Below are positions 1 through 64,000 of a stretch of 64,000 nucleotides of DNA, one piece after another; the stretch's first letter is position 1; each line of letters begins with the position of its first letter. Under the pieces are notes generated by a model, which was not told the DNA's origin, did not search any database, and worked only from the letters and a program-made list of their open reading frames with translations. Source of the DNA: Rhizophagus irregularis (taxonomy: Eukaryota; Glomeromycota; Glomeromycetes; Glomerales; Glomeraceae); assembly GCF_026210795.1 (NCBI RefSeq), contig NC_089447.1:3474501-3538500 (forward strand), written 5' to 3'. A program made the position numbers and the translations under genes.

Positions 1-1050
1 CCTATATTATTTAATAATTTTTTAAACAAAGAAATTAGTTAGTTTAAATTATATGCAAATATTATAACAATAAGTAATAATAAAATTAAATAAATAACTT
101 ATAACTTACGATCTATTAAATAAATAAAGAAATAAGTTATTTTAAATTATATGTAAATATTCTAACAATAAGTAATAATAGAATTAAATCAATAACTTAT
201 AACTTACCAACTAAAATAAATTACAAAATAATTTTTTAAATAAAGAAATTAGTTAGTTTAAATTATATGTAAATATTATAACAATAGAATTAAATAAATA
301 ACTTATAACTTACGATCTATTAAATAAATAAAGAAATTAGTTAGTTTTAATTATATGTTAATATTATAACATTAAGTAATAATAGAATTAAATAAATAAC
401 TTACTCCCTATATTATTTAATAATTTTTTAAATAAAGAAATTAGTAAGTTTAAATTATTTGTAAACATTATAACAATAAGTAATAATAGAATTAAATAAA
501 TAATTTATAACTTACGATCTATTAAATAAATAAAGAAATTAGTTAGTTTAAATTATATGTAAATATTATAACAATAAGTAATAATAAAATTAAATAAATA
601 ACTTACCCCCTATATTATTTAATTATTTTTTAAATAAAGAAATTAAGTGTAAATATTATAAACAATAAGTAATAATAAAATTAAATAAATAACCTATAAC
701 TTACGATCTATTAAATAAATAAAGAAATTAGTTAGTTTAAATTATATGTAAATATTATAACAATAAGTAATAATGGAATTAAATAAATAACTTACTCCCT
801 ATATTATTTAATAATTTTTTAAATAAAGAAATTAGTTAGTTTAAATTATATGTAAATATTATAACAATAAGTAACAATAAAATTAAATAAATAACTTACT
901 CCCTATATTATTTAATAATTTTTTAAATAAAGAAATTAGTTAGTTTAAATTATATGTAAATATTAGAACAATAAAGTAATAATAGAATTAAATAAATAAC
1001 TTACTCCCTATATTATTTAATGATTTTTTAAATAAAGAAATTAGTTAAAT
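1..1050. repeat. Tandem array of about 90-110-bp intron-like units
   Basis: About eleven units repeat the same AT-rich sequence. Read on the minus strand, each begins GTAAGTTATTTATTTAATTC, contains ACTAACTAAT and ends in ATAG. Two acceptor types tend to alternate, one ending TTTAATAG before ATC and one ending AATATAG before GGA or GGG, so the higher-order unit is about 200 bp in places. Copies differ by small indels and substitutions. Units between 1050 and 1480 keep the splice signals but have lost most sequence similarity, which suggests the array grew from that side. Confidence 0.85.
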
Positions 1051-1753
1051 TATATAAATAACATAAATATAGATATCATATAACTTACACCCTGTAGTAT
1101 TATTAATTAGTTAGATATAAAGATAATATAAAAGTATTTACTGTAAATTATATATTACTTACAATCTAGTTATTTAAATTAAAAATATAATTAGTTGAAT
1201 TATGTAAAATATTAAACAAATAAATATAATATTTATATTGTAACTTACCATCTGTAATACAATTAATTATTAAATAGTTATTTAAACAAAGAATTTAGTT
1301 ATTTGAATGTTGTGTAGAATAAATAAAGTAAAGGACTAAAGATTTAAATAACTGACAACTTACCAACTTCAGATTATTAATTATTGAATAAATTATTTAG
1401 TTATATGGAATACAATAAAAATAATAAGTATTTGAATTGTTTATAAATAAAAATTTAATATTTCAGTTTGTTTGATATACTTTTAGATTCTCCAGTGCCA
1501 CTTTCTTCAAATTCTTCAATATTAATGGAAACTAGTTTTGTTATATTGCAAATTTGGTTTAATTATATTTAATTATTTACAATTAAGTTTTTTTAATAAA
1601 TAAAAATCTTAATATTTCAATTTTGTTTTGTATATTATATTTACCTTCAGGTTCTTTGGTATATACAAAAACATTGCAAGTTTATTTTAATAATTTTGAA
1701 TAATTCTAATTTATATTATTATTCATGTTATATGCTTTACCTTTACCATCCAT
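1..1753 (-). CDS. Gene start followed by an array of 3-nt micro-exons (partial)
   Basis: Unrecognised protein, 5' end of a minus-strand gene that runs off the left edge. The start codon is at 1753-1751 and the first exon is 1753-1747 (ATGGATG, then donor GTAAAG). Exon 2 is 1653-1645 (9 nt, donor GTAAAT). Exon 3 is 1531-1481 (51 nt, donor GTATATC) and reads as an acidic segment ending EEFEESGTGESK. After it, fourteen successive sites show AG, then three bases, then GTAAGT. The 3-nt exons are at 1364, 1249, 1163, 1089, 1005, 900, 796, 705, 607, 516, 405, 314, 208 and 110. In the phase set by exon 3 they read IDDWWRRNRDRNLD with no stop. Introns are 71-114 nt, and those in the repeated part have a CTAAC/CTAAT branch point. 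Exon calls are from splice signals only. The array could instead be a tandem repeat inside one long intron, or a substrate for recursive splicing. Confidence 0.55.
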
Positions 1754-2041
1754 TGCTTATATCAAAATTCTCCCTAATTGAAAAAGATAAAATAAATATC
1801 TTTTTTTTTTATTATTAACCGTCTTTATTAGTATGAATAAACAATATTTATGCAAAATGCATTGTGCAGAAGCGTTGATCACAAGTACAAGCATTGCACA
1901 AATTTTGCACAAATTTTGCACAACTGGAATGTATATCAATTATTACAAAATCGCAGTAACTGGTTGCGCATCGGTTAACTATAGTACTTTTCCTTCGCTC
2001 TTACCTTTTCCCGGGATTTAATCTTTAATTATATGATTAAA

Positions 2042-2257
2042 ATGAGTGAAGCTCTCTATTCTTTAAGAAGCAAACTTTTTATTAGAGAACTTTTTGAAGA
2101 AATGGAATTTCCATCACAAATGTAAAAATGTAAAGATTTATTAGATATTTATGGTTTTAGGGCTGGTTTGATAGAATCAAGCGGACGCTTATGTGAACAT
2201 CAGTTGTGTTCCCAAAAAGATAATGCAGTGCGAATATGTATGTGTTTGAAATCTTGA
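2042..2257 (+). pseudogene. Decayed coding fragment, family unknown
   Basis: One frame stays open for 72 codons apart from a single in-frame TAA after codon 27. It begins with ATG at 2042 (MSEALYSLRSKLF...) and continues past the stop with ordinary-looking sequence (KCKDLLDIYGFRAG, then RLCEHQLCSQKD). This looks like a gene piece interrupted by one nonsense mutation. I do not recognise the family. Confidence 0.3.
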
Positions 2258-2985
2258 TTGGTAGGTAGGTATAGGATGTGAAAAGAAGGATCTAATGAAA
2301 GTTATAAATTTTAGAATTTTAAATTTTACGTTAAAAATATAATTATGATAATTATTGAAGTAGACTAACCATTCATTGAAACTTTGATCCATAACGAGTA
2401 CAATATGAAAAGCTGGATATTTATAACTTTAACATGTGCTGTAAATATAGGTCAAAGTTATTAATAATATAAAATATTGTTATAATAAAAATATGAAAAT
2501 TTATCGTAAAAGTTGTGCGACATATTGTCTTGCTGATCATAAACGACCCAAGTCATGTAAACCCGAATATTTATCGAGTTTGGTTTTCATACTCAAGTAC
2601 ATTCTCAAACCCGATCTGACTCGACCCTTTCAGAACATTATCAGCCGGTAATGAGAATTTTTCGTTCCCTTTAATTATATCGTTCTAAGCTTTTTGAACT
2701 TGATAAGCAGTCTATAACGATATTTGAAAAATAAATCGTGTGGTAAAGCTAAATTTATAATCATAAATGTGGATTAAGTGACGTAATTATGGATCGTCTG
2801 ACTGTCTGACTGATTGTAATTTCATATAAATACTCCAAATACCCTGTATTTAAATTCGCTAATGATTTAAGTGATATCCATTTTCCCAAACTCGTATATC
2901 ATTCATATGAAAATTTTCATTTTAATTGAAATATTGTTTATTAAATAGTATAAATACTTGTACAAAAATTTTATAGCTTCCAAAA
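2258..2985. other. No gene seen
   Basis: AT-rich DNA without a convincing ORF, exon pair or repeat. The open frames near 2189-2392 on the minus strand are low-complexity and lack family motifs. Confidence 0.5.
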
Positions 2986-2989
2986 TTTT

Positions 2990-3095
2990 CTTTTTCAGTC
3001 AAAAATGATTTTAAATGTGATCAATTCTTGAAGACTGAGTTTACAAGTTCTTTATGATAAATTATTCTTCTAAAGAAAGACTTCTCCACAAGTAA
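2990..3095 (-). pseudogene. BTB-domain remnant
   Basis: Translated on the minus strand, this stretch resembles the end of the BTB domain seen at 5346-5510: a degraded SLEEYD..., then ELVNSVFKN, a stop, then HLKSFLTEK where the better copy has ELITHLQSFLIENK. Stops and small indels break every frame. It is probably a relic of the same BTB family. No other exon of the gene can be followed upstream. Confidence 0.4.
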
Positions 3096-3294
3096 ATTCT
3101 AAGTGTTATAAACTAAAAATCTATTTATGCAATAAAAAAAAAATAATAATTCAACACTTTCAATTACTTAGATCTTAAAGAAGTATTTTACCTGAAACTT
3201 TTCTAATAATCTTAAATTATGCTAAAATTCTATCAATTGACAAAAATCTTTTCAAATAGAAAATGATAATTTAAATGATCGTACGAGCAACAAA

Positions 3295-4365
3295 CACCGG
3301 TGAAATCACCTAGTTGATATCACCTGATTGATTTTTTTGTTTATTTGTTTATCAACCTTTTTTCGACGTTCTTTAATATCCTTCAATGTTCTTTGACAAC
3401 CTTTAACATTTTTAATGTCTTTCAATATTCTTTACGTTCTTTAATGCCTTTTCTTCTTAGACTTTTGAAAGTAAGCTTTTTTTTATAATATTTTCTTTTT
3501 ATTTGCTATTGTTCCTTAATTACCCATTTTTCTTTTTGTAGATTTTTCAACTTCGGAATTCTAGTAAATGCCTAAATGGTAAGTTCAAGTTTTTCAGAAT
3601 TTCAGAAGCCTAGTTTCTTTACAGTAACTAATCAGTTTTTTTTCTTTTTCACTTTTCATTTGAGTTTCTTCTATTTTTGGCCGGATTTTCCTTGGGCTTC
3701 TTTGGATTTCTTCTTGGTTTCATCAGGTTTCTTTTGGGTTTCTTCCTTGGATCTTGCATTTTTTTTTAAGTTGGTTTCTTTGGATTTCTTTTCGCCGGGG
3801 GGCTGACGGTTTCTTCTTTGATTTTCTTTAATTTTTTCTTTGGTGTTTCTTTTGACTTTCTTCTTATGCTTCTTTTCTTTTGGTTGGAATTTTTCATTTT
3901 TTTAAACTTTGACTTTGTGATTTTATTTTTACTTTATGTTTGATTTTGGATTTATTTCGATTTTGGTTTTTCATTTATCTTCTCATTATTTTATCTTTGA
4001 TTTTGGTTCATTCTAGCCTTGTATATTTTTATTTCTGGTTTCATTTAGTCTTATTTTGATCCCATTTATTTTAATCTTTGGTTCATTCCAATCTCAACTA
4101 TTTTTGATTTTGGTGGTGGTTATCAAGAGTCTGTAAATCACATGAACCATAATAATAGTGTAACGAGATTATAGACTTTTAAATGTCATTATATTATAAT
4201 AAAAATTTTCAATTAATTAGATCTATATATAAATTATTTTTACGCTCAAATTAAAAGTTTTTTTTATACAAAATTTTTTAACTTTTTATACGTGTAATTT
4301 ATTATGGGTGAAATCACCTGAATTTAATAAATTTTTATATGGGTGAAATCACCTACTAGATGATT
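3295..4365. repeat. T-rich region bounded by GGTGAAATCACC repeats
   Basis: The near-palindrome GGTGAAATCACCT occurs at about 3299, 4308 and 4340, around a strongly pyrimidine-rich block (about 3440-4100) full of TTTCTTT and TTTGATTTT motifs. The open frame at 3576-3806 is a product of this composition. The arrangement suggests a degenerate non-autonomous element, but I could not define a target-site duplication. Confidence 0.35.
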
Positions 4366-4577
4366 TCAAATAGAGAGCAAATTAGAAACAGTCATAAAAT
4401 ATTTTCTTATAAAAAAGAGAAATCCTTTAAAAATTCTATTTTTTTATATAGAAAATAATTTTTATATATAATCCACACATTCTTAAATGTAAGTTGTCAC
4501 AATCTTCTTTGGATAAAATTTTATTGAATCAATTTGAAAATTTATAGGAAAATTATTTATTTTTTCTCTTCTCTTTT

Positions 4578-4699
4578 AGTAAGTTCATTGCAATTTATTC
4601 ACGGAAAAGTTAAGAAATTATCGAAAAATAAGAATTATTTATTTGTTAAAGAGAGAAACAATGAAATTGAAATTACGCCATTAGATGAACTATATTGAT
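4578..4699 (+). pseudogene. Possible isolated 3' exon
   Basis: Following a TTTTAG acceptor-like site, one frame reads SLQFIHGKVKKLSKNKNYLF and continues through VKERNNEIEITPLDELY to a TGA at about 4697. Composition is coding-like (charged and hydrophobic residues mixed), but no upstream exon or family could be identified. Treat it as a gene fragment. Confidence 0.25.
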
Positions 4700-5345
4700 T
4701 CAATCTTAGAAGAACTGGTACCATAAATAAAATTGCTCATTCATGATATATATATATATATGTTAACGCTTCAAAAAAATAAATCTATTTTTCAAATAAA
4801 TAGACGAAAAATACATCTGACACAAAGTGAGTGATGTCACAACGTAGGAAATATCTTTTAATAAACTTGTATAATAATACAACTATTTTTGTTATTTATT
4901 ACTTAATAAATATATTATTACTTAAAAATGATACATAAATTTATAGCGTTCGTGTAAATTATTAGTAAATATATACGATTCATAATACACTGGTAGTAGC
5001 GAATACCCTACTTAAGTACATGCTTCCAAACTTGAATAACATTCATTTGAAAGTTATCATGTTGAATAAAAGAAATTAAAGATTTTTCTTAAAGTGAAAT
5101 AATAAAATAAATCAATTAATCTATGCTTTTTTTTCATTATATCTTTTTGTAATTAATTCCATTGATTTCCATTTTCTGAATTATAACTCCGAATTTTTTA
5201 AATCCGAATATTTTTTAACATCGAATTCTTTTTTTTCGTATACTTTAATCATAGCCGGCTTTTAAAATTCTTTATATTTTTTCTATTTTTTTCTTTTAAA
5301 TATACATTTCTTAACAAACAAACGTAAATAATATAATCGATTGAA

Positions 5346-5801
5346 TTAAAAAAATTTTGTTCCATCCCGATTTTTTTTATTTTCAATCAAAAATGATTGT
5401 AAATGGGTGATTAATTCTTGAAGACTAAGTTCATTGGAAGTATTCAAGATTTTAATAATATCCGAAGTATCATATTCTTCCAAAGAAAGTCTTCCTCCAT
5501 AAATATATCTAAAATGAAAATATTTGAATATTTTCGCAAGAATTAAAATATATTCATATATATTATACATTTTTTTTATAAAAAAAATCGGTACAATTTT
5601 TTCCTACCTTAAGATCATTTGAAAAATTTCAGGTGAAATATTTGGTAATTTAATATGTACGAAGATTACATCATAGCGTCAGTCGATAAAAATCTTCGCA
5701 AATAAGGAGAACGAAAAACCTTTAAATAAGGTTCATTACCAACTTCAACAGTTATAAAATTTCAAGTAAATTTTGAGATAATTTTGATAAAAGTTTATCA
5801 T
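5346..5801 (-). pseudogene. BTB-domain gene, 5' part, decayed
   Basis: This matches the layout of Glomeromycotan BTB (Kelch-like or BTB-TLDc) genes. From 5801 down, a damaged N-terminus is followed in a shifted frame by VEVGNEPYLKVFRSPYLRRF, then HIKLPNISPEIFQMILR ending in a GTAGG donor. After an ATTTTAG acceptor near 5513 comes YIYGGRLSLEEYDTSDIIK and then ELSLQELITHLQSFLIENK. These are the conserved parts of a BTB fold, which normally mediates dimerisation or cullin binding. In-frame stops, at least one frameshift and lack of a downstream TLDc or Kelch part mark it as a pseudogene. The intron between ILR and YIYGG is at a position I recall for this family. Confidence 0.6.
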
Positions 5802-6392
5802 TTTACATTATCACCGATTTTAAATTTTCAAAGAAATTTTTTTTTTTTTCTAGGTAAACTCAAAGAAATGAAAGAAAATGGTAAAATTGTCCCAAATTTA
5901 TCGAATGAATGAATATCCTTATATGTAAGATCGGGAAATTCTTCGGCCTGAGAAACACGAAACATCTGATTCGATCATGTGATTATTATTTATGAAAATC
6001 CACAATCATCTGCTTTAAAAAAAGAGTCCAAAAAAGGTTACGAAAAATTTTCTATCTTTTTTATTGTTACCTTTCTTACTTTTTATAATTATTTTCTTTT
6101 GTATAACTTATTTAATTTAATTCTCTTATGGTGTTCTTTGCCAGTTGAATTCTCCTCTTTTTATATTTTGGGGTCGTGAACTTATTTCTTGAAGACGATC
6201 ATTCAATGTATTGATACTATCCCTTTACAGGTAGTGCGTGACGTCATTGTAACGTAATTGTGTGTAATATATAGTATATACATACATACTGTAAAACATG
6301 AAATTCTTAAATTCATACTGTGCATAAAAACGAATTTTTGGATATTTAATGTCATACGGTGGTAATTAATCATTTGGTTTTTGTCAAGAAAA

Positions 6393-7192
6393 ATGAAGAA
6401 ATTTGCCATAAATGAGTTCTATGAGTTTGTTTCGGAGCCTAAAACGTTCAGGCCTGGAGACCAAATCGTCGTGCAGCATGCTGAACTGCCAGTAGTTGAG
6501 AATGAGTTATCAGTGTCACTATGGTTGAAACTTAAGAATCACGCTTCTGATTGGGCCATCATTTTTCATAAAGGTAAATAAAAAATAGTATTAGCTAATT
6601 CATTTGCCTGAATAACTCTACAACTCTCCTAAAATATAGGTACTGAACGTTTAATTCGTACACCTGGACTTTATTTAATGCCAAATACATCAAAATTGCA
6701 TGTACGTTTTACCGGAAATTGGGATAATAATGTTGGAATTGAAGAAATTGGGGACGAACTTTTGTTAAATCAAAAGTATCATTTAACTTACACACTTTCT
6801 GATCCCGAAAAGAGACTGGATTTCTACATAAATGGGGAATGGGTCGCATTTTATAGTATTGAAAATGTCAAAACGCATAAAGTTAAATTCAATGATGGGC
6901 CATTATACATTGGACGCTTTTATCGTGAAGGTTTTAATGGCGAAATTAGGTATAATTTGTCATAATAATTAAGTTTGTCTATGAATCATAGAATTAGTTT
7001 AATAAATGATTATTACTTTTATCACATATAGTAATTTCCGTTATTTTAATTGGCGTTTATCTGCTGAAGAAGCGATGAAAAATTATTTGGTAAGATATAT
7101 TTAATTACATATATTTAATATTTTTTAAAGAACTCTTATAATAATATATACTTTAAAATTTTAATTTTCAGAATAGTCGACCCTTTAATTAA
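6393..7192 (+). CDS. LamG / concanavalin A-like jellyroll protein
   Basis: Four exons: 6393-6573, 6640-6949, 7032-7089 and 7172-7192. All have GT-AG ends and join in frame to 570 nt, 189 residues. The ATG at 6393 is preferred over an upstream TTG. The protein looks like a single LamG-type sandwich: LSVSLWLKLK early, GLYLMPNTSKLHVRFTGNW mid-domain, then RLDFYINGEWVAFYS and GPLYIGRFYREGFNGEIR, ending with FNWRLSAEEAMKNYL. These fit the strand pattern of a domain that binds carbohydrate or protein ligands. No signal peptide or membrane segment is evident, so it is probably cytosolic or unconventionally exported. The last coding exon is only 21 nt. Family assignment is from motif pattern, without a search. 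Confidence 0.7.
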
Positions 7193-8729
7193 GGAATAAG
7201 GGAAAGGGACGGGAATAAAGTGTAGAACAGGTGTAATTTAAAAAGGATATCAAATATATCAAAATTACTGATTTTAATAAAATGTTACGTTACGTTGAAG
7301 TTTATTACGAAAAATTACGAAATCGCTTTGTGTAATTTTTTTTTTGGATAAATAAAAAAAGATTTCATTACGAGTGGATTTAAACGAATGATTATAGAGT
7401 CGGTAATTGTGTCAAATATACTTTGCATGTTTTTCTTTATTTGAAACATAAGAGGGTTTTTGGATAAATAATAAATAATATTGTTGTTCACAAAATTATT
7501 TGTTTTATTTTCTGTCAGTGATTAATTCTTTGAATTTAAATGTTTGAGTATTATTTGAAAGTGAAAGTTTCCGTCAAAAATGTTGCAATCAATAACTCGA
7601 AGTAGAACTTATGATTTATAGATTGAATTCGGGTATAGTAAATTAAAACTGGTACTTTTTCTGGAAAGAATAAAAGGTTATAAGATTTTGCAGGCCGAAT
7701 TTTCATTGAATCTATTGATACCAATCTAAATGATCAATAACCAGGAAATTCCGTACATTATATTAAAGATGACAAGTTATAAAAATTAACTAATAAAAAG
7801 TGTGTTTAACGCTCATTTTACAAAATTTTTGAAATTTTTAGTATTAGTATTATAAAAAAACTTAATTGAATCCATGTTCTGTTATGGTACAGGAATTACG
7901 TATGATGTACGCGGTTCGAAGAAATCTGTACTCTCCAGGGTCTAAAATTATGTATTATGAATTTTTGAGAATATAATCAAAGCTTTATACTAAGTAACGT
8001 CAGATTTATGAATCAGATGATAAACTATCAAAGCATCAAAAAGTATATATAGAAATTTTCCTTGTATATATAGCACCAGAATTGGTAAAACTACGTGAGT
8101 AATTTCATCTTAGCAATAACTACTTTATTAATTATGAACAAAATTACCAAAAAATAGTATTAAAAATTTCTATGGAATCTAACAATGCTTTAATTCTGAT
8201 TCAAAAAATGTTAGTACATTAGAATGAAATAATAATTTCTTTTATATAAGTATTCCAAAGCTTATCCAGGGGAAGACTAAAATGCAACAACAGAGGACAT
8301 TTAATAATTTTATTTTGTACTTCGATCCACATTTAAAATATTACATATACTATCATTTTATTCTTATTTTAAATTTAAAACAGAAAATATAAATAAAGGA
8401 TATTTACAGTACATTAATATTTGTACTTTTAAAATTTTGACCTACATTATATCTAATAATTTTATTCTTAATAATAGTGAATTTTAAATATATATAGATA
8501 ATTTTCTTTGATTGATAAATGAGAAAGAAAAAAATTCGATAAAAATAATAATTTAATAATTCCTTATAGGTAATTATTTACCAATGAATTCTATAAATAA
8601 GGTACAAATAAATTTAATATATCCAAAGTTTATGAAAAAATTATAAAAAATCATTTTAAAATTTTTAAGATTAATAATAATATTTTAGATAATGAATTTA
8701 GTAGTACAAAATGTATCCTTCTTTGTTCC
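7193..8729. other. Intergenic, with a possible kinase relic near 8060
   Basis: Mostly AT-rich sequence without open frames. Around 8060-8100 (plus strand) a short stretch reads VYIAPEL, like the APE segment of the TKL-type kinases elsewhere in the window, and about 7890 reads CYGTGIT, like their CYGIT motif. Stops lie between them, so at most this is a very old kinase relic. Confidence 0.3.
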
Positions 8730-9716
8730 TCAAACCTTCGAGCTTGTCATAGTTAAACCGGTTGAATTTATTTGATTAATTCGATCTTCAAATTTTCTAA
8801 ATTCTTTATCACGAATAATAATTTTATCTGGAATATAATAACATCCATTTTTTAATTCTAAACGATCTAATTTAAAGATAAATGATTCATTCAATTTATG
8901 AAGTTCACTTATTGCAAAACTCAAGGTGATTGAAGCAGATACTAATGAAATTGTGATCGAAGTTTCGTTCATCTGTAAATGATCCGTTGTACTATAATAT
9001 GATATTATACCAATCAATAAAGTTCTTATTGTGTAACCATAAGAATGTTTGTTTTTTTGAAAAAGTGACCAAATTATTCCAAGCAATAGCGTTCCGAATG
9101 AAGTTGTATAAATAACAAAAGCTGCGCTTTTAAGACCATACATGTTGTATAATGGGATTATGAAAACACAACCTGATAAAAAATCAATAAAACCAATGAA
9201 ATACATGAAAATTTTATATTTCTTATATCTCTTATGTTTCCTTTCATCTTCTAGTTGTTGTTGTTCATCTTCATAAATTTTATTGTCATAATCTTCTTTG
9301 TGAATATAGAAATCATACATTGAAAATCCAAATGTTATTCCACCAGAAACCAGACTAACAATAAAGAAACCATATATAGCATATTTATATTTAGCTTCTA
9401 AGAATTCCGGAGATATTACAAACGCTACTATTGCAATTGTTGGAGGTAGAATTGTTTGTATAGCATCCTTTAAAATTCTCATACGCCATGTTACATCTTC
9501 ATTAATATATTCTTTTAAAAAAATATGTTGTCCAATTATTGGTAAAAATCTTAACAAAAACATTTTAGTATATTTATTTTGAGACCATGTAGTTACGAAT
9601 CCCTCTATTTGGGCATTTTTAGTTGGAGCTAAAATTTGTGCTAATATGCAAGTATATATGATAATAATAATCATAGCTATAGTTAAAGGGTATATTATTA
9701 TTTGTAATTTACCCAT
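8730..9716 (-). CDS. Multi-pass membrane protein, unknown function
   Basis: Single-exon frame of 328 residues with ATG at 9716-9714. About seven hydrophobic helices are visible: residues 7-27, 86-104, 112-134, 168-190, 196-216, 226-243 and 251-268. A charged loop (about 140-166, rich in D, E, K and Q with a KHKRYKKYK stretch) separates helices 3 and 4. The C-terminal 60 residues are hydrophilic. I do not recognise the family: none of the motifs expected of a transporter, channel or GPCR stands out. It lies 0.57 kb downstream of the Kelch gene K1 on the same strand, but the spacing argues for an independent transcript. Confidence 0.7.
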   Translation of the reverse strand: MGKLQIIIYPLTIAMIIIIIYTCILAQILAPTKNAQIEGFVTTWSQNKYTKMFLLRFLPIIGQHIFLKEYINEDVTWRMRILKDAIQTILPPTIAIVAFVISPEFLEAKYKYAIYGFFIVSLVSGGITFGFSMYDFYIHKEDYDNKIYEDEQQQLEDERKHKRYKKYKIFMYFIGFIDFLSGCVFIIPLYNMYGLKSAAFVIYTTSFGTLLLGIIWSLFQKNKHSYGYTIRTLLIGIISYYSTTDHLQMNETSITISLVSASITLSFAISELHKLNESFIFKLDRLELKNGCYYIPDKIIIRDKEFRKFEDRINQINSTGLTMTSSKV

Positions 9717-10284
9717 TGTAACAGTTTATCACAAAAAATTTTTGAATTATATCAATTATATCGAGATATAAATAATAAAATCATGTTGCTTAGCAAAAGT
9801 ATCAAAGCCGAACGGTTAAACTAATTTTTAGCAATACGTTTGGCTGAGTGAGGTAAAAATTCACAGCCAAAATCACTTGATTTGTGTAACCTGACTGTTG
9901 TGACATAAGTTATATCCTTCATTTTTAATTTTACATTAAATAAATTTATTCAAAATATACAAGGATTCATGTTTAGAGAGGAGTTATACTAGAACAAACG
10001 TTAAAATTTATTATAAAATGACTGTGAACCATGTCTTTGGAGAAAAATTTTGTGTTTGGGTTATAGATCAATTAAAAACATGAAAAATTACAGATATTTA
10101 AAATTAGGTTTTATATTAGATAAAAATACTAAACTAAATGTTACTTAAATTTTATTGTGAAAATTTTTTCATATTACTCATCAAATCTTTGAACAGAATA
10201 AATATTCTTGTTCTTCTATAATTCACTAAAAAAAATAATTAATTTCTTAACTTCTTAAATTATACTTATTAATATGAATAATAC
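9717..10284. other. No gene seen
   Basis: Intergenic AT-rich DNA between the multi-pass protein gene and K1, holding the presumed promoter of the former and 3' UTR of the latter. No repeat or RNA gene was recognised. Confidence 0.5.
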
Positions 10285-12280
10285 TTAATTTTTAGTGGAT
10301 TGATTATTATTTTGTAAAATCATTTGTTTCAAATCTTGAAGCTCTTGTTCAAGTTTTTGTACATATTGTAATGATAACTTTTTATCATTAGCAATTTGTG
10401 TTGATTCCTGTTCATGATTGTAATTATTATTGATTACTGGCTCTGGAATATGCGGTTGTACTATTTCTTTTCTATGATTAAAAATATGATCATTATTGGT
10501 TAATTCTACTATTTCTTGTCCATGATTAAAAATATGGTCATTATTGGGTAGTTCTACTATTTCTTGTCCATGATTAAAAATATTTTCATTTTTGAATGGT
10601 TGCACTATTTCTTGTCCGTAATTATGAACTTTATTTTCGACTTGATCGTTATCATCATCTTTACTTCTATTTTTATACCGTCTGTATTCAATAAAAATTA
10701 CTAAGGACAAGAAACCAACCCAAGTTCCTATAATTACACCAATTACCCCAATAATAAGTGATTTATTAATTGATGACGGTTCATTATTTGATGGTGGTGG
10801 TAAGCTGTTAAATTCGTTCGTCCATATATACTCAGTGACATTACTAATATCAAGCAATAAAATATCATTTTCAATTGAACGATTATATCCATCTCCTATT
10901 AAAATAATTAAATTTTGGTTAAATTCATATCAGTTAATTTAAATGGTGGTTCGTAAATATATTTACCAAATGATATAACCATATATTTGTCAATTACATT
11001 TGCTGCATGACCATAACGGAATGCCAAAGTTTGCCCAGATGTTTTTGGAATACGCCATTCAAAATTTATTAATTCTAATTCATAGAGTGGCGAATCTACA
11101 GGTTTAGGTGGTTTAGTAACATCCCTATAACCTCCATAAATGATTACCCTTTGACCGTCTAATCCTGTTGAAATAAATTAACTTAGTTCTTAATTCTGAA
11201 TAATATGATGATATTTTTGTTTGAAATACATACCAAGAACAGCGGTAAAACCGTTTCTGTAGGAAGATATTGTTCCTGAAGTAGACTATATTTAAATAAT
11301 ATATACAGTAATAAGCAATAATTTCTTTTATATTTATTTAGTTGATGATTTTATTAATCTACCTTTATATTCCAATTATCATTTATTGTATCATATATAT
11401 AAACCTGTATAAATAAATAGTTAATTAGTTGAACCGAAATATTTCTGTATAAAAATTCTATGTTCTAAAGGTTTATAACAAAGAGATAAAAAATGCTGAC
11501 GTTTTTTTGAAATAAAACGTAAATCTCAACGTTTTAACGTTAAATTATTGCAAAAATATTATATACCTGTAAATCTAGTAAATCTAAATAATAGAACAAG
11601 TATATAAGTGACATACATCATAATAAGTAATATTTGAATCATAAAAATTGTAAAATGAATTGCTTACCCATATAAATTATATTATTATCAGGCAATAAAG
11701 TGGCAGCATAACTCATACTTCTAATTGATGCAAAACTTCCTTTACCCCAAACAAGATTTACTGTATCTAAAATAAGCATATCACTATAAACATTCGTACG
11801 AATATCTAATCCACTCCATAAATACATTTTGCCCTTGTCGTCTATAATTCCGGTCAAAGAGTACTTTCTATGATAAGTATCACCAATTATCTTTGGAATA
11901 TTCCATAAATTGGTTTGTGGATCAAAGGTATAAACCAAATCCATAGAAGTGGGACCGAATCCCCCGTATAAGAATAACGTATTATTATTTGCACCACCTT
12001 TTACGGATGTAACAAACGTATGTTCTGGAATAGTATTAATGTTTGACAAATCTTTCACTATTAAATTTTGAGTATTAAATGGGACAGAAAAATCGATATA
12101 AAAAAAATCTTTTCCAACGTCACCATCCTCGGAACCACCAAAAATATATAATTTATTATAAATAAACGTTGCGGTATGTCCCCGCCGTTTCAAATTATAA
12201 GGTGTCATTTGGCAATTTATTTCAATTAATAATTGAAATAAAAACCATAATGTAATATACATTAAACTCTTTCGTAACAT
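10285..12280 (-). CDS. Kelch-repeat single-pass membrane protein (K1)
   Basis: Six exons: 12280-11668, 11583-11567, 11404-11363, 11285-11234, 11164-10967 and 10895-10285. All are GT-AG and sum to 1533 nt, 510 residues. The start at MLRKS is chosen over an upstream ATG because the paralogues begin at the same place. Residues 1-24 form a signal peptide ending EINCQ. A Kelch beta-propeller follows (RGHTATFIYNKLYIFGG, then VIIYGG and further GG turns) up to about residue 305. Next come a conserved NDILLLDIS and EYIWTNEF linker, one membrane helix (about 353-377), and a tail with about four repeats of the form IFNHGQEIVE, ending in a predicted coiled coil (QKLEQELQDLKQMIL). A cell-surface role with an outside propeller and cytoplasmic tail is inferred; the ligand is unknown. 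An 8-nt alternative exon 2 (11574-11567) is also in frame. Confidence 0.85.
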
Positions 12281-12662
12281 TATATAGTTATTTATTAAAA
12301 AAATAATTTTCAAGTGAATTAAAGTGCTTATCTAAATTAAAAGTCAAAAAAAAAAAAAAAAAAGTATCGTAAGACTAACATATTTAGAAGTTATTGATAA
12401 AGTTTAATGAAAATTAATAAGATCGTATCAAAGAAAAGATTACGGTTACACATCTTTATGTATTTCTTTTGTTTGTTATTGTAGTCCTTTGTAATTAGGC
12501 AAATAATTAATAAAGAAATGCGGTTCCCGTGTGCTATGTGTGCGGTATACTATATTAGGAAATATTTAATCATCTACTTGTGCCATACTGCCTAATATAT
12601 CATTCAAAAGTATGATTTATTTGGTTACATTCCATTTTTGTACTTTTATGTCTCGCTGTGAT
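12281..12662. promoter_or_regulatory. Upstream region of K1
   Basis: Contains a poly(A) run next to the start and, at about 12624, the motif GTTACATTCCATTTT also found upstream of K2 and K4. In K1 it lies about 345 bp from the ATG, compared with about 100 bp in the others. Confidence 0.4.
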
Positions 12663-12776
12663 GCAAATGTATCGTTCTTATACGATCAGGTGCTATGTTC
12701 TTATACGACGTATATGTCACATAATATAGGTCGTATAAGATAGTATGTCGTACACGTATAAGAACGATACATTTGC
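12663..12776. mobile_element. MULE-like MITE, 114 bp
   Basis: The ends are perfect 22-bp terminal inverted repeats beginning GCAAATGTATCG. They are flanked by an exact 9-bp duplication CGCTGTGAT (12654-12662 and 12777-12785). A 9-bp duplication is typical of Mutator-like elements. The element has no coding capacity. Confidence 0.85.
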
Positions 12777-12925
12777 CGCTGTGATATTACTTTAGTACAT
12801 TTGTAATATTTAGCCAATAAAAAATTTTTTATTAATTATGACAGCCGGACCTAATAAGTAAAAAAGTAAAAAAACAAAATATTCAGTCAGCTGAGTGCTC
12901 ATATCAATTATGGTAGATTCCGCGA

Positions 12926-13330
12926 CAGTCTAATCTCGATATAACGAACAAACGATATAACGAACTTCATGATTTACCAAACTTTTTTTTAAAACCGTCT
13001 TCATCATTATATTTAAAACGTCTTGATATACCGAACATCATATAAACTTTATATAACATATACCGAACTTTTATTGATTTACCATTTATTAAAAAATTTT
13101 CACTTAGTCACATGATTTTCTAATTTTGCCTGAAATTAATTAATTTCGGCCAGAATTAGAACTACCTAATTTTTGCCTAAATTAATTAATGTTAAAACAT
13201 CTTAATTCTGACCGAAATTGGGCTATTAATTACGTGATTTTCTTGGTATACCGAACTTTCAAAAAACTTTGGGTTCGGTATATAAAAAAATACCGAATTT
13301 TTACTCCCAAACGGTCAAACCATGATCGCG
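12926..13330. repeat. Degenerate pogo/Tc1-like repeat
   Basis: Repeated CGATATAACGAAC and TATACCGAAC motifs occur on one side, with their reverse form near 13265-13300 (GGGTTCGGTATAT). This is the pattern of decayed short inverted-repeat elements. Similar motifs recur near 61570-61610. Exact ends could not be fixed. Confidence 0.35.
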
Positions 13331-14990
13331 ACTACAGTTAAATAATTGTATGATAATTTTTTATGTGTATTATTTAAACAAATTATAGAAAATGTTTCAA
13401 CACTTGATATTTTATTTTTATTCGATGAATTTATGTATTTATTATTTTCAAAAAAAAAAAAATTAATGTATACAATTTTTTAAATAGGGACGAGTCAATT
13501 TCTATCAAATGGTAAAGAATACGGTATATTAAATGATAATGGCATAACAAAATTCAACAAAAATTCATCTTGAACTTTTTTTACCTCTTGTGTAATATTT
13601 AAGATAATGTCGTAACATATCAAAGATAAGTATCTGAACAATTATAAACCCTGCATAAGTAATAAAATACCATTTTCAAGTGATTGTAATAATTATAACA
13701 GCATTCTTTTTGAGATATTTTTGTTAAAATCATATTAAGTATTTTAAAATCTCATAAAGTTACTCATCCGAAAGTTATCCAAAAGTTACGCGTTATATTG
13801 ATTTTTTAAAAAGAAAATAATAATTTTGTAAATTTAATATAATATTTTATTTCTTCATTTAATAATGTGAAGTCAACTAATTTTTAAATTTCATCCAAAA
13901 GTTACATGTTATAATTTAAAAAAAAATAATAAATTTGTAAATATTAATATAATTTATTATTTGATAATGAAGTTAACTAATTACAAAAAAATTTAAAAAT
14001 CTTTAAAGCTATTATTATTAATAAATATTTTTGGAACTTAAGAAATTTTTGGGATTCTACTTGGTCTTGATGACAATGGTCTTGGCGACGATAACTCGAA
14101 GATAATTAAATAATTGATAATTGATCTATAAATAGAAATAAAAGAGAGGTTATCCTATGATCACTCAGATAAATGAGTTATTGAATTACTGGGCTGATAT
14201 CAGAACGCTCATCCACGCTTACTCAGGCACATATACCAGATTTCATCTAGACTCACAAAGAATCCCGACAAATAAATATATTTGGAAAACCTTAGACATA
14301 TATATACGTGAACAGACCCATGAACTAAATCGTAAAAAAGCCTTCATTGCAATTAAAGCTCAATTGAACACAATAACTCACCTTTGTTAAAAATAAGGTG
14401 GTATCAACCCAAGATTCTAATCACCTACAAGTAATGTAATTTTCTGAAAACATAAATAGGTCCAAAACTACTCCTATTTATAAGAAATATGACATTTTAT
14501 TACTTATAATGAGTCATAATCATAATAAAATGAATAATTATAAATACTAATTTCCATCAATTTCCATCATATTCCTTTGATAAAATAACTTATAATGAGT
14601 CATAATTATCAATATTTACAATAAGATGAATAATAACAAACCATGATTACTAATTTTTCATTATATCTTTACTTAATTATTAAATAATGCCTAGTAGTAA
14701 ACACATTGTATCGTTTGTTTATTATAAGCGCAGCAAAAAATTTTATTTGATTTTGGTAAAATTTCTTTTAAGCTGGAATTCAATAAATACGTTTTGGTAA
14801 ATATTAGTATAATATCTATCATAAGAGCTCTCTTATACAATAGAATTTGTTCATAATCAAAATTTTAAGGCAGAAACTCCTATATTGTATAATTAAATGA
14901 ACGAAATTATTATATATATTTGATCATTAAGCCTATATATATACTGCACATAAAAATTACTACGCAGTTAAAAAATGATATGACATTTTC
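13331..14990. other. Intergenic, with one short open frame
   Basis: Mostly AT-rich. An ATG-initiated 77-codon frame at 14157-14390 (plus) has fairly ordinary composition (for example IREQTHELNRKKAF) and may be a fragment of a transposon protein, but no family is recognised. A short stretch at about 13490-13570 reads FLSNGKEYGILNDNG and could be another relic. A direct repeat of TTATAATGAGTCATAAT is present at about 14503 and 14589. Confidence 0.35.
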
Positions 14991-15002
14991 TAGGATCATC
15001 CG

Positions 15003-15137
15003 AAGACCCGAGCTCTACGCATTCTTCAGGGCCGGCACTATGTAATGCTGGTCGGAATTATCCACAAATGGAAGCGATCTACATAATTTTGGGCTCATAA
15101 CCAGGACCTGACCTTTCTATGTATAGCTCGGGGTCCT
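15003..15137. mobile_element. hAT-like MITE copy a, 135 bp
   Basis: Terminal inverted repeats A(A/G)GACCCGAGCT at the left and AGGACCCCGAGCT (reverse of the right end) are flanked by an exact 8-bp duplication ATCATCCG (14995-15002 and 15138-15145). Eight-base duplications are typical of hAT elements. The interior holds CAGGGCCGGCACTATG, shared with copies at 30568 and 37316. Confidence 0.8.
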
Positions 15138-15670
15138 ATCATCCGTCAGATAATTTTTTTTTGGTATTACAAAATAGTTTTATCATTCGATTTAACGTTA
15201 ACGCAAATGAGACCGATATCATATGTATAGATAATATTTATTTCATGGCGTAGTGTAACGAATATTTTTTATGTTTATAATTTATTTTTTTGCTTTATTA
15301 AATTATGATATATACAAGCTTATATTAACAGAAGTATACTGAGAAATATTAAATTTATTTGACAAACTATTAAGTATAAAAAATAATGTATTGTAGGTTT
15401 TATTTTAGTGTTTAATGTTAAGAAAAAAATATAACAGATAAAGGTTTGTTTGGGAAACAATAATTTAGTAATTCAAACAAAATTACATACCACATTGAGA
15501 TGGGAATACCGCATTATTCTTTTGATTTGTTTGATAATAACATCCGAATTTATTCATGCCTTATTGTTTGTTTCAGTCTTGGATCTCTCGTTCAAGTTCT
15601 TGTACATATCATAATGTTAATAATGTCAACGATTGTAACTACTATTTATTACTGGATCTTGAGTTACCAG

Positions 15671-17444
15671 TTATACTATTTCTCGTCCATGATTAAATAT
15701 ACGTTCATTACTAGGTGGTTCTACTATTTCTTGTCCGTGATTGTGCATATTTTCATTATTGGATGATTCTACAAATTCTCGCCCATGATTATGAATATTT
15801 ACATTGTTGGATGATTCTAGTTCATAATTATGAATATTTCCATTATCAGGTGATGCTACTATTCCTTGTCCGTGATTAAAAATATTTTTTTCAGCTTGAC
15901 TCCTTTTATTCCACATATATAAAGCGAAAACAAATAAAGCACAAACAATCAAAGATCCTACAATAGCGCCTGTAATATTTACATTAACTTTTGATGGTTC
16001 ATTAAATGATTGTGCTGATATATTTGATGATGTAGGATCATATTCATTTGTCCAAATATATTCATCTTTATTGCTAATATCAAGTAATAGAATATCATTT
16101 TCTTCTGATTCGTTATAACCCAATCCTATTAAAGTTATTTGTTATTTATATATTTGGTTAAATTCATATAAAATCAATTTAAATAATAGTTTAAAAATAC
16201 AATTACCAAATGATACAACCATATATTTTCCAATTACATTTGCTCGATGTGAAGTTCGGGACGCTGGAGTTTTCCCAGAAGTTTTCGGAATACGCCACTC
16301 ATAATTTATTAAATTTAATTCATAAAGTGATGAATCTACAGGTTTGGCATTACTAGAACCTCCATAAATGATTACCCTTTGACCGTCTAATCCTATTAAA
16401 ATAAAATTGTATCTTAATTTAAATACGATATTTGTTTAACAATATTATTATTTAAATACATACCAAGGACAGCGGATGCTCCTAGTTTATTAGGAGGCAT
16501 TGTTCCCGAAGTTATCTATATTTAAATTAATGTTTAGTACTAAGTTATTTATAATTAATTGATAATTAACATTTATAATTACTTACTTTCGTACTCCAAG
16601 TATCATTTATTATATCATATATATAAACCTATATATATAAATAATTATTTTACTAACCTAGAACAAAATTTTTGTCTAAAAAGAATCCAATAAAAATCAT
16701 TATTAAATTTATTTTTTGATTTCAATACCTTTATTAAACTACTGGCACTACTATCTAAATAATAAAGTAATAAATAAAAATAAAAATGAAAAATAGGAAA
16801 ATAATAAATAATGTCAGAATAACAAAGAATGACGGAATTACTTGCTTACCTATATAGATTATCTTATTATTAGGTAATAAAGTGGTAGCACTTTTCAATC
16901 CAATATTTGGTGCACCAATTGAACTCCTCGTTTCCCAAATTAAATTTTTTGTATCTAAAATGGCGATAATATCACCAATTCCATCCCAGAAATACATTTT
17001 TCCATCATGGTCGATAGTTCCTATTGAAGCATCATAAAGAATAGGTATTACACCGGTTGTTACTGGAGTATTCCATGAATTATTTTGCGGATTAAATGTG
17101 TGAACAGATGACAACTTAATAGCTCCTGCATTTTCGATTATGAACAACGTATCATTAATTGCACCACCCCTTGCGGACCCAGCACCGAAATGTGAAGGAA
17201 TAGTATTAATGCTTGATAAATCTTTTATTAATAAATTTTGAGTATTAAACGGGACAGAAAAATCGAAATAAAAAAAATCTTTCCCAACATTATTAGTTGA
17301 GAGACCACCCAAAATATATAATTTTTTATCAATAAGCGTTGCAGTATGTTCGCTTCGTTCCTTATCTATAGAAGGAAATGTTTGACAATTTATTTCAATT
17401 AAGAATTGAAAAATAAACAATAATATAAAATACTTTTGTAACAT
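15671..17444 (-). CDS. Kelch-repeat single-pass membrane protein (K2)
   Basis: Six exons: 17444-16850, 16754-16729, 16628-16587, 16515-16464, 16392-16207 and 16125-15671. They join in frame to 1356 nt, 451 residues. The start at MLQKYF matches K1 and K4. Residues 1-21 form a signal peptide ending EINCQ. The propeller (SEHTATLIDKKLYILGG; VIIYGG) runs to about 298. The NDILLLDIS and EYIWTNEY linker follows, then a membrane helix at about 351-373 and a tail with about five HNHGQEIV-type repeats. The frame stops inside the last repeat (GREIV, TAA at 15673-15671). Sequence beyond the stop (to about 15575) still resembles the K1 tail (QDPVINSSYN, QELERE), so K2 has lost its terminal coiled coil by a recent nonsense or frame change. 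Function as for K1 is inferred. Confidence 0.83.
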
Positions 17445-17529
17445 TTGCACGTTTTTTTTATTAAAAAAAAAAAAATTAAAAATAATTTTATTGAAAAACA
17501 TCAGCGAATTGAAAGTTTTATATTATATG

Positions 17530-17760
17530 AAATTAGTGTTACATTCCATTTTGAGTTTGTGCATTAAAAAGTCGGAAAAGTAATCTTATTACCGTTCTTT
17601 GTAGATATCTTTTACACTTCGTGAGAGAAAATACGTGTAGAATTCTACGATCAAGTCGATCCAATCGTTGAATTAAAAAGGTTAGGACAATGCAATGTTG
17701 CACAGATACTAGTTTGTAATAGTTAGTATCATATCATTGTCTGATCAGAATAGGAACGGA
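17530..17760 (-). promoter_or_regulatory. K2 promoter with motifs shared with K4
   Basis: Upstream of the K2 start are TTACATTCCATTTTGA (about 17540), a near-palindrome TGCAATGTTGCA (17691-17702) and ATTGTCTGATCAGAATAGGA (17736-17755). The same three motifs lie in the same order upstream of K4. Their conservation in otherwise diverged flanks suggests promoter elements or a common duplication origin. Confidence 0.45.
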
Positions 17761-18125
17761 TCACATGATGGGATATACAATCATAATATGTTGTGTGACT
17801 TTGTCGCAGCAGAAATTTTATTAATGTAATATAAAAAAAATTTTTCAAATTTCTTCAAATGGTTTCATAATTGTTTCAAGAATTTTTGAAAAATTAATTT
17901 AACTTTCTATATAAGTAAATTATATAACAGATAATTCAGATAATTCATCTTTATATAAAAAAAGATTTTTTTTTTTATCCGCTCGAGTGATACAAATCAA
18001 CCGACAACACTTTTTTGCACAAATAGATAAATAATAGAATATTTTCTAGAACTGATAGAAACTTAAATATACAATAGATAAATACTGTACATTTTTTTTT
18101 GTGATTTCCGTTAAAGGCTATAATA

Positions 18126-18387
18126 GAGCTTGGACTCGCACTCATGTAACTCGAGTTGACTCGAGTTGAACTCCCACTAAAGTTAGAAATTTCTTGACTC
18201 GAGTCAACCGGGATCACGTGGTTGATAGTGCCGGCACTATGACTATAACGGTCTGGGTAGAATTATGGATAAGTTTTTTGGCCCGCACTTTAACTTATCA
18301 TGACTCTCGAGTACTCTTCGAGTCAAATAAATTCTTGACTCGTTTTACTCGAGTTGACTCATCCTAACTCGAGTCCAAGCTCGCCCG
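18126..18387. mobile_element. hAT-like MITE with GAGCTTGGACTCG ends, 262 bp
   Basis: Inverted ends carry GAGCTTGGACTCG (left) and, reversed, CGGGCGAGCTTGGACTCG (right). Inside there are several ACTCGAGTTGA motifs. An exact 8-bp duplication CTATAATA lies at 18118-18125 and 18388-18395. It is non-coding. Confidence 0.75.
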
Positions 18388-19410
18388 CTATAATATCAGG
18401 TTTTTTTATTAATTACAAATTCTTTCAACATATATACAGTAATTTATTTATGAAAAAAGAGTTTATTAACCTAAAAGCTTTTAATAAAAATATTTTAAAT
18501 TAAAAAATTTTATGAACGGTTGCTTATTTTCGTAGTTTCCAATAAACATTGTATGATCGTTTTTCTATAAATAAATAATTTAAAAATAGAAGTAATGACA
18601 GATAAAAAAAGATTTGATAATTTAATGCAAATTACATATCTAAAAATAAGTTTTTACGAGGTTCTGTCTTTTTTTTAAAAAAAATGATCAAACGAAATTA
18701 ACTTTTGCAAAAAACTTACTGATAATAAAAGTACACAGGAGACCTTAAATTGCATTCTGCTCTTTTGTTGTCAAAAGAAGTTATGAGATATAGGCTATAA
18801 GTTATATGGCTATGTTATAAGAATCCGATTTGATTTTCACGTTGTGATGACTAAGCATACGAATTAAACGAAAAGTGAATATATATTTGGAATAGTATGA
18901 TAATATATTTTATAAAAATTTTTAGTTAGAATGAATACGATTTTTAATAAAAATATCCTAAAAAAAAATCGAATTAATAATTTTTTATATATTTAATATA
19001 ATTATTGAACTTAGAATTATTACTATTTGAAGATATTTAATAAATAATAATATATGATTTCATTGATAAATTATCATATTTAACTGAAAAAGAAAGTATT
19101 TTTTTTTTATATAAGATGTAATTCTAATAATTTTTATTTTTCACTCACATTATAAATAATCTACACTAACTGAATTAATATTATGTAATAACTAATTTTC
19201 TAAATATAGATTAAAATCACACTATTATGCTAAATTGGGAAACATATATATACTATAGTTTATAGAATTAGTAGTTATTTTCATTCTCACATTAAGAGAT
19301 CAAAATTAACAGTGTGTTTTTAAAAGAATAATTATATTTGATAATCGAAATAATAATCATGAAAATTATTTTGCAACTCAGAAATACGTAAAGCCTGAAG
19401 TGTTGCTTGG
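18388..19410. other. Segment duplicated upstream of both zinc-ribbon kinase genes
   Basis: No gene. From about 18690 to 18900 the sequence is similar, in reverse orientation, to about 41930-42110. This is the outer part of the inverted duplication that also includes G1 and G2. Shared motifs include GGAGACCTTAAATTGCA and TTCACGTTGTGATGACTAAG. Confidence 0.6.
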
Positions 19411-19535
19411 ATGTTACGCAAATTTTATTGTTGTACAGTACATCATAATGTATCGGAGAACATTTTGCGACAATCTGGTTACGCAAATTATATTGTTGTA
19501 CAGTACATCGGAGAACAATTTGCGCCAATCGGCAG
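19405..19535. repeat. Tandem duplication of about 70 bp upstream of G1
   Basis: Two adjacent copies of a unit that starts GTTACGCAAATT, contains TTGTTGTACAGTACATC and ends near TTTGCG(A/C)CAATC. The matching upstream region of G2 has only one copy, so the duplication arose after the two genes separated. Confidence 0.7.
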
Positions 19536-19609
19536 AATGCATATGATTTTACAATATGGAATTTCCACTTTTATTTCGTTACACTTCCATAATAGAATTC
19601 TATTCTAAA

Positions 19610-19815
19610 TTTCCAAGAAAATTCTATCCCTATAAAAAATTTTATCCGTTATTTCTGGAAAAACTCCGTAAAAGTGAGCCTTTCACGGATCCATTCACGG
19701 AAAATGTAAATGATTCGGTAAATTCCGTGATATAGGGGTTATTAATTTCGGAAATATGAGCCTTTTACGGAAAAAAGGCGTAATATAAAAAACGGATCGA
19801 CTTTTTTTACGGGGT
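19610..19815. mobile_element. Small insertion in the G1 promoter
   Basis: Compared with the G2 upstream region (about 41640-41720, reversed), G1 carries about 200 extra bases rich in TTACGGAAAA and CGTAAAAG motifs, between TAGAATTC and the TTGAAA...CTTAAAATATATTGCAT leader. It looks like a small non-autonomous element, but clean ends were not found. Confidence 0.4.
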
Positions 19816-19911
19816 ATTAATAGAATGTGACAAATATATAATAAATATTTTCCTACTTAAATTTATTATATTTTCTTTTTTTTTGAAACTTACCTTAAAA
19901 TATATTGCATT

Positions 19912-22392
19912 ATGGAAATTATGAATAGCAAAAATTCTTTTGATCCGACACCAAGATTAATATCTAGTCCTATTCAAATTTTGTTTTTCCCTTTTAGTAT
20001 AGATAAGGAATTTTGTGATTGTGGAAATGCATACTCAAATATAAGATTATTCCAAAAATACTGCAAAAATTGTTCATCTGAGTATATTAAGACAATAACT
20101 AATTTTAATGCATACTTAGATATTTATGATGGAAGTGGAAAACAAAACATAACGCTTGAGAATTCAAGTTTTAAACAAATAGTCAATAAGAATTCATCTT
20201 CTATTAAATATTTAAATTACTGTAAATTTTGTTGTTATGAACGAAGTGCTATTATTTGTTCAGTTTGTTATTTAATCTCTTTCACATGGATAGAATTTAC
20301 TTCTACTTTTCCAGTTCTTTACTTACCATGGTGGGATACTCATGGTCAATGTATAATTTGTAATTCAAAATTAATATTTAAATCAAATTGTCAAAAATGG
20401 TGTTCTTATTGTATCATAATTTACACTGGGTGTAGATATTGTTTAACAACAAATATTATTTTTGGAATTACAGAAAATTCTCAATGTAAGAAATGTAAAA
20501 GATTGTCATTGATTAATATCGATACGTTACCCGATGTGAAAAATATAAGAGAATATTTTCTAAGACTTAATACTCATAACTTTAATCAAATTGCTAATTA
20601 TGTAAATAATATTGACGAAAATTCTAATTTGTTGGAAATATATAGTTTTATAAAGATGCTTAATTATTTTCCTTTAAGTATTTTACTTTTACATATTGCA
20701 AATTTAGCAGGAAATAATGAAAATTCTTTATATTTAACTATACCAATTATGTTCATCCCTTTCAATAACAAAAGTAATCAATGTTATTGTTGTAAAAAAA
20801 ACTATTCTAAAACACTATTGTTCGAACAAAAATATTGCAAGGATTGCTTACAATGGTATATTAAATATGCAACTAGTAATACAGATAGTATTAAGACAGC
20901 AATTGGTAACTTGGATGTATGTATTAGAACAACTAATACTAATTGCGATAATCATAAACCAAGAAATTTGGATTTTTGCATTCGAGAGTGGTGTGAAAAT
21001 TGCTCTGAAATTTTATATTTCAAACAAATTGTCACAAATCAGCGATTTGATTTTAAAAATATGGATCATTTTTTTAAAAAAAATCGCAAAAAATCAATTT
21101 ATAAACAAAATGTATCAGATAACTTTTTTGAGTTTAAATTGTATTCCAATTATTATTCAATTTCTTTTGAATTTATAGAATCAACTTTGGTCAAAAATCA
21201 TATTCCAATACTTCATTTACCATGGTGGGATGCTCATAATCAATGTATAATTTGCAATTCAAAATTAAAATTTAAATCAAATTGTCAAAAATGGTGCTCA
21301 AATTGCTTTATAATTTATACTGGGTGTAGATATTGTTTAACAACAAATATTATTTTTGGAAATACAGAAAAATCTCAATGTATGAAATGTAAAAGATTGT
21401 CATTAATTGATATCAACATGAAAAATATTAAAGAACACTTTTTAAAACTCAACACTTGTAACTATAATCAAATTACTAATTACGTGAATAATATAGACAA
21501 GCATTCTAATCTACTGGAAATATATATTTTTATAAAGAAGCTTGAGTACTTTGATCTCAAAATGTATTCTCAAACAATTGAATATTTAGAGAACAATGAA
21601 GATTATTCAATTATGCCAATCATGTTCATTCCTTTTATTAATGATGAAGATCGATGTTATTGTTGTAAAAACATCTATTCTGAAACCCTATTCAAACAAA
21701 AGTATTGCAAGGATTGCTTATATTGGTGCATTAAGTATACTACTAGTAATTTGAATATTAAATGTGCAATTGATAATTTGGATGTATGTGTAAGAACAAC
21801 TAATACTAATTGTGATAAACATGAACCAAAAAATTTGGATTTTTGCATTCAAGGGTGGTGCGAAAATTGCACTGAAATCTTATATTTCAAACAAATAGTT
21901 ACAAAACAGAAATTTGATTTTGGTAATTTGGATCATTTTAATGAAGAAACCTGTAGATTATGCAAAAAATTAATGTACAAACAAAATGTACAAGATGACT
22001 TTTTTGAGTTTGAACTATGTTCCAATTGTTATTCAATTTCTTTTGAATTTTCAGAATCTATTCTAATTCTTTATTTACCATGGTGGGATGCTCGTAATAA
22101 ATGCATGATTTGTCATCAACCTCTAAAATCAAAATCTAGTTGTCAGAAATATTGTTCAAATTGCCTTATGGTTTATACTGGATGTAGGATTTGTTTAACA
22201 ACAAATATTATTTTTGGATATATTAATCAATCTCAATGTAAAAGATGCAAAAGAATTGAAAAAATTGCTTCTATTGATACCATTGATACCATTGTTGTCG
22301 ATAATGTCAGTGGAAATTCTAATATAGACGAATTTCTTAATTTTACAAAGTTCAACATGAATAATCAAGTTTATGATTATGTTAATAACTAG
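19912..22392 (+). pseudogene. Zinc-ribbon repeat kinase G1, N-terminal part (split gene)
   Basis: An open frame of 826 residues encodes the cysteine-rich N-terminal region of G1. It shows about three copies of a repeat near 290 residues long. Each copy carries CYCCK, YCKDC, CDKHEPKNLDFC, WCENC, CRLCKK, LCSNCYSISFEF, LPWWDAHNQCIICNS, QKWCSNC, YTGCRYCLTTNIIFG and QCKRCKR, a dense set of CxxC pairs expected to bind zinc. In the middle copy some pairs are lost (KKNRKKSIYKQN in place of ETCRLCKK). The frame should run on into a kinase as in G2, but after VNN a TAG at 22390-22392 comes from the first bases of an inserted element. The product, if made, is a truncated zinc-ribbon protein. Role unknown. 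Confidence 0.8.
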
Positions 22393-24638
22393 TGTACTTT
22401 TGGATATAGTGAGTGAGTTTTATACTAATACTACTAATAAATTAATAAAAGATTTTTTTATAACAATAGATTGTGTTTAGTGAGATTTATAAAAAATTTA
22501 ATGAGATTTCTTTTTAGTAATAGTTTGGTATAAAAAAATTTTCTGGGATTTTTTTTTAATAACAATATGTTGATAGTAGACAATTAACTTGTTAATAATT
22601 GTTTTTTAGTAAGATTTTTTTATAGTTCACAGTAACACTAATATTACTAGTAAGTAATATAAATGAAAGATTTTTATAACAATAGATTACATTTAATAAG
22701 GTTAATAAAAAAATTTTCTGAGATTTATTTTAATAACAATAGGTATGATAAATTTTTGGTGATTATTTTTTTTAGTAACAATAGATTGGTAATAGACAAT
22801 AAAAAATGTTATGAAAACATTAAAAACTGAACTGATAATGAATTGGTAAATCAGATCAGTTTTGGTCACAGTAATAATTGTCTATTACCAATCTATTGCT
22901 ATTAAAAAAAAATCACCAAAAATTTTATCATATCTATTGTTATTTAAATAAATCCCAGAAAATTTTATATATTGTACTATACTAATTTGTCATAAAAAAA
23001 TTCCAGAAACTGATCTATTATATTAATAAAAAATCTAAAAAATTTTTTATATCTCTCCATTATAATATAGTAGTACTGATCTGTTGTTATCAAAAAAATT
23101 TTTTATATTGATTTATTGACTCTATTGTTAAAAAAAAATTCAGAAAATATATTTATATCAATCTATTATTAAAAAAAAAGTTAAAATTTTTTTATATCTA
23201 TTCATTGTACTATACCAATCTAATGTTATTAAAAAAAGTCTCAGTAAATTTTTTGTATTGATCTATTGTTATTAAAAAAAATCTCCCAAAATTTTTTTAT
23301 ATGTCATTAAATATAATCTATTTATAAAAAATCTTTTATTAACTCATTAAACTAACTATTAATACCTATTAGTAGTAGTATTACTGGAAAAAATCTTACT
23401 AAAAAACAATTATTAATTGAACAAATTAATAATCAGTTGTCTATTACCAATCTATTGTTATTAAAAAAAATCACAAAAAAATTTATTAAATTAGTCCATT
23501 GTACTATACCTATCTATTGTTATTAAAATAATCCCAGAAAATTTTATATCTAGTAACTATTGTACTATACCAATCTAGTATTGTTATTAAAAAAAAATCC
23601 TTAAAATTTTTTATTTCTATCCATTATACCATACTGATCTATTGTTATTAAAAAAAATCCAGAAAATTTTATACTGATATAATGACTTATTGCTAAAAAA
23701 AAATCCCAGAAAATATATTCATATCAATCTATTATTAAAAAAAAGAATTCAGAAATATTTTTTTATATCTATACATTGTATTATACCAATCTGTTATTAT
23801 TAAAATAGATCCCAGAAAATTTTATTATATCTATCTATTGTACTATACCATTCTATTATATCTCAAAAAATTTTTTTATTAACCTTATTAAATGTAATTA
23901 AAATCTTTTATTATCATTACTTATTAGTAATATTAGTGTTACTATGTTGAAGATAGGGCCGTCTGGCTAAGATAACGCATTACAAATGTTGTCTACCTAC
24001 TGAGTCTAACGATCACTCGACAGTGCACACGTGGGGTACTATACGTATGACGAGTGGTTTGTAGTTTAATTATATTAGAGTAGCTTTTAGAATCATACTA
24101 TGTATACATATTCTTTTATTTTTCTACTTTAATAAAACTGCAAATGCGCTGCGATTAAAAAAAAAAGTAATATTAGTGTTACTGTGAACTGTAAAAAAAT
24201 TATTAACTTCCGTTAATAAGTTACCAATCTATTGAAATTAAAAAATAAATCACAGAAAATTTTTATTATATCTATCTATTGTGCTATACCAATATATTGT
24301 TATTAAGGAAGAATTCCAAAAAAATTTTATTATATCATCTATTATATGATACCAATTTACTGTTATTAAAAAAAAATTCCAAAAAATTTATTACATCTAT
24401 TTATTGTACTATAGTTAACCCTATTGTACTATTACTACTATGCTGATATATCGTTATTAAAAAAAAATTCTAGAAAATTTTTTATACAAAGCTATTCTTA
24501 TTAAAAAAAATTTCATAAAATTTTTTCATAAATCTCACTAAACACAATCTATTGTTATAAAAAAATCTTTTATTAATTTATTAGTAGTATAAGTATGCTT
24601 TTAAAATAAACTCACCCATTATATCCAAAAGTACACTA
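22390..24638. mobile_element. Inverted-repeat element inside G1
   Basis: Both ends carry TAGTGTACTTTTGGATATA in inverted orientation (22390 on; reverse at 24620-24638), and the similarity runs on for over 100 bp (ATAACAATAGATTGTGTTTAG on both sides). The interior is a degenerate satellite of roughly 60-bp units with CCAATCTATTGTTATTAAAA and CCCAGAAAATTTT. It also has an internal hairpin centred near 22830. No ORF. A SINE at 23947 is nested in it. No target-site duplication at the gene junction could be fixed. Confidence 0.7.
23947..24165 (+). mobile_element. SINE-like retroposon with poly(A) tail
   Basis: A 219-bp insertion with higher GC than its surroundings starts TTGAAGATAGGGCCGTCTGG and ends GCGATT followed by a run of A. 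It is flanked by a 21-bp direct repeat with one mismatch, starting AGTAATATTAGTGTTACT (23926-23946 and 24166-24186). Long duplication plus poly(A) indicates LINE-mediated insertion. The head contains TGGCTAAGATAAC, a possible RNA polymerase III A box, and GATCACTCG, a weak B-box candidate, so tRNA origin is possible but not shown. Confidence 0.75.
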
Positions 24639-24639
24639 A

Positions 24640-25870
24640 TATAATTAAAAAAAAATCATTTTTTTTTTAATTTTTAATAACAAAAACGTCAAGTCTGACG
24701 TTTTTAATTAAAAAAATATTTTTTTTTGATTTTTAATAACAAAAAACGTCAAGTCTGACGTTTTTAATTAAAAAAAATATTTTTTTTTGATTTTTAATAA
24801 CAAAAAACGTCAAGTCTGATGTTTTTAATTAAAAAAAATATTTTTTTTTTGATTTTTAATAACAAAAAACGTCAAGTCTGACGTTTTTAATTAAAAAAAT
24901 CACTTTTTTTTTATTTTTAATAACAAAAAACGTCAAGTTTGACGTTTTTAATTAAAAAAAATATTTTTTTTGATTTTTAATAACAAAAAACGTCAAGTCT
25001 GACGTTTTTAATTAAAAAATATATTTTTTTTTTGATTTTTAATAACAAAAAACGTCAAGTCTGACGTTTTTAATTAAAAAAAATATTTTTTTTGATTTTT
25101 AATAACAAAAAACGTCAAGTCTGACGTTTTTAATTAAAAAAAAATCATTTTTTTTGCAAAAAACGTCAAGTCTGACATTTTTGATTAATAAAATCATTTT
25201 TTTTGATTTTTAATAACAAAAAACGTCAAGTCTGACGTTTTTAATTAAAAAAAATATTTTTTTTTGATTTTTAATAACAAAAAACGTCAAGTCTGACGTT
25301 TTTAATTAAAAAAAAATCATTTTTTTTGATTTTAATAACAAAAAACGTCAAGTCTGACGTTTTTAATTAAAAAAAATATTTTTTTTTTGATTTTTAATAA
25401 CAAAAAACGTCAAGTCTGACGTTTTTAATTAAAAAAAATATTTTTTTTTGATTTTTAATAACAAAAAACGTCAAGTCTGACGTTTTTAATTAAAAAAAAT
25501 ATTTTTTTTGATTTTTAATAACAAAAAACGTCAAGTCTGACGTTTTTAATTAAAATATATATATATTTTTTTTGATTTTTAATAACAAAAAACGTCAAGT
25601 CTGACGTTTTTAATTAAAAAATATATTTTTTTTTTGATTTTTAATAACAAAAAACGTCAAGTCTGACGTTTTTAATTAAAAAAAAATCATTTTTTTTGAT
25701 TTTAATAACAAAAAACGTCAAGTCTGACATTTTTGATTAATAAAATCATTTTTTTTTGATTTTTAATAACAAAAAACGTCAAGTCTGACTTTTTTAATTA
25801 AAAAATTTAATTTTTTTTTGTTTTTTAATCAAGTTTTTGACATTTTTAATTAAAAAAAAAAATTTTTCAC
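24640..25870. repeat. 60-bp satellite with an ACGTCA/TGACGT palindrome
   Basis: About nineteen tandem units of close to 60 bp, plus a degenerate last one. Each is built from GATTTTTAATAACAAAA, then the palindromic core ACGTCAAGTCTGACGT, then TTTTAATT and runs of A and T. The cores are nearly identical; length variation sits in the homopolymers. The array lies in the compound insertion that splits G1. Each core contains two TGACGT half sites of the kind bound by bZIP (CRE-type) factors. Confidence 0.9.
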
Positions 25871-25985
25871 ATTTTAATAAAAAATGATCAACATACTATT
25901 TCATGATCTGTCAAGTTAACATTCTTTTTGAGCAGCACAGTTAAACTCAGCGCAAAAAGTTTCCATAGTGAATGTTCACTTTCTC

Positions 25986-26050
25986 TGTACATGTACATGT
26001 ACATGTTCATGTTCTTGCTCTTGTACTTGTACATGTACATGTACAGTACT
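25986..26050. repeat. Microsatellite of CATGTA repeats
   Basis: Imperfect repeats of ACATGT, TTCATG and TTGTAC hexamers give a short simple-sequence tract. It is non-coding. Confidence 0.7.
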
Positions 26051-26339
26051 GTACTAATATTTAAGATTAAACCGAGAGTTTTTTACGAAAAAGGCAATTT
26101 TTTTTGTATCCATGGCAACTATGCATGTGGATGATTTTCAAAAACGGAATAGAAAATTTTGGTGAAAATCTGACTGAAATGAAATGATCAACCAAAATTT
26201 TTGCTTTTTAAAGTAAAAAATCGCCTTAAAATCCTACTTGGGTGTTAATATTAACAAAAATTCTAAGATCCATGAACTCTCTCTCCTTTCTCTCACTTTT
26301 CTTAATGGAAATAATATTTCACTCATTTTAAAATACTCG

Positions 26340-27315
26340 TATTTAAAGAAGTTGCCCTAAATACCTGGTTAAAACACCAACTTGGTTTCCGCTACTTGTC
26401 TCTATTGGGTCCAGCGGCACTTGTTCATATGTTTTGAACGACTTTGGTTATAAGGTTGAAGATTCCAAGCTGGAAGGAAGAAATTTCCATTTCGCTCAGT
26501 GGTGAAAGTTCGCTTTCTTAATAATAAGGGGTTGTTCCTGGTGATAGTTTGGTGAAATTTCCCTCTTTACCTAGGTTTTTACTCCTTTGGGTTGGTTTTC
26601 CTAGGGTTATGAATTTTTCTTATTTTTTTGGTGAATTTTTCTCGTCTTTCTTTTTTGCCTTCTGCTTTTTGGAGTTTTTCTGGGGGGTAGGGGGGTATCC
26701 CAAAATTGATCGACATCAGGTGGTTTGTAGATCTTTTCTTTTGAGAGAGTTGGGTGTAATTTAAGGAGGGTGCAGATCTTGGTGATCAGTTTTTGGTCAG
26801 GTGAGGTCAAGGTGGCACATGTTTGGACTATCATGAGTTTTTACTGCGGTTTAGTTTAGATTGGAGGGATCGTTCGAAATGAGGTGGGTGTCCTTTCAGG
26901 GATTGCATGACACTAAAAAGTTCCCCTTTAGTTTACTCTTAGGTAGTTTGTTAACTCTGGTAATATAGTCACTTGGAGAATTTATTTTTATCGACCAGTG
27001 TGGGGGGATTTTTCCAACCAGGGGCTGGCGGTTCAGTTTGATAATCTGCGGGGTACAGGCTTCAACTTACCAAAACTTAGGTTTACCTAGGCGAGAGTAT
27101 GGGAGGCAGTGGCGTTATCTGGGTTTTTGTGTCGTGGGGTCTAATTTTAGTATCTCACATTATACCTTCTTCCTGTTAATTGCCCACCGGTTTGAGTAGA
27201 TTATTTTTGCGTGTAGTTTAGTTAATATTTTTGTCAATTTTGACTTATATGTAATTTTCTACTTATAATCGCGTCCATGTTAGGTTTCTAACTGGAACCC
27301 ATTAAAAAAAATAAA
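26340..27315 (+). mobile_element. Retroelement-like fragment at the 3' side of the G1 insertion
   Basis: A block of about 1 kb is clearly richer in G and C than its surroundings and ends in CCCATTAAAAAAAATAAAAAT immediately before gene sequence resumes at 27316. The A-rich 3' end at the junction suggests a retroposon tail. No reverse transcriptase or other recognisable protein is present. The open frames near 26549-26834 are low-complexity. Confidence 0.4.
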
Positions 27316-29062
27316 AATATTAACAAAAATTCTAATCCGTTAAATATATATAAGAATGATTTTGCTTTAAAACTAAAAATAGAGTGGGTTCCATATTCTC
27401 GAATTACAAATTTAAAGGAAATAGCAGAAGGAGGATATGGTAAAATTTATAAAGCATCAATTAATGGAAATATTGTTGCAGTAAAAGAGTTTCTAAATTC
27501 TCAAGATCCTAGTAAATATTTTTTAAATGAGGTAATTATTTGATCCTATAATATTTTATGAAGTAAATATTTATTTATTTTTAATAATTTTTACAATTTA
27601 GATAAAATCACTTTATCAATGTTATGATAATAAATTTGAATATATTATTAAATGTCATGGTATTACAAAAAATCCTATGACAGATAAATTTATGTTTATC
27701 ATGAAGTATGCAAATGGAGGTGATTTACATAATTATTTACAAAAGAATTTTACAAAGATTACATGGAAGAAAAAAATGCATATCTTATGGAGGATTTCGG
27801 ATGGGTATTTATAATTTAATTTATTTATAACGTATATTTTATGATATCAAATCAATTTATTTGTTTTATTTAGGCTTCAAACTATCCATGAAAAAGATTT
27901 TATACATCGAGATTTTCATAGTGGTAATATATTAGTTGAAATAACTGAAATTGATTCATGTATAATTGACCAATATTTGATTGGAGATTTAGGATTATCA
28001 CAACCTGCGAATAATACTTTATCAAACAATGAAATATATGGAGTTATACCATACGTTGCTCCAGAAATATTTAAAGGAGCTGCATTTTCAAAAGCATCTG
28101 ATATTTACAGCATGGGTATGATTATGTGGGAATTGACAACTGGTTGTAAACCCTTTGCTAATATTGATGAGGATGATGTTCATTTAGTTTATAAAATTAT
28201 TGATGGAATAAGACCTGAAATTACAGATGATACTCCTGAAGATTTTGTTAATTTAATTAAGAAGTGTTGGAATCCTGAACCTAGAAAAAGACCTTCAGCA
28301 AAAAGAATTTGCGAAAGTTTTAACCTTTGGGCAAATATGGAAAAAGATGTTGATCAATTTAATCAAGCTGAGGAAATACGATTAGAGCTAATTCAATCTA
28401 AGTTGCTTGGACCAGAATCTATTGGAAAATTTCATTCGAAAGCGACCTATACAAGCAGACCATTAAGTTCTTTTATTTCCACATCTACTAATACATCAAT
28501 GAATTCATTTAAACAAGGTATGTATAATAATGTGTTTATTAAATATATTTTAGATTAATTGATGAGTATTAATATTGCCAGTTTAGTTAAATTATAAATT
28601 TGAAATATTAATTGAATTATCGGATAATAACTTAGATGATTATTTGTTAATTATTATTTAATTCATTTTAGGATATGTAACAAAAGAATACGAGATTGAT
28701 ATAAATGATATTCAAAGGTATGAATGAAAAATTACGAAAATTTATTTTATAATATTACTAACATTAATACATTATAATTATAATTGTAGGCCAAGTAGAG
28801 ATTTTATAATTGAAAATTCAAACACCCAGCAAGTAATTTATACTAGCAAACCATTAAGCAAATTAATTTCAGAAATAAATCCTTCAAGAAAGCGGAATAT
28901 TGAAGACGAAACTCAAGCTAATGGAGTTGTTAGTAAGTAAAATTTTTATTTATATATGAATGCAATAATTATATACATCGTAAATATAATATATTTTTAT
29001 TTACAAAAACAGGAAAGCACGTTAAAATTAGTAACGAAATTAACACAGAATCTCAAGAGTAA
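27316..29062 (+). pseudogene. Protein kinase part of the split gene G1
   Basis: The interrupted G1 frame resumes at 27316. Exons 27316-27531, 27602-27804, 27874-28517, 28672-28717, 28790-28932 and 29013-29062 join in frame with GT-AG introns to a TAA stop. They encode a complete TKL-like kinase domain: glycine loop AEGGYGKIYKAS, lysine in VAVKEF, HRDFHSGN catalytic loop, GDLGLS (DLG for DFG), PYVAPE, and RPSAKRICESF near the end. A 130-residue tail ends with QESQE-type residues. All splice sites and catalytic residues are intact, so only the 4.9-kb insertion breaks this gene. The kinase half could still be expressed if the insert supplies a promoter, but none is identified. Confidence 0.8.
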
Positions 29063-29416
29063 TAAATTCATTTAGAAAAATCAAATTTTATTTATTTATT
29101 TATTTACTAGCAGTGAATCATTGCTTCACACCGGGAATAATGTTTTTAATCAATATATGATAAATTATGTGTATAAAGTATATTATATACTAAATAAGCA
29201 GAGATATATCTATAGATTATTTTAGTGAAAAAATGAATAGAGACTATATGTTAAAATAGTAATTGTTTTTTTTTTTATTTTACAATTAAATTTATTCTAT
29301 TTTATTAAATATTTAAAAATGATCTTTTTTTATCTTTCATATATTGACGCTTTTATTTTAGTCCTAAATTTGTAGTAGGAAAAGGCTATATATCATGCGA
29401 TTACTTCTGCGTGACC

Positions 29417-29733
29417 GACGACCATAGCGTCGCCTCCAAAAAATGGTAGCCGGATTATTTTGCCGGTTCTTTAGTGTTAGGGTTAGGATTAGGGTTGGGA
29501 TTAGGGTAAGGGGATTAGGATTAGGATTAGGGTAAGGGGATTAAGGGTTAAGAATTCGTCACATAATGTCACACCTAACGTTTCTTTAATTTTATAATTA
29601 TTCTGAGGACTTAGAAAATTTTTTATACGTAAAGTACTAAATGTCACGTATTATTTATCACCTCTCAATAATATATGTAACCCGGCAAATTAGAACCGGC
29701 TACCATTTTTTGGAGGCGACGCTAGGGTGGTTT
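29417..29733. mobile_element. MULE-like MITE carrying telomere-like repeats
   Basis: Long inverted ends meet at TAGCGTCGCCTCCAAAAAAT, followed by GGTAGCCGG on both sides. The flanks share GCGTGACC (29409-29416 and 29734-29741). The same ends, with minor changes, bound the element at 34501-35666. The interior includes repeats of TTAGGG type. A further outer match TATATATCAT (29387 and 29742) suggests a more complicated history. Confidence 0.65.
29475..29551 (+). repeat. Interstitial telomere-like repeats
   Basis: About ten imperfect units of TTAGGG, GATTAGGG and TAAGGGGATTAGG in a row, inside the small element at 29417-29733. TTAGGG is the usual telomeric unit of filamentous fungi. The array is short and degenerate, so it is interstitial and not a chromosome end. 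Confidence 0.8.
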
Positions 29734-30567
29734 GCGTGACCTATATATCATATTAATTTACGCGAATTTTTTAATATTTATTTAAATTTTCAAATCTCTA
29801 ATTCTTTTTTTGTTATATCTTTTTCAACTTTCTCCATATTTTCAATTTCCATTAAGATGGAATTTTCGAAATTTTCCATTAAATTCTTTTTAATAAAGAT
29901 GTTTCTTAATGGCAACTTATGTTTTTGTGTAAAAAGATTTCATTTTTAACTTTTTTTTCATGTTTTTTTACCAATTACTATCTTTTAACTATACCTTTTC
30001 TCTCTAAAAAAAAATTAGTCAAGTGATCAACTATATGTAAAAAGATTTTGAACGAATTAAAAAAATATCATTTGAGAATGAGTAATTTGCTTAAATATAA
30101 AAAGAATAAAAGAATAATTATTTATTTAATAACTGAATCAAAAAAATTTTTTATCTTTTATAAAAAACGAAAAAAGGAAAAAATAACAGATATATTTATT
30201 TTAACTAAAAACCAAGCGAGCCAGAAAAACTGACCAAAATTTCATTAACCGGCATACAAATCTCACATAATTATGAACTCAATAGTATATTCAATTTATT
30301 TATATGGAAGAGTATCTAAATATCAAAGGTAATTTTTAATTATATAGATTTATTTATATTTACTGTATTTAAACTTAATTTTGTTAATAAATTTTTGAAT
30401 TTATTTATCTTATTAATTATTCAAGTATCAACCAATACAATGACCAATATAAATTTTTCGTATCCACTGCATAAAGTCGAACATTGGTATCCCATTACAA
30501 ATCTATGTACGTAGAGATATAGCGCAGGAGCAAAAATTACTATTTACTTCATATATTGTATTTCTCT

Positions 30568-30801
30568 AGGACCCAGAAATATATATATAGGGGTCAGGTG
30601 ATGAAAAAAATTTTTTACTATGAGCTGTACGCATTTTTTCAGGGCCGGAATTATGATAATGCCAGTCGGTTACTATAATAGGAAATAAAATTCTGACTGG
30701 CATTATCAAAAATTATCTAAAAAAGGAAAGATTTTCATGATTTTTTTAGTTCAAAATACGCAAACTCAAACCTGACCCTTTTATATATATTTCTGGGTCC
30801 T
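30568..30801. mobile_element. hAT-like MITE copy b, 234 bp
   Basis: Inverted ends AGGACCCAGAAATATATATA (matching on both sides) are flanked by an exact 8-bp duplication ATTTCTCT (30560-30567 and 30802-30809). The interior contains CAGGGCCGGAATTATG and further matches to the copies at 15003 and 37316. Nested in the mariner-like element. Confidence 0.85.
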
Positions 30802-31611
30802 ATTTCTCTAATAATCTATATAACTAAAAAAATTTGTAGAGCAGTCTCCAATAAATAAATAACATGAAAACTCATGCCGTAATATGATTTGATTGGTTGC
30901 GATGGGCTAATCCAATTCGGATTTTTTTTTATTATTCCACTTTGAAATTTTCTTAGCTTTTTTTTTCAAAATTCAAACCAAAATTTATTTTTTTAATTTT
31001 TTAAACAGAAATTTTGTTTTAATTTTTCCTTTTTCGGCTTTTTTTTCAAACTGATTTTTTTTTTCAAATTTTCAGTGGGTTTTTTTTTTCAAACAGAATT
31101 TTTCTTTCAAATATTATCTAATATATTTAACTTTACCTTTTTCGGTTTTTTTCAAACTGAAACTTTTTTCCCTTTTTTTCGTTTTGAAAAAAAAAAAAAT
31201 TTTCATTTCATCAAGTGATCGGATTGGCGTTGCAAGGCCACGGATAAGCGCTTTTTTTTTCTCCATTTCTTTATTTTTTTTTACTAATTTTTCCCCTTAA
31301 TTTTTTTTTTCGTCCCTAGACCTTTTAGGTTCTGATTGGGATCGGCCCGTCTGTTTTTTTCTTATTTATTATTTTTACTAATTTTTTTCCCTTAATCATT
31401 TTTTTTTCGCTCATCTCTTAGGTTTGGATCGGGATCATTTTCTTATTTGAATAAATTATAATCTTTTAATTTGAATAAATATAAATACAATTAATTAATA
31501 TATAATCATTATACATAATAATTATGTATTATTTGTGCACAATTTATTATAATTTATTGTATGGTTTTAAGTCCATTGATTCCGGTGCGAAGCAACGAGT
31601 GACTGCTAGTA

Positions 31612-33367
31612 TAAGTTTATAAAAAAAGTCTAAAAAACGTAATAAAATCAAGTAATAATTTTCCCTAATTAAATAAATATTTAATGTATGAATGTAGGGA
31701 ATTTTACGGAGTATTTTTTTTTTGAGACATAAATTCGGGGAAAAAATCCTATTAAATTGTAAATATTATAATATAAGTCTATTAAGAAATAGCTTAACTT
31801 TTGGAAGCAATAATTTAAAATTTATTAATTTATATATCGTCAATTAAATTTAATTACAAAATTGTCGATTTTTTTTTTCTGTTAGCAAATCTAACGTGTA
31901 AATGATCAATATTACACGGATTGTTATAGATTATGATTTTATACTCGCTATAATTCATGATTTGAAGAATAATATATTTATCAAGTTATATTTTTGATAT
32001 TTCATATGAAATTAAATTTGATGTTGAAATTTATTTTAAAAATATATGTAAATATATATAATCTTTAAAATAGCGATTATTATTTTTAAGAAAATTAAAT
32101 TTGAATATTAAGTTTTTATATATGAAAATAAAATTTAAATCGTATTTAACATGAATTAACTTTAAACACTATTCACGGGGAATCTCTTAAAAGAAAATTC
32201 AACAAGAAAATGCGATTTTTTCTTCTAATAATAATTTAATAATATTTATCAATTTCAATGTGATAGTAAAATTTTTATATATTTTTTTTTACATTTGATA
32301 TTAAATGAGATTAATAAAATTTTTCAATTTGCTTATTTAAAATTAATAAATATTTACAATTACTATCGCTTGATATGGTTGTTGAAAATTTTTCAAAAAA
32401 TGCAAATTAAATAATGATGTTTTAATTTAAAGGTCAATCAAGTCAAATTATTACTAAATAATTCTACTAAAATAAATTTTTATTATACTTTAACTATAAA
32501 AATAGTCATTTTGAATTTAATGCTAATATAAAGCTCGTTCACACAAAATCAGTTTATTGGCGGTTTTTTTGAAATTTTGTCTGATCATTTACAAATCAAA
32601 CTTCAAACTTCGAATATACACCGAAAACAACAATAAAAATTCAAATATTTTTATAAAGAAATGCCTAATTAAATTATTGTTCTTTCATATAAGCTAAGAT
32701 AAAGTTCAAAGCTTGATAATTAAGACTAAAGTAGAATAACGTGTAGATCATTCCTTTTTTGTATAATTCCAGGCAGCTTTATGTAATAATTCTGGCCCTG
32801 AGGAGACGTGTAGAACTAATAGTATATTAGTGCAATCTATTTACATATTTTATTTATTAAAAATATTAAAAATGCAAACTTTATTTGTTGAAAAAAAAAA
32901 ATAAATAAACGTACAATTTAACAAGAAGACGTTGACAATATTTTTCGTTTAAATGAACGGATAATTATTTACCGATTCAATGTAATACGCTATGCACTTG
33001 GAATGTTCGAAAACACAAAATCTTCAAATTGTTGATCCTTTGATTCTATAGGATTACAACTTATTTATATTATGATTTTGTATGTTCCACTATCAAACAA
33101 ACAATATTTTGGCTGAAATAGTGACATGGCTAAAAATAAACAAACAAACATCGTTCACACCAAAAAAATGAAAGGAGCTATTCTTATATTTACACAAAGT
33201 TGTAATCATGTATATAATTTTATGTAATAGTATAAACATGTGTTATAAATGGAAATTCCGAATTCTAGAAATTTATTGTTCATTTATTTGAAGAAATTTG
33301 TTTATATGTAAAATAAAAAATCATTACCTAAGAGTGTAATAAATTCTTTTTGGTTAAATAATCATAA
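31612..33367. other. Intergenic upstream of the arrestin-like gene
   Basis: Long AT-rich stretch without recognisable coding sequence or structured RNA. Near 32770-32830 a faint match to the hAT-like MITE interior (TAATAATTCTGGCCCTGA) suggests an old copy. Confidence 0.5.
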
Positions 33368-34432
33368 ATGGCACTACTTCAACCTCCAAGATCTTCATAC
33401 ACTCAAGCTAGTAGAAAAGTATGGTTCTCTTATGTGGAAGGTTCTAATAGATTTCAACATGAGTTGTTAGGCATTACTAACTCATATATAGCCGGGAACT
33501 TACACCTTCAATTTCCTAAAGGGGAACCCCTAAATGCCAAGCAAATTGAAGTTTCCATCACGGGTACAGAGTATGTTCATTGGACTGAAAAAGTAACCAG
33601 AACTCGTCAAGTATATGATTCTATTACCAATTCATATTATACTCAACTTTATGTGGAAAAAATAAATTATCTCCATGAACAACAAATTCTGAATAGATCA
33701 ATGATATTATGGCAAAGCAGAAATTTGAAGAATAATGTAAGGTCAAAAAAAGAATTATATGAAAATATTGCAAATATGTATATTCCATTCCAAATTCCAT
33801 TACCTAATGATATACCATCATCAATGAGTTTGGGTACTGGAACTATTTATTATAATGTGAACGCAAAAATTAAAAGGAAAAGCAATTTTTGGAAATTTCA
33901 AGGTTCAAAGAAAATGATTAAATGTAATTGTAATATTTCTCGTTATAGTCTAATGCCAATGACAGATCCTATAAAATGGGTAGAATGGAATGATCAGAAA
34001 GCTTGGAAACGTGGATTAGGTTATGATGTTTTCATGTATTATAGTACCTTTGGACCTGAAAATCCTATTATTGTTAAGTTTGCTCTTAAATTTTATAAGT
34101 ATGATTTAATAATAAAAGAAGTATTTGTTGGTTTGAAAGAGTATCATGTTTTTAGAGCTTCTGAGAATGTAAAATTGATCAGTGAGTATATAGAAGAAAG
34201 AAGAGTATCTGGTGATCAATTTCCAAATATTTTGGATGCACATAATGAATGGTCATATAATTTTAAAATTGAAGTGCTGGATGATAAGGTTAATTGGTCT
34301 ACTGATAGAGATAATATTTATGTATATCATAAAGTTAAAGTTAAGATTAGATTTGGATTATTTTCTGGAAAGAAAAATATTAATTTAGAAAGAAAGGTCA
34401 ATATTGAGAATATTTATAAGAATCCTGAATAA
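33368..34432 (+). CDS. Arrestin-like protein
   Basis: Intronless frame of 354 residues with a clear ATG. The N-terminal half follows the arrestin fold: AGNLHLQFPKGEPLNAKQIE then VSITGTEYVHWTEKV, and later YIPFQIPLPNDIPSSMSLGT with GTIYYNVNAKIKRKS. The C-terminal half (IIVKFALKFYKYDLIIKEVF to VKVKIRFGLFSG) resembles the second arrestin sheet. Fungal alpha-arrestins act as adaptors that bring ubiquitin ligases to plasma-membrane transporters. I see no PPxY motif, so ligase recruitment is uncertain. It stands alone between transposons. The identification rests on the pattern of conserved strands and is moderately sure. Confidence 0.65.
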   Translation: MALLQPPRSSYTQASRKVWFSYVEGSNRFQHELLGITNSYIAGNLHLQFPKGEPLNAKQIEVSITGTEYVHWTEKVTRTRQVYDSITNSYYTQLYVEKINYLHEQQILNRSMILWQSRNLKNNVRSKKELYENIANMYIPFQIPLPNDIPSSMSLGTGTIYYNVNAKIKRKSNFWKFQGSKKMIKCNCNISRYSLMPMTDPIKWVEWNDQKAWKRGLGYDVFMYYSTFGPENPIIVKFALKFYKYDLIIKEVFVGLKEYHVFRASENVKLISEYIEERRVSGDQFPNILDAHNEWSYNFKIEVLDDKVNWSTDRDNIYVYHKVKVKIRFGLFSGKKNINLERKVNIENIYKNPE

Positions 34433-34500
34433 TTATAATATTTATATCTAAATTACGTCGTCTAAAGCCGGTATATCACGTGATTTTTCATGTTAACTAT

Positions 34501-35666
34501 AACCACTCTAGCGTCGCCTAGAAAAAATGGTAGCCGGATAGGTTTTCCGGGTTATATGTGATTCGGAAACTGATTTCCGGTTAGCTTATTAATTTTTATT
34601 ATAACAAAAAAACTTCTGAATAAATTAATACAGTAAATATTTAAAGTTTTTTCTGAAATTTTATTTTAATATTGCTATTATTTATTTTATTTATTCCCAA
34701 TACATTGTATTTTTGTTAAAGTTTTTTCATGTTTTTGGCATTGTTCAACGGTTTTCTAGTGCTTTACTATCATTATTCATCTTTTCCAACAATCTGAAAT
34801 TTTTGCAAACATTCTTTAACCATAGATGTCGATTTGGTTTGTTATATGATTCTTTTAACAGTTCTTTAGCCTAAAAAATTTCTTTGACATTATTAAAGAT
34901 TAAAAATGCATCTGTATATGAAATTTATACGTAATATTAATATGCCTTGGTCGTGGATATAACATTTATGAGAATACTTAACTTTAATTAAGTCCAGTTT
35001 TGATAAGATTTCTATATTTATTGTTCCTTCACAATGGTACCATTCTAAATAGGTAGATGCGTCTCTTTGTTTATCTAATATAGGATGCTTTACTTGCCGT
35101 TTTCCAAGCTCAATTCGACAATTGCAATAATATAATATATGAAGAGAGTATTTTTTTTATTTTTATTCCGATAAACCATGAATAGCCATCACGGCATCAC
35201 CTTCCGAAATAAGTGTTATTACAGAAAAGATGATAATTCAATATCAAGATCAAGATTTAACTCCACATTTTCACCTTCATAATGTTCGTTAGTATCATTT
35301 AGAGAAATTAAATAATTAATTATTGTGTTCAGATTGTTCAGTATTTTTTTTAAACGAGCAATTTTAAGTTTATCTCGGCAGTGCAAACATTTTTTTAAAG
35401 TAACACCTTTATCATTTAGAAAATTTTCATAGCTTTGACGAATATGACATCTTTTACAAGTTCTATTTTCCTGGTTTGACATTAGTAAAATAAGAAAGAA
35501 AAGAAAAGGGTTTATAGTGACGTGTTTGGCGAGATATTGATGAAAAGGTAAAAAGGTAAAAAATTATCAATTTGTAATTAATGTAACCGGAAATCAGTTC
35601 CCGAATCACGTGTAGCCAGCGAACCTATCCGGCTACCATTTTTTCTAGGTGACGCTAGGTAAGTTT
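34501..35666. mobile_element. MULE-like element with a zinc-ribbon ORF, 1.17 kb
   Basis: Inverted ends are about 80-100 bp long (TAGCGTC(G/A)CCTAGAAAAAAT, then GGTAGCCGGATAGG and a stretch around CCGGAAATCAGTT). They are flanked by an exact 9-bp duplication GTTAACTAT (34492-34500 and 35667-35675). The ends are related to those of the element at 29417. The interior encodes the small zinc-ribbon protein at 35219-35482 but no transposase. Confidence 0.8.
35219..35482 (-). CDS. Small zinc-ribbon protein inside a transposon
   Basis: 87 residues, ATG at 35482-35480. The N-terminus has CKRCHIRQSYENFLNDKG followed by KKCLHCRDK, that is two CxxC pairs separated by about 20 residues, a compact zinc-binding unit. 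The rest is helical and acidic (ELNLDLDIELSSFL at the end). It sits within the 9-bp-flanked MULE-like element, so it is probably an element-borne or captured protein. No transposase motif is visible. Function unknown. Confidence 0.55.
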   Translation of the reverse strand: MSNQENRTCKRCHIRQSYENFLNDKGVTLKKCLHCRDKLKIARLKKILNNLNTIINYLISLNDTNEHYEGENVELNLDLDIELSSFL

Positions 35667-35807
35667 GTTAACTATGTGTCAAATAGAGGCGTGACAAATA
35701 AATTTATAAAATTCGTCCCCAGAATAAATAGTAAAAATGGAAAACAGGGATGTGATGAATGGGTGATGAATTTTTTAAAATTATGTGATCTAACACGGCT
35801 TTAGACG

Positions 35808-37300
35808 TTCCCTTATTATGGTATATACGGTCGGTATTATTATACAAATTTTAAATCAGTCATTCTTTGTAACTTCTATATAATAATAAAGCATCTTATG
35901 TTATTATGTCATTGAAATTAATGTTTTTTACTTTTTTTAAACTCTTAATTTTTTAATATTAATGCAAATTGAAAAAAACTTTATTTATAAAAATCCACTA
36001 TCATTAAAAAAAATAATTTGAATATTATCTCATTTATTAACTTGTCGTTCATAATATCTTGTTCATTATATTTTGTTTATTTTCATTGGACATTTAGTAA
36101 AAGAAGGTTTGTTATCAGTACCATGAAAAAAATAGAATAAAAGAAAACTATCAGCTAAAAAAACTTATGATAAAATAATTTCATAGAGGTACTAATTAAT
36201 AACTGTTGTACAATTTATAAGTTATACAGTTGGGAAATGTGAAATGTGATAATGATTTACTCATGAACTTATCTGTGCGATATCAAACAAAATGCTGTAG
36301 AGACGAAAAAACCATGGCTGTGGCTGTGCGGACTTGCAAGGAAGTGACTTTAGATCCATTTTTTCATTCAATAATTTCGAGGAATTTATTAGCATTATGG
36401 AGCAAGAAACATGAGCAGTTAATATAGGCAGGTCATCATTTCGCTTTGTAAATGAAACTAAAACAATCAGGAAGATTTAAACAGTGTATTTATTAACAAA
36501 CAAAATTTTACATCACAGATATATTTTTCAAATGAGAAGAGACACCCTAAGTGTGATGACCACAATATGACATAATAATCAACTATCACGAAAATTAATA
36601 TTGCTTTCTTTAAGAACTATGCCATATTTCGCTGGTAAATCGTTGCTCCCTTGTTAAATATTTACATTAAATATTTCCCCCTTAAAAATTTATTTGTATA
36701 TGACCTTAATTTATTGATTTGCGCGGTCTTAATATAATTTAATTATTTGGTAACTTACATTTTAAAAATAATTAAAAAGCAATATAAAATCTGAACTAAT
36801 AATTACATTAAGATATTAAAGGTAAAGTTTATCTTTTTTATGTTAATTTTACCAATACGAATTTCATATTCAGTGGGAAATTTACAGTCATAAAGTCTGC
36901 GAAAATTGATGAGAAACAAAAAGTAGTAGACATAACTAAATTTGTCAATTATTTTAGAAACGAGGCACAGAAGCGATATTTTCAGTTAGTTTAGATTTTG
37001 TCATAGTATAATAGCATTTTCTTTAACTCAATTCTCAATTGCTATGAAAATTATATTGGTCATTTTTCTGATGATATTTGAATAATGAATGAGTAAATAA
37101 ATTATTAGTTTTCAATAAAAATTTATTATTAATCATTTAATTAAATACAAAAAAAAAAAAATGAATACAAAAAAAAAATGAATAAATAAATAAAATTTGA
37201 TTACACTAAATGAACTTTTTGAGACTATGTGTTATTTCCGTTCTAATTTTAACGTGCTCTCCTGTTTTTGTAAATAAAAAATATATTATATTACAAAATA
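35808..37300. other. Intergenic, one doubtful short frame
   Basis: AT-rich. A 65-codon frame at 36230-36427 (plus) contains three cysteines and ordinary residues but starts at a non-ATG-like position and matches nothing I know. From about 37190 to 37265 lies the decayed last exon of G2, recognisable by its match to 29013-29062. Confidence 0.4.
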
Positions 37301-37315
37301 TGTAATTATTACACC

Positions 37316-37529
37316 AGGACCCGAAATATATATGAAAAGGTCAAGTTCAAGTTTGCGTACAGCCAAAAAAAAAACCGTGAAAAATTTTCCTTTTATAGAT
37401 AGTGCCTGGTGAAAAGCTATTACCTTTTTTGGCCGAACTTATCATAATTCCGGCACTGAAAAAAATGAGTACAACTAATAGCAAAATTTTTTTGGCTACC
37501 TATGGCCTTTATATATATTTCGAGGTCCT
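37316..37529. mobile_element. hAT-like MITE copy c, in a G2 intron
   Basis: Inverted ends AGGACCCGAAATATATATG and, reversed, AGGACCTCGAAATATATATA are flanked by ATTACACC and ATTACACG, an 8-bp duplication with one difference. It lies in what corresponds to the last intron of G2 and is absent from G1. Confidence 0.75.
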
Positions 37530-37665
37530 ATTACACGCATTTATAAAATAAAAATTTTACTTACTATTAACTTCATTAGCTTGAGTTTCGCCTTCAATAT
37601 ACCGTTTTCCTGAAATATTTATTTCCGAAATTAATTTGCTCAATGGTTTTGCTAGTATAAATTAC

Positions 37666-40600
37666 TTACTGAATGTTTGAATTTTTGATAATAAAATCTC
37701 TACTTAGACTACAATATTACTAATAATATTATAAAAAATGTTTTATATATTTTCATACATACCTTTGAATGTCATTTATATCAAGCTCATATTCTTTTGT
37801 TACATATTCTAAAAAGATGAGTTTAATAATAATTAATAATTGGTTTCATATTTATAATTTAAGATGATAAATAATAATAATCGACTAATTTTAGAATATT
37901 ACATACTTTGTTCCAATGAATTCATTGAATTAGTAGATGAAAATTCGGAAATAAAAGAACTTAATGATCTACTCGAATAAATTGCTTTTGAATGGTTTTC
38001 ACTAAATTCTGGACCAATTGACTTAGATTTTAATAATTCTAATCGTATTTCCTCAGCTTGATTAAATTGATCAGGATTTTTTCCTTTATTTGCCCAAAGG
38101 TCAAATCTTTCACAAATTTGTTTTGCCGATGGCCTTTTATTGGGTTTATCATCCCAACATTTTTTCATTAAATTAGCGAAATCTTCGGGAGTATCATCTG
38201 TAATTTTAGGCCTTTCTCCATCAATAATTTTATAAATTAAATCAGTATCATGTACAATGTTAGCAAAAGGCTTACAACCAGTTGTTAATTCCCACATAAT
38301 CATACCCATACTGTAAATATCAGACGCTTTTGAAAATGCAACTCCTTTAAATATTTCTGGAGCAATGTATGGTATAACTCCATATATTTCATTGCTTGTA
38401 TTATTTGCATGTTGTGATAATCCTAAATCTCCAATCAAATATTGGTCAATTATACATGAATCAATTTCAGTTATTTCAACTAATATATTACCACTATGAA
38501 AATCTCGATGTATAAAATCTTTTTCATGAATAGTTTGAAGCCTAAAATAAAAACAAATAAATTGATTTGATATCATAAAATATACGTAATAAATAAATTT
38601 AATTATAAATACCCATCCGAAATCCTCCATAAGATATGCATTTTTTTCTTCCATGTAATCTTTGTAAAATTCTCTTGTAAATAATTATGCAAATCACCTC
38701 CATTTGCATACTTCATGATAAACATAAATTTATTTGTCGTAGGATTTTTTGTAATACCATGACATTTAATAATATATTCAAATTTATTATCATAACATTG
38801 ATAAAGTGATTTGATCTAAATTGTAAAAATTATTAAATAATAAATAAATATTAATTTATAAAAAAATTTATAGGATCAATTAATTACCTCATTTAAAAAA
38901 TATTTACTAGGATCTTGAGAATTTAGAAACTCTTTAACCGCGACAATATTTCCATTTATTGACGCTTTATAAATTTTACCATATCCTCCTTCTGCTATTT
39001 CCTTTAAATTTGTAATTCGAGAATATGAAATCCACTCTATTTTTAATTTTGAAGCAAAATTATACTTATATATATTTAATGGATTAGAATTTTTGTTAAT
39101 ATTATTAACAAAATCATCAACTTGATTAGCTATGTTGAATTTTGTAAAATTAAGAAATTCGTCTATATTATAATTTCCACTGACGTCACTGACATTAATG
39201 GTACCAATAGAAGCAATTCTTTCAATTCTTTTGCATCTTTTACATTGAGATTGATTAATATATCCAAAAATAATATTTGTTGTTAAACAAAACCTACATC
39301 CAGTATAAACTATAGGACAATTTAAACAATTTTTTTGACAATTATATTTAAATTCTAGAGGCTGGTGACAAATTACGCATTGATTATAAGAATCCCACCA
39401 TGGTAAATAAAGAATTGGAATGTGATTTTTGACCAAAGTTGATCCTATAAATTCAAAAGAAATCGAATAACAATTGAAGCATAATTTAAATGCCTCTTGT
39501 ACATTTTGTTCATAAATTGATTTTTTGCATAATCTGCAGTTTTCTTCATAAAAATAATTCATATTACTAAAATCAAACTGCTGATTTGTAACTATTTGTT
39601 TGAAATATAAAATTTCCGAGCAATTTTCGCACCACTCTTGATTGCAAAAATCCAAATTTTTTGGTTCATGTTTATCACAATTAGTATTAGTTGTTCTTAT
39701 ACATATATCCAAATTATCAATTGCACATTTAATATTCAAATTACTAGTAGCATAATTAATGTGCCAATATAAGCAATTCTTGCAATACTTTTGTTTGAAT
39801 AGGGTTTCAGAATAGACTTTTTTACAATAATAGCATAGAACTTCGTCATTGTTAAAAGGAATAAACATAATTGGCATAGTTAAATAATCTCCATTGTTTC
39901 CTAATTTTGCAATTGTTTTAGAATATATCTTGAAATTAAAGTACTTCTTAACCTTCTTCATAAAAATATATATTTCCAATAAATTAGAATGGTTGTCTAT
40001 ATTATTCACATAATTAGTAATTTGATTATAGTAACAAGCGTTGAGTTTTAAAAAGTATTCTTCAATATTTTTCATATCAAGTGGATCAATATCAATCCAT
40101 GACAATCTTTTACATTTCATACATTGAGATTTTTTTGTAATTCCAAAAATAATATTTGTTGTTAAACAATATCTACACCCAGTGTAAATTATAAAGCAAT
40201 TTGAGCACCATTTTTGATAATTAGTTTTTAATTTTAGTTTTAAATTACACATTATGCACTCATCATAAGCATCCCACCATTGTAAATGAAGAATTAAAAT
40301 ATGATTTTTGGCCAAAGTTGATTCTATAAATTCAAAAGAAATCGAATAACAATTGGAACATAATTTAGACTCAAAAATGTTATCTTGTACATTTTGTTTG
40401 TACATTAATTTTTTGCATAATCTACAGGTTTCTTCATAAAAATGATACGAATTACTAAAATAAAAATGCCGTTTTGTAACTATTTGTTTGAAATGTAAAA
40501 TTTCCGAGCAATTTTCGCACCACCCTCGAATACAAAAATCCAAATTTTTTGGTTCATGTTCATCACAATTAGTATTAGTTGTTTTTATACATACATCCAA

Positions 40601-41626
40601 GTTACCAATTGATGTCTTAATACTATCTGTATTACTGGTTGCATATTTAATATACCATTGTAAGCAATACTTGCAATATTTTTGTTTGAATAATAGTGTT
40701 TCAGAATAGACTTTTTTGCAACAATAACATTTATATTCATCACTTCTAAAAGGGATGAACATAATTGGTATAGTTAAATGTAAAGAATTTTTATTATTTC
40801 CTGCTAAATTTGCAATGTGTGAACATAAAACACTTAAAGGAAAATAATTAAGCTTCTTTATAAAACTATATATTTTCAACAAATTGGAATTTTCGTTAAT
40901 ATTATTTACATAATTAGCAATTTGATTAAAGCTATGAGTATTAAGTTTTAGAAAATATTCTTTAATATTTTCCACATCAGGCGACATATTGATATCAATC
41001 ATTGTCAATCTTTTACATTTCATACATTGAGATATTTCTGTAATTCCAAAAATAATATTTGTTGTTAAACAATATCTACACCCGGTGTAAATTATAAAGC
41101 ATTTTGAGCACCATTTTTGACAATTTGATTTAAATTCTAATTTTGATTTACAAACTATACATTGATTATGGGTATCCCACCATGGTAAATGAAGAACTGG
41201 AAAAGTAGAAGCAAATTCTGTCCATGTGAAAGAGATTAAATAACAAACTGGGCAAATAATATTATATTGCTTATCACAACATAATTCACAGTTTCTTAAA
41301 TATGTATTACTACTAGTATCAATACAAAATAAAGAATTTGAGATCATTTGTTTAAAATAAAAATTCTCAATCATTCTTTTTTGTATATGAAAACGTTTTC
41401 CATTTACATCATAAATATCTAAGTATGCATTAAAATTAGTCATTTTCTTTATATACTTAGATAAACAATTTTCGCAGTATTGTTGTGAAAAACTTGCAAA
41501 CGAGTATAAATTTCCACAATTACATCTAATCTCGTCTATGTTAAAGGGGAGAAACAAAATTTGAATAGGACTAGATATTAATCTTGGTGTCGGATTAAAA
41601 GAATTTTTACTATTCATAATTTCCAC
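37666..41626 (-). CDS. Zinc-ribbon repeat protein kinase (G2)
   Basis: Five exons: 41626-38888, 38815-38613, 38541-37907, 37808-37763 and 37708-37666. They join in frame to 3666 nt, 1221 residues. Residues 1 to about 860 hold three cysteine-rich repeats of about 290 residues (CYCCKKVYSETL, WCENCSEIL, CRLCKK, LPWWDTHNQCIVC, YTGCRYCLTTNIIFG, SQCMKCKR), likely zinc-binding. The kinase follows: AEGGYGKIYKAS, VAVKEF, IHRDFHSGNIL, IGDLGLS, PYIAPEIF and RPSAKQICERF, all catalytic residues present (DLG for DFG). It should phosphorylate Ser/Thr as a TKL-like enzyme; substrates are unknown. Relative to G1 the tail ends early: a codon CAA in G1 is TAA here (37668-37666). The change also makes a GTAAGT, so a new splice donor is an alternative. 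Leader and upstream region match those of G1. Confidence 0.85.
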
Positions 41627-41639
41627 GATGCAATATATT

Positions 41640-42786
41640 TTAAGGAAAATTTCAAAAAAAAGTAAAAATAAAATAAAAATTATTAATATAATTTTCTCAA
41701 TGGAATTCTATGGAAGCGTAACTAAATAAAAGTGGAAATATGGTCGCAGATCCATAAGTCTTCATTGTTAAATCATATGAAATCTGCAGATTGGCACAAA
41801 ATGTCCCACTGTCCGTCTGACACATGATTATGATCAACAATATAAATTATGTAGCATCCAATAATTATTCTTCTAAAAACATACTGTCTCTGAAAACATG
41901 TATATGTTTCCCAGTTTGGCAATAGTGTGATCATACTATTCCAAATATATTCACTTAATTCATATGCTTAGTCATCACATACAACGTGAAATCAGATTTT
42001 TATAATATAGATTATAGTTATATAACTTATAGTTTATAACTTATAACTTCTTCTGACATCAAAAGAGTAAAATGCAATTTAAGGTCTCCTATGTACTTTT
42101 ATATATTGCATATTAAATTGGAGGATTAATAAACAAGTTTTTTTGTGAAGATTAATTTCGTTGATCTTTTTTTTTCTGGAAAAAAAGACAGAGGTACATA
42201 TAAACTTATTTACACAGTGAAATTCAATAAACCGGATCTTCAATAAACCGGATTTGGGCCAAACTGGACTTTTTTGCTGGAACTAAATCACGTATATTAA
42301 AATAGTTTGAGTTTACTAGTAAATCAATTTTCTAACCAGATATAGTAAAATGATTCGATAAATCGGATCACGTGATCATTAACCAATAAAATTTATGTAA
42401 CGTGATGCGGTAAATCTTAATTTTGGCCAAAAAAAACTCTTTCCGATAAATCCAATTTTTATTAAAATGGCGCAGTAGAATATTTTTATTATTACAAAAT
42501 AGACGTCTTTATTTTTTTTTGCTTGCTAATACCCTTTATTTTAAACTTACAACTCGCGAATATATATAAGTCACTCCATATCTTCTAGTATATACATATG
42601 GTAAAAGTTAATACTTTTAATAAAATTATACAGTCAAGAGACAACGTCTTTTTACCCCTTTACGTAATATACAACCCAGCAGTTATATAAGAGTTTTTTA
42701 TTTTCTACTGTAGCTACACTATACATTTGAACCTTTATATTTTAATATTCAAAATATAAATTTTTTACTATCTTTTATTATTATAT
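41640..42786. other. G2 upstream region and decayed repeats
   Basis: From 41640 to about 42110 the sequence matches the G1 upstream region in reverse. From about 42215 to 42460 there are repeated AATAAACCGGAT and GATAAATCGGAT motifs with TTTTGGCCAAA, the pattern of a decayed short inverted-repeat transposon. No gene seen. Confidence 0.5.
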
Positions 42787-42796
42787 ATTCCTTAAA

Positions 42797-44685
42797 ATGT
42801 CTTCCGAAAAATTTTCTTTGGAAAATTTTTTTTCGAAAACTCCTTTGCAGGTATCCCTGAAAAAATTTCACGTGACCAAACCAAATCGATCAGGTTATAA
42901 CAAGATATATGAAATACGCTGATCAAGGAGTTTCTTTTTTGAGCTCGCTGATCAAATTCCGTGCACCAATAATATTCATTTAACGATACACACAAATGAT
43001 TATCAAATGAACACAAAACCTATTAGTTACAAGAACACGAGTTCCTTTCCAAACAACAAATACCAAATTAGTTGTATGCTCACACACTTTTTTTCTTTAC
43101 AAAGAGTTATACCCTGATGTGTCCAACAAAAATATTTTAATATGCTTCGAAACAAATTATTGGACTGAATTAATATTATAGAATCACGTGGTTCGTTGGT
43201 AACGACCAGAAATATTCATACTAAAACATTCTTTAATTTTAGCTACAAAGAATATAGATTTTATTTTGGAATTTATATACCCTGTTCTCATATTCAATCA
43301 ACTCCAGACACTTTCTCTATGTTAGGCAAATGTAAAATTTCTGCTCCTTTTATTATGTTACGTGATAGATGTGCTTGTGTCAATCACCAACCACAATTTT
43401 TTAAATCCAACATTTTTCATAATATTAAACCCAAAATTGAACACAAAGATAAAGATACTACTCCTGATTTTACTAATAGTAAAACTTCACATGCTAATCT
43501 GTTGTATTTTAGATGGTTAGCTGGATGACAAAACATATTTTCTCTAAAAGAATGGGTATATCCTTTATTTCTTCTTACCATGCTCGGGACAATTCATCTG
43601 TCCTCAAATTTCACAACAAACACATGTACAGAAAAAGATTATCTAATTTTGAAAAGATTCCAAGTCCTAATCTCCGTACACAGAAATGGCAAGAAATACG
43701 CTTCAATCGCGCTTATCATCGCATTTTTAGTAAGATGAAATTATCTCCTGGACGTACTGCTCAACACTCAGATTATTTGGCTGTAGGACAAAAATAACAA
43801 TTCCTATTCATTAAATCACAGTATATCAACAAACCAATCAAACATTTATTATACAAGAAGGCTAATATCGCTCCGAATGCTGACGATTACAAATTCTTTA
43901 TACCTTTCTATGTAAATAATTCCCAACACGCTAACACAATTAAGGAGAATGTGAATTTTCTTGATGCTCGCATTCACATTTCTCCCACCTTACAAACCTT
44001 TGATGATTCAGTTCCTTGGGTTGAAGAATATAATCCGATCCCTAACATGTTTATCCCAGTAAAATACTGAGATATTATTCCAAAAGATCCTATTTATATT
44101 TTAACTGATGAAGGTAAAACTTATATTCCACCTGGCTCTCGACAATGGTTCACTCATATGTATAATTTAGAATGAAGAATTAGAAGACAATAACGCTTTG
44201 ATGAAATTGACCACAAACAATAGGCTGAAGCTATTGCTTTAGAAAATTTACGTAATCAAAAAAACATATCAAGGGCCGCTTATTATGGCACTAGTTTTAA
44301 ACATCTAGTGACGTGATTACGCGATCAAGATTCTTTTACAAGAGTACAGGATACATATGATGAATACATACGTCATCATATCACAGACAAGAATTACCCT
44401 GACCATATTAATAATGAATGAAAACAACGTAATCTTAATAGAAATTTATCTAAATTTTTGAAAAAGTTAAAAAGTGAAACTCCCAATACTTTACACGAGA
44501 TATCAGATGATACTAAATCTTTAGAACACCAACCTAACAAACACGATTCAACTTGTTTTACTAATACGTCTACAAATAATTCATTACATCCTCACAAACG
44601 TCCTCATCCTTCTACTGAAAATGCAGATGACTCCCCAGTAGCTGAACCATCAACTAATACAGAAAAATTTTTTATTCATATGTAA
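42797..44685 (+). pseudogene. Transposon ORF of unknown family, with many in-frame stops
   Basis: One frame from ATG 42797 reads continuously to about 43530, broken only by TGA codons. After one shift of frame it continues to a TAA at 44683-44685. The second part is polar and globular-looking (KWQEIRFNRAYHRIFSKMKL, VPWVEEYNPIPNMFIPVKY, SRQWFTHMYNLE) with a Ser/Thr/Pro-rich end. Most internal stops are TGA, falling where Trp or Arg would suit; three others are TAA or TAG where Gln would suit. All are one transition away from sense codons. The 3' flank ends in AAATAAATAAATAAATAA near 45290, like a LINE tail. No reverse transcriptase, integrase or transposase motif is seen. Confidence 0.5.
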
Positions 44686-44888
44686 TTTTTTATACATTAG
44701 GAGTCAAATACCCCTTATCAAGTAGTTTAATCTATTAAAATAATGTGAAACATTCCACTTCTTACAGTATTTACAAGTGGCGACCTTGGTTGAAAGCAAA
44801 ATACGGATTCTTAATCTTTTTTTTGAATTGTAGTTTTTTCTTTTCTTCTTTCTCTTTTTTTCTTTGACCCATTTGAAATGTTAGCGTA

Positions 44889-45111
44889 GGACCCCGCCTA
44901 CTATTAAGATAGGTCACCCTGTGGCCTAACGTAAGGTTTACATATAAAATTCTTTGAAGTTCCTACTATAAAAGGAAATTTTATGTTACATTGTTATGAT
45001 TTTTTTCCTTTTTAATCAATTAACCAATAGAATTTAAGCAAATCCTAAGGTAAGGTTTCATATGAAAGTGAAATTTTTACCGGTAATATATCTTAGTAGT
45101 AGGCGGAATCC
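44889..45111. mobile_element. MULE-like MITE, 223 bp
   Basis: Inverted ends GGACCCCGCCTACTATTAAG and, reversed, GGATTCCGCCTACTACTAAG are flanked by an exact 10-bp duplication TGTTAGCGTA (44879-44888 and 45112-45121). Nested in the 3' flank of the transposon ORF. Non-coding. Confidence 0.8.
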
Positions 45112-45484
45112 TGTTAGCGTAGTCCTAGTATTTTGAATAGTTTGTTCGAAGGGTGAAGTCCCGTAGGGGATTAATTTCCAAAATTCTATACACGCCTATC
45201 AGTTACCATCATGTAAATGTTGCTTGACTTTTATTTTGTAATAGTTTTGGGAATACTACTCTTCTAGTAATAAAATAAATAAATAAATAATCTTAATTTT
45301 GGCCAGAATTATATAATTATATCCAAAGATAAGATAGATGATAGTATGTAAAATTTACCTGATTTATTAATATCTATTTCTCATCATTACCATCTAATAA
45401 TAAAGTAAAAAATAAAAATAAAATGATAAATATGAAAATAGTAAATAATATTAGAATCACAGAATCACCGAATTATTTGCTAAC

Positions 45485-46713
45485 CTATATAAATTATCTT
45501 ATTATCAGGCAATAAAGTGACAACACTACCAAGAACACCTTTTGGTGCACCAATTGAATTTCCTTTGTTCCAAATTAAATTTATTGTATCTAAAATATTA
45601 ACATCTGGACCAATTCCATCCCAGAAATACCCTATAAAAAATAAATGTCCAGAAAATGTCTACGAAAATGTCCAGAAATTGTCCAGAATAAATCTGGCAT
45701 GTCCAGAAATTGTCTAGAAAATGTCTATTTTTTGCTACAAATTTGGTACCTAAAATTTTGATATATCCGGATTTTGTCCAGAATTTGTCCAGTATAAAAT
45801 TTTGGACAAATTCCGGACAGATAAACCTGGGCAAATTCCAGACATATAAAAATTCAGATAATTTGAACTGGACAAATTCTGGACGCTACTTCCAAAAAAG
45901 GATAAATTAATTTTGTAAAAAAATGCAAAAAGCACAAGACTGACATTCATAACCTTCTTTGTCATACTAATTAAATTTGCTGAGAAGGCAAAAATACTAT
46001 ATATCTATAATATAAACTTTAAGTTAAAAGCAATTATAATGATGGTCACCTGTTGATCATCTTTTTGTGCTAAATTTTATGAAAAAATATTTCAGGTCAA
46101 TTTCCGGACAAATTCTGGAAAAATGAGTGTCCAGAAACGAGTGTGTTTTCAGAACAATTTCCGGACATGGTACCTGGCATTTTCTGGACATTTTCTGGAC
46201 AATTATTTAGACAAATTTTCTGGACATTTTCTGGACAATTTCCGGACACTTATTTTTTATAGGGATACATTAATCCATTATGGTCTATAATTTCCATTTC
46301 AAAAGTAAATAAAGAATACTAGGAAGTTCCTCTGGTTACTTTTAAAATATTCCATGAATTGTTTTGTGGATTAAATGTGTAGGCTGTTACTACTTTAAAA
46401 ACTTTGACGTCATTGAATTCTCCGCATATGAATAACGTATTATTATTTGCACCACCCTTTGCGGATGCAGCATTATAATGTGCAGGAACTTTATTAGTGC
46501 TTGATAAATCTTTCACTTTTAAATTTTTAATATTAAAAGGGATAGAAAAATCAATATAAAAAAATCATTTCCAACTTCATTAGATGGGAAACCACCCAAA
46601 ATATATAATTTATTATCAATAAATGTTGCAGTATGACCTGACCTTCTCTTCGACAAATAGGTTGTTTCTTGGCAATCTATTTCAATTAATAATTGAAATA
46701 AAATCCATAACAT
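45485..46713 (-). pseudogene. Kelch-membrane gene fragment (K3), interrupted by a transposon
   Basis: Only exon 1 of a Kelch gene like K1, K2 and K4 remains. It starts at 46713 with a shortened signal peptide (LWILFQLLIEIDCQ) and RSGHTATFIDNKLYILGG. It then shifts frame in an A-run near 46560, resumes as KDLSSTNKVPAHYNAA, meets a TAG near 46320, and is cut at 46268 by a 635-bp element. Beyond the element (45629 down) it continues as far as NKIIYI with an altered donor (GTTAGC). A decayed exon 2 can be guessed near 45390. Exons 3-6 are missing; transposon sequence lies where they would be. Confidence 0.8.
45630..46264. mobile_element. CCCTATAAAAAATAA element (635 bp) inside K3
   Basis: Perfect 15-bp inverted ends CCCTATAAAAAATAA are flanked by ATA on both sides (45627-45629 and 46265-46267). 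The paralogous exon in K2 reads GAAATACATT across the site, confirming a 3-bp duplication. Inside are many TGTCCAGAAA and TTCCGGACA repeats on both strands. No ORF of note. Same terminal type as the element at 54267. Confidence 0.85.
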
Positions 46714-46719
46714 AATATA

Positions 46720-47373
46720 AAAAAAAACCTAATAATATAAAAGTATTAGACAGTCTGGTGGCAACAAAGTCGCTGCGTATAAACCTAAGCTAGTTTATTA
46801 ATTATTTTATTTTTCTAAATTAAAAGTTTGAATAATTATAAGACCATTATATGTTACAACTAAAGTGTATTAAGTTTATGATTATAAATCTTAATACATT
46901 AATTTTTTAATATGAAATAATATATCATCTACTAATAAAAATATGTGTAATTTAAAAATATAATATCAGTTGCCAGTAAAATGGTAGAAAAAATTCGGAT
47001 CGACATGAATTTTGTAATACTATAATTTTGATGATTCCTTATTTATCTAAATGGTTTCACAATGTTTCAATTAGGTAATGAAAATAAAAATGTGCGGATG
47101 TAAAAATTGTTGAATCTGATTGGTATGGATTTTAGCCTCAGATGTGCAATGTGCATGCATATTTTTGTATACATTACATTTAGTTCGGAGCTCTGTAATA
47201 AAATAAAATAATTTTACGATCACTAAATTTGTTTTAATGATTTTCATTTATTATAAAGTAAATAACAATATTACATATATAACTAAAATTACTGTAATTG
47301 ACACATTTATTTCATCATTTATAAGTATAGAATCGTTAAAAAGATATTTTAAAAAAAGCCAAGAAATACTAAT
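46720..47373. other. No gene seen
   Basis: AT-rich DNA between the Kelch relic and the kinase pseudogene. It probably includes the old K3 promoter and the kinase leader. No repeats with clear ends. Confidence 0.45.
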
Positions 47374-48906
47374 ATGGAAATTTTAAATAAAGCATCCAGA
47401 GAAAAGCCAAAAAATTTATGGAAATATGTCGATTCTGATAAATATCATGTAAATGCAATTTCACTTTTTAATTTATTATAAAAATATAAATTAAATAGTA
47501 AATAAATTTTATTACATATTTAGAAACATGTTACAATTTCTTCTATTGATTCAGTTATCAAATCAGAAGAAATTGATGATAAAATAATCTATATGGACGA
47601 AATAGAAAAAAGAAAAGAAGTATATGGTATATGTGGAGAATGTAATGAACCTGGCACAGGAGAATATTGGTGTCAACCTTGTAATGCAAAAAGATTTGAA
47701 GAAAATTTTAAAAATTGGACTAGTGGAAATAAAGAAATTGATGAATTAATACAACATTCACTGTACGTTATACAAATTGTCTTGAATGGATACCTTTTGA
47801 GAAATTTCAAAATGTCACTTATATTACCAGAGGAGTCTTTGGTAAAATTTATTCAGCCGAATGGCCTGAAGGAAATTTTTTTAACTGGGATATTGAAAAT
47901 CAAAAATGGAAAGAAATACAAATCATAAAGTTGCTTTAAAAAGCTTGGATAATTCTTCTGAAATTAGTACAGATTTTTTAAATGAGGTAACTAAATAAAA
48001 AAATTAATTTATCATGTTATATTTAAATTTTCATTGTAATTTTTGTTTAAACTTTTTTTTAATATTAATTGTTAGATCAAATCTCATCTTCAGATTTTTA
48101 TTTGGGATATTATTTATTGCTATGGAATAACTCAAGATCCAAATACCAAAGATTATATGATGGTTTCATATTACTGTGAAAATGGAAATTTAAGAAATTA
48201 CTATTTAAATAATTCCGATAATATAAAACTTTATCATTTATTAGAAATTGCAAATGGACTGTTAAGTATTCATAATGCTGAAAAAGTCCATAAAGACTTT
48301 CATTCATGTAATATATTGGAAGGTAGGGCTATGTATATAAGTGATTTAGGAATGTGTCAACCAGCAAATAATAAAGAGAAATCAGATAAAAAAGGAGTTT
48401 ATGGAGTATTACCTTATATGGCACCAGAAGTTTTACGTGGATATCAATATACAAAAGCAGCTGATATTTATTCATTTGGAATAATTATGAATGAGTTTCT
48501 TTCTGAAGAAATCCCTTTTAATGATATTCCTCATGATCATATTTTAGCTGTTAAAATATGTAAAGGATTTAGACCAAAAATTTCTGAACATATTCCAAAA
48601 TTTCTTGTAGATTTAATTATGAAATGTTGGGATGCTAGGGCAGAAAATAGACCAATTGCTAAAGAATTGTATCAAACATTAAAGAAATGGGAGGAAATAC
48701 AGTATAATGATGATAAAATTTCTTCTCAAATGAGTGAATATGAAGATAAAATTAGAGAAAAAAAATCTAAAAACAGATCAAATGGAAATAATTCTGAAAG
48801 TATTAAAACTCATCCTCAAGCAATTTATACCATAGACTTTTAAGTTTTAAAAATCTTCCAGAACCAGTAAATTCATCAGATTTAACATCTTTCCAAGTTA
48901 ATTCAG
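47374..48906 (+). pseudogene. TKL-like protein kinase pseudogene (G3)
   Basis: Exon 1 (47374-47447) begins MEILNKASREKPKNLWKYV. Exon 2 (about 47523-47987) carries a CGECNEPGTGEYWCQPCNAK zinc-ribbon lead, as is usual before kinases of this type, then shifts frame near 47760, reads LEWIPFEKFQNVTYITRGVF (glycine loop already altered), and shifts again near 47925. Exon 3 (48078 on) is open through the catalytic part: VHKDFHSCNIL (HKD in place of HRD), ISDLGMC, PYMAPEVLRG, RPIAKELYQTLKKWE. It ends at TAA 48843 after a third shift; LPEPVNSSDLTSFQ follows in another frame. Three frameshifts and the HRD change argue for a dead gene. It is not close to G1 or G2. Confidence 0.8.
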
Positions 48907-48909
48907 GTA

Positions 48910-50999
48910 AATCTTCAACTTTAATTGTGAAAAAAAAGTTCAAGTTTTAATAATATCTAACCTTTTTAATAATCGATGATGTCCAATCAGTATCAGCAAA
49001 TCTAAGTAAGTGTAAATACTTTTTGTATTTATAAATTATATTTATTTTAACATTATATTGTTGTTTAATTTATAGTTTCAGAATGTTTTGATTGTAAAAT
49101 TTAGTGAATCAGGTAAAATAATTTATTTGGAGTGATTTATTAATTAGTTTCCGTCTAATTCGTTTAATTTATTTAATTATTCCTAATAATAGATCTCAAT
49201 GAAATTAATCAAGAAGAAAATAATTTGATTGATGAGCCTTAAATAACAATTTGTTTTTCAGGAATAGTCAGAATAATAATTTAAAAATTTTTATTTAACT
49301 TGGTTTATATTTAGTAATCAGTATTATATCATAGTATGGAAGAATCAAATAAGTAAAAAAAAAAATATCTTATGTTAAAAAGAGACGCCAATTTTGATTA
49401 CAAACGCTAAAAAGCGGAATGCTTGGAAAATGTCATTATGATATCACGATAAAAAATTATGATAGAAAAATCTTAGGTTAGCTTGTCTATTAAGAAAGCT
49501 GCAAACAAACAAATAATTATTCTTTATATTTAAAAGTCATTTATTTTTATATTTGAATAAGTTTAAATAAAAATTTTTTTTTGTTTATTTTAAACTTATT
49601 TAAGACTTTAATTGAATTATTTTTAAGATGGGTTAAAATAATCATACATTTTTTTCATGAAACAAAAACTGCAGTCGGTATCCACAGTAATCGCACCAGG
49701 AAAATATTCATTTATCACATAATTTCTTTATTTATTCCAAAGCTTAATAGATTATATATTCACGATTAAAGAATTTTATCTTCTAAAATTCTTCTGCGCT
49801 AATTTATTTAATTGATTACTATTAACCAATTATTTATTGACTAAAGTAAAGTATTGAATTATATAAATAGATAAATCACGCCATTCACAGACTATCGGAT
49901 CAAAATTAAAATAGTACAAACAAAACGTCATTATTTAATTTTACAAATGAAAAAATTATTTTTAATCGAAATGAAAATAAAAACTATTTATTACATATAT
50001 GTAATAAGTGTTACTTTCACAAAATATAAAATACCTTCATAATGAATATTAAACTAATTTTACTAATTATAAATAAAAATTTTTTCAATGTTCTTTTTTC
50101 TTCTTCCAAAGTAAGAAAATAGATTTTCTTTGAATAATCAATATTCTTTTTCTTGTTGATATTTAAAATTCAAAAACACAAGGCATAAAAAATATTTTTA
50201 TAGTAGTTACAATATAAGAATTTATATTATATGTACAAATCTATTTGTCGTACTTTTGCAAAAAATGTTATGTAAAAGATAGTGATTCGAATAAATTAAA
50301 AAAAAAAAATCCAACTTGGATATAAATTCGAATATATCCGGATAGAACTGAAATCTGGATAGGATACATAAATAACCTAATACCTGACACTAATATATAA
50401 ATTCTTTTTTATATGTAAAATTTTTTGGCACTTGCACACAATAAATATACGCAAGTGTTTATACAAAAAGACAGTAGTATTTGAAAAATTCTGATTTTCC
50501 GTTAAAAATCATGGTTATCAATGAATATGTGCATAAAATCGATTTACCAGGATCCAAAATCGTTTAAATATTTATTTATTTTTATTATCCAGATTTCGGA
50601 TAAAATCACGACCATCTAGATATCTGAAAAAGAAAATTTATTCGGTTCATCCAGTAAATATGGCTACGGGCCGAAACACTAGTAAAAGAGAATACTTTTT
50701 CCAATTTGCAAACAAATAATTATAATAAGTATATCATTTCGATAAACATTTTTTTAAGCAAGATATCATAAATAGTAAACGCAAATATAATTCGCCATTC
50801 TTTTTTATAAATGAATGTTTAATCATTATTAATTCATTAATCATCCTATAATGAAGATTATAATAAAAGGTATTTATTATCATTTATATAATTATTTTTT
50901 TTCCGCATGACACTTTTCAAATTTCAACATGCTAGTATCTTGAGTTGTTCTTATAGCAATCACTACTTCATTATTAATTACTATAGGGTTGATCATAAT
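48910..50999. other. Intergenic, kinase 3' remnants then nothing
   Basis: Up to about 49240 short coding-like pieces (for example DLNEINQEENNLIDEP near 49196) are probably the last exons of G3. Beyond this the DNA is AT-rich with no convincing gene, RNA or bounded repeat. Confidence 0.45.
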
Positions 51000-51008
51000 T
51001 AATAGTTA

Positions 51009-51141
51009 TTCGGCACGAAGTGCCGAATATTGGGTAAATCAAATTTGATTGGTTGATCCAGCTCCGCAGGAGCCTGAGATCAACTGATCAAATTTAATTA
51101 TAAGCTAGCATTAGTTATTCAGCTAAAAGTGCCGAATAAGT
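51009..51141. mobile_element. Short inverted-repeat element with TTATTCGGCAC ends
   Basis: TTATTCGGCAC at the left and its reverse GTGCCGAATAA at the right bracket about 130 bp. The left end itself forms a hairpin, TTCGGCACGAAGTGCCGAA. Additional inner palindromes (GATCAACTGATC region) are present. No clear target duplication. Confidence 0.5.
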
Positions 51142-51264
51142 GATTTGTCCGGTATCATGTGATTTATATGTAACATTTAAGCTTTTTTTTGCCATTTTAA
51201 GACTTTTTTTTAATAAACTTTTTTTTTACTAAATAAACATTTATATCGTCTCTTGACTCTTCTA

Positions 51265-51662
51265 ATGGAAAATATTGATTTTATTAACGATAATGTGAGT
51301 TTTATATTTAAATTATTATGATTGTTATTAATATTTTTAAAATTAATAATATCTGATATAATATTTTAGTCATATTTCAAACCAACGGCTGAAGAGCTTG
51401 CAAAATTTTAACAAAGCCGCGTACCATTAAATACAACTAGATGTACTGAAAAATGGGTCAATATTTTGAATTCTTGGCAAAATCATCAAAATGTTGGTTA
51501 TACGTATACACTTGAATCACTTTCTTCTAATGAACAAATTGTAAAGGAAATGTGTGAATTTTTATATGGTGTTAGAACAAAGAATATTCAAGAGCATCAC
51601 TTAAAAATGCAGTTGCTTCAATAATTCGCCACCTTAAAAATTCAATACCATATTTGGATTAA
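51265..51662 (+). pseudogene. DUF3504 / Crypton-like fragment
   Basis: Exon 1 (51265-51294, MENIDFINDN) and exon 2 from 51370 have good GTGAGT and TTTTAG splice sites. Exon 2 reads SYFKPTAEELAKF, then an in-frame TAA, then RVPLNTTRCTEKWVNILNSW, TYTLESLSSNEQIVKEMCEF and LYGVRTKN. A frameshift follows and it ends ASLKNAVASIIRHLKNSIPY before a stop. This resembles the N-terminal region of the ZMYM2/QRICH1-like DUF3504 proteins related to Crypton tyrosine recombinases, a family I recall as abundant in Rhizophagus. The recombinase core is absent, so it is a dead fragment. Confidence 0.5.
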
Positions 51663-51669
51663 GAATTGT

Positions 51670-52680
51670 GCTATCTAATTTATAATTATTTATATTCTTT
51701 TTTTTATTGCATTTGGAGTAATCCTCTTTCTGATATCGCTTAATAATTCTCAACTTTTGCAGGTCCTTTTGTTCTTTCATCTCTAATTTAGTTATTTTTT
51801 AGCATTACCCAAATTTCTCCTTTTAAATCATAAATCTGCTGCACATAATAAACATATGCAAATTTTCCAAAGTTTCCAAGTTTTCAAAAGTAAAGTTTTT
51901 AATGATTTTTATTATTCTTAATTGGTGATCCGCGAGTCAAGTAGCGAAAACGATAATAAAATTTGACGGAAATTTATTAATTAAAAGCCGCATTTCCGAA
52001 TGTGGGGTTGTTCATGAATTTCTCTAGCCAAATGTTTAAATAACGCCATTTTTCTTTAATGAAATAGTTTTCCACAGTTTTCCCACCAATCTCATGCAAA
52101 AAAAATCATAATGTAACATTGGAAAAAAGTCCAATTTCTAAGAGATCTGAGATTCGAAAGACAAAAACTAGTTTTATCATACCATATCACTTGTATAATG
52201 AGTGTGAAAAAGTCTTGAATTTGTCGAGTTAGAAGTTATTACAGCATAGTTTACTAATAAAATAAATCAAAAATAAAGCAATATGCATGAAAGTTTAGTG
52301 AAATATAAAAAAATTTCCATAATTTGTACTTTTAAAACCTTAGTTTACCTAATAACATAGTAAATGCCGCGTGCTTCCAAGGTAAACTTCGTCAAAAAAA
52401 AGTTTTACACTTTGTAGCTTTGAAAAATAAAAGTGTGACATTTACTTTATTGTTTGTGTTATTTTTAGTAAACTATGCTTATAGTTTTTGTTACATCAGA
52501 AATCATTAAAGTCGGCGTATTATGACAAATTAGTATATGATTTGCGTCAAATTTTATATGTAATTTCTCTAGTTGACTCGCGGATCGTCAATTAAGTATA
52601 GAAAAAATTTCTTATTTAAAAAAGGTTTTCCTTTCGATTTAAAATTAATTCCCACCAATTCATATCAAATTCGAATTAAA
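51670..52680. other. No gene seen
   Basis: Two short motifs face each other at the edges (GGTGATCCGCGAGTCAA near 51926 and TTGACTCGCGGATCGTC near 52572), which could be the ends of a degenerate 0.65-kb inverted-repeat element. The sequence between them has no ORF. Confidence 0.4.
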
Positions 52681-52687
52681 AATATAA

Positions 52688-53436
52688 ATGAAATCTGTTA
52701 TTTTATGCTTTTTTTTTATTACACCCATTTGTAATTCAAATGGTTTTAACTTGTGGAGTATATTTTATGGATAACAATTCTAAAGAAAGAATGTTGGTAG
52801 ATCATGGTCAAGGTTGTATTCAATTTTAACTTATGTATAAATAATTTTGAGATAAAAATTAATTGTATGTTATTGAACGGGGCGTCAAAATATCAGCCGA
52901 AGGCCGATATAGCCCCGTTCAATAACAATATTATTATACGTGATATTAGGATTAGTGCGTGTGCTAATATAATTATATTGTCGATCATCATTAAAAATAT
53001 CGGGCATGATAACAAAAATATCGGTACAATGAATTCCGCACAATCCTAATGAGCGTGTAATAATTGATATTATTATTGTTATATGGATGTTAGTTCAATA
53101 TGAAAGTAAAAATGACTGTTTTAAAGAAGCCAATTTAGCAATTAGAAACAAATGCACAGAATTGAAGAATGGATCGGATAAAGAAAAAATAAAATGCAAG
53201 TATATTTTATGAACTATATAACTAGATACCTGGTCTCCTAGCGTGTAATGGGAATATATTTAGATTACTGTATTTATTTATTGATCATTATAATTTTAAT
53301 TATAGTTGCAATACGTTTGACTTTGTGCCAGCTTGAAATGGCAAAGTTTGAAATACCAAGAGAATGTGAAAATATGAATGAATATTCTGGTGAATGTGCT
53401 GTCACATTTATATTTAGAGTGAAATCATCACTATGA
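52688..53436 (+). pseudogene. Kar5-like karyogamy protein gene, decayed 5' part
   Basis: From ATG 52688 a signal-peptide-like start (MKSVILCFFFITPICNSNG) leads to FNLWSIFYG, where a frame break precedes DNNSKERMLVDHGQ. A later stretch near 53093-53200 reads QYESKNDCFKEANLAIRNKC and TELKNGSDKEKIKC. After an ATTATAG acceptor at about 53303 comes AIRLTLCQLEMAKFEIPREC. The pattern LTxCxLxxAxxxxPxEC preceded by cysteine-containing helices is that of the Kar5/Tht1 nuclear-membrane fusion family. Phases across the intron do not match, the frame ends at 53436, and the membrane C-terminus is absent, so it is a truncated pseudogene. An inverted-repeat element lies in the first intron. Confidence 0.45.
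52869..52926. repeat. Perfect hairpin, 15-bp arms
   Basis: GTTATTGAACGGGGC at 52869-52883 is exactly complementary to GCCCCGTTCAATAAC at 52912-52926, with a GC-containing loop that has a smaller palindrome (CAGCCGAAGGCCGATAT region). It is likely the core or the end of a short transposon sitting in the Kar5-like relic. Confidence 0.75.
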
Positions 53437-53439
53437 ATG

Positions 53440-54266
53440 AAATAATTTGTTGTGTTAAAGATCGGCAAATTACAGTATTCTTACGAACGAACGTAAATTT
53501 TTTGATATTATTGGTTTAACACGTTATAACATTAATGTTTTTTTATAAAATTTATTAATTACAAATAAAAATTACAATTTTTTATATTATTAATAACATT
53601 ACTTTTTTCATTGACTAGTGATTAAATTGCATCAAATTTAACTATATCCTGAGGAAATATTTACTAAATGTTCAAGTCAGGTTCGATTTAAAATTGATTT
53701 CCATACAATTATCAGTTTTAAAATTAGAGAAAATGATTTTTTTTGCAAAGTTTATCAGAATTTCGTTCTTTGAATTGTTATTTATTTTTTTTTTATAAGG
53801 TTCTTAGGAGATAGTTCGCAAGGTCCATTGCTTAGATAGTGAATATCAGTCAAAAGAATCTTATATTGCGAACTACTTGCATGAAGTAGTGCTGGAGTGG
53901 TGTATCCATTCTCAATAGATTTAACAAAGACTCCTAGAGTATGGTCCTTGTTATACCTATGAAAATCTAATTAGGAATGAAAACACTACATTAAAATTTT
54001 CAAATATTCAAAAGGATTACCTTATGAGGGCTCCTTCAAATTCTCGGATTTCGTTTATTCCCACTTTTGTGGTGATATAATTCTTACATTGAACCAAGAG
54101 GGTATGTTCTTTAAATGGACTAAAAAATATCGATGCGCGAACCCCTATACCAAGTAAAATAAAAGCAAGTAAACATCATTACAATGTGGATGCAATAACC
54201 TGAGGTCGGTCTCAAGTTACTACAAACCATACACCTATTCATCACAACCATAAAGGATTTCGAATA
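53440..54266. other. No gene seen
   Basis: AT-rich, with a moderately complex stretch at 53800-54260 (AGTGCTGGAGTGGTGTATCC and similar) that resumes after the element at 54267-55613 (55614-55850), so that block was one unit before insertion. It has no clear ORF. It may be an old, unrecognised gene or repeat. Confidence 0.4.
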
Positions 54267-55613
54267 CCCTATGAAAAAAAATCATCCAATTTTTGTACGA
54301 TATTTGTTCAAGTTCGTGTGGAAATTGTACAATTATTGCAGATTTTTGGATAAAAATAGCTATGAAGTTTTTCAAAGCATATTAAAAGTATGCAATTTTT
54401 GTACAACTTAAATTTAGAATATAGAAAATGTTCAATTTTTGTGTGATCTTTATACAACTTAAATCTAGGATACAGAAAACATTCAATTTTTGTACAATAA
54501 AAATTGTGATTATTGTACAACTTGAAAATAGACTTAAATTTAGGATACAGAAAGCAATTTTTGAGTAATCCTACTATACTACTTTCCATCTTACCTGTAT
54601 GGTTACATTTGACCACTTTTAGGGTCAAATAGACCACTTTTAACCATTACAAATAGATTTCCTAAGTAAAGTGATTTATGCAGTAAGGTTACACAAATTT
54701 CAACTGCATATTTGCTTATAAACGGGCATCTTTCGGACCCATTGGTGAAATTTTTGTATCATCTTGTAACTAAAAAAAAGTCAAAAACTTTTTATTAGGT
54801 TACACAATTAGTTCTGACTGGAATTATAATTTGGCCAGAATTATGCGGTAAAAATTAACTCTTAAATTATATATGTTGATCACGTGATCTGATCGTCAAA
54901 ATAAATATGATGACGCGAAATGTTTTTGTTTATGTTTTTTTAACCTTTTAACTTTTCTTCAACTTTCTTTTAAAATATCAGGTAAGAAAAACTTGTGTTC
55001 TTTATCTTTTTATTTTCCTAACTTTTTACATTTTAATGTTACTAACTTGCTTTCTTCACTAACTTCATACTTTTTTTTATTACTAACACTAATAATTTAC
55101 TTTTTAACACTACTAATTTGCTTTCTTCACTAACTTCATACTTTTTTATTTATTTAATACTAATAATTTACTTACACTAATAATTTACTTTCTTCTTTGA
55201 TACTACTAATTTACTTTCATGTTATTAACATACTTTATTTTATTTTATTTTCTTACAAATTTTTATATTTATGATTATATCAAATTTAGTATTTTATTTA
55301 TGAAATATTGTGTATATTTTTTATATTTTAAGTCAATAAAAATTCATAATTTCACTTTATAAATTGCCTGTTATTACTGTAAAATTTAACCTATAATTCC
55401 TAAAATATGGCCTAAAATTTGGCTCAGAAATCACACAATAATTGTATAAATTCAGGTCAAAAATAGGATAATTATTGAATGAATTACCATGCAATAATTG
55501 TGTGATTTATTGCAATTTTTAGCACAATTATTGTATGGTCAAATATACAGAAATCGTAGTGAATTTAATTGAATGATTTTTCAACAAAAATCACACAGAC
55601 TTTTTTCATAGGG
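54267..55613. mobile_element. CCCTATGAAAAAA element, 1.35 kb
   Basis: Inverted ends CCCTATGAAAAAA lie at both sides and are flanked by ATA (54264-54266 and 55614-55616). The interior has repeated ACAATTTTTGTAC-type and TTAGCACAATTATTG motifs and no transposase. Ends and duplication match the element in K3, defining one family. The open frame at 54308-54637 (minus) is built from the repeat and is probably not a gene. Confidence 0.75.
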
Positions 55614-56392
55614 ATAATAAGGCTAAGCAGAGAAGGACGTTCACTAAACTATTACCCAACATGTAATCTATAGAGCCACGATGCGCTTCCAGTCCCTATT
55701 ACCTAGTGGCAGCTTAACTTCAGGTATATATGGCCATCAATCTACTTAAGAGATATAATATAACTTACCTAGTGCGACTAACACATAATTTCGTTTATTA
55801 TAAACGCAACTCTCAAACTGAGAACCCTTTTCTACTGAAGAGGTCATTGTTAATAAGTGAAAACAAATATAAAAAAGTGAGTCTTTAAAGTTTAAAAATA
55901 ATACACAAAAACACGACACAAAAAAATAGACTTACTTTTATTCTAAATTTGAAAGTAGAAGCGCGGTTTGGTCTCATGACTATATGTTTGAAGTTTGATT
56001 TTATGATAAAACTCTTGGCGGACATTTGATTGATAGATCTCGTAAATGAAATTTATAAATCGATTGGTATTAACGTTAAAATGCGATATAATAAAATCTT
56101 ATAAATAATAATAATCCTAATTTTGCTTATTACCCACACTTTTAATAAAAATTCTTATTAAAAATGATTTATATATTAAAATGTAAATTAAAATAGAAAA
56201 ATAATTTATAATTTAAAATAAATTTTATTCAAAAATAATCGTTTAAATTTTATAATAATAACGCATGTTACTAAAAAAAAAAAATTATTATTTTAAGTTT
56301 TACGAGACATAACATTTTCATAGGACGTTCTAGCTTTTGGGTATTAATTTGAAATTATTTTTTTATTAATGTTATCAAAGTGTTTTTTACTG

Positions 56393-56503
56393 GGGGTGAT
56401 CATCACCGTTGGCCAGAATTATCAAATTTTACCGGTACTATATTTTTTTTAATGCTGGTCGATCGACATGATTTCAGTCACCAGTGATCATTACCCCCGG
56501 TGA
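56393..56503. repeat. Short inverted repeat with GGGGGTGATCA ends
   Basis: GGGGGTGATCATCACCG and, reversed, CCGGGGGTAATGATCAC face each other over 110 bp. The interior has GGCCAGAATTAT and ATGCTGGTCGA motifs similar to the hAT-like MITE interior. No clean duplication was found. Confidence 0.45.
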
Positions 56504-56687
56504 TAGTTAGAAAAATTCTATCAAAATATCATATTAGCATCTGAGTAAGATAAAAGCCACACTGATTAATGAAATTAGTCAATCGTACGGTCACTCGTAC
56601 GACCTAAAAATTACGTAACATTAATTCCCTGATTTTTTATAAATTACATTTTTTACTATTTTTTTATTTAACTTATTTATATTATAT

Positions 56688-59028
56688 TTAATTATTACTC
56701 GTAGAACTAGTAGATTGTTTATTATTTTGTAAAATTATTTGTTTCAAATCTTGAATTTCTTGTTTAAGTATTTGTATTTCATAATTAGCAATTGGAACAG
56801 ATTCTCGTCCGTGATTATAATTCGTATTAATTATTGAAGCTGGAGCGGGAGGTTGTACTATTTCTTGTCCAGGGTGATAATTACTTTCATTTCTATTATC
56901 ATTATTTATCACTTCAGGTTGTTGTACAATTTCCTGTCCGGGATAATAATTATTTCTTTCGGTTTGATAATTATTATCACCATTTTCATTTCTATTTCTT
57001 CTATCTTTAACATTATTAATTACTACGGGTTGTTGTAATTCATTTCTATTTCTTCTATCTTTAACATTATTAATTGCTACGGGTTGTTGTACTTCATTTC
57101 TATTTCTTCTATTATTAACATCATAAATTACTATGGGTTGCCGTACTTCATTTCTATTTCTTCTATCATTAACATTATTAATTGCTACGGGTTGTTGTAC
57201 TATTTCTTGCCTAGGATTAGAATTATTACTATTAGCTTGATTATAATAAACAACATTTCTATTTATATCATTATTAATTAATGAAGCTGGAACGGGTATT
57301 TGTATGGTATAATTACTTCCATATATCATTCTATTCATTCTATTGTTACATTTTCTAAGTAAAATGGATACTACAATGATAAATGCACCACCGCAAATCA
57401 ACAATATTACAGTTACGCCAGTTGAAATTTTATTAGAATTTTGGTCATTATATCCCGAAGAAACCGAAGAAACTTTTGGCGATAAAGATGACGAAGTTGG
57501 CGATAAAAATGACGAAGTTCCCGTTATTGCTATTGGTGCTGGTGGTGTTGCTAATGCTAATAATTTGGCTGATGATAAAGATGTTGCTGGTGCTGGTGTT
57601 GCTAATGCTAATAATTTGGCTGATGATAAAGATTTAAATTCATTCGTCCATATATATTCGTTTATATTACTGATGTCAAGTAACAGAATATCATTTTCAT
57701 TATTTTTCTTATAACCTGATCCTATTAAAATTTATTATAACTTGGTTAATATTTTTATTAAACTAATTTAAATAATAGTTTTAAAAAGTATATTTACCAA
57801 ATGATAATACCATATAATTTCCAATTACATTTGCTTTATGATGACTTCGGGACGCTGGAATTGACCCAGAAGATTTCGGGATACGCCATTCAAAATTTAT
57901 TAAATTTAATTCATGAAGTTGATCTTGCGTCGCAGAGACAAAACCTCCAAAGGTGATTATTCTTTTACCATCTAATCCTATTAAAATATAATTACATCTT
58001 ATTTTAAAACACAGAAAATAATTTGATAATATTATTGTTTATATACATACCAAGAACAGCGGATCCTCCATCTTTTTTAGGTGGTATCGTACCTGTAGTT
58101 GTCTATAATTTAATAAAAAAAAATGCTTAGTAGTAAGAAGTCTTTTACAATTAATTGATAATTTATATTTACTTACTTTCTTACTCCAATTATTGTTTAC
58201 TGTATCATATATATAAACCTATATAAATAATTAGTTAAACTAACTAACCCAGAACAAAATTTTATCGGAAAAAAAACAATACTTCAAATTGAAATTTATT
58301 TATTGATTTCAATACCTCTGCTAAATTACCGGTATTACTACTATCTAAATAATGATAAAAAAATGACATATATAAAGATAATAAATACAAAGAATTATAG
58401 AATTACTTTGCTTACCTATATAAATTATCTTGTTATCAGGCAATAAAATGGAAGAACTCGCCGCTCCAATATTTTGTGTACCAATCGGATTTACTTTTTT
58501 CCAAACTAAATTTATTGTATCTAAAATATTAATATCAGATACATCTAATGCACTCAAGATATAGATATCATAGTTTATAGTTGTCATATCACAATCTACA
58601 AGAAATGGTTTGTCTCCTGCTATTTTTGGAATACTCCATGAATTACTTCGTGGATTAAATGTGTTAACTAATTCCATAGTAGCATATTTGACATTACTGA
58701 GGCCTCCACATATAAACAACGTATCATTATTTGTGCCACCTATCGCGGATCCAGCATTATAATGAGGAGAAAGAGTATTAATATTTGTTAAATCATTCAC
58801 TTTTAAATTTTGAGTATTAAATGAGACAGAAAAATCGATATAAAAAAATTCGTTTCCAATTTCTTCAAGTGGGAAACCACCCAAAATATACAATTTTTTA
58901 TCAAAAAGCGTTGCAGTATGACCACGCCGTTCTTTTAGTACATAGGGTGATATTTGGCAATTTATTTCAATAAATAATTGAAATAAAAACCACAATATAA
59001 TAATATAAAATCGATGTATTTGCAACAT
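56688..59028 (-). CDS. Kelch-repeat single-pass membrane protein (K4)
   Basis: Six exons: 59028-58416, 58344-58316, 58218-58177, 58102-58051, 57977-57798 and 57721-56688. They join in frame to 1950 nt, 649 residues. Residues 1-25 form a signal peptide ending EINCQ. The Kelch propeller (RRGHTATLFDKKLYILGG, TLFICGG, IITFGG) runs to about 305, followed by NDILLLDIS and EYIWTNEF as in K1. Unlike K1 and K2 there is then a Ser/Ala/Pro-rich stalk with a duplicated LSSAKLLALATP unit. The membrane helix is at about 406-427. A 220-residue tail follows, with four repeats of QQPVAINNVKDRRNRNE type, two PGQEIVQ units and a C-terminal coiled coil (LKQEIQDLKQIIL). A cell-surface sensor or adhesin role is inferred. 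The open frame on the other strand at 57343-57714 is a shadow. Confidence 0.85.
56990..57230. repeat. Coding minisatellite in the K4 tail
   Basis: About four tandem copies of a roughly 60-bp unit containing TTGCTACGGGTTGTTGTACT and TTCATTTCTATTTCTTCTAT. They encode the 20-residue tail repeats of K4. Unit length is a multiple of three, so gain or loss keeps frame. Confidence 0.8.
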
Positions 59029-59109
59029 ATTCTTTTATTTTTTTTTCAAAAAAAAATAAGAATAAGAAATTAATTTTTCAACAAAAAAAAAAAAAAGAAG
59101 TTATTATTT

Positions 59110-59480
59110 TATTGCAATCTGTGTTACATTCCAATTTGAATTTTTTTTTGCAGTTTCTAAAAAGTCAGCTACAATGGGAAAATTAATATTATATAAGTCT
59201 TATTATATAATAAAATAAAATCTATCATGCATATATTCGTCAACTCATCGATTATTGTAGTTCTGCTTTGTAGAAAATTTTTTTATTTCACTTAATAGGA
59301 CCTGCAATAACACGTGTTGATTGTACTACTATCCATAAAAAGTGAATTAATTTAATATTGACAAGAATTGTACGATCAACAATCGAGCCAAAAAATGAAA
59401 AAAATGCAACGTTGCACAATCACTACCTGGGTTGTGATATAATAGTACTAGCATCAGATTATTGTCTGATCAGAATAGGA
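59110..59480 (-). promoter_or_regulatory. K4 promoter with motifs shared with K2
   Basis: GTTACATTCCAATTTGA lies about 100 bp upstream of the K4 start. Further up are the palindrome TGCAACGTTGCA (59405-59416) and ATTGTCTGATCAGAATAGGA (59461-59480), each matched in the K2 upstream region in the same order. Confidence 0.45.
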
Positions 59481-60466
59481 TTATAAGGTAATAAAATAAC
59501 TCTTTTCACCCTTGTTTCGTAATTGTTTTCTACATAAATATGTGGTAATCATTTGTACATTGTATAAATTAAAATTCTAAAAATTTATTTTATATTGTCA
59601 AGTGATATCAAACGGTACGACGCTTTTCCTTATAAAGAGATAAATAACGAAATAAATGTTTCTAAATTCAATAAGACTTATGAAACAGTTACTCGACGTC
59701 GTAACTGCAGTATTATTGTGTCTTATGCAAGTTATGCAAAAGTAAATATAATAAATTAAACCTCTAGGCAAAAACCAATTAATTTTAAATGAAATTTTTA
59801 AATTTTTGTGCATTATTATTTTCCTGCCATTTTATGAATCAAAAAAACTTTCTTATGATTTTGTTGTGGCGCAGTTGCTAACTCTAGGTACGTTAAGTCG
59901 TTAAGTATGAGGTATTTGAAAATTTTTGAAAATATTAGACACAGCAATCTAACATTTATATGGTCATCCGTACCCCAAGAAAAATTTAAATTTAATGTGA
60001 AATCTTTTAATTTTTATTTTTATTTTTATTGTTAGATTCCACGTGAACGAGGTCACGATACAAATTGCAAGGACAAACTATTCGTAAGCTAAAAGTAATT
60101 CTAAACTAAACCGTGAACCAAACCGCCATTACGACAACGCCACACTGGCGTCGAAAAACAAACCTGTGGAGGGGCGTACCTAGGCAAATTTAATATGAAA
60201 TCCCTAGAATCTGGAACAATTTACAGTAGATAGAAATACCACGTGTTGTTTCATTCATAATTAGAGGTTTCGTAATATTAAATTTTGGCTGAAGTCATAA
60301 TTTTTTGTTTGAATAATTCTGGCTTGCATGCATGATTGGCAAATTGATTATGAACTTTCAAACATTTTTAACTTGAACAAATTTTAAGTAGTTTTTTGGT
60401 CTAACTCAGAACTCAGAACTCAGCTTAACGTCTATTACTCTATTATGCTTTCTTCTTTACTACTAA
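59481..60466. other. No gene seen
   Basis: Includes a GC-richer stretch (59870-60180) with GTGGCGCAGTTGCTAAC, an A-box-like string, and a TTTTTATTTTTATTTTTA run. It may hold an old SINE, but flanking repeats could not be defined. No coding sequence was recognised. Confidence 0.4.
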
Positions 60467-60773
60467 GGCCACACAAATTCAATTTTTCGGTTCACGTAAC
60501 ATTGAAATTTAAAATCGACCCGGGGACCCGGGGTTTATTGTTTATTAGTAAAAAAAGTTTATATATAAAATCGTGACATTTGATTGGTTGACTTTTAAAA
60601 GGGAGGAATTTATTTTCGCTCTAGAAGTTCTCAGCCGCGTGATAAACTTACCCGCCAATAAAATTACGTTCTGATCACATGATAAATTTTTTATATATAA
60701 ACTTTTTTTTATTGAAATTTGAAAAAGTGACCCGGCCGGGTGAAGTGAACCGAAAATTCGAATTTGTGTGGCC
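60467..60773. mobile_element. PIF/Harbinger-like MITE, 307 bp
   Basis: Inverted ends GGCCACACAAATTC(A/G)A with matching TTTTCGGTTCAC inside, flanked by TAA on both sides (60464-60466 and 60774-60776). A TAA/TTA 3-bp duplication is characteristic of PIF/Harbinger elements. Interior contains GACCCGGGG and GGCCGGGT. No ORF. Confidence 0.8.
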
Positions 60774-60776
60774 TAA

Positions 60777-61890
60777 TAAATAATATGTGCATAATTTTAA
60801 ACTTATATATATATACGATTTTGGCAAATAAATTTATATTATTCATTAAGACAGAAAAATTTAATTATAGTAACAACTTTGAAATAACATTATCTTTAAA
60901 ATATAAATCAGTAAATAGCGGTAACTCTGGCCAAGCTTATAATTCCGGCCGGAATTAAAACTGTGTGTAACATCATTCAAATTTTGTGGCCGATTTTTTA
61001 TTCGATAATCGGTAAAATCGATTCTGATTCGATTTTCGATTAATTCGATTTTAGTAAAATCGATTCTAAAAAATTTCTAATCCCTAATATAAAGTAATTT
61101 CTTCATACTGTACCATATATAATTATAATTTATTTGAATACAAGCCACGAATAATAAAATGTTAAAAGTGGACTATTATGTATACAATTTAGATTAATAC
61201 ACACCAAATTTATGACAAGAAAATAAGTTAGCATCATCATGACCATTTAAACTATAAACATCCGAAAGATTTAAAAACGAAGAGCCAATATAAATTAGTT
61301 TAATGAAAAAATATTTATAAACACGAATGTCAAGTTGCTACACATCAAGCTACTGAACGTATTAATTTTTTTTTTTAAACACTTTATTAAACAGTTAAAA
61401 CAGTTTGAAATAGGTTGTAAATGAGTTGCCCATTTCATGTTATTATGAAGGAATTTATTACATTGTTACGCAAGTAGAACCAAGCGTAAAGCAATGTGAC
61501 ATTTAACGTATTTACCGAATAAAATCAACTAAAATAAAAGTGCCGAAATAAGGGACCTTTATACAGTCGCCACTGGTTATACCGAACCAAAAACTCGTTA
61601 TACTGAACCAAGATTCCCATTTTTATAATTTTTTTTTTTGTTAGTAACGCGTATTTTTTATTATTTAATGAAATTTATAAAATTTATATTATTATCTTTT
61701 TTTCTATGTTTTTTTATTTTATTATTATTATAATTTTTTTTAGTCTATATGATCTATATTATTATTCCCTTCTATTTTTCCTTCCATTCTTTTCCTTTTT
61801 TATCTTTTGCTGTTATGTTCAATTCTTTTGCTATAACTTCTGAACATCTCGGTAACCATACAGTATCTTTTCCCTAATATTCAAATAATT
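60777..61890. other. Intergenic, decayed repeats
   Basis: A repetitive stretch with ATTCGATTTTCGATTAATTCG motifs (60985-61080) and a CGGTATAACGAAC-like patch (61565-61615, GTTATACCGAACC). No coding sequence. Confidence 0.4.
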
Positions 61891-61896
61891 TCGTTC

Positions 61897-62560
61897 CTAT
61901 ATTACTTTAACCATCTCTTTCTTAGCTTCGGTTCTTCCTATTTTATTTAATTGATTATTATATAAACCTTTCGTCAATTCTCTAAATTTCAAGGCGTGCC
62001 TGCCAGTGTTTTCCGATATTAAAATTTTTGATGTTTGATTCATTAACGTTATATATTCTACCGTGACATGTTTTAACGGCTTAATTTTTATCGTATTATT
62101 TTTAAATTCATTTTCTAATTCCATAAGAGCATTGAACATTATTTTTTCTTCCGTGTACTCATTACTCGTACACTCCCACATGTGGTCCCAATTTGCTGGT
62201 ACATTATGATTATTGGTTCTATTGTAGCATCTGATGCAAGCTTCCGTTATAATTGCATTATTACCTCTCTTGAATAAAATTTCATATGTAGGTAATTCTT
62301 TTATGAAATTGTTGATTTTATATGCCCGTATTTCATTATCCAATACGTTGGTTACAAATCTATTCACGCTTGTTCCTTTCTTAATGAACTTAAATGTCGT
62401 GTTCCAATCATATTCTGGCAATACATTCAAATGGAAATATCCATCAAATGTTCACTTGCTAACATTTCACCTTTATATTTGATTCTATTGTACATTTCAT
62501 CCAGTTTCTATAGTAATCTCCAAATATTGGGCGTTTTTTCCATCTTAACGTATAACACAA
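61897..62560 (-). pseudogene. LINE C-terminal remnant
   Basis: A 177-codon frame (62430-61897) contains TEACIRCYNRTNN and NWDHMWECTSNEYTEEK, the CxxC...HxxxC zinc-knuckle arrangement found near the C-terminus of non-LTR retrotransposon polyproteins. Upstream, in other frames, LDEMYNRIKYKGEMLASEHL can be read, so the element is frameshifted and 5'-truncated; no reverse-transcriptase core remains in the window. It is a dead LINE piece. Confidence 0.5.
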
Positions 62561-62639
62561 ATCTTCTATCATTAGTTTTATTTTCTCTTTTTTTTTCCTT
62601 TTTCTAAAATTCGTCTTTTCTTTTAATCCATGACACCGC

Positions 62640-64000
62640 CAAGAAATGTTCTTTAATCCAATTAAATAAAAATTTATATTCTAAATATAATTTATAATTC
62701 AAATTTTTTCCGTTCACTTTTTTCAAGATCAAAATTTATACCACTATTATATATATTTTTATCTAAATGTAAAGTAAATTCTACTATGTTCTTTATTAAC
62801 TGGTATCAATATAATTATTAAACTTGATAATTCTATTTTAGCTGTTCATTAAAATATTAATGAAAATAAATTAAAAACTTACAAAATATCGCGTCCAGAA
62901 GACTGAAGGAGCCACCTAAAAAGTAAAAATAGAAACGTATAAACATTTTATTAAAGGATTTGTTTTTTTTTTGTTTTTCTACATAATCTATATAACTAAA
63001 AAAATACATAAAAAAATCGTAACGTTTAGACTAGCATGTTAAATAGTTTTGAATTGTGTAATAGTATATTTTCTGCTTGCGCCTAATCTATTCCATGTTA
63101 GCGTAAGTTTTTTTTTGCTTCTTATTTTCTAGATTATTTAGGTTAATATCGGTAAGTTCAAGGTATGAATTCCGAATTGCAGATCATCAATATTGTTACC
63201 GATTTTTATTAAATATTACTTTGTGAAACTAATTAAAAAATATAAGTTCTTAATTAATTATTTATATAATACAGTAAAGGTAAAGTAGATCATTAATTTA
63301 TTATATAATACCCGCCAAAAAAAAAATTACGTAAACATACCCCTAATTTTTTTAAGTAACACATTAGTAATAGCTTTTGTAATATTCTATCACGTGATAT
63401 CATCGCGACACAAAAAAAAAATGTAATTATTATCGGAAAAATATTAAAATTTTAATGAGGAAATAATATTGTTTTATTCCGAGTTTCTGAGTACACTATC
63501 ACTAAAATTTGTCTATAAAAAAAATATTAATTTATAAAATTATTTTACATTATCTTATCATTCAAATAAACTGACGATCAGGAGCTGCGGCATAAAGGTT
63601 AAAATAAAATAAAAGCCATATTGTTATAATATTTATAATATACAACCTGATTTACTTTATAAATCTTATAAGCGGACCTTCAAAATTTTATGCAATATGC
63701 ATGATCCAATATATCAAAGCTTATTTTTTCATCACATGATCACATGATCAATAATATCAATAATCATGAGTCATCTCTTACAGAAAAAAAAATTTTTTTA
63801 CTATTGTTTTGTTTGATCAATGACGCGATTTTTGGCTCTGACTATAGCAAACTCGCAAACTCCGTGGGAAAAAAAAATTTTGTATGACAATTTTTTTTAT
63901 ATAAAATACCTCTCCATCCAAAATTTTTTTTTAAAAAATATCCTTTTTTTCCCCTCATTCTTATCATTTCCAGCATAGTAACCCATAAAAAAAAAATAAT
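62640..64000. other. No gene seen
   Basis: AT-rich right edge with homopolymer runs. No ORF, exon pair, RNA or bounded repeat could be supported. Confidence 0.5.

Follow-up and report, generated by a model that had tools for sequence, protein, structure and literature searches.

In the general view of exon recognition, exons must be long enough to accommodate splicing factors. Among the closest described systems are the MEG genes of Schistosoma, whose exons are mostly of 15 bp, with a range given as 6–81 bp in the text and 3–81 in the abstract of that paper; each gene contains 10–20 exons separated by introns of 0.1–5 kb, and the products are secreted proteins (PMC10526429). The Arabidopsis gene APC11 harbours a constitutive single-nucleotide exon that has been shown experimentally (PMC4674806). 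Isolated 3-nt exons are documented in fungi, two of them in lipS of Dactylellina, as are stwintrons (PMC5639578). The aphid bicycle and megacycle genes, which form a divergent family, accommodate many microexons per gene, more than 100 in the case of megacycle (PMC9168663). The exons of these aphid genes are longer and varied. In recursive splicing, ratchet points consist of an acceptor directly before a donor, and removal proceeds stepwise without any sequence being added. No account of arrays like those presented here was found in the open-licence literature searched, whether on microexons of Rhizophagus irregularis or wider, an absence that is not proof.

The locus considered here lies at one end of a 64,000-nt stretch of the R. 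irregularis genome, hereafter the window, on contig C19, and continues into L001 (C19:3464501-3474500 of genome G000), the segment directly to the left. Its defining feature is an array of 3-nt exons which, with a probability of roughly 0.88, forms the central part of a gene for a protein kinase and encodes a linker one codon per exon. The splicing itself is inferred, as no RNA supports it. What the sequence establishes is the reading frame, the recurrence of the arrangement and selection against stops solely at consecutive junctions.

Organization of the array gene

The whole window contains 16 exact AG-NNN-GTAAGT sites against 1.0 expected, a number that none of 100 shuffles attains, and 14 of the 16 are minus-strand sites at 104-1368. 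The donor-to-donor spacing of this window array is 74–115 nt, corresponding to introns of 71–112 nt. A first-pass annotation had reported fourteen successive minus-strand sites of this type, and this claim held; its wording of at least fourteen reflects only what the window holds, the array being larger and extending left into L001.

All features of the gene lie on the minus strand. Exon 1 (1747..1753), ATGGATG, provides the start codon and is in phase 1 at its end; the paralogs have a longer exon 1 in the same place. Exon 2 (1645..1653), of 9 nt, leaves the phase unchanged and has a similar counterpart in L008. Exon 3 (1481..1531), of 51 nt, is acidic (SINIEEFEESGTGESK), ends in phase 1 and is followed by the donor GTATAT; an exon like it is found ahead of the array in many paralogs. 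These upstream exons, which had been proposed to read MDEPEV...GESK with agreeing phases, are confirmed. The micro-exons then succeed one another as TTG (1364..1366), ATG (1249..1251), ATT (1163..1165), GGT (1089..1091), GGA (1005..1007), GGA (900..902), GGA (796..798), ATC (705..707), GGG (607..609), ATC (516..518), GGA (405..407), ATC (314..316), TTG (208..210) and ATC (110..112), and the peptide previously read from them, IDDWWRRNRDRNLD, is likewise confirmed. GGT forms a Trp with the preceding ATT, and a Trp is present within the first six residues in 24 of 37 called chains. The fifteenth micro-exon, GAT, straddles window base 1 (window 1..1 and L001:9999-10000), and the remainder of the array runs on into L001, to L001:7990. 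It is followed by a 1-nt exon, ‘A’ (L001:7909), and by the kinase exons at L001:7838-7625, 7545-6663 and 6583-6455 and then a short last exon.

Counted in full, the array has 34 exons of 3 nt plus a single exon taken as 6 nt, after which come the 1-nt exon and the kinase. The L001 site AG-AGGGTA-GTAAGT is ambiguous and can be read as 6 nt (adopted), as 4 nt (GGTA) or as 3 nt (AGG) with the donor GTAGTA. When spliced in order, the exons form a single open frame of 474 codons and a stop, from the ATG to the kinase end, which passes through 35 short exons and the 1-nt exon before entering the kinase exons. The introns of the gene (n=35) all end in TAG or CAG, 24 of them in ATAG; CTAAC occurs in 22 and either CTAAC or CTAAT in 30. 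The earlier statement that the repeated introns have a CTAAC branch point and an ATAG acceptor is therefore true for most introns and not for all. Donors of the longer exons (window 1480; L001 7624, 6662 and 6454) are of types such as GTATAT, GTATGA and GTATGT. Those of micro-exons are mostly GTAAGT (1073 of 1259 units), a count biased by the search, as the scoring matrix was trained on GT[AG][AG]GT.

Residues 88–337 of the predicted protein match Pfam PF07714 with E=2.5e-41, and the kinase domain scores above the curated cut-offs (142.1 and 126.6 bits for PF07714 and PF00069, against 23.1 and 31.7). The catalytic residues of kinases are the K of VAIK, the D of HRD and the D of DFG. VILK, HCDFHDGN and DLG are recognizable in the predicted protein, by eye only, and activity is untested. 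The predicted N-terminus, MDEPEVSINIEEFEESGTGESK, is hydrophilic on inspection, no predictor having been run.

The window also carries repeats of other kinds. A satellite at 24642-25829 consists of 61-bp units in ~19.6 copies with 90% matches and a palindromic AACGTCAAGTCTGACGTT core, and ~11 copies of an interstitial telomere-like TTAGGG repeat occupy 29471-29550. Further tandem repeats, at 10459-10624, 15670-15819 and 56985-57201, have units of 48 and 54 nt, lengths divisible by three, and are possibly coding.

A genome-wide family of kinase loci

The genome (146.7 Mb, 32 contigs), in which an EF1-alpha primer employed for R. irregularis (PMC4153046) has a single exact match, was searched with sequence patterns, their reversed versions serving as controls. 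A short-gap pattern, consisting of a donor, 58–88 nt, AG-N3-donor, a further 58–88 nt and AG-N3-donor, is matched at 1202 places against 25 in the control. The equivalent with 2 bases is matched at none (control 11) and that with 4 bases at one (control 1). A long-gap 3-nt pattern (90–118 nt, GTRAGT donors) identifies 914 places against 34, and a pattern for the 3' end of arrays (TTG exon, intron, 1-nt exon) identifies 99 against 0. Of the 15 kinase loci drawn from C1 and C2, this last pattern recovers 7, from which a rough extrapolation leads to ~200 genes; ~6,800 micro-exons genome-wide is a similarly rough extrapolation, scaled from the ~560 exons in loci that give 99 of the 1202 short-gap places.

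The first kinase exon has at least 151 matches (150 of 4076 candidates scored). A kinase exon follows the array in each of the 30 loci that make up the first two sets described below, and in L031–L037, where the sequence retrieved extends only slightly beyond the array, a match occupies the expected place in 7 of 7. Arrays often open with exons of the type CTC TTG ATG/AAA ATT GGT, which yield AL-(D/E)-(D/N)-W, and frequently end with CTT, TTG, then A. Among the listed short-gap places (100 of 1202), 99 fall within the 15 kinase loci and a single one, C1:1726858, outside, in what proved to be a second array; the listed long-gap places (100 of 914) are divided between loci with a kinase exon (79) and this second array (21). 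The longest kinase array fetched, L012 with L039, accommodates 67 called units and 14 further AG-NNN-GT[AG]AGT sites.

The manner in which loci were chosen bears on some of these figures. L002–L016 were selected by a pattern requiring 3-nt exons and GTAAGT. L017–L030 were hand-chosen for unlike-looking introns among the 99 3'-end-pattern places, at which the TTG and 1-nt exons are required, and L031–L037 were drawn from the same 99 for their alike last introns. Because the loci were selected by such patterns, neither their exon lengths nor the tally of 1-nt exons is independent evidence, a bias that leaves the stop test unaffected. In L036 the called chain covers the first half of its stretch only.

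Stops at exon junctions

Exon chains were called by a script that relies on splice-signal scores only and uses no coding information. Units of 3 nt account for 594 of 620 called in 16 loci (first set), 414 of 454 in 14 further loci (second set) and 1190 of 1259 overall, the overall count tallying one-base units after AG as 3-nt exons AGN. With the reading phase taken from exon 3, each phase-1 codon takes its first base from the end of one exon and its other two from the start of the following exon, ~94 nt away. Runs were cut at non-3-nt exons and at gaps exceeding 150 nt, and the junctions there were excluded from the stop count.

Phase-1 junction stops are absent from the first set (0/548, against 20.4 in within-run shuffles) and from the second (0/366, against 19.8 shuffled). 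Across all 37 loci there is one in 1067, in locus L034, where 45.6 (sd 5.1) are expected from shuffled order. The all-locus exon pairs read backwards give 60 stops, and the other phases of the 37 loci contain 174 (phase 2) and 5 (phase 0). Only one of 435 distinct ordered exon pairs gives a stop. Exons that are themselves TGA or TAA (5 of 1170 in runs, noted for L017–L030) are tolerated because the frame is phase 1.

Joins that skip exons present a different picture. When one exon is skipped (i to i+2), stops occur at chance level, with 19/504 against 18.9 and 15/324 against 17.0 in the two sets, and longer skips give stops roughly at or above chance. These figures bear on a combinatorial cassette model, according to which free exon skipping would generate very many in-frame linkers per gene. 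In its favour, nearly all exons are multiples of three in one phase, so that most subsets stay in frame. Against it, joins skipping one to four exons are not depleted of stops (with three skipped, i to i+4, 26/420 against 16.4 in the first set), and skipped products are therefore unprotected by selection. The model appears unlikely, and low-level exon skipping remains possible. As stops are avoided only at in-order joins, selection must act on the fully spliced consecutive product, a constraint that favours constitutive inclusion and disfavours free skipping. The micro-exons are very likely coding exons that are normally all included, their splicing being inferred from the sequence without RNA.

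The same counts address the alternative raised in the first-pass annotation, a natural recursive-splicing ladder. On this non-coding account, the array is one long intron removed stepwise, with the 3-nt leftovers incidental or skipped. An AG closely before GTAAGT does look like a ratchet point, the frame survives skipping of the whole array, and the 109 places elsewhere that match a 4-nt pattern imply that not every array need keep frame. Against the ladder stand the near-absence of junction stops in the kinase loci (1/1067 versus 45.6), a length-0 unit called only once among the 1259 in kinase loci and, at the usual intron length, the finding of no 2-nt arrays and of one 4-nt array. Nothing in a non-coding ladder would keep stops out of the joins between neighbouring exons; it is for this reason not supported, and is regarded as very unlikely. 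The other reading offered at the outset, a protein built one codon per exon, is strongly supported by the frame into the kinase domain, by genome-wide recurrence and by the near-absence of junction stops for in-order neighbours only, with the proviso that there is no transcript and splicing is inferred. Stepwise removal that leaves one codon per step is a likely inference.

A third rival is a neutral intronic minisatellite, that is, a tandem repeat whose unit merely contains AG-NNN-GTAAGT. The arrays are indeed tandem repeats, and recent unit duplications are evident, such as five like TTG units in L031. This explanation is all but excluded by stop avoidance, by the 3-nt length of 1190 of 1259 units, by the disparity in G+C between exons (38%) and introns (9.5%), and by the similarity of first and last exons among loci.

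Departures from the coding pattern are few. Lengths that are not multiples of three are seen in 9 of 1259 units, besides 32 terminal 1-nt exons; these include three in L031, of 2, 2 and 4 nt, and one of 2 nt in L019. Concatenated chains contain stops at gaps or non-3-nt exons in eight loci (L008, L010, L012, L021, L024, L027, L029 and L030). Off-length or stop-bearing copies are interpreted here as decaying or misread. Screening of 29 gaps of 150–260 nt for missed exons returned a candidate with another donor in three. Away from array ends (759 junctions), Glu is more frequent than in shuffles (z 3.5) and Gly (-3.0) and His (-3.7) less so; the shuffles include stops, which slightly inflates positive z values, and these shifts constitute a weak sign of residue-level selection.

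Exon phases and the 1-nt exon

In the first set, 12 of 13 loci with a motif-found kinase exon have an acceptor that leaves one base before the frame, and these also have a TTAG-A-GTAAG-like site no more than 330 nt upstream. The exception, L004, has extra sequence there, and L005 has a second possible acceptor. All 12 rows of the second set fit the 1-nt exon arrangement, but these loci had been selected by that site. A rough script assigned the exon-1 candidates of the first-set loci to phase 1 in 13 of 16 and to phase 0 in two and found none in one, several candidates being apparently truncated by an internal GTAA. In all 12 loci where an exon ahead of the array was found, its length is a multiple of three; L008 has one more, overlong candidate for which this does not hold. 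Given these phases, the kinase would be out of frame without the 1-nt exon. Skipping of the whole array also keeps the frame, and a minor isoform of this type is possible and not excluded.

Introns and variation between copies

Array introns have a mean length of 94 nt (sd 11; n=1003), and CTAAC is present in 508 of 1178 against 3 in reversed introns. A structure joining both intron ends was considered and rejected: in 240 sampled introns, folding stability does not exceed that of dinucleotide shuffles (mean z 0.34), nor is pairing between the two ends elevated (4.10 versus 4.49).

Variation was examined in 214 within-locus pairs with alike far flanks, defined by a mean of at least 90% at 16–40 nt on both sides. 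At bases outside this selection, up to 15 nt from the exon, differences affect 0–7% of pairs, but for the three bases of the exon the figures are 20, 22 and 35%. When flanks are selected on one side, the far flank opposite varies to about the same extent as the exon. Where the 72-nt flanks are identical, the exons differ in 83 of 97 pairs between loci and in 52 of 166 within loci; these pairs overlap, and many come from two groups of loci. The upstream DNA of 15 locus pairs with a long alignment is 80–93% identical, and some array introns therefore resemble one another across loci more closely than the DNA around them does. Two explanations stand undecided, homogenisation of the introns that leaves the codons as they are, and a drive towards codon change. 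Linkers differ between closely related copies (L031–L034). Introner elements are near-identical introns that have spread into genes throughout a genome; here, near-identical introns are found across many kinase loci, with other gene families barely represented in the sample.

An origin by 3-nt target-site duplication was set aside: neighbouring exons share the same sequence in 89 of 950 pairs (9.4%), a chance-level proportion (9.2% expected) that provides no support for it. A search of the genome for spliced retrocopies with one 18-base pattern detected no exact copies of a spliced 5' junction; one-mismatch matches number 21 against 5 in the control. An ill-designed pattern with CTAAC directly after the donor gave 1 match (control 10).

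A second array and 4-nt patterns

The second array comprises 67 AG-N3-donor sites, the last doubtful, at C1:1723676-1731575 (L040–L044). Its intron is unlike that of the kinase arrays, with TTAAATTACCAG often before and GTAAGTATAA after, and the spacing is mostly 92–132 nt. An open frame of 930 codons with a coiled-coil look follows at 1731633 and shows a C-terminal match to AIG1-type GTPases (PF04548, E=1.7e-17); array and GTPase-like frame are inferred to belong to the same gene. Stops in phases 0, 1 and 2 number 3, 5 and 0 against 3.0, 3.4 and 0.9 in shuffles, a test that over 62 junctions has no power. Phase 2 is the sole open phase, and the coding status is left undecided.

The 4-nt pattern with longer gaps (90–118 nt, GTRAGT donors) is matched at 109 places against 15 in the control, for example at C5:4369508-4370012 and C2:3700354-3700716. 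None of the listed 4-nt places lies inside the fetched kinase loci, and several are paired 4 bases apart, suggesting GTAAGTAAGT donors. The matches suggest that arrays are not all of 3 nt, the sequence at those places not having been read.

A model for linker assembly

In the proposed model, the linker would sit between the acidic N-terminus and the kinase domain. Each ~94-nt intron carries a strong donor (GTAAGT in most cases) and an AG acceptor of its own, and in many instances a CTAAC or CTAAT branch motif. Removal of all introns in order would join the 3-nt exons in phase 1, and the conserved 1-nt exon would then bring the reading into phase with the kinase exon. The likely route, which is inferred, is intron definition in which the introns are removed in order: each removal would fuse a codon to the growing upstream exon and thus render the next strong donor usable. 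This growing-exon route is put forward because an exon of 3 nt is too short for acceptor and donor complexes to occupy it simultaneously. The linker may be a rapidly changing spacer or a docking segment of variable length, which is a guess.

A bolder reading envisages genome-wide tandem duplication of units of intron plus codon, through which proteins would grow residue by residue. Introns would be kept alike, codons would be free or driven to change, and ratchet-like ordered splicing would write the linker; the origin of the arrangement would not be confined to a single gene family, kinases with hypervariable linkers being the chief case. As a joint claim, this is less likely than not.

Serial 3-nt exons in their thousands, by extrapolation, with a selected product would offer a test bed for intron definition, splicing order and fidelity. 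Standard aligners and annotation probably miss 3-nt exons, and current annotations of this important plant symbiont may, by inference, contain truncated members of the large kinase family. The unit of intron plus codon permits residues to be gained or lost one at a time without harm to the frame, which could allow proteins to vary rapidly.

Comparison with known systems

Like the Schistosoma MEG genes, the kinase arrays string together very short exons whose lengths are mostly divisible by three, and they are difficult to annotate. They differ in that nearly all exons are of 3 nt, with tens per gene and introns of ~94 nt. Two MEG criteria are not met: exons of 6–81 nt, given that 1190 of 1259 units are of 3 nt, and an N-terminal signal peptide, given an N-terminus that is hydrophilic by inspection. 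The aphid bicycle and megacycle genes are comparable in their wealth of microexons and in belonging to a divergent family, but encode another class of protein. Recursive splicing calls for zero-length exons, a criterion that 1 of 1259 units fulfils, and whereas ratchet points add nothing, each step in a kinase array would add one codon. The 1-nt exon finds its likeness in APC11, where such an exon is also required for frame; that case concerns one gene, whereas the ‘A’ exon of the kinases is family-wide and inferred from sequence. The arrays do not meet the definition of stwintrons, as each of the 3-nt exons is flanked by a separate acceptor and donor and no intron lies inside a splice site. 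They share with Dactylellina lipS and with stwintrons the presence of 3-nt exons between fungal introns and consecutive splicing, the difference being one of scale: two such exons in lipS, and whole arrays here.
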